A stretch of DNA of 35,351 nucleotides, taken from contig WYAU01000102.1 in NCBI GenBank assembly GCA_011525665.1, positions 1-35,351 of the forward strand, written 5' to 3'. Shown one piece after another: positions 1 through 35,351 of this stretch. The first letter of the stretch is position 1; each line of letters opens with the position of its first letter. Origin of the DNA: Candidatus Brocadia sp. (GTDB lineage: Bacteria > Planctomycetota > Brocadiia > Brocadiales > Brocadiaceae). The notes under the pieces were generated by a model. It saw only the letters and a program-made list of their open reading frames with translations, was not told the DNA's origin and ran no database searches. A program made the position numbers and the translations under genes.

Positions 1-286
1 TGATACCCCGCCACCGTTCTTTTCCCTCTTAGCCAGTTGGGGTGAAAGAATTCCGCCTTCGCCTAAAATTGACAGGCTCGGCCAGTGGTTCTTGACTTTT
101 ACGAGGCTACTTCTACGTTCACGTAAGCTACGACCCGGATATTTGCTCACCGGCCTTACGCCGACTTTGTCGATGGGCTTCAGAAGGTTATGTTTCCATC
201 GCCCCCTGCCATCCAAGCTACATGGCTCCGGCTTTTACCACGACGGGACTTTCACCCGCTAGAAAGCAGTACCCTTCCCTGGGCAC
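1..286 (-). ncRNA. Group II intron, 5' part of domain I (truncated by window edge)
   Basis: Read on the minus strand, the sequence from 286 downward begins GTGCCC, followed by GGGTGAAAGTCCCG and a long GC-rich structured stretch. This resembles the GUG start and the GGUGAAAGUCCC box of bacterial group II intron domain I. No protein-coding frame fits this stretch. The intron-encoded reverse transcriptase normally sits in domain IV, beyond the left edge, so it cannot be seen. The proposed 5' splice boundary is only 22 nt past the stop codon of the neighbouring ATPase gene. Subclass and splicing competence cannot be judged from this fragment. Confidence 0.65.
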
Positions 287-296
287 GCCTATTTTC

Positions 297-310
297 AAGG
301 TCTGACCCCT
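297..310. repeat. REP-like motif AAGGTCTGACCCC
   Basis: The same core AAGGTYTGACCC recurs at about 26700-26712 (with TTGACCCTAAGCC repeated directly after it) and at 27488-27500. All copies lie in non-coding or degraded DNA. Here it fills the gap between the ATPase stop codon and the group II intron start. It is probably a dispersed intergenic repeat, but its family is not identified. Confidence 0.4.
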
Positions 311-3071
311 ACGACCCTTTATCTAACGGCCTTTCAGGCCTCAATTTCTGTATTGATTGTCTGATTTTATTTGCTATGAGCGGTAGTGTCTGAAAATACG
401 CGTTGTAAGTTTTCAAAAACCACCGCCTCCTTATCCATTTATCAATCTCAACGGCAATTACAATGGTTACTGTTATTGCTCCTACGTTCACCCATTCCAT
501 TTCTGTAAGCGGCTCCGTTTTAAAAACCCACTGAAGGGCTGGTACGTAGAGCACCGCAAGCTGGGCAAAAAAGGCAGCTATCATGCTGTAAAACAGGAAC
601 AGGTTACTGAACGGACTAATCCTGAAAACAGACCGGATTTCTGAACGTGAATTCCACGCCTGAAAGAACTGGAAGAAGACCATTGTTGTCATGGCAACGG
701 ATCTTGCCTTTTCAAGGGAAACACCTTCCTGTAAGGCTGAGATAAAATTATAAACAATACCACCGCTAATTATAAGGGCAACAAGAAAGGTTCTTTCTAT
801 CAGAAGCCGGGACAATATACCCTCACCCGGCTCTCTCGGCGGTCTGTTTATTATCCCTTTTTCCCCAGGTTCAAAGGCAAGGGCTACATCCTGCAAACCA
901 TTCGTAACGATATTTATCCAGAGAAGCTGGGTGGGCACGTATGGCATTGGTATACCAAGAATAAGCGTGGCAATAATGGAAATTATGGTAGCTATACCGG
1001 TTGGTATAAGAAAGAAGACGACCTTGCGGATATTGTCGAAGAGTATCCGTCCCTCTTTGACGGCATTAAATATACTTGCAAAATTATCGTCTACAAGGAC
1101 CATATCAGACGCCTCCTTTGCAACATCGGTTCCTGTTCTTCCCATAGCGATACCTATGTGTGCTTCCTTAAGGGCGGGAGCATCATTAACACCATCACCT
1201 GTAACAGCGACAACCTCGCCGTGCCTCTTCAATTGTTGTACGATCCTCAATTTATGGTGTGGAGAGACACGTGCATACACAGCGACATCCTTCACCTTAC
1301 GAAAGAGTTCTTCATCACTCATCGTTTCAAGTTCTTTGCCTGTAATTACATCAGGATTCTCACTACCCAATCCGAGTTTTTTTGCAATTGATACTGCGGT
1401 GACTGCATGGTCGCCCGTTATCATGATGGTTCTGATGCCCGCCTGTTTACAACCATTTATGGCCTCAATGGATTCCGGCCTTGGCGGGTCCATCATTCCC
1501 TGTAAACCGGCAAAGATCATACCTGACGGCAGGTCATGGTGGGTAAGTTCCTCCATGTCGTGCGGAGCTTCCTTGTAAGCACAGGCAAGTACCCGCATAC
1601 CCTCTTTTGCAAAATTGCCGGCGATATGTAAAATCTCTTTTTTCCTGGAACCGTCACCGTCCCCAGATCCGGTACACATATCCAGTACCTTCTCAGGTGC
1701 ACCTTTCACAAAGACAAACTTTTTCCCGCCGTGTCTGTGAAGGGTTGCCATGTAGCCATGTTCGGACTCAAAGGGTATGATTGCAATCTGCGGAAAGTGC
1801 TTCTTTTCCTCTTCCGGCATGAGACCGGCCTTCATTGCAGAAACGATAAGCGCCCCTTCCGTAGGGTCTCCGTCAACCTTATACTGACCGTCTTCCTCGT
1901 AAATATTTGATTCATTGCAGAGGAGTCCAATCCGCAACACCTGAAGATGTTTCTTTTTTTCTTCTGATTTAACTGACATCTGACCATGGTGTATCTCGCC
2001 TTTGGGTTCATATCCGTTTCCGGTAATATTATATATATGCTCTCCGTCGTAGATTAACCTGACGGTCATCTCGTTTTTTGTAAGGGTTCCCGTCTTATCT
2101 GAACAGATTACCGTGGTACTTCCGAGGGTTTCAGCAGCCGGAAGTTTTCTGATGATGGCGTTATGTTTTGCCATCCTGGCCACGCCAATAGCCATAGCTA
2201 TGGTCACGACGATGGGAAGTCCTTCAGGTATGGCAGCTACAGCAGCCGCCACTGCAGTCATGAACATGTCATGTATGCTTTCACCAATTATTATGCCTAT
2301 ACCAAAAAGCACCACAGAAGCTGCCATAACAATGAATCCAATATATTTTGCGAAATTTTCTATCTTTTTCTGAAGTGGCGCCTTCGTGACTCCTATCTCT
2401 TTAACCTCCCTGGCAATACTGCCAAGCACAGTCTTTGACCCTGTCTCTACCACGAGACCCTTTGCCCTACCACTTACCACGACTGTCCCCATAAATGCCA
2501 TATTCTTTTGGTCTCCGGGGGTCAGGTTATCTTCCCCTATTATTGCAATGGATTTTTCAGCGGGGACAGACTCGCCGGTAAGCATTGCCTCTTCAATCCT
2601 TAATTCATACGTCCTGAACAGCCGCAAGTCCGCCGGCACCTTGGTGCCGGATGCCAGGAGTACGATATCTCCGGGTACAAGTTCCTCACTGTTTATCTCT
2701 TTCTCTTTACCGTTTCTCAAAACCCGTGCCCTTGGTATGAGCATCTTCTTGAGCGCCCTGACACCCTGTTCCGCCTTATATTCCTGGATATAGCCAATAA
2801 TTGCATTAAGGACAACAACCGCCATAATTACACTGGTATCAATGTATTCATTAAGAACGGCCGTTACAACGGCGGCTACAAGAAGGATATAAATAAGCGG
2901 ACTGGTGAATTGGTGGAAAAGGATTTTCAGCCTGCTAATCTTTTCTTCTTCGACAAGTTTATTCAATCCATATTGCTGAAGGCGCTTGCCGGCCTCATTG
3001 TCGGTCAATCCTTCTTCAGACGTTCCGAGCTTCTGCATGATTTCTTTTATATGGAGTTGATACCAATTCAT
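309..3071 (-). CDS. P-type (P2-like) cation-transporting ATPase
   Basis: This 920-residue protein has the full P2-type ATPase layout. It has an N-terminal cation-ATPase domain, two membrane segments at about 55-95, the actuator motif TGES at 165-168, and M4 with PEGLP at 282-286. The phosphorylation motif DKTGT has the acceptor Asp at 325, GDGVNDAP forms the hinge, and six C-terminal membrane segments follow. It would pump a cation across the inner membrane using ATP. Compared with the SERCA calcium pump, M4 Glu (PEGLP) and M6 Asn are kept. The M5 Asn and Glu ligands are replaced by Gly and Thr, and the M6 Asp is Asn (TNG instead of TDG). Calcium specificity is therefore doubtful and the ion is unknown. 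A second ATPase of the same type begins at the other edge of the window. The gene ends immediately before a group II intron. Confidence 0.93.
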   Translation of the reverse strand: MNWYQLHIKEIMQKLGTSEEGLTDNEAGKRLQQYGLNKLVEEEKISRLKILFHQFTSPLIYILLVAAVVTAVLNEYIDTSVIMAVVVLNAIIGYIQEYKAEQGVRALKKMLIPRARVLRNGKEKEINSEELVPGDIVLLASGTKVPADLRLFRTYELRIEEAMLTGESVPAEKSIAIIGEDNLTPGDQKNMAFMGTVVVSGRAKGLVVETGSKTVLGSIAREVKEIGVTKAPLQKKIENFAKYIGFIVMAASVVLFGIGIIIGESIHDMFMTAVAAAVAAIPEGLPIVVTIAMAIGVARMAKHNAIIRKLPAAETLGSTTVICSDKTGTLTKNEMTVRLIYDGEHIYNITGNGYEPKGEIHHGQMSVKSEEKKKHLQVLRIGLLCNESNIYEEDGQYKVDGDPTEGALIVSAMKAGLMPEEEKKHFPQIAIIPFESEHGYMATLHRHGGKKFVFVKGAPEKVLDMCTGSGDGDGSRKKEILHIAGNFAKEGMRVLACAYKEAPHDMEELTHHDLPSGMIFAGLQGMMDPPRPESIEAINGCKQAGIRTIMITGDHAVTAVSIAKKLGLGSENPDVITGKELETMSDEELFRKVKDVAVYARVSPHHKLRIVQQLKRHGEVVAVTGDGVNDAPALKEAHIGIAMGRTGTDVAKEASDMVLVDDNFASIFNAVKEGRILFDNIRKVVFFLIPTGIATIISIIATLILGIPMPYVPTQLLWINIVTNGLQDVALAFEPGEKGIINRPPREPGEGILSRLLIERTFLVALIISGGIVYNFISALQEGVSLEKARSVAMTTMVFFQFFQAWNSRSEIRSVFRISPFSNLFLFYSMIAAFFAQLAVLYVPALQWVFKTEPLTEMEWVNVGAITVTIVIAVEIDKWIRRRWFLKTYNAYFQTLPLIANKIRQSIQKLRPERPLDKGS

Positions 3072-3117
3072 TTTTCATTCCTCATAAAGTCTTCGGGATA
3101 ATATTTCAAGGCTGGTT

Positions 3118-3594
3118 TTAATAATGTATTTCCGGATTATGTCCGACAACATATACGTTGTTCTTTCTATTACCCCATATACCTAACAAGAGATAATTCG
3201 TATTACTTTTCATTTTCGTCCAATTTTTACCATTATAATAGAGGATAGTGCCGTAATCTCCTACCGTATAGATGTTTTTACTGTCGTTACCCCAAATACT
3301 CTTTAATCTATAAGAATACGGCTTTCTTTACGAGTTCACGACTTGCCATCGTAATGGTGTACCAGACCCTGATCTCCGACAGCAAAAATATTGCTGTCAG
3401 TGAATCCATAAATATCAGATAAACGGGTACCGAATCCATGTCTTTCCGTCATAATGGAGTATGACGCTATCGCATTTATCCGATTCTAAAGGTGGTCTCT
3501 CCAGACCCCATTCGTTTGCCTGGATGATATTGATAATAAATATTTGACAGGTAATGAAAAGGATACAGATAAGAAGAATTGTAACTGTTTTCAT
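3118..3594 (-). pseudogene. Decayed beta-propeller repeat protein, paralogue of the gene at 19802-20773
   Basis: The first 60 residues read as an intact signal peptide, then NEWGLERPPLESDKCDSVI and HYDGKTW, closely matching the start of the intact propeller gene. A frameshift after that, near 3425, moves the match to another frame (SDIYGFTDSNIFAVGDQG). A TGA then falls where Trp is expected after DGKS, and a second frameshift near 3320 restores the final repeats, ending NNVYVVGHNPEIHY and a stop. Only about three blades' worth of repeat remain, against seven in the intact gene. A good ribosome site (GGAGGAG) still precedes the ATG at 3594. The remnant follows the porin gene in the same orientation. 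Confidence 0.85.
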
Positions 3595-3652
3595 GTGCCT
3601 TTTTCTCCTCCCTTTTTCTTTGATATAAATATTACTTTCAAACTTATACTTT

Positions 3653-4993
3653 CTAGAAGATAATCTCGAACCGTATACCAATGGCTAGCGCGTCTTTTAC
3701 TAAAGGGGTGGTATCAGGATTTATAATGTATTGAATATCAGGTTGCACTGCAAAACTATTCGTTATTTGAGCGCGGTAAGTTATCTCCAGATTCCATTCT
3801 GAGTCGTCAACGGGTATTTCTGCTCTTGCCTGTGCCCTTTCATACTCACTACCGTTATGCGTCCCTGCTACGGCAAAACCAATCTCATCGGTATTTCTGC
3901 CTGGAATCAGACCTTTATATACTGCCCCGCCACCAGTATAAAAACCAAAGCGGTTTATTCGTGTATCGGCAAGTCCCAATCTGACAAACAGGGTCAGATT
4001 TTGCAACGGGTCCTCCTTTTCATAATAAATAGTCTGTTCAGCAAACACATACACACCATGGTTTCCATGAATTTGAACAGGATTCCCTGCGGTGTCAATC
4101 CGTGCCAGGGCGTCAAATTCCGCTGTATAAAACCATGTTCCAAAAGCAATTTTCCCCTCATATTCAGGCGTTATAAGCCTGCCGAGACGGCGTATACGCT
4201 TATGTTTTAGTGCATAGGGTTCCGGTCTTATCAGATATGCTGTCTCTGTGACAGATAAGATTCCATTATTTCTATCGAATAGAACATGCGTGCCCTTCGG
4301 ATTTCCAGGATCACCTGCCAGACCATTCAGTACAACGGTCTGAAGGTAAAACCACGGGACTGGTTTCCACTTCGCCCGTGCTCCAATCGTTGTGTTAGGA
4401 AAGATTGATGGACCGTTTTCACCGCTCTGGGAGAAAGTCGGATCAATACCGTGTGAGCTGTTGATAAACAACGAGGCGGACTTTAGCCAGTCAAATTCGG
4501 TGTTTAGATCATAGAGCCCCATGAGAATTGACAGTTGATTATGTAACAGGTTTTTTTGCACCCAGGCTTCATAGAGCTTCCAGGTATCGAAGGTTGCAAT
4601 GTTGCTGACAGTTTGAGCATCTCCCGTATTTTCGCTGGGATTGTCCCCCTGATTGCCTAAACCGTAAACAAAGAAAGATGTATCCTTCCAACCGAACAAT
4701 CTCTCAGCATCAAGGATGAGAATGAGGTCCACATTGTCAAGATATACCGTCCTGCGATGAAACCCGCCTGAAACATTGGAGAAGGTCTCACCGGTATAAA
4801 CAGCCTGGAACGTAAGCCCTTTATCAGCGATCTCCGTTCGGGTGCCTCCCCAATCTGCTATAATGGTATTCCATTCAGAAAGTTTTTTCGCAAATACGTC
4901 GGCTGCATCAGAAACAGAGTTTTCAAAAAAGAATAATGAGATAATAAAGAGCGAAGAATAAAGTGTTACTGCAGAAGGATACTGTTCCTGCAT
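3653..4993 (-). CDS. OprB-like carbohydrate-selective outer-membrane porin
   Basis: From the ATG at 4993 the protein has 446 residues. It starts with a hydrophobic signal peptide (about residues 8-28), followed by DWGGTRTEIADKGLTF and VYTGE. This is the characteristic N-terminal region of the OprB/carbohydrate-porin family. The remainder is rich in alternating aromatic beta-strand segments and ends in Phe (EIIF), as outer-membrane barrels do. It would let sugars or oligosaccharides through the outer membrane. A longer in-frame start at 5161 exists but lies inside treY. The chosen ATG shares one base with the treY stop (TGATG), which points to translational coupling. Its place after treY suggests it serves uptake or release of trehalose or maltodextrins. 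The substrate is inferred only from context. Confidence 0.85.
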   Translation of the reverse strand: MQEQYPSAVTLYSSLFIISLFFFENSVSDAADVFAKKLSEWNTIIADWGGTRTEIADKGLTFQAVYTGETFSNVSGGFHRRTVYLDNVDLILILDAERLFGWKDTSFFVYGLGNQGDNPSENTGDAQTVSNIATFDTWKLYEAWVQKNLLHNQLSILMGLYDLNTEFDWLKSASLFINSSHGIDPTFSQSGENGPSIFPNTTIGARAKWKPVPWFYLQTVVLNGLAGDPGNPKGTHVLFDRNNGILSVTETAYLIRPEPYALKHKRIRRLGRLITPEYEGKIAFGTWFYTAEFDALARIDTAGNPVQIHGNHGVYVFAEQTIYYEKEDPLQNLTLFVRLGLADTRINRFGFYTGGGAVYKGLIPGRNTDEIGFAVAGTHNGSEYERAQARAEIPVDDSEWNLEITYRAQITNSFAVQPDIQYIINPDTTPLVKDALAIGIRFEIIF

Positions 4994-7974
4994 CAGGCGA
5001 ACCTTTCCATGAGAGCTACAGGAAAATGGGTGAATATTTCTGACAGATATAAGATAGTCGCATCTTTGTAATTTGCTGTCGTAACAACTTCTCCGGTAAA
5101 AATGTTCCGGTATTTTTCCCCTGTTTCCCCCGCCGGTACCATAATAAATGAATCTTTCCAAACATCTGTGCCAAAGGGCAGGCTTTCAGGTTGTTGCATA
5201 AGCCGTGTAAAAAATCTGGGGGCGACAACCAGTACCGTGGAATTACCGAATTTCCTTGCAAATGCGCAAACATTCACAGCCTTTTCTCCCGTTACTTCAA
5301 GGGGAGCATATTCCCCGCGCTCGAATATTTCTCTATGTGTTTTCCGGTAAGTGAGGGCTTTATATATCAGGTAGAGCTTTATCTTACCGGTGTCTTTGGT
5401 GATGGTCAATTCCTTAGCAAGCTCCGATAGCGGCATTTCCTGCTCGTTCCTTTTCAGTTCCTCCAGCATCCTGATTCTTATACTATAATCAACGGGCCTG
5501 CGGTTGTCGGGATCAACAAGATTGAAATCCCATAACTCAGTTCCCTGGTAAAAATCGGGGATTCCCGGGGAGGTTATTTTCAACAGTGTTTGTGAAAGGG
5601 AGTTGTATATGCCGTAATGGGATATCTTCTTTTGAAATATCTGAAAATCATTCAGAAATTTATTTCTCCGTGTATTGTTCAGGATGGCCTCGATAAAATT
5701 CGTCAGGGTATTCTCGTAATTCATATTGGGATTTATCCAGCTTGTGTTAACCTTCGCCTCTCTCAATGCCTTTACCAGATAATCCTTTATCCGTTTCTTA
5801 AACACTTCGTATTCATGACCGGTTAATGGTTCAATAGGCCATGCGCCGATTAGGGTTTGGTAAAGAAGGTATTCCTCATTCGGATCCGGTATTGCCTGAC
5901 CTTCAACAAGGGTGACATTTTTCTTATTTAACCTTTTCCATCGCGATAAATGTTCTCTCCATTCATCAGGAATTTCCGACAGGACATTGATCCTTGCCCG
6001 CACATCCTCGCTGCGTTTTGAGTCATGGGTGGAGGTGGCAATAAGGGTGTGAGGACAGAATTTGCTCCTTTCTCTATTCTGTCCGTGAAAGGTCTCCATG
6101 GGTATGCCAAATCGTTCCGGGCTTCCTCCCACTTCATTGAGGGAAATGAGACGGTTATAGAAATAGAAGGTCGTATCCTCAATCCCTTTCGCTGTAACAG
6201 GCCCGGTAACCTGCTGAAACTTCATGACGAAATCGAGCCATTCCCGCTGGTCTGCATCCTTAAAATTTTCAGGATATTTTAGTAAAAGAACGTTTGTGAG
6301 AAAGCCAAAGACAGACTCGCTCATGGCAGGGTTTTTTCTTTTTGCCTTTGATACCGCAATCTCAATATATTTTCGGTCCCTTTCCGTTACCTCTGATGGT
6401 TTTATATACGTCCTGTATACCGGGAAAAAGGCAATGACTTCCTTTATCGCGTTTGTAAGGCTGTTCAGGGTGAAATCTCTTGTATGCCGGTTTTTCTCCG
6501 ATAGTCGGTTCAGGTAGTGTCCCAGGGTATTGACTTCACTCGACATAATCACTTCCATAATTAATTTCTTCTTTTCATAAACGATGTTCTGGAAATTGAG
6601 CTTTGACCTGATGAACCTGGAGTATATATCGTCAAATATTTTTACATTTGTTGTTTCGACAAAGATACCATTGAGGGAGTTCAAAAAGTCATATCCCGTC
6701 GTGCCGAAGATAGGCCAGTCTTCCGGTATCTTTTCTCCTTTGATAAGGATTTTTTCGCCGATAATATAAAAGGCCTTCATCTGAGGTTCCGTTGACAACA
6801 GTTCATTGTATTGTCTCAGTATTTCAGCTTCTCTATCAGAAGCTCCCGTTAAATATCCTGGGAGATCAAGACTTTTATAGAGAAAACAGTTTTTCTGTAG
6901 CCTCTGGAAGTATTCAGAAGGGTTATAGAGCCCATCGGGATGATCGACCCTCAATCCTGTGACCTTGCCTTCTCTGATAAGTTTAAAAATCAGTTTATGG
7001 GTTTCCCTGAAAACAAGCGGGTTTTCCATACGGATTGCTGCAAGGTCATTGATGTCAAAGAACCTCCGGTAATTTATTTCCTCGGTAGCCACACTCCATT
7101 GCGAGAGCCTGTAAAGCTGTTGATTAAGGAGGTTATCAAGAAAGTCAAAGCTTTCCGGCTTGCCTTTTGTCCCGTTGAATATCTTCACATTTTCATCCAC
7201 GAATGTCTTAATCTCCGCATTCCCATTGTAGAGATTCCACAGACGCTTCTTTATAATTTCTTTCTCGCGGTATCGTTCCGTAATCTTTTCCGGATCTTTT
7301 TCGATAGGCGATGGTAAATGGTTTAATGCCGTGATAATACTCAAAAGCTCGTTAAGATGAGGTTCTTCGGGTGAGAGATGATTTTTTAAGTCATGTATGC
7401 GATGCTGTAATATATCTATGTATGTCTTTGGCCTTGTAGGAAACTTATGCTGATAGTAATAAAGAAAGAAATCGCCGTTTTCAAAGGTAAGCTGTAATTC
7501 CTGTCTTTCAAGCACAATTCCATACTGATCGCCCAAAACAGGGATGAGTACCTTGTTTTTCAGTTCAATTTTTACCGGTTCCCAGTCAATGTCAAAGAAA
7601 TCTGCGTAATTGGAACTCAGGCCATTTTCCAGGACGTCCATCCACCAGGTATTTTCCTTGCTCGTAATGCACATGTGGTTTGGCACGATGTCGAGAATTT
7701 GGCCCATCCCGTATTTCCGGAGTTCCTGGATCATTTCGTTGTATTCTTCTTCTGTGCCGATTTCCGGATTTATCGCATCATGGGCAACAATATCATAACC
7801 ATGGAGGCTACCTTCTCTCGATTTAAAATAGGGGGAGGCATAAATGTCGCTGATACCGATACCGTAAAGGTAAGAAATAATTTTTTTGGCATCTGAGAAT
7901 GTGAACAGGTGATTGAATTGCAGCCTGTACGTAGAAACGGATATTCGTGGAGCTGATATTGTTTCCGTGGTCAT
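4993..7974 (-). CDS. treY: Maltooligosyltrehalose synthase
   Basis: This 993-residue GH13 enzyme converts the reducing-end glucose of a maltodextrin into a trehalosyl unit, the first step of the TreY/TreZ route in the cytoplasm. The N-terminus has the TreY pattern STYRLQFN...FTFSDAKKIISYL and ASPYFKSREGSLHGYD, and DIVPNHM occurs at about 95-101. The nucleophile is Asp344 in GLRVDHPDGLYNP, the acid/base is Glu407 in IIGEKIL, and the third carboxylate lies in ATSTHDSKRSEDVRAR. Length is somewhat above the usual 700-900 residues. The partner treZ lies in the same cluster, about 10 kb upstream, rather than adjacent. An AAGGA site precedes the ATG. The stop codon overlaps the porin start by one base. 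Confidence 0.96.
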   Translation of the reverse strand: MTTETISAPRISVSTYRLQFNHLFTFSDAKKIISYLYGIGISDIYASPYFKSREGSLHGYDIVAHDAINPEIGTEEEYNEMIQELRKYGMGQILDIVPNHMCITSKENTWWMDVLENGLSSNYADFFDIDWEPVKIELKNKVLIPVLGDQYGIVLERQELQLTFENGDFFLYYYQHKFPTRPKTYIDILQHRIHDLKNHLSPEEPHLNELLSIITALNHLPSPIEKDPEKITERYREKEIIKKRLWNLYNGNAEIKTFVDENVKIFNGTKGKPESFDFLDNLLNQQLYRLSQWSVATEEINYRRFFDINDLAAIRMENPLVFRETHKLIFKLIREGKVTGLRVDHPDGLYNPSEYFQRLQKNCFLYKSLDLPGYLTGASDREAEILRQYNELLSTEPQMKAFYIIGEKILIKGEKIPEDWPIFGTTGYDFLNSLNGIFVETTNVKIFDDIYSRFIRSKLNFQNIVYEKKKLIMEVIMSSEVNTLGHYLNRLSEKNRHTRDFTLNSLTNAIKEVIAFFPVYRTYIKPSEVTERDRKYIEIAVSKAKRKNPAMSESVFGFLTNVLLLKYPENFKDADQREWLDFVMKFQQVTGPVTAKGIEDTTFYFYNRLISLNEVGGSPERFGIPMETFHGQNRERSKFCPHTLIATSTHDSKRSEDVRARINVLSEIPDEWREHLSRWKRLNKKNVTLVEGQAIPDPNEEYLLYQTLIGAWPIEPLTGHEYEVFKKRIKDYLVKALREAKVNTSWINPNMNYENTLTNFIEAILNNTRRNKFLNDFQIFQKKISHYGIYNSLSQTLLKITSPGIPDFYQGTELWDFNLVDPDNRRPVDYSIRIRMLEELKRNEQEMPLSELAKELTITKDTGKIKLYLIYKALTYRKTHREIFERGEYAPLEVTGEKAVNVCAFARKFGNSTVLVVAPRFFTRLMQQPESLPFGTDVWKDSFIMVPAGETGEKYRNIFTGEVVTTANYKDATILYLSEIFTHFPVALMERFA

Positions 7975-8057
7975 GCATTGTTTCCTTTATGATCTGTTTA
8001 AATGTTCGAGATTTTAAGGAACTATTATCTCTATAAGTATCGTAATATTTTTATTTT

Positions 8058-8104
8058 ACGAACTGAAGTTCGTGTTACGTTGAAAAGGCTACCGAAGGCC
8101 TCAT
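8058..8104 (-). terminator. Possible terminator hairpins between malQ and treY
   Basis: Past the malQ stop, the minus strand carries AGGC-CTTCGGTA-GCCT followed by TTTT. Next comes the near-perfect palindrome ACGAACT-TC-AGTTCGT, followed by an A/T-rich tract. Both hairpins are short and only one has a T run. A weak terminator or a REP-like hairpin are equally plausible readings. Confidence 0.35.
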
Positions 8105-8117
8105 TCAATTTTGTATT

Positions 8118-9620
8118 TTACCCTCTGCCGTATATTACAGTTGCTTCTAATAGCTCCTGAATCAGGGCAGGTGTCCTTTGTTCCGGCAAAAGTCTCCATT
8201 CCCAATTTTTTTCTGAAGTTGCCGGAAAATTCATGCGTGACTCTTCCCCCAGACCGAGTATATCCTGCATTGGGAAAACGACCATGTTTGCAACGGACAT
8301 CATGGCGAGCCTGATAAGATGATGGTGGATGTTGTCTTCTGTGACTTCTCTTCCCAGATATTTTTGAATTCTGTCTCTGTCTTCATGACTTATTTCTTTT
8401 TTATACCAGCCCTTCGTTGTATTGTTATCATGCGTTCCGGAATAGACAATGCAGCTTGTTGTGTAATTGTGTGGAATAAATGGACTTGTTGGTAAATCTT
8501 TACCAAATGCGTACTGGAGCACTTTCATGCCGGGAATTCCAAAGATGCTCATAATCTCCCTAACTTCCGGTGTTATTTCTTCTCCCAGATCTTCCGCAAC
8601 AATGGGGAGACTTGGGAAGTGTCTATACAATAAATCAAAAAAATCTTTAGCAGGGGCATTTACCCATCTCCCATTTACTGCCGTCTTTTCACCTGCCGGG
8701 ACTTCCCAGTATGAAACAAAGCCCCTGAAGTGATCGAGCCTGACAATATCAAAGAGTTTTAAGTTGAATTCTGTACGCCTCAGCCACCATGCGAAACCGG
8801 TTTCCTTAAGAACATCCCAGTTATAAATAGGATTTCCCCACAATTGTCCTGTTGCGCTGAAATAATCGGGAGGGACTCCGGCGACGAACAGGGGTTTTTT
8901 TGCATCGTCCAGCTTAAAAATCTCAGGGCTGGCCCATACATCGGCGCTGTCATAAGTTACATAAATAGGGACATCGCCGATTATTTGGATGTTTTTAGAG
9001 TTAGAGTACTTTTTCAGAGAAAACCACTGTTTAAAAAAGAGAAACTGGAAAAACTTTTCCATAAGTATCCTTTCTCTCAATTTTTCTTTCCAGCCTCTGA
9101 TAACTTCCTCTTCTCGGCGCTTTAAATCCTCCGGCCAATCAATCCAGGCAACTCCATGAAAGTGTTCCTTCAGGGATATAAATACGGCATAGTCATCGAG
9201 CCAGCATGCATTTTCACTACAAAACCTTTCGAATTCAAAATCCTTCTCTAGCTTGCGGTGCATATTTTTATATGCCACACGAAGGACATTCTCTTTATAC
9301 GCGGTAACAGCGTAGTAATCAACCCGGTTATGTGGAAAGGTTGTATAACCTTCTCTATCAGATTTTGAAAGAAAACCGTCCCGTACCAGGAGATCAGGGC
9401 TTATCATAATATGATTTCCCGCAAAGGCTGAATAACTGCTGTAAGGACTATTTCCGTATACTGTCCGTGTTGGATTTAGAGGAAGTACCTGCCATAAGGA
9501 CTGCCGGGTTTCTGCAAGGAAATCCACGAATTTGTAAGCTGTATCTCCAAAGTCACCCACGCCATAGGGCGATGGCAGGGAAGTAATGTGAAGTAATATA
9601 CCGCTTCTTCTCTTATTCAT
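8118..9620 (-). CDS. malQ: 4-alpha-glucanotransferase (amylomaltase)
   Basis: This 500-residue GH77 enzyme transfers maltodextrin segments between glucans and releases glucose. The N-terminus RRSGILLHITSLPSPYGVGD is the family signature, and GNSPYSSYSAFAGN follows at about 56-69. Catalytic residues are Asp296 in VRLDHFRGF, Glu343 in IVAEDLGEE and Asp398 in YSGTHDNNTTKGW. Length is normal for a bacterial MalQ of the short type. The ATG is preceded by GAGGAAT at a good distance. It lies between the GH57 gene and treY in the same orientation. Here it would rearrange chain lengths to feed TreY or GlgE. Confidence 0.96.
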   Translation of the reverse strand: MNKRRSGILLHITSLPSPYGVGDFGDTAYKFVDFLAETRQSLWQVLPLNPTRTVYGNSPYSSYSAFAGNHIMISPDLLVRDGFLSKSDREGYTTFPHNRVDYYAVTAYKENVLRVAYKNMHRKLEKDFEFERFCSENACWLDDYAVFISLKEHFHGVAWIDWPEDLKRREEEVIRGWKEKLRERILMEKFFQFLFFKQWFSLKKYSNSKNIQIIGDVPIYVTYDSADVWASPEIFKLDDAKKPLFVAGVPPDYFSATGQLWGNPIYNWDVLKETGFAWWLRRTEFNLKLFDIVRLDHFRGFVSYWEVPAGEKTAVNGRWVNAPAKDFFDLLYRHFPSLPIVAEDLGEEITPEVREIMSIFGIPGMKVLQYAFGKDLPTSPFIPHNYTTSCIVYSGTHDNNTTKGWYKKEISHEDRDRIQKYLGREVTEDNIHHHLIRLAMMSVANMVVFPMQDILGLGEESRMNFPATSEKNWEWRLLPEQRTPALIQELLEATVIYGRG

Positions 9621-9732
9621 TTTTATTCCTCGCTTATGAAAATATCTTTATTCACGGATAATTTTAACGCGGGATGGGTTAAGCCTGTCGTAAGTTTGCA
9701 AAGGGTGCATGCAGATTTACCTATCGGTTTAA

Positions 9733-9755
9733 ACCGTTTAAACTGCTTAAACGGT
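9733..9755. repeat. Intergenic hairpin ACCGTTTAA-actgc-TTAAACGGT
   Basis: A perfect 9-bp stem with a 5-nt loop sits in the 249-bp gap between the GH57 gene and malQ. An adjacent partial copy (GGTTTAAACC) lies just to its left. There is no T run, so it is more likely a REP-like or protein-binding element than a terminator. The rest of the gap contains no gene that I can see. Confidence 0.4.
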
Positions 9756-9869
9756 CTATGGTAGGACAACGCCTTAATCGTTCGACCGACCCTGCGGCAA
9801 TCTCAGGACAAGCTCAGGATGTAACGTCGTTTGTGGTGAGACTGCCAAACCGTCGCGACGAAGTTCACC

Positions 9870-12314
9870 CTACAGGGTTTCGGGCAGCGCCGCCTCCAGA
9901 TTGAAAGCCAGTTTCTGTCCAATCTGTCTGAACTCTTCTATCCAGCGGCCTGCGTCCGCATCACCGGTTTTTGCCTTTGACAGAAATTCTTTATACGCCG
10001 TTTTTGCCAGGGCATAATAAACATTTTGCACATGCCAGAGATTTATCTCGAAAGGTAACGCAAGGAGCAAGGAAAGCTTTCTCTCTATTCTCTGAAGCAG
10101 GGAAAAATCCGAGGGATTTTTGCGCAATTCATCCATTGCTTTCTCGATTCTGCGACGAATGACAAATTCATGATCTAAGGCATCAACGGGGATGTTCCAT
10201 TTTTTTATGTCGTGAATGATGCTTTGTATCCTGCCGATATCCTTTTCCTCTTCGAATACCTTTTTTAAATTACGATTAAGAATAAACTCAGCGGCGGTGT
10301 AAAACGCCCTTGGGATGGGCATACCTGTCTCCTGCAAAAAACCCATCAAAATACGATTGTTTTCATACAGGGTACAATAGGTATCCTCAAATTCCTCAAG
10401 GGTTGAACTGATGACCTGATTTACAATCTTTCGCTGTTCGTCCCTGAAGAGATGCTGCAGTGAATAGTTATGCATGCCAAAATGTTTATCCATCAATCTT
10501 ACAATATCTGCAAAGGCGCCTTTTTCAAATAATGTCATAATTTCATCTTTCATCGATTGATACGCGCCATCTCCGAGAAATGTGCGCACACCCCCGCTGA
10601 AATCATGGTTGCCGAGATGTAATACACAAAAGCTCAAACGTTCGGATTCCATGATTATCTCAGATTTGACAAAGACACGTCCCGTTGCGATTGTTATTTT
10701 CCCGGCCTCTGCCCGATGATAGTCTTCTCTGGACACCGTATAGCAATAGATTTTGGTACTTTCTGAGTAATCCTCGTAGAGAGAACTGACGGCATAGTGC
10801 GCACCGACCTTTTTCAGGTCTATAACATCCGGTTTGACAAATTTATCATAGATGTGTGCCCCGTCTTTTAATTCCGGTACGTTGCTTTTTGCCATGCTGA
10901 GTCTTTCCTGGAAAAGTTTTTCGAGTCCGTTCTGGAAAAACCCTTCGGACATCTGTATTGCCCGTCCCGCATACTGCAAGATTTGCACTGTTTCAATGCC
11001 CGAGAGTTCGTCGAAGAACCACCCGCAACTCGTGTACATCAACAGGGCGTGTCTCTGGATCTCAAGGAGTTTGAGCGCCAAAACCTTTTCGTCCCTGGTA
11101 AGATTCCTCACGGCATGTCCTTCAAAGAATCTGTTCATGTTTTCATCCGAGCGGTTCAGAATAATATGGATATAATCATCCCGCGCCATCCACGGATCTT
11201 TGAGATATTCTTTTGCCTTTTGCTCATAATGAACCGCCATCTGGTCCCTCAGCCAGTCCAGGGCGTTGCGCAGCGGGGTGCGCCATTCCTGGTTCCATTC
11301 AGGATGCCCGCCTGAATTACACCCACAGTTGCCCTTCCATCGTTCTATACCGTGCATACAACTCCAGGACGAATTGCTGAATATTTCAACTTCGTGCAGG
11401 GGGGGGTATTTTTCCAGATATTCGCCGTAATTTGTCAATTGTGCAAATCCCTGAGATTCTATATAGTTAAGGGCAAAGGCAAGCGCCATGTCTCCGAATC
11501 GGTGATGATGTCCGTATGACTCTCCATCCGTTGCGATATTGAGAATCTGTGGCCATTTTCGGGTGGCGGAAAAGCCCCCCATCAGCCGATTGGCAAAATC
11601 TTCCCCCCGGCCCAGTAATTTTTCAAATGCCACTGACCGGGAAATGGGACCGTCATAAAAAAAGATATTTATACTGCGGCCAGACGGCAATCTGCACACG
11701 TATGCCCGCGTAGGGTCGATGCGCCCCCCGCTTACATCTTTCCACTTTTCGGCGCCGATCTTTCTTACCCTGGATGCCTGATGCTGGGCAAGTATTGTAT
11801 ACTTAATGCCGCGCTCGGCAAGGATATCCAGTGTCTCCCTATCAACTGCAGTCTCGGAGAGCCACATACCTTCGGGGAAACGCTGAAACCTGCGCTCAAA
11901 ATCCTTTATGCCCCAGATTATTTCCGTGTGTTTATCGCGTGTATTGGCAAGGGGCATAATAATATGATTATAAACCTGTGCAATTGCATTTCCGTGTCCT
12001 GAGTAACGTCCCATGCTCTGCCTGTCCGCATCAAGTATCGCCTGATAGATATCAGGGGCATATGTCTCAATCCAGGAAAGGAGGGTAGGGCCAAAATTAA
12101 AATTTATCCTGTCATAATTACTGACAATACCGAGGATACGTCTTTCCGCATCCAGAATTCTGGATGCGGCATTCGGGGCGTAGCATTCGGCGTTGATCTT
12201 TTCGTTCCAGTCATGGTAGGGGTAAGCGGAATCCTGTATTTCTATTGCCTCAAGCCACGGGTTTTCCCGCGGTGGCTGATAAAAGTGTCCGTGTATGCAA
12301 ATATATCTGTCCAT
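9870..12314 (-). CDS. GH57-family glycoside hydrolase with C-terminal DUF3536
   Basis: The 814-residue protein starts with the GH57 motif HGHFYQPPRENPW (residues 8-20). Motif 2 is around GHGNAIAQVYNH. The nucleophile motif GMWLSETAVD places Glu154 as the likely nucleophile, and ATDGESYGHHHRFGDMA gives Asp263 as likely acid/base. A Cys-rich loop (SCMHGIERWKGNCGCNSGGH) follows, and the C-terminal half fits DUF3536. GH57 enzymes act on alpha-glucans (amylase, glucanotransferase, branching), but the DUF3536 subgroup has no firmly established substrate known to me. Its place between treS-mak and malQ suggests cytoplasmic glucan trimming. It has no signal peptide. It could be the cluster's branching or debranching activity, since glgB and glgX are absent here, but the sequence does not show that. 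Confidence 0.88.
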   Translation of the reverse strand: MDRYICIHGHFYQPPRENPWLEAIEIQDSAYPYHDWNEKINAECYAPNAASRILDAERRILGIVSNYDRINFNFGPTLLSWIETYAPDIYQAILDADRQSMGRYSGHGNAIAQVYNHIIMPLANTRDKHTEIIWGIKDFERRFQRFPEGMWLSETAVDRETLDILAERGIKYTILAQHQASRVRKIGAEKWKDVSGGRIDPTRAYVCRLPSGRSINIFFYDGPISRSVAFEKLLGRGEDFANRLMGGFSATRKWPQILNIATDGESYGHHHRFGDMALAFALNYIESQGFAQLTNYGEYLEKYPPLHEVEIFSNSSWSCMHGIERWKGNCGCNSGGHPEWNQEWRTPLRNALDWLRDQMAVHYEQKAKEYLKDPWMARDDYIHIILNRSDENMNRFFEGHAVRNLTRDEKVLALKLLEIQRHALLMYTSCGWFFDELSGIETVQILQYAGRAIQMSEGFFQNGLEKLFQERLSMAKSNVPELKDGAHIYDKFVKPDVIDLKKVGAHYAVSSLYEDYSESTKIYCYTVSREDYHRAEAGKITIATGRVFVKSEIIMESERLSFCVLHLGNHDFSGGVRTFLGDGAYQSMKDEIMTLFEKGAFADIVRLMDKHFGMHNYSLQHLFRDEQRKIVNQVISSTLEEFEDTYCTLYENNRILMGFLQETGMPIPRAFYTAAEFILNRNLKKVFEEEKDIGRIQSIIHDIKKWNIPVDALDHEFVIRRRIEKAMDELRKNPSDFSLLQRIERKLSLLLALPFEINLWHVQNVYYALAKTAYKEFLSKAKTGDADAGRWIEEFRQIGQKLAFNLEAALPETL

Positions 12315-12362
12315 TGTATTCTATTGTAAAGTTTTTCCCTTTCCTTGTATTTTGATCTTATA

Positions 12363-12380
12363 CTCGTTACCGGTAACGAG
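12363..12380. promoter_or_regulatory. Perfect 18-bp palindrome upstream of the GH57 gene, operator candidate
   Basis: CTCGTTACC/GGTAACGAG is a perfect palindrome with a central CG, a layout shared by LacI/GalR-family operators. On the minus strand it is immediately followed by TATAAG, a plausible -10 element, about 45 bp before the GH57 start. It lies in the 130-bp gap after treS-mak. No regulator gene is in the window. It could instead be a structural hairpin. Confidence 0.4.
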
Positions 12381-12444
12381 GGCTTTGCTATTTTTAAGGA
12401 ATTTCAAGCCTGTAGGGTGCGTCCTACGTACCACAACAATCCTC

Positions 12445-15400
12445 TCAGACCCCCATCAGGTGTTTTACGCCCCTCAACGGGATAATCACCCATTCCGGCC
12501 GGTTGTTTAATTCGTATCCGAGCTCATAAACCGCCTTTTCGAGGAGATAGGCCCTCAGCATGACATCAAGCTCTTCCCTGCTCTTCGGGATAAATGAAGC
12601 GTTTCCTGCGGTGCTGAGGTATGACCTCAAAAAGGTCCCCCCGATATATCTGTACCACAGATTGAGCCAGGGTTCAAGCACCGGAATGTCTTCCGGCCTG
12701 ACGGATGCATGCTTGAGAAGCGCTGTGTGGGCGGCGTAGTGAAATGACCGTATCATACCTGCCACGTCCCGTAACGGCGATCTCTTCAGCCTTCTTTCAC
12801 TCAGAGTCCTTGCGGGTTCCCCTTCAAAGTCGATGATTACAAAATCATTCCCCGTGTAAAGCACCTGCCCCAGGTGATAATCCCCGTGGATCCTTATCTT
12901 CATCGCTGACAGCTTCCTCTTGAAAAGGGCGCTAAAACGACCCATGATCTCCTTTTCAAAAGTGAGGATTTCACCGGCTAACGCTTGTCCCTCATCCGGT
13001 AGATTTTTCATATTTTTCCTCAGCAGCGCAAATACTTTTTTTGTAAGGACCTGCATGGATTGATAGAGGGATCTCTGGTAAAGCACCGAGAAGGGCTCCG
13101 GGGTAAAATCAGGGTCTTCCGTTTCGAAAGAAAGCGACAGGTGAAGCTCTGCCGTTCTTTTTCCCAGGAGGGTTGTCATTTCAATATAGACGCCGCCGAT
13201 TAATTCCTGAAAAAGCAAAGGTATCTCCTGAAACGCAATCTCCAAAAGAGAAGCGGGCGCCGCAGGCGCTTCCTGAATTTCGCTTTTTTTGGCGAGTACT
13301 CTGCCATAATATCTTCCCACCCAGTCAAGGGTATATGTCCAGGCATCTCCCTGATTGGGCACAAAGGCCTGGAGCAACCCGACGACCATCGGTCCGCCTT
13401 CCTGTCTCCTGTACTCTATTGCACCCGCAAAGAGCGGAACGTGGGAAAATGTTGCCCTTTCAGTAAGAAATTTGCCCATTTCCAAATCAGAATTTATTCC
13501 TTCGTCCAGCCGCCGGTACAGTTTTAAAAAAAGCTCTTTGCCGTAAAGAAAAGATGAATTGCTCTGTTCTGCCTTGAGTACCTGTGATTTTTCGGACAAA
13601 ACCTCTTTTACTGTGTGTTTTTTGAAAGTCTTTCCCGTATAGGTGACAAGGTATCCGTTAAAACCGCGAACGGTATGTTTTCGCACAAACATGCCGAGGA
13701 GATGTTTGCGAAATTCTTCATTATAGATACTGTCATAGAGGATTCCCTCGGCGCTTTCGGTCTTCAGGTGCGCCACCACCGCAGGGAAATTTTCCACCAC
13801 AATGCTTTCTGCCTTATCTCCGGTTGAAAAAGAGAGGGGAAGAAGGTATATACCGGACAATTCCGTGGTATATCTCACCTCGACCAGGAGGAGGTGGGTA
13901 GCGCAGGAATCCTCACATAATGAAATATCTTCGATGATTTTTATTCCCTGCATCTCCTGTGCCTTACCGCCAAACCATCTGCACGTCGTTATATAAGGGG
14001 GTAATATTTCCCTTTCCAGCGTTTCTTTTGTTTTCCCATCAAAGACAGATTCCCAGCATCCTCCCACACTCAGTTCTGGGATAGTTCGTATCTTTCCAAA
14101 CTTTACACCATTCTCAGCTTTCCGTAACACAAACCAGTAATAATCATGGCGGCTCAGGGTTAGTACATAGGGTGAATCCGTTATCCGGGGGAACTTATTT
14201 CTGCTGAATACCTCCTCCGGCTGATATCCTGAAAACGGTGAAAGGTCAAGTTCAACCACCTGGGAAAAACGCGAGAGATTAACTACCGTAAGAATAGTTT
14301 CGTCCTGGTACCGGCGTATAAACGCAAACACTTTCGGGTTATCCGGGTACAAAAACTCAATGCTTCCCCTTCCAAATGCCTTAAAACGCTTCCTCATCGT
14401 TATAACCCGTTTCATCCACCAGAGAAGTGACGCCTGGTTCCTTTCCTGATTCTCGACATTGACGGCTTCGTAATGATACTCGGGATCCATAATGATGGGG
14501 AGATAGAGTTTTTGCGGATTTGTCCGGGAAAAGCCGGCGTTCCTGTCCACATTCCACTGCATGGGGGTCCTCACGCCGTCCCTGTCCCCCAGATGATAAT
14601 TATCTCCCATTCCTATTTCGTCCCCGTAGTAAATAATGGGTGTGCCGGGAAGGGAGAAAAGGAGCGCATTCATAAGCTCTATCTTCCGCCTGTTATTTCC
14701 GAGCAGGGGGGCCAGACGCCTGCGGATACCCAGATTTATCCTTGCAACGGGGTCCCGTGCGTAGACCCTATACATATAATCTCTCTCTTCATCGCTTACC
14801 ATCTCAAGGGTAAGTTCGTCATGGTTTCTCAGGAAGAGCGCCCACTGGCATATTTCCGGTACAGAGGGGGTCTGTTCGAAGATGTCAATGATGGGAAACC
14901 GGTCTTCCATCCAGATTGCCATAAACAGCCTGGGCATCAGGGGAAAATGAAAGGCCATATGACATTCGTCTCCTTTCCCGAAGTAAGCGACCGCGTCTTC
15001 CGGCCACTGGTTTGCCTCAGCAAGAAGCATCTTGTTTTTAAATGCACCGTCTACATGGGATCTGAGCTTCTTCAGGAATTCATGGGTCTCGGACAGATTT
15101 TCACAGTTTGTTCCATCCCTTTCAAAGAGATAGGGAACGGCATCGAGACGGAATCCGTCTACGCCGATATCCAGCCAGTAATCAATAACTCTCAGGATTT
15201 TCTTTTGCACAAGGTGACTGTCGAAGTTCAGATCGGGCTGATGCGAGTAAAAACGATGCCAGAAGTAGGCCTTTGCCACGGCATCCCACGTCCAGTTTGA
15301 CGATTCAAAATCTTTAAAAATTATCCGTGCATCCTGATACCTCTCGGAAGTATTGCTCCAGACGTAAAAATTTCTCAGTGCGGAGCCCGGTCTCGCCCTC

Positions 15401-15771
15401 CGTGCCCCCTGAAACCAGACGTGACGTTCGGAAGTGTGATTCAAAACCAGTTCCGTAATAACCCGTATCCCTCTTCTGTGGGACTCTTTGATAAATTCCT
15501 TGAAATCCCGCAATAAACCGTAGTCAGGATGGACGCCAAAATAATTCGCGATATCGTATCCATCATCCTTTAGGGGAGAGGGATAAAAGGGGAGGAGCCA
15601 TATGGCGGTTATGCCCAGATTTTCCAGATAGTCCAACTTTTCGGTAAGTCCCTTGAAATCCCCTATTCCGTCACCATTGAAATCGTAAAAGGCCTTGACA
15701 TGAAGTTCGTAGATAACGGCGTCCTTATACCAGAGGGGATCGTCATCGAGACACACTTCTCTTTGGTCCAT
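12445..15771 (-). CDS. treS: Trehalose synthase-maltokinase fusion (TreS-Mak/Pep2)
   Basis: This is a two-domain protein of 1108 residues. Residues 1 to about 550 are a GH13 trehalose synthase that interconverts trehalose and maltose. Its nucleophile is Asp210 (VDGFRLDAVPYLFE), its acid/base Glu252 (LLAEANQWPED), and its third acid Asp318 (RNHDEL). From about 572 to the end is a maltokinase domain with WFGGKAQEM at 599-607, HGDYHLGQ at 962-969 and DFEGEP from Asp981. It phosphorylates maltose to maltose-1-phosphate for GlgE. Such fusions are known in several bacterial phyla. The AGGAG ribosome site starts directly after the glgE stop, and the two genes are 14 nt apart, so they are very likely cotranscribed and coupled. 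Confidence 0.96.
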   Translation of the reverse strand: MDQREVCLDDDPLWYKDAVIYELHVKAFYDFNGDGIGDFKGLTEKLDYLENLGITAIWLLPFYPSPLKDDGYDIANYFGVHPDYGLLRDFKEFIKESHRRGIRVITELVLNHTSERHVWFQGARRARPGSALRNFYVWSNTSERYQDARIIFKDFESSNWTWDAVAKAYFWHRFYSHQPDLNFDSHLVQKKILRVIDYWLDIGVDGFRLDAVPYLFERDGTNCENLSETHEFLKKLRSHVDGAFKNKMLLAEANQWPEDAVAYFGKGDECHMAFHFPLMPRLFMAIWMEDRFPIIDIFEQTPSVPEICQWALFLRNHDELTLEMVSDEERDYMYRVYARDPVARINLGIRRRLAPLLGNNRRKIELMNALLFSLPGTPIIYYGDEIGMGDNYHLGDRDGVRTPMQWNVDRNAGFSRTNPQKLYLPIIMDPEYHYEAVNVENQERNQASLLWWMKRVITMRKRFKAFGRGSIEFLYPDNPKVFAFIRRYQDETILTVVNLSRFSQVVELDLSPFSGYQPEEVFSRNKFPRITDSPYVLTLSRHDYYWFVLRKAENGVKFGKIRTIPELSVGGCWESVFDGKTKETLEREILPPYITTCRWFGGKAQEMQGIKIIEDISLCEDSCATHLLLVEVRYTTELSGIYLLPLSFSTGDKAESIVVENFPAVVAHLKTESAEGILYDSIYNEEFRKHLLGMFVRKHTVRGFNGYLVTYTGKTFKKHTVKEVLSEKSQVLKAEQSNSSFLYGKELFLKLYRRLDEGINSDLEMGKFLTERATFSHVPLFAGAIEYRRQEGGPMVVGLLQAFVPNQGDAWTYTLDWVGRYYGRVLAKKSEIQEAPAAPASLLEIAFQEIPLLFQELIGGVYIEMTTLLGKRTAELHLSLSFETEDPDFTPEPFSVLYQRSLYQSMQVLTKKVFALLRKNMKNLPDEGQALAGEILTFEKEIMGRFSALFKRKLSAMKIRIHGDYHLGQVLYTGNDFVIIDFEGEPARTLSERRLKRSPLRDVAGMIRSFHYAAHTALLKHASVRPEDIPVLEPWLNLWYRYIGGTFLRSYLSTAGNASFIPKSREELDVMLRAYLLEKAVYELGYELNNRPEWVIIPLRGVKHLMGV

Positions 15772-15785
15772 TCCCGTGAATCTCC

Positions 15786-17771
15786 TTACATGAAATAATC
15801 AAAATCTGCTTCCCGTTTCAATCTCTTCCTTACCTTAAAAATGTGGGCAGGAATACTGTCGGGCCTGAGTTCCACATAGTTTTTTTCTCCCTGCCAGACA
15901 TACCTGCCATCCGTTAACAGATCATGAACCAGATAGGGATGGCCGATATCTATTCCGAACGCGCTGACGGGAACCTTTACATATCCTGACCGGGTATGAT
16001 ACGGATCAAGGTTCACTGCCACCAGAATGATCTGAGAAAGGTCTTCGGTTGCTTTTCCATAAAAAAGGATATAGTCATTGTCTGTTTCGTAAAATTGTAC
16101 GTTGTCCGTGGTCTGAAGGGCCGGGTTTTCCTTCCTTATCCGGTTAACCCGCGCAATAAAATCCCTGAGGTTCCCGGGGCCGTCCCAATTCCAGTGTCGT
16201 ATCTCGTATTTTTCCGAATCGAGGTACTCTTCCTTTCCGGGAACCGCCTCACTGACACAGAGTTCAAAGGCAGGGCCAAAGATACCGTAGCTGGATGACA
16301 GGGTTGCCGCGAGCAGGAGTCTTATCATGAAGGCAGGCCGGCCGCCATACTGAAGATGTTCGGGAAGGATGTCCGGTGTGTTGGGCCAGAAGTTGGGCCG
16401 GAAATATTCTCTCCTTTCCGTCCGGGTAAGTTCGGTAATGTACCCGATAAGTTCCTGTTTTGTATTCCTCCAGGTGAAATAGGTGTAGGATTGCGTAAAT
16501 CCGAGCTTTGCAAGATAGTTCATAACCGTGGGTCTTGTGAAGGCCTCCGAAAGAAAGATAACATCCGGATACTTACCCTTTACTTCCCTTATCAGCCACT
16601 CCCAGAATGAAAACGGCTTCGTGTGGGGGTTATCAACCCTGAATATACGGATACCTTTTTCTCTCCAGAAGACCACGATGCTTTTTAATTCATCCCACAA
16701 TTGACGCCATTGTTCTGTTTCAAAGTTCAGGGGAAGTACGTCTTCGTATATCTTTGGCGGATTTTCCGCATGCTGCACGGAGCCATCGGGTCGCCATTTG
16801 AACCACTCAGGATGTTCTGCAACATACGGATGGTCTGGCGAACACTGGTATGCCAAGTCCATGGCTATTTCTATGTCATAGTCCCTGGCCTTATTTATGA
16901 GTCTTTCAAAATCCTCCGGCGTACCCAGGTGAGGATGGACGGATTTATGCCCGCCTTCCAGAGATCCTATTGCCCAGGGACTTCCCACATCATTCAAACC
17001 GGATACCGGTGAATTATTCTTTCCTTTCCGGTTTGTCCTTCCTATCGGATGAATGGGGGGGAGGTAAAAGACATCGAAACCCATCTTTGCTATCTCCGGA
17101 AGGATGGCTTCACAGTCCATAAAAGTCCCGTGTTTGCCGGGTTCCGGAGAGCATGACCGGGGGAATCTCTCATACCAGGTACTGAAAATAGCTTTTTTCC
17201 TGTCTACAATCACAGAAAGTTCCTTTCCGTAATTCACAGCAAACCTCCTGTCCCGATATGCATTCATTAGCTTGCCGAGTTCTTCACGGGAAGCAATCGA
17301 CACCACTTTTTGCCCGGTTCTTTCCGTTTTTAATAAGTCGATATATGCCAGAAGGGTTTTTTGGTCATCTGCAGATGCCCTTTGAGATGAATCCGTAATA
17401 TACTGGATTCCGGTAAGTATGTCGACCCTGATATCCTGGTTGGCATCAAATTTTTTTCTGAGATCTTTCTGCCAGGTTGTGAAAGAGTCAATGCCGCCCT
17501 CAATCGTATAAAGATATGTTCCCATCTCTTCAGCGATAAACTCCGCTTCCCGCCGATCATTTTCCCCGGCTTTCATGGGAATCTCTTTCCACCTGCTATC
17601 GCATGGCCTTTTATAGAGAAGATTTGCCCAAACGGCATCATGCCCGTCGGCAAAAATATCTGCAGTAACTACTACTTTTTCTCCCGCAACTCTCTTAATG
17701 GGAAAACGACCGCCATCGATTTCCGGTTTTACATTCTCAATAACAACCCTTTTTCTTCCGTCAATATACAT
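15786..17771 (-). CDS. glgE: Alpha-1,4-glucan:maltose-1-phosphate maltosyltransferase
   Basis: This 661-residue GH13_3 enzyme transfers maltose from maltose-1-phosphate onto alpha-glucan chains in the cytoplasm. The N-terminal domain (VIENVKPEIDGGRFPIKRV...VVVTADIFADGHD) is typical of GlgE. In the barrel, YLPPIHPIGRTNRKGKNN lies at about 236-253. The nucleophile Asp380 is in IFRVDNPHTKPF, and Glu409 is in FLSEAFTRP. It precedes treS-mak by 14 nt, so the maker and the user of maltose-1-phosphate are coupled. An AAGGAA ribosome site precedes the ATG. The family normally works with the branching enzyme GlgB, which is not in this window. Confidence 0.97.
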   Translation of the reverse strand: MYIDGRKRVVIENVKPEIDGGRFPIKRVAGEKVVVTADIFADGHDAVWANLLYKRPCDSRWKEIPMKAGENDRREAEFIAEEMGTYLYTIEGGIDSFTTWQKDLRKKFDANQDIRVDILTGIQYITDSSQRASADDQKTLLAYIDLLKTERTGQKVVSIASREELGKLMNAYRDRRFAVNYGKELSVIVDRKKAIFSTWYERFPRSCSPEPGKHGTFMDCEAILPEIAKMGFDVFYLPPIHPIGRTNRKGKNNSPVSGLNDVGSPWAIGSLEGGHKSVHPHLGTPEDFERLINKARDYDIEIAMDLAYQCSPDHPYVAEHPEWFKWRPDGSVQHAENPPKIYEDVLPLNFETEQWRQLWDELKSIVVFWREKGIRIFRVDNPHTKPFSFWEWLIREVKGKYPDVIFLSEAFTRPTVMNYLAKLGFTQSYTYFTWRNTKQELIGYITELTRTERREYFRPNFWPNTPDILPEHLQYGGRPAFMIRLLLAATLSSSYGIFGPAFELCVSEAVPGKEEYLDSEKYEIRHWNWDGPGNLRDFIARVNRIRKENPALQTTDNVQFYETDNDYILFYGKATEDLSQIILVAVNLDPYHTRSGYVKVPVSAFGIDIGHPYLVHDLLTDGRYVWQGEKNYVELRPDSIPAHIFKVRKRLKREADFDYFM

Positions 17772-17873
17772 GGAAAGATTCCTTACACCGCATTCGATTA
17801 ACGTACTGTATTAAATACTCTATCCGCGTTTTTCTTCATAAATAAGTCAATCAAACCTTCCGGCCACTTTCTC

Positions 17874-17906
17874 ATTGTAGAGCGACGAACCTCGCCGCTC
17901 TACAAT
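17874..17906. repeat. REP-like hairpin between treZ and glgE
   Basis: ATTGTAGAGCG and CGCTCTACAAT form a perfect 11-bp stem around an 11-nt loop. The hairpin sits in the 178-bp gap between two genes of the same operon direction. It lacks a T run on the minus strand, so it is more likely a dispersed palindromic repeat or an mRNA-stabilising hairpin than a terminator. Confidence 0.5.
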
Positions 17907-17949
17907 CACACCTATGAAATCCCTTCGCATAAACTTCGTTTGGTTGCGG

Positions 17950-19788
17950 CTACGCTGCCCCAGGTTTCTCTTTATTATACATAACAAAACTCTGTCCCCT
18001 TATCATTATTTCTTCCCCAAAATTCAGTTCATCCGGAAGAAGCGAACCGGGGCCATTCCATATTTTTTCAGAGGAATCCAGTTTCTTACTCCATCCATCA
18101 TCAGGAATGGAAGGGACAAGCGTGACATCGGCACCGTTAAAATTGAAAATAAAGAATACAGCGTTAGACACCTTCCACCTCCTCACAAACAAGACCTTTT
18201 CACCTTCAAGGCCATCCACAGAAAGACACCTTTTGTCCGGATGTGACAGGGCAGGTATCGTTTTTCTTACGAGTATCAGGCGCTTATAAAAGTCTGATAA
18301 AATCCTGTGGTTGCCTTCTTTTCTCTTTTGCCAGGCTATTTTTGATTTCAGGAATGTTTCTCTGCTCTGCGGATCGGGCGGTTCGCCCTGCCATGTGAAC
18401 TCACGAAACTCTCTCTTCCTTCCCTGCCGAACCGCTTCAATAAGGTCGGGATCGGAGTGGCTTACAAAATAAAGAAACGCGGTATCCTCCCCGTATTCTT
18501 CTCCCATGAAGAGCAGGGGAATGTACGGAGAAAGAAGAACGGCTCCTGCCGCAAGCTTCAGCGCTTCAAACGATACAAGCGCGCTGAGCCTTTCACCCAG
18601 CATCCTGTTGCCTGTCTGATCGTGGTTTTGCGAAAAAACTATCATGCGGTGCGCAGGAATATCCTTTGAGGAATTCCCATGATTCCTCTTTCGGAATTCG
18701 GAATATTCTCCCGTATAGACAAAACCCTCCGTCAGGGACTTTGCCATGTGCCCGATCTTTCCGAAATCGCGATAATATCCACTGTCTTCACCGGTAAGAA
18801 GGGTATGAAGCGCGTGGTGAAAGTCATCACACCATACCCCATCAATGCCATAGCCCCGGGATTTTCTCGGTATTACAATACGGGAATCGTTTAAATCGCT
18901 TTCGGCGATAAGGTAGTATTTTCTGCCATTTTTTTGAGAAAATTCCTCAACCCGTTCTGATAGTTCAGCCAGAAAGTGTTTGGCTCCCTTGTCGAATATG
19001 GCATGAACGGCATCAATACGAAGTGCATCCACGTGATAATAATTAAACCAGTAAATGGCATTCTCTATAAAAAAATTTCTCACCTCATTGCTGTATGCGG
19101 AGTCAAAATTTATCGCTTCACCCCAAGGAGTACGGTATGTATTCGTAAAGTACGGCCCGAAGTCCCTCACATAATTCCCTTCCGGCCCGAGATGGTTATA
19201 GACGACGTCAAGAATAACTGATATCCCTCTCCTGTGGCACTCGTTTACCAGATATTTGAGTCCCTCCGGCCCTCCATAGGAGTTTTGGACTGCATAAGGA
19301 TAGACGCCATCGTAGCCCCAGTTCCTTTCTCCGGGAAATTGGGAAACAGGCATTAATTCCAGGGCATTTATCCCGATGTCCCGTAATTCATCGAGTTGGG
19401 GGATTATGGCATGAAACGTCCCCTCTGGTGTAAACGCGCCGACATGGAGTTCGTACATGATCATCTCGTTCAAGGGGATACCTCTCCAGTTTCCCTCGGA
19501 CCAGGCAAACGCCATATGGTCAACAACCTGTGACGCTCCATGAACCCCTTGTGGCTGGTACTGCGAAGCGGGATCGGGTCTCTCCTTTTCATCATCGAGA
19601 CGATAAAAATATTTTGTAGCGGGGGTAACGCCCTCGATGGTTGTTTTCCAGAATCCTTCCTTATCCTTTTCCATGGGGACAAGCCTTTCTTCGGGAGAAA
19701 TTATCTTTAACGTTACTTTACGAAGAAAAGGAGCCCAGACGGTGAATTCACACCTTTCATTCCCCGCATAATCTATACCCTGTTTCAT
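17950..19788 (-). CDS. treZ: Malto-oligosyltrehalose trehalohydrolase
   Basis: This 612-residue GH13 enzyme releases trehalose from the maltooligosyl-trehalose made by TreY. It begins with an N-terminal immunoglobulin-like domain (EFTVWAPFLRKVTLKI). The barrel follows with ELHVGAFTPEGTF at about 113-125, WGYDGVYPYAVQNSYGG and DVVYNHLGPEGNY. Catalytic residues are Asp259 (VDALRIDAVHAI), Glu296 (YYLIAESDLND) and the Asp in FSQNHDQTGNR. Length fits the family. The TGA stop of the upstream propeller gene lies within the TGAGGA ribosome site, 13 nt before the ATG, so the two are translated as neighbours. Confidence 0.96.
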   Translation of the reverse strand: MKQGIDYAGNERCEFTVWAPFLRKVTLKIISPEERLVPMEKDKEGFWKTTIEGVTPATKYFYRLDDEKERPDPASQYQPQGVHGASQVVDHMAFAWSEGNWRGIPLNEMIMYELHVGAFTPEGTFHAIIPQLDELRDIGINALELMPVSQFPGERNWGYDGVYPYAVQNSYGGPEGLKYLVNECHRRGISVILDVVYNHLGPEGNYVRDFGPYFTNTYRTPWGEAINFDSAYSNEVRNFFIENAIYWFNYYHVDALRIDAVHAIFDKGAKHFLAELSERVEEFSQKNGRKYYLIAESDLNDSRIVIPRKSRGYGIDGVWCDDFHHALHTLLTGEDSGYYRDFGKIGHMAKSLTEGFVYTGEYSEFRKRNHGNSSKDIPAHRMIVFSQNHDQTGNRMLGERLSALVSFEALKLAAGAVLLSPYIPLLFMGEEYGEDTAFLYFVSHSDPDLIEAVRQGRKREFREFTWQGEPPDPQSRETFLKSKIAWQKRKEGNHRILSDFYKRLILVRKTIPALSHPDKRCLSVDGLEGEKVLFVRRWKVSNAVFFIFNFNGADVTLVPSIPDDGWSKKLDSSEKIWNGPGSLLPDELNFGEEIMIRGQSFVMYNKEKPGAA

Positions 19789-19801
19789 GGAAAAAATTTC
19801 C

Positions 19802-20773
19802 TCAGTAATGGCTTTTTGGGTTTAGTCCCACAACGTATACATTATCCTCTCTGTTTCCCCATATGCCAAGCAAATGATAGTTTGTAAGTTTTTTCTGTCT
19901 TTTCCATCGTTTGCCGTTGTAGTGGAGGATTACACCGTAATCTCCTATGGCAAAGACATTCGTGTCATTGGCGCCCCATATTTTTCTTAACCAGTGAGTG
20001 GTTCCGCTTGCGTGCCTGAACCATTTCCTGCCGTCATAGTGGAGAATAAGGCCGTCAGCTCCCACGACAAATATATTTTTCTCATCCGTTCCCCAAATGC
20101 CCATAAGTCTTTTATTTGTTTTCGGGTTGAGCTTTTCCCATCTTTTCCCGTTAAAATGCAATAAGGTGCCGTAATCCCCCGCTGCGTAAACGTCAGTCCC
20201 GCTATTTCCCCAGACTCCCCGAAGCCAACTGGTAGTATTGCTCTTTTGTTCCTTCCATTCCACCCCGCCGTAATGAAATATTTTTCCCAGGGAACCGATA
20301 ATGAATATTTTTTTTTCATGCAGACCCCATATGCAACTTAACCAGTCGTCGATACCAAGGGGCTGTATTTTCCATTCAGTTCCGTTGTAATGAAGTATAG
20401 TGCCGTAATCTCCCACACTATAAACATCATTGCGTTTGCTGCCCCAGATGCCATTCAATCTATACGATGTGTGGCTTTCCTGACGTGTCCATGAGTCGCC
20501 ATTGTAGTGGAGTATTAAACCGTGATTCCCGATAGCGAAGATATCGTTATCAGAGAATCCGTAAATACCGGTTAAAAACTGATTATGTCCGTGATAGTGA
20601 TGATTCCATGTTTTACCGTCATAATGTAATATGACGGCATCGCAGCGATCCGATTCTCCTTCGTACCGCTCCTCCAGCCCCCACTCGTTTCCGAGGATGG
20701 CATGGATACAGGACAGAAAGATAGCGGAAAAGATGAAATAGGCAGTGACGATTTTTTCAAATTTTGCATTCAC
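19802..20773 (-). CDS. Exported seven-bladed beta-propeller repeat protein, unknown function
   Basis: I chose the GTG start at 20773 because AGGAG lies 9 nt ahead of it; an ATG 21 nt upstream lacks a good site. That gives 323 residues with a signal peptide ending near HAILG. The body is a 39-residue repeat of the form (I/V)WG-DVYAVGDYGTILHYNGKRW. Six full repeats are preceded by a C-terminal half-repeat (VILHYDGKTW) and followed by an N-terminal half-repeat (IWGNREDNVYVVG). This is the Velcro arrangement of a closed seven-bladed propeller. The family is not one I can name and no catalytic residues are visible. It lies 13 nt upstream of treZ, and a decayed paralogue ends the cluster after the porin gene. 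It may be a periplasmic or surface sugar-related binding protein, but that is inference only. Confidence 0.8.
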   Translation of the reverse strand: MNAKFEKIVTAYFIFSAIFLSCIHAILGNEWGLEERYEGESDRCDAVILHYDGKTWNHHYHGHNQFLTGIYGFSDNDIFAIGNHGLILHYNGDSWTRQESHTSYRLNGIWGSKRNDVYSVGDYGTILHYNGTEWKIQPLGIDDWLSCIWGLHEKKIFIIGSLGKIFHYGGVEWKEQKSNTTSWLRGVWGNSGTDVYAAGDYGTLLHFNGKRWEKLNPKTNKRLMGIWGTDEKNIFVVGADGLILHYDGRKWFRHASGTTHWLRKIWGANDTNVFAIGDYGVILHYNGKRWKRQKKLTNYHLLGIWGNREDNVYVVGLNPKSHY

Positions 20774-20926
20774 AAGGGTGATCTCCTGAAGCATACCCCG
20801 CGGGCTTAGAAAATGTTATTTACCAATCACTCTACCGGTTTTTTAAAATAAAGTAAAAGGGAAAAATATAAAAATCAATCAAAGCGGTTCCCTTTTTTTT
20901 GTTTCTTCCGCGAAATCTCAGGCAAT

Positions 20927-21463
20927 TCATTTTTTTCTTATTTTTTTAATCAGCCCCCACGCAAAAAAAACCCCTGCATAGAGAAACGCAGAGCAAAAAG
21001 ACGCTGAAATGAGGCTTCCAATCCACAGGGGTTTGGCATATCTGACAAATTGTCTCAGCATACCACTGTATCCAGCCAGCTCTTCTTTTTCGGGAATTCC
21101 GCTCAACCATATTCCCAGTTTATATTGCAAGGGGTAAATGATGGGTGCGGTGAATGGATTTGTTATCCAGCAGGCGGCCACTGCCGCGGGAATATTCACC
21201 CGTAAAAAATAGGCCACGATAATGGCGAGAAAAATTTGCACCCCCATCGTCGGTGTGAGCGCCACAAAAATTCCCACCGCCAGCCCGCCGGATATTCTTG
21301 CCCTCGCTGGCTTCCAGATCCTCGGATCAAAGAGACTTTCCCCGGCAATACGATGCAGGAGTGTGCCGTTCAGATGATGTTGTTTTGGAACAAGACGGGA
21401 AAAATATGCGCGCAGCCTTTTCTTTTTGAACATAAGTTTAATTTTTTGAAACAGAGAGGACAA
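20927..21463 (-). CDS. DUF2062 membrane protein
   Basis: This protein has about 178 residues. It shows the DUF2062 pattern: LAVGIFVALTPTMGVQIFLA, then NIPAAVAACWITNPFTAPIIYPLQYKLG, and a final membrane segment (SLISASFCSAFLYAGVFFAWGL). It should be an inner-membrane protein with three to four membrane passes. Its function is not established. The listed start is TTG at 21463, and an internal ATG at 21433 is an alternative. Neither has a clear ribosome site. It lies between the sugar permease and the propeller gene in the same direction. Confidence 0.82.
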   Translation of the reverse strand: MSSLFQKIKLMFKKKRLRAYFSRLVPKQHHLNGTLLHRIAGESLFDPRIWKPARARISGGLAVGIFVALTPTMGVQIFLAIIVAYFLRVNIPAAVAACWITNPFTAPIIYPLQYKLGIWLSGIPEKEELAGYSGMLRQFVRYAKPLWIGSLISASFCSAFLYAGVFFAWGLIKKIRKK

Positions 21464-21537
21464 ACGATATTGTGGAAAAAAATCACGAATCCCTGGTTTA
21501 ACCGCTTATAAATTTACCCAAAATAGCATGAAATATC

Positions 21538-21560
21538 AAAAAAAAACGCTGGACAGCAAC
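21538..21560 (-). terminator. Possible weak terminator after the sugar permease gene
   Basis: On the minus strand, a short GC-rich hairpin (GTTGCTGTCCAGCG) is followed by nine T residues. The stem is only about 4 bp, so this is a weak candidate. It lies between the permease stop and the DUF2062 gene. Confidence 0.35.
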
Positions 21561-21607
21561 CTATCGTTGTTTTTCCGGATGAAAGGGATTTCATATTCTT
21601 GTATCAG

Positions 21608-22477
21608 TTACATAAAGTTTCTTTCACGTGATTTTTTCGTGTAAAAATAACTGAACACTGCAACCAGAGACATGATGATTACCGATGTAGCGGCGCCCTG
21701 GCCAAAATCCCCCTTATAAAAAAAGAGTTTGTAGGCATAAACGGACAGGGTCTCTGTGGAACCTCCCGGTCCTCCGCCCGTAAGCACGTAAACAAGGTCA
21801 AAAATTCTTAAGGCGTCTATAGCCCTGAACAAAATGGCTACTCCCCAGACGGGCAGGATCAATGGCAGCGTGATAAAACGGAATCGCTGCCAGGCGCCTG
21901 CGCCGTCAATAATTGATGATTGATATATTTCCGGGGGCAGGGCGGAAAGTCCGGCCAGTATAATGATGGCGACAAAGGGAGTCGTCTTCCAGACGTCAGC
22001 AATGACAAGAGAAAAGAAGGCCAAAAAAGGGTCTCCAAGCCAGTTGGTTCTTTGCAGCGCAAGCGCTTCCAGAAAATAGTTTATGATTCCTAAATTGTAG
22101 TCAAACATCCATTGCCATGTCCTGGCCGTCACTACCGTTGGTATGACCCACGGGATGAAGAGAAGAATTCGTAAAAAACTATTCCGGGGCGATAAGCGGT
22201 TCATCAGAATTCCCAGAGACAAACCCAGGATGGCCTCAAGAGATGTTGAAACAAGAGTATACAAGAGCGTAAGAGAAAGTGAATGCCAAAAACGACCATC
22301 TGTCAGAACCGCCTGATAATTTGCAAGCCCTGAAAATCGTTCACGGGGCAAAATCAATTTCGCATTGGTAAAAGAAGTAAAGATGGTGTCTGCCAACGGT
22401 AAAAAACTAAACGCCAGCAGCAATGCCATACCGGGTGCAAGAAAGAGAAAAGGATGCTTACTTCCGGGAAAATTCAT
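21608..22477 (-). CDS. CUT1-family sugar ABC transporter permease (MalF/UgpA type)
   Basis: The 289-residue inner-membrane protein has six predicted membrane segments, beginning FLFLAPGMALLLAFSFLPLADTIF in two parts. It has the EAA loop that contacts the ATPase (EIYQSSIIDGAGAWQRF). It ends with the MalF-type region VYVLTGGGPGGSTETLSVYAY. The ATG at 22477 has GAGG six bases upstream; an in-frame TTG at 22492 is less likely. It overlaps the upstream binding-protein gene by 20 bp. The usual second permease and the ATP-binding subunit are not present downstream or elsewhere in the window. Confidence 0.93.
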   Translation of the reverse strand: MNFPGSKHPFLFLAPGMALLLAFSFLPLADTIFTSFTNAKLILPRERFSGLANYQAVLTDGRFWHSLSLTLLYTLVSTSLEAILGLSLGILMNRLSPRNSFLRILLFIPWVIPTVVTARTWQWMFDYNLGIINYFLEALALQRTNWLGDPFLAFFSLVIADVWKTTPFVAIIILAGLSALPPEIYQSSIIDGAGAWQRFRFITLPLILPVWGVAILFRAIDALRIFDLVYVLTGGGPGGSTETLSVYAYKLFFYKGDFGQGAATSVIIMSLVAVFSYFYTKKSRERNFM

Positions 22478-23732
22478 TGTGAACCTCGACAAGTCTTTTC
22501 TGCATGTCCTCCAGTGCTTCCTGGCTGCTCGTTTGGCCTGACAGTACCCTGCTGATATGTTTCTGCAGGATATCGCTGATCCACGGATAATAGGGAAGAG
22601 TAGGGCGCATGTGAACGCCTTCCAGCGATCTTTCCACGACGGGAAGAAACGGCAATTGTTGAAGTATCTCCGGGTCTTTATACAGGAGAGATTTCGTCGG
22701 CGCCCAGGATAAATTCATGGCTAATTCCCTTTGTGTTTCGTGTGAAGTCAGAAACTCGATGAGTTGCCATGCCTTTTCTTTTTTCTTTGAGTACGCATTG
22801 ATCGCAAGATGCCATCCTCCGTAAACAGATGACTCCCTGACAAATTTTGGCAGCGGCGATACCCCGACGTTATTTTTCAGGAAAGGATCCTTCTGGCACA
22901 AATCCCAGACATACGTCCAGTTCCTCAAAAAAATGCCTTTACCCTGTTGAAATAAGTGCCGGGAGGATTCCTCCATGAGTTCGCTGTGGGTATTGGGAGG
23001 TGAGATCCGATGCTTCCAGATTACGTCATGCATAAAATCCAGAATCTTTTTATTGTGCGGGGAATTAATGATCACGTTGCCGTCTGCATCGATTATCCCG
23101 CCGTTGTTGCTTCCGATGAATTCAAGAAAATTACACACCAGCCCTTCGTATTGTTTTCCCTGCCAGAGATATCCGTAGATATGCTCGGAGCGGGAGATTT
23201 TCTTGCAGATACTTATCAGCTCTTCCCACGTGTCCGGTGGTTTTTCCCGGTATTTTTCCAGGAGGTCTTTTCGGTAATACAAGAGCCCGATATTGGCATC
23301 CCACGGAAGGGCATACAAATCATTATCTCCGACGTCTATTTTTTCAAGTATGGGAATGAAAGACGCCCGATTCTCTGCCGTTATGTAATCGTCTAAAGGC
23401 TCTAACCATCCGGCAGATGCAAATTCGGCAATCCAGATCGTGTCAATTCTCACCACGTCGATATCCGGAGATTTTGCCCCCAACGTAGTTAAGTAATAAT
23501 GGTGCTGTTGATCTGTGGGAGCGGGCAGAACGTTTAAGGCTACTTTAGTGGCTGGATTTTCGCCCTCAAATCTTTCTATCAGTTTTTTCACAAACCGGAT
23601 TTCTTCAGTGCCTGCCCCAATACTGAAAACGACTTCATCCGTTTTGCTTGTTCTGGAAAAAGTATAGGCAATCCACGCCCCAGCCATGAGATAAACAGAT
23701 ACGATAAGTGTTTTTTTAAGATTAAATTTCAC
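22458..23732 (-). CDS. Sugar ABC transporter substrate-binding protein (SBP family 1)
   Basis: This is a 424-residue extracytoplasmic binding protein. An N-terminal hydrophobic segment (LIVSVYLMAGAWIAYTF) acts as signal or anchor, and no lipobox cysteine is visible. Conserved features of family 1 binding proteins include ATKVALNVLPAPTDQQHHYY, SPDIDVVRIDTIWIAEFA, GWLEPLDDYI, ALPWDANIGLLYYRKDLLEKY and GGWHLAINAYSKKKEKAW. It would bind a sugar in the periplasm and deliver it to the overlapping permease. Its place at the head of a trehalose/maltodextrin cluster suggests trehalose, maltose or maltodextrin, but the ligand is not shown by the sequence. Confidence 0.92.
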   Translation of the reverse strand: MKFNLKKTLIVSVYLMAGAWIAYTFSRTSKTDEVVFSIGAGTEEIRFVKKLIERFEGENPATKVALNVLPAPTDQQHHYYLTTLGAKSPDIDVVRIDTIWIAEFASAGWLEPLDDYITAENRASFIPILEKIDVGDNDLYALPWDANIGLLYYRKDLLEKYREKPPDTWEELISICKKISRSEHIYGYLWQGKQYEGLVCNFLEFIGSNNGGIIDADGNVIINSPHNKKILDFMHDVIWKHRISPPNTHSELMEESSRHLFQQGKGIFLRNWTYVWDLCQKDPFLKNNVGVSPLPKFVRESSVYGGWHLAINAYSKKKEKAWQLIEFLTSHETQRELAMNLSWAPTKSLLYKDPEILQQLPFLPVVERSLEGVHMRPTLPYYPWISDILQKHISRVLSGQTSSQEALEDMQKRLVEVHNEFSRK

Positions 23733-23935
23733 GGAACAGTTTAGTCTTTGAAGAAATAACCGGCGATGCAGGGATAGGTTGCGCTTCCGCCCCGAATACG
23801 ACCGAAAACAATCAGAAACCCAAGCTATTTTTCAGATGCCCCTTTTTGTCAAAAGAACACTGAAAAGGCGCCATCAGCGGGTATGAAACCCCGGCGATCC
23901 TGGCGGTAATTGTTTAATCATTTCTGTAAAACTTA

Positions 23936-24502
23936 TTACCCTCGTGGTTTCGCCACTATTTCAAGCACCTTTAGATCGAGGAATCTCTTTGACGGTGCGG
24001 ACTTTATTATGCATACCGTGTCAGCCCCTCTGGCAGTCCCTGCAACGGCAACGACTTCCTCGGACTCCGGAATAAGTCCGCCGTCACAGGCCTCCATAAC
24101 TATCTCGCAACAGACCTTGAGCCCTTCTCCAAGACGCCGTAGGGACTGGGCGACTACCATGGTCGGATAGAGACCGTTAAATTTCTGTGCAAATGCGGTT
24201 TCGATGGAGTGGGTAAGCATTGTGCCGGTGTAAATTTTCACGCCGAGGGATAACATCTCTTCCTTATTTTCGGGAAGCAATTCACACTGGTTCGGTTCTT
24301 TGTAACCAGCAGAGTGGGTGACAACGACAAGGTTCACGTCCTTGTCCCGGAGTTTCCTTGCCATGGCAATTCCCGTGTTTCCCACGGTTGTTGCAACAAC
24401 GACATGTTTGTATCCCTGGTTAACCAAGGATGAGGTTATTTCTATACACCGTCCGGTGTTTTCCTTCCCGGGCTTTTCAAAGTAATGGACCTCTCGCATC
24501 AT
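23936..24502 (-). CDS. Stand-alone pyruvate kinase C-terminal (alpha/beta) domain protein
   Basis: The 188-residue protein fits the small family that consists only of a domain like the C-terminal region of pyruvate kinase. It begins REVHYFEKPGKENTGRCIEI, then KHVVVATTVGNTGIAMARKL and NLVVVTHSAGYKEPNQCEL, and ends AVAGTARGADTVCIIKSA. It has no pyruvate-kinase barrel or active site, so it is not a pyruvate kinase. A ligand-binding role is plausible but unproven. It lacks a clear ribosome site. It lies between the ABC transporter genes and the decayed region, and may be a single-gene unit. Confidence 0.85.
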   Translation of the reverse strand: MMREVHYFEKPGKENTGRCIEITSSLVNQGYKHVVVATTVGNTGIAMARKLRDKDVNLVVVTHSAGYKEPNQCELLPENKEEMLSLGVKIYTGTMLTHSIETAFAQKFNGLYPTMVVAQSLRRLGEGLKVCCEIVMEACDGGLIPESEEVVAVAGTARGADTVCIIKSAPSKRFLDLKVLEIVAKPRG

Positions 24503-24540
24503 AATTTTGCACCGTCAATTTAAGTTTAAGGGTGATAACA

Positions 24541-25745
24541 TTATACAATAACACCGGTCTCCGCTACAGCGGGGTCTCTCTTTAATGCCTTTGTAAACTT
24601 GCGTTCCTTGCGCCAGGCATTCAGGCAGGGGATTATGAATACACGGACCATCGCCATGGCCATGCCGCCGATGGAAGGAATCGCCATAGGTTTGGCTACT
24701 TCGGCGCCGGTTGACCACAGGATGGGCATAAGCCCGATAAATGTGGTGGCAGTTGTCATCATACAGGGTCGTATCCTTCGTGTGCCTGCCATCAGGATGG
24801 TATCGCGGATGTCCTGAATGCTTTTCATCTTTTTTTGCCCTGATCTGATTTTCAAACTGGCCGTTCCACTGTATAAAGCACCCATGGGGTAGCATAATTT
24901 TTCCGATACAATTCTGGATGCCTCTTCCACAAAGCTCATCGGGTCTCTGTCACGGACGTTCATCAGGACATAAGCCCTTAGGAGGGCATTTTCGCTGCTG
25001 ATCATGGCCGGTCCCATCACGTAACGGATATCAGCTACCTGGGTAATAGGGATGAGTTGACCTGCAGAGCCGGGGACATAGATCCTTTTCAGCGCGTCAA
25101 AATTATCACGAAGTTCCCGAACGTATCTGACCCGTACGGGATAGCGTTCGCGGCCTTCTACCGTTGTTGTGATGTTTTCTCCCCCAATGGCCGTCTCAAT
25201 AATATCCTGTACATCCCGGACATTGATACCGTAGCGGGCGATTTCCTCACGTTTAATCTTATTATTCCAGATAAGGTTTTCCGGTAATCCTTTCTGCGTA
25301 CAGATCCACAGCTCCGGGTACATTGCGTAATGCCTTTTCAACGTCAAGGGCTAATTGCTGCAGTATGTTCAGGTCTGTTCCAAATATCTTGACACCCACC
25401 GAAGTACGAATTCCCGTTGCCAGCATGTCAATGCGGTTTACGATGGGCAGCATCACCGGCATAATCAGGATAGAACCTTCGTCCAGGGGGGCATAAATTC
25501 CCGCCCGATTCTTTTTGCTACAAAGATGGCTGAAATGACTATGATGAGCGGAAAACGTCTTCTTATGATCAATCACCCATTTGAGAACGGGCTGATAACC
25601 CCGTAACAACATCCTGGAAATAAAATTATCTTCCATAGGTCTTAATTTGCCTTTAATCAGAAAAGTACAGAGTAAAGGCACCAGGGTAATTGCCATAATA
25701 ACCGATGCCCCGATGGCAAAGGTCTTGGTCCATGCCAGCGGTTTA
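24541..25745 (-). pseudogene. CusA-type RND efflux pump, truncated and internally deleted copy
   Basis: The translated pieces match the intact CusA at 28729-31938 almost residue for residue, but the copy is broken. It lacks about 460 N-terminal residues, starting only at [15 protein letters not shown]. About 114 codons are missing between MPVMLP and [11 protein letters not shown], with CCC at both deletion ends. The match shifts frame near 25520 ([10 protein letters not shown]), near 25275 and near 24895. About 83 more codons, including several membrane segments, are missing between QIRAKK and KMKSIQDIRDT. The C-terminus (AVAETGVIV) and stop are intact. It cannot make a working pump. It is in the same orientation as the intact gene. 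Confidence 0.93.
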
Positions 25746-26142
25746 TAAAATCCTTTGCATCCTTGAATGCGTTCCTTATCAGGTTTGCGTTGAGATAAGA
25801 CCTCGATAATATCCGGCGATGTGCAGTGTGTCATAGAGGTGTTCGAATTTCTTTGTAACCTTTCCGTTGTGCATGGCAAAATGTTTCTGTAGTGTCTTCG
25901 GTATGCTATGCATCGACTGATTTGGGTAGTTCTTTCCTGCTCATATCTTTTTTCCGTAATGCTTCATTGAGTGCTTCCAGGATTGCCAAATATGTTGTGC
26001 CGAATGTTTCCCGTACTGGTTTAATATCCGTGTAGTCATTATCCTCTGTGGGGATGCGGGCGAGTATTTCTTTGGCATTTTGAAGATATCTTAGTGCTTC
26101 CTTCATTTTCTGAATGGTATCGTTTATTTTTCTGGTTTTCAA
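25746..26142 (-). pseudogene. DUF5618-family protein, frameshifted and cut at its 3' end
   Basis: The first 78 codons from a TTG start read NDTIQKMKEALRYLQNAKEI, then YTDIKPVRETFGTTYLAILE and ALNEALRKK, as in the small helical DUF5618 family. A stop after PKSVDA interrupts the gene. The remainder continues in other frames as [31 protein letters not shown] and finally [15 protein letters not shown]. The last matching codons run directly into the CusA pseudogene near 25745, so its final codons appear to have been replaced. The family is HEPN-like in character and often found near toxin-antitoxin genes, but its function is not established. Confidence 0.7.
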
Positions 26143-26283
26143 GGTTTATTTTCAACAAAAGGACTATGGTGTGAAAATTTGTAAAAGAGTCCATTCTTGG
26201 ACAGCCTGAAAAGACACAATCCCTCTTCCCCTACTTAGGCAGGGATTTGGTCGTAAAAGGCATCAAAAGAAAAATGAAAATCT

Positions 26284-26400
26284 TCAAATTGTGTAAGATG
26301 TCTCTGTAATTTTAATATCACTGTCTTCACGTGGACTTCCTTTTGCAAATGAACCATACAAAATAATCCTCTCCGGCATATTTTCAAAACACCGCTTATT
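26284..26400 (-). pseudogene. Nucleotidyltransferase-domain (MNT-like) remnant
   Basis: The minus strand reads ENMPERIILYGSFAKGSPRE followed by DSDI. This is the GSF-x10-D-x-D signature of minimal nucleotidyltransferases, which are commonly partners of HEPN proteins. The frame then stops after about 15 more residues, and neither end is complete. Only the catalytic core remains, so this is a fragment. The DUF5618 remnant follows it on the same strand and could once have been its partner. Confidence 0.65.
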
Positions 26401-26606
26401 GCTCAATTTGCCTTGACACTGCTTGATTTAAACTATACTATTGCGGAAAAACATGCTCTGGAGGGTAAAGGTATAGAGTTCCTGAAAGATATGGAACCGG
26501 AATGGTACAAAGACGCTGAAACAGGGTTTGTCCTGTGTACTGCAAACGGGGTTAAAGGCAATTGAAATCTACCGGTGAAGAAATCGAAAAACTCCTTGCT
26601 GTGTAA
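26389..26606 (+). pseudogene. Unrecognised gene remnant (plus strand)
   Basis: The plus strand encodes an open stretch (IAEKHALEGKGIEFLKDMEP, then EWYKDAETGFVLCTANGVKG) without a start codon. A stop follows at 26563, and the apparent C-terminus TGEEIEKLLAV continues in another frame to a stop at 26604. It looks like the 3' end of a lost gene with one frameshift. I do not recognise the family. Confidence 0.4.
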
Positions 26607-26735
26607 GCTTGAAAAATATGTAACAGGTCATGTCAGGAAGTATCAGGAAGTATAATGTTACAAAAAAATGTAATTAAGGATGCTGATAATTGATAAATGA
26701 AGGTTTGACCCTAAGCCATTTGACCCTAAGCCATT

Positions 26736-26882
26736 TTGCTAAATGACCTTGCAGTCGAAGAATTTGAGGAGCTATACAAAAAAGGAGAAGTTGAGGAGAA
26801 AGATACTTGGCAGGATCTCCAAAAGCTTGACCATCTTGAGTTCAAAAAAGATGAGATTGAGGAAGTCTTGAGGACTCTTTGA
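26736..26882 (+). CDS. Small acidic ORF preceding the TumE remnant, antitoxin candidate
   Basis: This 48-residue, strongly charged ORF (LAVEEFEELYKKGEVEEKDT, then WQDLQKLDHLEFKKDEIEEV) starts at a TTG directly after two TTGACCCTAAGCC repeats. Its stop overlaps the ATG of the TumE-type gene (TGATG), as in toxin-antitoxin pairs. The N-terminus may have been cut off by the repeat insertion. No DNA-binding motif is visible. It may be non-functional. Confidence 0.4.
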   Translation: MLNDLAVEEFEELYKKGEVEEKDTWQDLQKLDHLEFKKDEIEEVLRTL

Positions 26883-27243
26883 TGATAGCTGATATCGGAA
26901 AGCTGGAAGAAATAGCAGAAATTGAATTCAGTGATATTGTTGAAGACCTGATAATTACAGACATTAATCAATGTAGAATTATCCTCAAAGATAGTAGTTT
27001 TATCGATGTATGGTATTCTTTAAAAATCAGAAAACGACATAGTTAACAGTGGGAAAGAAAATATATAGACGGTGCAATATATCGCCATGATAACGCCCCT
27101 CATAAAAAATGGCAGTATACAAAGATATTTCCGAAACATTTTCACGATGCAGAGGAAAAAAAGTTGTCGAGAGCAATATAAATGAAATTCCAGATGAGGG
27201 TTTAAGAGAATTTCTCCTTTTTGTAAGGCAAAAATTAAAATAG
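26882..27243 (+). pseudogene. TumE-family toxin gene, inactivated
   Basis: The reading frame opens with MIADIGKLEEIAEIEFSDIV and reaches FIDVWYSLKIRKRHS. There a TAA codon at 27044 interrupts what would be a Tyr in the family. The same frame continues WERKYIDGAIYRHDNAPHKK and IFPKHFHDAEEKK. A one-base shift in a run of seven A residues (27156-27162) then moves the C-terminus (VESNINEIPDEGLREFLLF) to another frame, ending at 27243. With one nonsense and one frameshift lesion the product is truncated. The toxin assignment comes from the DVWYS...YRHDNAPH...FPKHFHD pattern. Confidence 0.7.
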
Positions 27244-27311
27244 TAAAATATTTGGAATATCATGCCAACCAAAATGAACACTGCCCATTTATATTGATTG
27301 AACTTCTTGCA

Positions 27312-27435
27312 GAAGTTGAACAAGCATTAACTTCAGTTTAAAGAAAAGGGCGAATCTGAGTGTTCGCCCTTTTCTTTCGTGTTCCATTTTGCGACATCTG
27401 CGCCGTTCGATGAAATGGTGGGTTTAATTCTAAAG
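27312..27435. repeat. Left copy of a ~125-bp direct repeat flanking vapBC
   Basis: It shares GAAGTTGAACAAG, AACTTC-GTTTAAAGAAAAGG, CATTTTGC-ACATCTG and GATGAAAT-GTGG blocks with 28345-28470 in the same order and spacing. The two copies are clearly diverged. This copy still has an intact terminator hairpin inside. The pair brackets about 0.9 kb that contains the VapBC genes. Confidence 0.8.
27340..27377. terminator. Strong bidirectional terminator hairpin
   Basis: AAAGAAAAGGGCGAA pairs perfectly with TTCGCCCTTTTCTTT (15 bp) around an 8-nt loop. A T-rich tract lies on the right arm and an A-rich tract on the left, so it can stop transcription in both directions. It lies within the left copy of the direct repeat. 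In the right copy the second arm is mutated and the hairpin is lost. Confidence 0.8.
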
Positions 27436-27515
27436 GGTCTGTCTGGATCAAGCCTTCCTTATTCGGACATATAGCAATTGAAATATGAAGGTCTGACCCT
27501 GTACTGTAGACCCCT

Positions 27516-27538
27516 TATTCTTTCTTCCTGAAAGAATA
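27516..27538. repeat. Short hairpin TATTCTTTC-ttcct-GAAAGAATA
   Basis: A perfect 9-bp stem with a 5-nt loop lies just after a GGTCTGACCC motif and ahead of the VapBC promoter region. No gene is evident between 27436 and 27689. It may be part of the dispersed GGTCTGACCC repeat. Confidence 0.4.
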
Positions 27539-27689
27539 CAAATCAATATAAGAACATTCGTGAGAGAAGCATACAATATTGGTTTATCAAAAAACAACAA
27601 ACATGAGAAAAAAGGTCTTGATTGGCTTGTAGGATTCGGACGTCAGCCAGGCAACTTAGCAAAAAGTGGAGAAATTGGAACGTATGCTA

Positions 27690-27740
27690 TTGACTTTTTC
27701 TATCGATTGATGTATTGTAATACCATAATAATATCGATAG
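27690..27740 (+). promoter_or_regulatory. Promoter and palindromic operator candidate for vapBC
   Basis: TTGACT at 27690-27695 and TATTGT at 27713-27718 are 17 bp apart, a good -35/-10 pair. CTATCGAT (27700-27707) and ATCGATAG (27733-27740) form a perfect inverted repeat around the -10. This would suit autorepression by the AbrB-type antitoxin. AGGGG just after the second arm acts as ribosome site for the antitoxin ATG at 27750. Confidence 0.55.
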
Positions 27741-27749
27741 GGGTCGTAT

Positions 27750-27965
27750 ATGAAATCTGTAACAATTTCACCCAAATTTCAAATCGTTATACCCCGTGAA
27801 GTCAGAAAAAAGCTTCAACTTTTTCCGGGTCAAAAGATACAGGTCATCGTCTTCGGCAACCGCATTGAATTAATACCAGAACAAAAGATAAAAAAAATGC
27901 GTGGTTTCCTCAAAGGAATTAACACCCATTTTGAACGTGAAGAAGATAGATATGAATCTGGTTGA
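27750..27965 (+). CDS. AbrB/MazE-type antitoxin (VapB-like)
   Basis: This 71-residue protein begins MKSVTISPKFQIVIPREVRK and then KLQLFPGQKIQVIVFGNRIE. This is a SpoVT-AbrB swapped-hairpin DNA-binding domain. The C-terminal tail (MRGFLKGINTHFEREEDRYE) is the part expected to bind the toxin. It should neutralise the PIN toxin encoded next and repress their common promoter. It overlaps the toxin gene by 14 bp. It appears intact, unlike the surrounding toxin-antitoxin remnants. Confidence 0.9.
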   Translation: MKSVTISPKFQIVIPREVRKKLQLFPGQKIQVIVFGNRIELIPEQKIKKMRGFLKGINTHFEREEDRYESG

Positions 27966-28329
27966 TACTTCTGGCTGGCTTGAATATTTTACCGACGACC
28001 CCAACGCAGATACTTTTTCAGTCCCACTCAACGATTCTGCCAATTTGCTTGTCCCCACTATTTGCATCTATGAAGTTTTTAAGGTCGTTTTGCGTGAACG
28101 AGGAGAAGAAGATGCGCTACAGGCTATTGCTTTAATGAAACAGGGTATTGTTGTGGAGCTAACATCTGAAATAGCGATAATGGCTGCAAAAATCAGCACG
28201 GATCTCAAAATTCCAATGGCTGATAGTATAATTCTTGCTACTGCTCGTATTTACGAAGCTGTTATCTGGACTGAAGACGCTGACTTTAAAGGGATTCGTG
28301 GAATTAAATATTTTCCGAAAAAACAATGA
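27952..28329 (+). CDS. PIN-domain ribonuclease toxin (VapC-like)
   Basis: The ATG at 27952 gives 125 residues starting MNLVDTSGWLEYF. An upstream in-frame start at 27901 would bury the antitoxin and lacks a ribosome site. The PIN acidic residues are present: Asp5 in VDTSGW, Glu in CIYEVFKVVL, Asp in IPMADSIILATA and Asp in IWTEDADFKGI. VapC toxins cut specific RNAs in a magnesium-dependent manner. Gene overlap with the antitoxin and lack of lesions suggest a working module. Confidence 0.9.
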   Translation: MNLVDTSGWLEYFTDDPNADTFSVPLNDSANLLVPTICIYEVFKVVLRERGEEDALQAIALMKQGIVVELTSEIAIMAAKISTDLKIPMADSIILATARIYEAVIWTEDADFKGIRGIKYFPKKQ

Positions 28330-28344
28330 AATATTACCATCTTT

Positions 28345-28470
28345 GAAGTTGAACAAGGAAGAACTTCGGTTTAAAGAAAAGGGCGAAGCTGAGTGTTCAC
28401 ATTCTTCTTTCATGCTCCATTTTGCAACATCTGTACCGTGCAATGAAATAGTGGATTCAATTTATAAGGT
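28345..28470. repeat. Right copy of the ~125-bp direct repeat flanking vapBC
   Basis: It starts 15 bp after the VapC stop and aligns with 27312-27435 over its full length, with scattered substitutions. The sequence matching the second terminator arm has changed (TTCACATTCTTCTTT), so it no longer forms the strong hairpin. Confidence 0.8.
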
Positions 28471-28728
28471 ATAAAGACCGACGTGTTTTCGTATCTGTCG
28501 TATTACCTGCTTAACAAGGATAAGGATATTGAATACAGAATCGTTGGTGTGGTGATTGAGAAAAAGAAGAGATATAGATAATTTTGCAGACCATCAGTAC
28601 AGAGGCTGTCCATCCTGCACAGAAGGATCAATCAATTGCCTGCCGAATATATAACTCGTGCGCGAATTATCCCCGGCGGCTTCTTCAGGGAGTTTATCCA
28701 ACAAACATCGCACTCGTGTTTTCAATGA
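28471..28728. other. Gene-free stretch with weak coding remnants
   Basis: A short open stretch on the plus strand (SYLSYYLLNKDKDIEYRIVG, ending KKKRYR) lacks a convincing start. A second stretch (AEYITRARIIPGGFFREFIQ) follows in another frame. Neither is recognised. This looks like decayed DNA between the vapBC repeat and the 3' end of cusA. Confidence 0.4.
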
Positions 28729-31700
28729 TTATACCATAATTCCTGTCTCCGCAATATACGGATCTTTCTTCAGCGCCTTCTTGAACCGGTATTCCTTGTG
28801 CCATGCGTTTAAACAGGGGATGATGAAGACCGTAATGGATGCCATAAGCATGCCGCCGATGGAAGGAATTGCCATGGGTTTGGCCACCTCGGCACCGGCG
28901 CCCGTTGACCACAGCAGGGGGAGGAGTCCGATAAAGGTCGTTACCGAGGTCATCATGCAGGGCCTTATCCGCCGTGTGCCTGCCATCAGGATGGTATCCC
29001 GGATATCCTGAACGCTTTTCATCTTCTTTTTGCCAAAAAGATCGTTCATATACGTCGTAATGAGGACGGAATCGTCATCCACAATGCCAAATATGGAGAT
29101 GAAACCTACCCAGACAGCAACACTGAAATTATATCCAAACAGGTATTGAAGCCAGACACCGCCTGCAATAGCCGTTGGTATCCCGGCAAACAGGATAAAC
29201 ATGGTTTGAGGGAATGACTTGAATGCCATAAAAATCAGGATGAAACCAACAAACAGGGATAAGGGCACAAGGATTTGCAGTCTTTTTCTCGCCCTGATCT
29301 GATTTTCGAACTGACCGCTCCACTGGATGAAGTACCCATGGGGTAACATGACTTTTTGCGATACAACCTTCGATGCCTCGTCTACAAAGCTCATCGGGTC
29401 CCTGCCGCGGACGTTCATAAGGACATAAGCCCTCAGGAGGGCATTTTCACTGCTGATCATGGCCGGGCCCATCACGTACCTGACATCGGCTACCTGGGTG
29501 AGAGGAATTAAAGTACCCGTCGAACTTGAGACGTAAATCCTTTTTAGGGCATCAAAGTTGTCCCTGAGTTCCCTGCTGTATCTGATCCGCACGGGGTATC
29601 GTTCGCGTCCTTCAATCGTCGTGGTGACATTCTCTCCTCCAATCGCCGTTTCTATGATATCCTGCACGTCCCGGATATTGACTCCGTAGCGGGCAATCTC
29701 TTCCCGTTTAATCTTGAATTCCAGATAAGGTTTACCGGTAACCCGCTCGGCATAGAGGTCGGCTACCCCGGGAACATCGTGCAGTACCTTTTCGATATCA
29801 AGGGCTAATTGCTGAATGACGTTCAGGTCTGGTCCAAAGACTTTTACGCCAACTGACGTTCGGATACCTGTTGCCAGCATGTCGATCCGGTTTACAATGG
29901 GTTGCGTCCATATATTTGCCACACCTGGTATTCTGAGCGCTTCATCCATTTCCTGAATGAGTTCCTGTTTCGTTATTGTCCGTTCATCTGACAAAATCCA
30001 ATGAAAGATCGGATGAAGGAAGGAGGGTACGTAATCTAAAAATGTGTATTCAATCTTCTTCTTGCGCCATTCTTCCTTTGGTTTTAAGGCAACAACGGTC
30101 TCAAACATCTCGACAGGCGCTGGGTCTGTGGGGGTTTCAGCCCTGCCCAATTTACCTACAACCATGTCTACCTCCGGAAAGGACTTTATAATCATGTCCT
30201 GTTTCTGCATGACCTTCAGGGCGTCCGTTAAGGCCACGCTGGGCAACATTACCGGCATGAAAAGGATCGAACCCTCGTCAAGGGGAGGCATAAATTCCCT
30301 TCCCAGTTTTTTTGCGGCAAAGGCGGATGAAACAACAATCGCAAGCGGTATGGCGAGAAACGTCTTCTTATGACTTAATACCCAGCGCAGGACGGGCTGA
30401 TAACCTCTCAACAACGTCCTGGAAGTAAAATTATCTTCCATAGGTCTTAATTTGCCTTTGATCAGAAAGGTACAGAGTATAGGGACCAGGGTAATTGCCA
30501 TGACGACCGATGCCCCAATGGCAAAGGTCTTTGTCCACGCCAGTGGTTTAAAGAGCTTCCCTTCCTGTCCTGTGAGTCCAAATACCGGCAAGAACATAAA
30601 AACGGTGGTTAATGCTGCAAAGAAAATAGAACTACCGACCTCTTTAGAGGCATCAAGAATGATCTGTGGCCTGCTTTTCTTGCCCTTTTGTTCAATGAGG
30701 TTCCGAAAGATATTCTCTGTCATTATGATAGACATGTCGCTCACCTCACCAATGGCAATGGCAATACCCGTGAGTGACATAATATTGGAATCAATGCCCA
30801 TAAAATACATGCCCAGGAAGGAGATAAGTATCGATACAGGGAATCCAAGGCAGCAGATAATGATGCTCCGGACATGCAATAAAAAGAGGGCAACTACAAC
30901 AGAAGTGATAATGATCTCTTCTATCAACGCCTCTCTCAGGGTATCAATAACCCGATAGATAAGTCCTTCCCTGTCATAAAAGGACACGATCTTTACACCG
31001 GGTGGCAGCCCTGGTTCGATTTCCTGTATCTTCTTTTTTATCCTCCTGATAACTTCCAGCGGGTTTTGCCCCTGCCGCATGATGACAATGCCACCGGTAA
31101 CCTCAGCGCCTTCCTTGTCCAGTGCGCCACGCCGAAAATCGCCTCCGATCTGAACCGTGCCAATGTTTTTTACGAACACCGGCACACCATTAAAACTGCC
31201 TACCGTGATATTTTCAATATCCGCAATATTCTTGATAAATCCAAGTCCGCGGATGATAAACTCCATATTGTTGCTTTCCACCACTTTGGCGCCCACGTCG
31301 ATATTGCTCTTGCGAACTGCTTCGTACACCATCCCCACGGTCATGTTATATGCGAACAGCTTGTTGGGGTCTACGTCGACCTGATATTGTTTGACAAAAC
31401 CGCCTACCCCTGCTACCTCAGAGACTCCCTCAACGGCATTTAATTGATATCGAATATACCAGTCCTGGACAGAGCGCAGTTGACCAAGGTCGTATCCCTC
31501 GCCTTCCACGGTATACCAGAAGATCTGGCCAAGTCCTGTAGCGTCGGGACCGAGTCGGGGGGTGACGTCTTTTGGAAGTAATTGCTGGATAAAATTCAGT
31601 CTTTCCAGTACCCGGGAGCGCGCCCAATAAAATTCTACATTATCCTTGAAGATGATAAAGATCATGGAAAAGCCGAAGCCCGACTGTGACCGTATGACCT

Positions 31701-31938
31701 TTACGCCGGGTACGCCGAGCAGATTGACCGTCAAAGGGTAGGTGACCTGATCCTCGACGTCCTGGGGGCTGCGTCCCGGCCAATCGGTGAAGACGATACA
31801 CTGGTTCTCGCCGACGTCCGGGATGACGTCCATGTTAATATTCTTCAAACCATAGACGCCACCGAATATCACCAGCAGGTAAAAGCAGATGACGAGGAAT
31901 CGGTTTTTAAGACAGAGTTCGATGAGTTTGTTGATCAT
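28729..31938 (-). CDS. cusA: CusA/CzcA-type heavy-metal RND efflux pump
   Basis: This 1069-residue inner-membrane protein belongs to the HME subgroup of RND pumps. It has an N-terminal membrane segment and the porter signature MDVIPDVGENQCIVFTDWPG at 36-55. SPQDVEDQVTYPLT follows, as does the pore motif GRAETPTDPAPVEM. Two blocks of membrane helices frame two periplasmic loops. In the fourth membrane helix Asp401 of IAIGEVSDMSIIMTENI is the likely proton relay; the surrounding residues differ from the common AMVDAAIVMIEN. With a CusB-type adaptor and an outer-membrane channel it would export metal ions driven by protons. The channel gene is not in the window. Its ribosome site (GGTGA) lies in the inverted repeat of the inserted cassette, 8 bp upstream of which the cassette gene stops. 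Confidence 0.95.
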   Translation of the reverse strand: MINKLIELCLKNRFLVICFYLLVIFGGVYGLKNINMDVIPDVGENQCIVFTDWPGRSPQDVEDQVTYPLTVNLLGVPGVKVIRSQSGFGFSMIFIIFKDNVEFYWARSRVLERLNFIQQLLPKDVTPRLGPDATGLGQIFWYTVEGEGYDLGQLRSVQDWYIRYQLNAVEGVSEVAGVGGFVKQYQVDVDPNKLFAYNMTVGMVYEAVRKSNIDVGAKVVESNNMEFIIRGLGFIKNIADIENITVGSFNGVPVFVKNIGTVQIGGDFRRGALDKEGAEVTGGIVIMRQGQNPLEVIRRIKKKIQEIEPGLPPGVKIVSFYDREGLIYRVIDTLREALIEEIIITSVVVALFLLHVRSIIICCLGFPVSILISFLGMYFMGIDSNIMSLTGIAIAIGEVSDMSIIMTENIFRNLIEQKGKKSRPQIILDASKEVGSSIFFAALTTVFMFLPVFGLTGQEGKLFKPLAWTKTFAIGASVVMAITLVPILCTFLIKGKLRPMEDNFTSRTLLRGYQPVLRWVLSHKKTFLAIPLAIVVSSAFAAKKLGREFMPPLDEGSILFMPVMLPSVALTDALKVMQKQDMIIKSFPEVDMVVGKLGRAETPTDPAPVEMFETVVALKPKEEWRKKKIEYTFLDYVPSFLHPIFHWILSDERTITKQELIQEMDEALRIPGVANIWTQPIVNRIDMLATGIRTSVGVKVFGPDLNVIQQLALDIEKVLHDVPGVADLYAERVTGKPYLEFKIKREEIARYGVNIRDVQDIIETAIGGENVTTTIEGRERYPVRIRYSRELRDNFDALKRIYVSSSTGTLIPLTQVADVRYVMGPAMISSENALLRAYVLMNVRGRDPMSFVDEASKVVSQKVMLPHGYFIQWSGQFENQIRARKRLQILVPLSLFVGFILIFMAFKSFPQTMFILFAGIPTAIAGGVWLQYLFGYNFSVAVWVGFISIFGIVDDDSVLITTYMNDLFGKKKMKSVQDIRDTILMAGTRRIRPCMMTSVTTFIGLLPLLWSTGAGAEVAKPMAIPSIGGMLMASITVFIIPCLNAWHKEYRFKKALKKDPYIAETGIMV

Positions 31939-31945
31939 AGGCGAT

Positions 31946-31958
31946 TTTCACCGCAGAG
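31946..31958. repeat. Inverted repeat, left arm (TTTCACCGCAGAG)
   Basis: It is the perfect inverted partner of CTCTGCGGTGAAA at 32353-32365. It contains the stop codon of the GxxExxY gene and the ribosome site of cusA. More distant bases (GGGCGCGGAGAA) also partly mirror the other arm. Confidence 0.85.
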
Positions 31959-32334
31959 GGCGCGGAGAATTGAGGAAATTATTAACGACCCTTTGAATAC
32001 CATCTTTTAATACTTCAATATTAAAGTTGATCAATAATCCAACTTTGCAGTTAGCCAGCTTTAAATAAGACAATAATTGAGCTTTATGAATTGGGAGAAA
32101 CTTTTCAATGGATTTTATTTCTACAATGACTTCATTCTCTACCAGTTTCACCTCCCGATATATAACAGGAAGGGACTTTTGTTGTTCTACCCTTAAGCCT
32201 GCTTGTGCGAGATCATATACCATGCACGCCTCGTGAGCAGATTCAAGTAGTCCTGGGCCTAATGCCTTGTGAATGCCAATAGCCACCCCAATAATTGTTT
32301 CGGTTATTTTGTTAAGCCTTTCTTCTTCATCCAT
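31948..32334 (-). CDS. GxxExxY-type protein (PD-(D/E)XK-like fold)
   Basis: This 128-residue protein has IGVAIGIHKALGPGLLESAH at about 14-33 and VIVEIKSIEKF and AQLLSYLKLANCKVGLLINF further on. These match the GxxExxY protein family, which resembles PD-(D/E)XK nucleases. The motif here is GLLESAH, so the usual Tyr is His. Function is not established. The gene sits exactly between cusB and cusA and is flanked by perfect 13-bp inverted repeats. A GAGG ribosome site lies within the right-arm repeat region, and the stop codon is in the left arm. It looks like a cassette inserted into the metal operon rather than a functional part of it. Confidence 0.85.
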   Translation of the reverse strand: MDEEERLNKITETIIGVAIGIHKALGPGLLESAHEACMVYDLAQAGLRVEQQKSLPVIYREVKLVENEVIVEIKSIEKFLPIHKAQLLSYLKLANCKVGLLINFNIEVLKDGIQRVVNNFLNSPRPLR

Positions 32335-32352
32335 CTTTGCGTCCTCTGCGTT

Positions 32353-32365
32353 CTCTGCGGTGAAA
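32353..32365. repeat. Inverted repeat, right arm (CTCTGCGGTGAAA)
   Basis: It begins 2 bp past the cusB stop codon. On the minus strand the following GCAGAG-AACGCAGAGGACGC repeats feed directly into the ribosome site of the GxxExxY gene. Confidence 0.85.
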
Positions 32366-32367
32366 TA

Positions 32368-34479
32368 TTATTTTTCCTCTTTAAACTCCATTGCCCCGCC
32401 GTACAGGGCGCTGGAGCCGCCGGTGAGTTGGCTCTGTGAATCGATGAGGAAGTTGGCTGATGTAACCACTTTATCTCCTTCTTCCAAACCTTCTAAGACA
32501 GGGTAATAATCACCGGCCTTTGGTCCGAGTACGACCTCTTTTCCCACATATTGCCCGTTGCCTTTATCAATATAGACGATCTTTCGAATACCGGTGTCTA
32601 ATACTGCCGTGGCCGGGATGGCAAGGACTTGCGTAGTTTTTTCAAGGTTCATCCCACATTTATTACAATGTTCTGGTGTATCAGAAACAACCTCTGGATG
32701 CATGGGGCAGGCATAAACACGGCGCCTTTTGGGTTCCAGTTTTTGCACCTTTATCCCTAATCCTTCCTGTACCTCCCATCTGCCCATCTGTCTTTTACAA
32801 TCAGGGCATTCTCCTGGTTTATCGGAGCTCATACAGGCCATAGGGCACATGTATACAAATTTCTGTTTCTTCTCACCCGCGGGTGATGTTATCGTCACGC
32901 TTGTTTGCAATAACATACCGCACATGGGACATACCCTAGGCGCAGCAGCCGGGTCCCATTCCTGGGGACAGATACACGTCATTTTTCCACCCGGAACTTC
33001 AGCAGGTATCTCTTTCTTCACAAGCCGCATGCCACATACCGGGCAATCGCCATCTGTTTTAGATGTATGGCATTCCATAGGGCACACATATACCGTTTCT
33101 GCCGTGACTGCCATCTCCGGCTTCTCCTTTTCGGAGACAGGGACAGGTTTAGAGGCAGGGAGTTTTTCCAGTTTCATCCCGCATTGCGGGCAATTCCCCG
33201 GTTCTTTTGCGGTATGACATTCCATGGGACATACGTATTCATACTCACTTTCTCCTTGCGGAGGAATCATACTACCGGCAGCAACCGGCTCAAGCTGGGA
33301 AGGGGGGTTCTTTACAAAGGGGATGTTATCTTCAGGGCATACACCCGGCCTGCTGGATTTTATTTCCGGGTGGTTGGGGCAGACGTAATCCAGCCCACTT
33401 ACATAATTTCGTCCCTGTTCTTCAAGTTCTTCAACCGGTATCCGTATACGGGCGTTGACATACATGGAGGGTTTGAGCTTGAGTTGTTGATTAGGGATAT
33501 CGCAGCGGATCTTTACCGAACGTGTCTTGTCATCAAGGAATGGTTCAATAAAGGCAACTCTCCCGATAAAGGCCTCTCCCGGATATGCAGGGGTCGTGAC
33601 CTCCACTTCCTGTCCAACCCTGACCCAGGCCATTTCATACTCGTAAATATTGGCCTTCATCCATATATTTGCCAGGTCGGCAACCGTGTAGAGTATCTCG
33701 CCCTGCATCACGTATTGGCCTTCCAGCGCCTTTTTTTCTATGACAATACCGCTTATTGGGGCGTAGATAATGGTATGCTGTTTTACCTGCTTATCCCTCG
33801 TCAGCTCTTCAATCTGTTTTTCCGTGACACCCCACCACAACAACCTTCTTTTTGATGCATCAATGAGTGATTGTGCACCACTTATTACCTCAGGGAGAGG
33901 ACTTTCCTTAACTTTTTCAAGGGTTTCCAGAGCCAGCAGATATTCTTCCTGTGTAGAGAGAAGCTCCGGGCTATATATCCAGACCATAGATTCACCTTTG
34001 ACAACCTGCGTTCCGGTAAAATCAACAAAGAGTTTGTCAATCCTGCCTGGAATCCATGCCGAAACAAAGGCCTTGAGCCGCTCATCATATTCAATCATTC
34101 CCACCGTATAGATGTCTTTAGTCAGTGACCGGTAACCGATAACATCCGTTTTAACACGTGCAAGTTTGCGGGCGCGCTCACTCAGTTCTATCGTTGCTAA
34201 TGCGCCTTCTTCCTCTACACCTGCACCTTTTTCATATACGGGAACAAGGTCCATGGCGCAAATAGGGCATTTGCCGGGTTTATCCATTTTCACAGAAGGA
34301 TGCATACCACAGGTCCAATAGAGTACTTTCTTACTTTCTTCGCCGTTTGCAGAAGGGATAAGATTTGATACCTGCAGTGAGGGTCTATTAACTATCAGTA
34401 CACTTACCAGAACAATAAATATAATAAGCACGGGTATCATACAATATTTTTTTAAAGGAAACTTTTGTTTAAAAACCAT
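32368..34479 (-). CDS. cusB: CusB-like efflux adaptor with seven heavy-metal-binding modules
   Basis: This 703-residue periplasmic membrane-fusion protein would link CusA to an outer-membrane channel. It starts with a membrane anchor (14-31). A heavy-metal-binding module at 53-81 has WTCGMHPSV and CPICAMDLVPV. The adaptor hairpin, lipoyl and barrel regions run from about 90 to 350 (SAWIPGRIDKLFVDFTGT; YAPISGIVIEKKALEGQYV; PFLDDKTRSVKIRCD). Six further modules follow at 364-390, 414-437, 463-487, 500-525, 542-567 and 588-613, most with two Cys pairs ending CPxCGM. The adaptor resumes with VLAIPATAVLDTG and finishes at 703. CusB proteins normally have at most one such module, so the 250-residue insertion is exceptional. 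A good AAAGGTG site precedes the ATG. cusA follows after the GxxExxY cassette. Confidence 0.93.
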   Translation of the reverse strand: MVFKQKFPLKKYCMIPVLIIFIVLVSVLIVNRPSLQVSNLIPSANGEESKKVLYWTCGMHPSVKMDKPGKCPICAMDLVPVYEKGAGVEEEGALATIELSERARKLARVKTDVIGYRSLTKDIYTVGMIEYDERLKAFVSAWIPGRIDKLFVDFTGTQVVKGESMVWIYSPELLSTQEEYLLALETLEKVKESPLPEVISGAQSLIDASKRRLLWWGVTEKQIEELTRDKQVKQHTIIYAPISGIVIEKKALEGQYVMQGEILYTVADLANIWMKANIYEYEMAWVRVGQEVEVTTPAYPGEAFIGRVAFIEPFLDDKTRSVKIRCDIPNQQLKLKPSMYVNARIRIPVEELEEQGRNYVSGLDYVCPNHPEIKSSRPGVCPEDNIPFVKNPPSQLEPVAAGSMIPPQGESEYEYVCPMECHTAKEPGNCPQCGMKLEKLPASKPVPVSEKEKPEMAVTAETVYVCPMECHTSKTDGDCPVCGMRLVKKEIPAEVPGGKMTCICPQEWDPAAAPRVCPMCGMLLQTSVTITSPAGEKKQKFVYMCPMACMSSDKPGECPDCKRQMGRWEVQEGLGIKVQKLEPKRRRVYACPMHPEVVSDTPEHCNKCGMNLEKTTQVLAIPATAVLDTGIRKIVYIDKGNGQYVGKEVVLGPKAGDYYPVLEGLEEGDKVVTSANFLIDSQSQLTGGSSALYGGAMEFKEEK

Positions 34480-34548
34480 ACATTACACCTTTCATAACAT
34501 AACTAATAAAGCAGAGATTTAGATTTCCGCCTCTGGATGAAAGAAAAA

Positions 34549-35076
34549 TTATTTTTGAAACCTCTTTTGTTCCTTTTTACAAATGGGACAAGCCAAAAAG
34601 TCTATATCGCATGTCTTGCAATGCTGAATGAGCCATTCATGCGGCTTCATCCTGCAATCCCGGCATTTCAGCTTCCAGGTTGCCAATACCTTTCCCTTCA
34701 CATATCTTAAGAGTACCTTTTTGCACTTAGGACACTTGCCTATCATTGTTTCGGCTTTTAAACCAGCGGAGGCCTTTTGACACGTTGTGCATACAAGGAC
34801 GCCTTTTCCACATTTGTCACAATGGTGGACTTCGAGTGCTGATACTTCACTATTGCAGTCAGGGCAAACCATACTTTTTGCGGCAAGTGCCATTTCTTTT
34901 TCAGGACTTACATGCACTTTCTTACAAAAAGGGCACATGGGTGGTTCTGTGGTTGAATGTTCAGACAACGGCTCGTCTTTGTACACTATCTCGCCAGCAT
35001 ACATCAGATTGCCGCCCCACAGAAGTAGATACATCATTACTGGCGCAACCGTTTTTATAAATTTCTTATACACCAT
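34549..35076 (-). CDS. Exported Cys-rich protein with eight CxxC motifs, unknown
   Basis: This 175-residue protein has an N-terminal signal peptide (VAPVMMYLLLWGGNLMYAG). Eight CxxC pairs follow at 48, 71, 86, 96, 115, 138, 153 and 163. The second four repeat the first four at an exact spacing of 67 residues, so it is an internal duplication of a module C-x2-C-x19-C-x2-C-x11-C-x2-C-x6-C-x2-C. This resembles zinc-ribbon or rubredoxin-like knuckles and would bind metal ions such as copper or zinc in the periplasm. I do not recognise a named family. It is the first gene of the metal operon, 69 nt before cusB, and has a MerR-style promoter. A metal chaperone or sequestering role is inferred. Confidence 0.85.
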   Translation of the reverse strand: MVYKKFIKTVAPVMMYLLLWGGNLMYAGEIVYKDEPLSEHSTTEPPMCPFCKKVHVSPEKEMALAAKSMVCPDCNSEVSALEVHHCDKCGKGVLVCTTCQKASAGLKAETMIGKCPKCKKVLLRYVKGKVLATWKLKCRDCRMKPHEWLIQHCKTCDIDFLACPICKKEQKRFQK

Positions 35077-35102
35077 AGTATCACCACTTTTTCAGCAAAA
35101 GA

Positions 35103-35135
35103 ATTATATATCAGGACAAGCGCCTCGCTTGTCAA
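35103..35135 (-). promoter_or_regulatory. MerR-family-style promoter/operator of the metal-efflux operon
   Basis: On the minus strand TTGACA (35135-35130) is followed by TATATA (35110-35105) with a 19-bp spacer. This is the long spacing typical of promoters twisted into activity by MerR, CueR or ZntR. A perfect dyad GACAAGCG-AGG-CGCTTGTC (35133-35115) fills the spacer, again as in MerR operators. Alternatively TATAAT at 35108-35103 gives a 21-bp spacer. The start codon of the Cys-rich gene lies about 25 bp downstream. No merR-type gene is in the window. Confidence 0.6.
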
Positions 35136-35140
35136 CAAGT

Positions 35141-35170
35141 GTGATTCCTCATTCCGCTCGGAATGACAAG
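35141..35170. repeat. Dispersed intergenic motif TTGTCATTCCGAGCGGAATG
   Basis: The minus strand reads TGTCATTCCGAGCGGAATGA followed by GGAATCAC. It has internal symmetry (CATTCCG-AG-CGGAATG, a 7-bp stem) and resembles the short intergenic repeat seen in many environmental bacteria. It sits just after the second ATPase gene and could act as a hairpin terminator or a REP-like element. Confidence 0.4.
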
Positions 35171-35171
35171 T

Positions 35172-35351
35172 TTTAAATCTTTTCCCTTTTGCTGTGTTTA
35201 ATTATCTCCATAATGACAAACGTGAGAGCGGAAAATCCAAAGACAACCATCCACTCATTAAGTCCCAAAGGTCTTACCCGGAAGATATTTTCAAAAAAAG
35301 GGGCATACACGATAGCTATCTGCAGGGCCAATGAAATACCCGTTGCCAGCA
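35172..35351 (-). CDS. P-type cation ATPase, C-terminal fragment (5' end beyond window)
   Basis: The minus-strand frame from the right edge reads LATGISLALQIAIVYAPFFE, then IFRVRPLGLNEWMVVFGFSA and EIIKHSKREKI before a stop at 35172. This matches the last two membrane segments and the end of P2-type ATPases, including the one at 309-3071. Only about 59 residues are in the window, so its ion cannot be assessed. It is the gene just upstream of the metal operon, with a promoter of its own between them. Confidence 0.8.

Follow-up and report, generated by a model that had tools for sequence, protein, structure and literature searches.

A predicted exported protein with eight CxxC motifs, encoded beside metal pumps in planctomycetes of the anammox order

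The protein encoded by positions 34549-35076 (minus strand) of the window, the whole 35,351-nucleotide stretch of Candidatus Brocadia DNA, belongs to a real, well conserved and unnamed family. We call this protein Q. Most simply, it can be read as a protein that carries or buffers metal through thiolates outside the cytoplasm and is tied to metal export. We further propose, with confidence that is evenly balanced, that Q is a CusF-like periplasmic metal-thiolate protein of unrelated fold, which would buffer a soft metal, with Cu(I) as the likeliest candidate, or relay it to the adaptor CusB, through its HMBD motifs, and to the pump CusA. Efflux systems with a metal-binding partner beyond the cytoplasm are a known kind, so the role is not categorically new. 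The features of the window that bear on this proposal are collected in Table 1, where G and L labels here and below denote genomes and loci, respectively, and G000 is the window's own genome.

Table 1. Features of the window around the Q gene, with positions, strand and basis or remark
Feature	Position	Strand	Basis or remark
Q, eight-CxxC protein with predicted export, 175 aa, two four-CxxC modules	34549..35076	-	ORF and signal-like N-terminus
Signal peptide (predicted), approximately residues 1-29, with a hydrophobic core that starts near residue 6 and without a lipobox	34990..35076	-	hydropathy and inspection
Module 1, residues 44-105, CxxC at 48/71/86/96	34762..34947	-	
Module 2, residues 110-175, CxxC at 115/138/153/163, in the clade of C-terminal modules	34552..34749	-	
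C-terminal end of P2-type cation ATPase, rest beyond the contig end	35173..35351	-	whole homologue in L034
CusB-type adaptor, 703 aa, seven HMBD-like motifs	32368..34479	-	
PDDEXK_3 (GxxExxR-type) ORF between cusB and cusA	31948..32334	-	
CusA/CzcA-family HME-RND pump, 1069 aa, with a Met triad at the positions of M573/M623/M672 in E. coli CusA	28729..31938	-	

Comparison of Q with its two closest homologues gave dN/dS values of 0.21 and 0.33. This indicates purifying selection and supports Q as a real, selected gene. The class was covered by 75 genomes, and strong matches to Q occur in 44 of the 62 that lie inside one planctomycete order versus none of the 13 that lie outside it, and a search of 392 genomes of the phylum added only two weak matches outside the order. 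Hydrazine synthase alpha (HZS-alpha), a marker of anammox, is present in 38 of 59 relatives, which identifies this order as that of the anammox bacteria. The window's own assembly gave no match to HZS-alpha, perhaps due to an assembly gap. Searches of plasmids and viral contigs returned no homologue of Q, a search of a defence library returned no match, and a search of one literature library found no publication on the family. When contigs were searched with the single protein, the sole close relative was a homologue from Planctomycetes bacterium RIFCSPLOWO2_12_FULL_40_19.

Matches were found in 44 of the 59 relatives searched. After the DNA surrounding these matches had been fetched, 60 open reading frames of the Q family could be gathered, comprising 38 with two recognizable modules, nine with three, 11 with one, and two fragments that lack a complete module. 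Most relatives carry proteins about 45-60% identical to the window's Q. The copies in G020 (87%) and in G044 (81%), a member of another family, are far closer than this, which suggests transfer within the order. A second member of the family resides in the window's own genome (L051, G000:C39:7387-7926), directly after a gene for an octahaem cytochrome, and is 55% identical to Q. At five loci (L065, L070, L071, L082 and L086), modules are interrupted by an internal stop or are incomplete through missing CxxC pairs, suggesting that the gene is decaying in some lineages.

The sequence-only reading had described Q as the product of an exact 67-residue duplication. Each CxxC motif of module 1 indeed recurs exactly 67 residues later in module 2, at the positions originally given, and eight CxxC motifs did not arise in any of 20,000 shuffled versions of the mature sequence. 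Exactness extends to the spacing of the cysteines but not to the sequence between them, because the two halves are only about 30% identical overall (19/63 in one alignment, 31% in another) and the linker varies in relatives. At non-cysteine positions, 11 of 54 residues are identical, with a BLOSUM score of 18 versus a shuffle mean of -42 (p ~1e-4). Given the overall identity of the halves, the duplication is an old one with a frozen cysteine geometry rather than a recent exact copy.

The 67-residue offset is the sum of 48 residues, spanned from the first to the fourth CxxC, and 19 residues that separate this point from the module that follows. Across the family, spacing within modules is nearly fixed at 23-25, 15 (12 in one subgroup) and 10 residues, while the step from one module to another varies, at about 13-25 residues. 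An alignment of 17 diverse modules retained eight cysteines and one proline as its only invariant positions. In a tree of modules, the C-terminal modules of f1 and f4, two of the families within the order, form a single clade (46 rows, 99/100) to which the second module of the window belongs. The first module of the window groups with other first modules, and the modules of a related family, f2, sit apart. From this grouping the duplication looks to predate the split of the f1 and f4 families, although the tree draws on few columns and its details are unsure.

As judged by hydropathy and inspection only, nearly all full-length family members begin with charged residues and then a hydrophobic core, after which a site for signal peptidase I is plausible, and they lack a lipobox. 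In Q, cleavage is predicted near the junction of MYA and G, for which relatives read VYA and E. The earlier description of Q as a secreted protein is thereby upheld as a prediction, and Q presumably resides outside the cytoplasm.

What the exported modules might look like is suggested by profile searches. Q gave weak matches, all below curated cut-offs, to the zinc-ribbon families DZR_2, Zn_ribbon_6 and HVO_2753. The scores for DZR_2 (PF18912) were 18.9-24.4 bits, and thus did not reach the gathering cut-off of 27. Zinc-ribbon chains in the PDB were also matched weakly. PDB matches to Aart and to a consensus zinc finger were discarded, as these repeated C2H2 proteins sum weak chance matches. 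Structure prediction used only the window protein and the L033 homologue, and the resulting AlphaFold models are shallow and have low confidence, with mean pLDDT values of 66 for the module and 59. The module model gave Foldseek E-values above 1 and a best VIA-align Z of 3.7, with rows that are largely zinc-ribbon or other zinc-binding chains. Its best structural matches include PNGase, Rpb9, the regulatory chain of ATCase and LysW, all with Z below 4, a pattern that is compatible with a zinc ribbon but no proof of one. The full-length model, also of low confidence, yielded no usable Foldseek match. Taken as a prediction, a Q module of about 57 residues with four CxxC knuckles most likely folds like a zinc ribbon, and no curated family explains the eight-CxxC pattern at its own cut-off.

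An exported protein whose 16 cysteines all lie in CxxC pairs might instead be a redox-active disulfide protein, with pairs that cycle outside the cytoplasm and, for example, keep the cysteines of a pump or cytochrome reduced. We regard this as highly improbable, because profile searches matched no thioredoxin-fold or Dsb family and because the spacing and CPxC knuckles of Q are typical of metal ribbons. If Q is a metal-thiolate protein, as we prefer, four CxxC knuckles per module would give a two-module Q 16 ligand cysteines. Zinc ribbons are usually structural, which counts against a carrier. Their resemblance to Q lends some weight to an explanation in which Q binds zinc or cadmium by thiolates in the periplasm in a general capacity, where its stable structural ribbons serve as a buffer or as a scaffold for pump subunits, and in which copper is not relayed.

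The genes that surround Q supply further clues to its role. In the window, the order is P2-type ATPase, Q, CusB, CusA. The same arrangement of a P2-type cation ATPase before Q and CusB after it is seen in L034, L035 and L038. Only the C-terminal end of this ATPase identifies it in the window. The f2 genomes start with a P1B-ATPase, which is followed by one or two Q genes and then by genes for an outer-membrane factor, CusB and CusA, mostly with short gaps. Elsewhere, Q follows CusA (L062 and L066) or stands ahead of genes for an outer-membrane factor, CusB and CusA (L060). Q adjoins cusB or cusA in the window, at these six other loci and at the f2 loci. Conservation of gene order with cusB, as it had been proposed to check, thus takes the form of a linkage that recurs across many genomes in several orders.

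Of the 40 members with full context, 28 have a P-type ATPase or Cus gene no more than three genes away. The chance expectation is about 2%, a rough estimate made from the six P-type ATPases and approximately five RND loci of the window's genome, and the loci compared are not phylogenetically independent. Several distinct gene orders with CusBA or a P1B-ATPase recur. That Q leads a metal-efflux operon, as first supposed, is borne out with respect to linkage. It is not clearly upheld as a statement about gene order, because a P2-type ATPase gene on the same strand ends 96 nt upstream of Q, at the window edge. Many relatives are found beside an octahaem cytochrome rather than CusBA.

These latter loci deserve separate consideration. 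Many loci of the Brocadiaceae type carry a P2-ATPase, an octahaem cytochrome (PF13447) and, in some, a YHS-domain protein, followed by Q, with no CusBA. Of 59 members, 18 have an octahaem-type cytochrome at most three genes away, often directly upstream. This arrangement raises the possibility that Q is an exported rubredoxin-like iron electron carrier that serves the adjoining octahaem HAO-type cytochrome. Rubredoxins and zinc ribbons have a common knuckle geometry, so iron and zinc cannot be told apart by the sequence of Q alone. However, the cytochrome is absent from CusBA-type loci, including the window, and only one weak match to a rubredoxin family was obtained (RUBY_RBDX, E 0.18). An iron carrier of this kind is therefore unlikely. 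The octahaem-cytochrome loci do make it conceivable that Q works with zinc or iron, and the many members beside such a cytochrome and a P2-ATPase mean that copper may not be the general theme of the family.

Several additional characteristics of the window were noted. The PDDEXK_3 ORF is probably outside the metal function, and a related ORF occupies the same cusB-cusA interval in L034. At 24541-25879, two overlapping ORFs resemble portions of CusA and are apparently what is left of another cusA copy that has decayed. Upstream of Q, an extra stretch at 35077-35172 that is absent in the closest relatives, L034 and L035, carries the inverted repeats CATTCCG-AG-CGGAATG and GACAAGC-GAG-GCGCTTGTC. 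The first of these occurs once in the genome. The region upstream of Q was rejected as a repeat element, since it too is present just once in the genome. A circular contig was likewise rejected, because the ends do not overlap and the ATPase at the left end (309-3071) is a separate gene.

The proteins linked to Q bear on which metal might be involved. The CusA of the window is 42% identical to that of E. coli. Its methionine triad is kept in all 12 other intact CusA proteins of Q-linked loci, whereas a CzcA-like control pump of pMOL30 (RS30445) has S, A and E at these positions. At the residue aligned with K984 of E. coli CusA, which we take to be a proton relay, most f1 and f4 pumps have Cys, L034 has Ala and f2 pumps have Lys. 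The ATPases at f2 loci possess CPC and TM7/TM8 signatures that we take to be of the Cu(I) type (P1B-1 ATPases), and all but one possess an HMA motif. The adaptor is rich in cysteine, in agreement with the original description. Six of its seven HMBD-like motifs lie in an insert after the barrel-sandwich part, from residue 365 to about 611. By pattern count, most closer relatives of this adaptor have four or five such motifs, and distant ones have none or one.

Copper is the best candidate for the window and the f2 loci, since both have a linked CusA of the Cu(I) type and the f2 loci also a linked ATPase of this type. The same features argue against the general zinc or cadmium protein introduced above, to which linkage of the family with different pump types, including P2-type ATPases, is otherwise favorable. 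We consider that explanation possible but doubtful. For the preferred CusF-like protein, we infer that each module would hold metal by thiolates, that Q would act as an extracytoplasmic buffer for a soft metal, Cu(I) being the most likely, and that CusB would receive the metal at its HMBD motifs before CusA does.

CusCBA of E. coli is described as requiring the metallochaperone CusF (PMC6235853). The CusF profile (PF11604) matched nothing in G000 or in any other Q-bearing genome. Among relatives, CusF was found only in G036 and G039, both of which lack Q. This complementarity is weak, as several genomes have neither protein. Q may fill the role of CusF, though it is not CusF by membership. A broader and more tentative proposal is that bacteria of the anammox order use the lineage-specific Q family, not CusF, as a periplasmic Cu(I) shuttle. 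The metal would come from a Cu(I)-ATPase of the inner membrane, or from another pump, and would reach CusA by way of an adaptor with as many as seven HMBD motifs. If true, the relay would be based on cysteine instead of methionine.

In sum, a CusF-like role is favored by 60 ORFs with near-uniform cysteine spacing and signal-like N-termini, by the zinc-ribbon matches, by linkage to pumps, by the Cu(I)-type signatures of the f2 ATPases, by the methionine triad and by the lack of CusF matches in Q-bearing genomes. It is weakened by the P2-type (Ca/Mn-like) ATPase and octahaem loci, by the low confidence of the structural models and by the phylogenetic non-independence of the loci. The sequence-only reading is upheld in part. 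Its putative periplasmic metal relay would fit with homologues that have signal-like N-termini and are mostly linked to metal transporters. Known Cus-type systems employ CusF and methionine sites in the periplasm. Exported zinc-ribbon-like repeats tied to Cu(I)-type pumps and multi-HMBD adaptors would represent a different chemistry for extracytoplasmic metal handling, in bacteria whose anammox metabolism depends on many metalloproteins.

Comparison with established proteins helps to place the family. Like Q, the Cu(I)/Ag(I) metallochaperone CusF (PF11604) of the E. coli CusCFBA system is small, exported and encoded beside cusB and cusA, and Q is proposed here to supply metal to an adaptor and pump in the same manner. 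CusF is a small beta-barrel with Met, His and Trp ligands. In contrast, Q has no PF11604 match in a Pfam search, and carries 16 cysteines in CxxC pairs. DZR_2, Zn_ribbon_6 (PF07191) and DZR (PF12773) share with Q four CxxC motifs in about 50-55 residues and CPxC knuckles. The Q family differs from them in its signal-like N-termini, its one to three repeats and its linkage to metal pumps, and its matches to them fall below the gathering cut-off. Small zinc finger proteins of the HVO_2753 type likewise pack four C(P)XC motifs into some 60 residues, and HVO_2753 is among the best, though not significant, matches of Q in solved structures and NCBIfam. Proteins of this type are small, single-module and archaeal and have no export signal, in which Q differs. 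Finally, CopM of Synechocystis, encoded near copBAC, is described as copper-binding, and as a lineage-specific protein that works with an HME-RND metal pump (PMC4335983) it parallels, by this description, the role proposed for Q.
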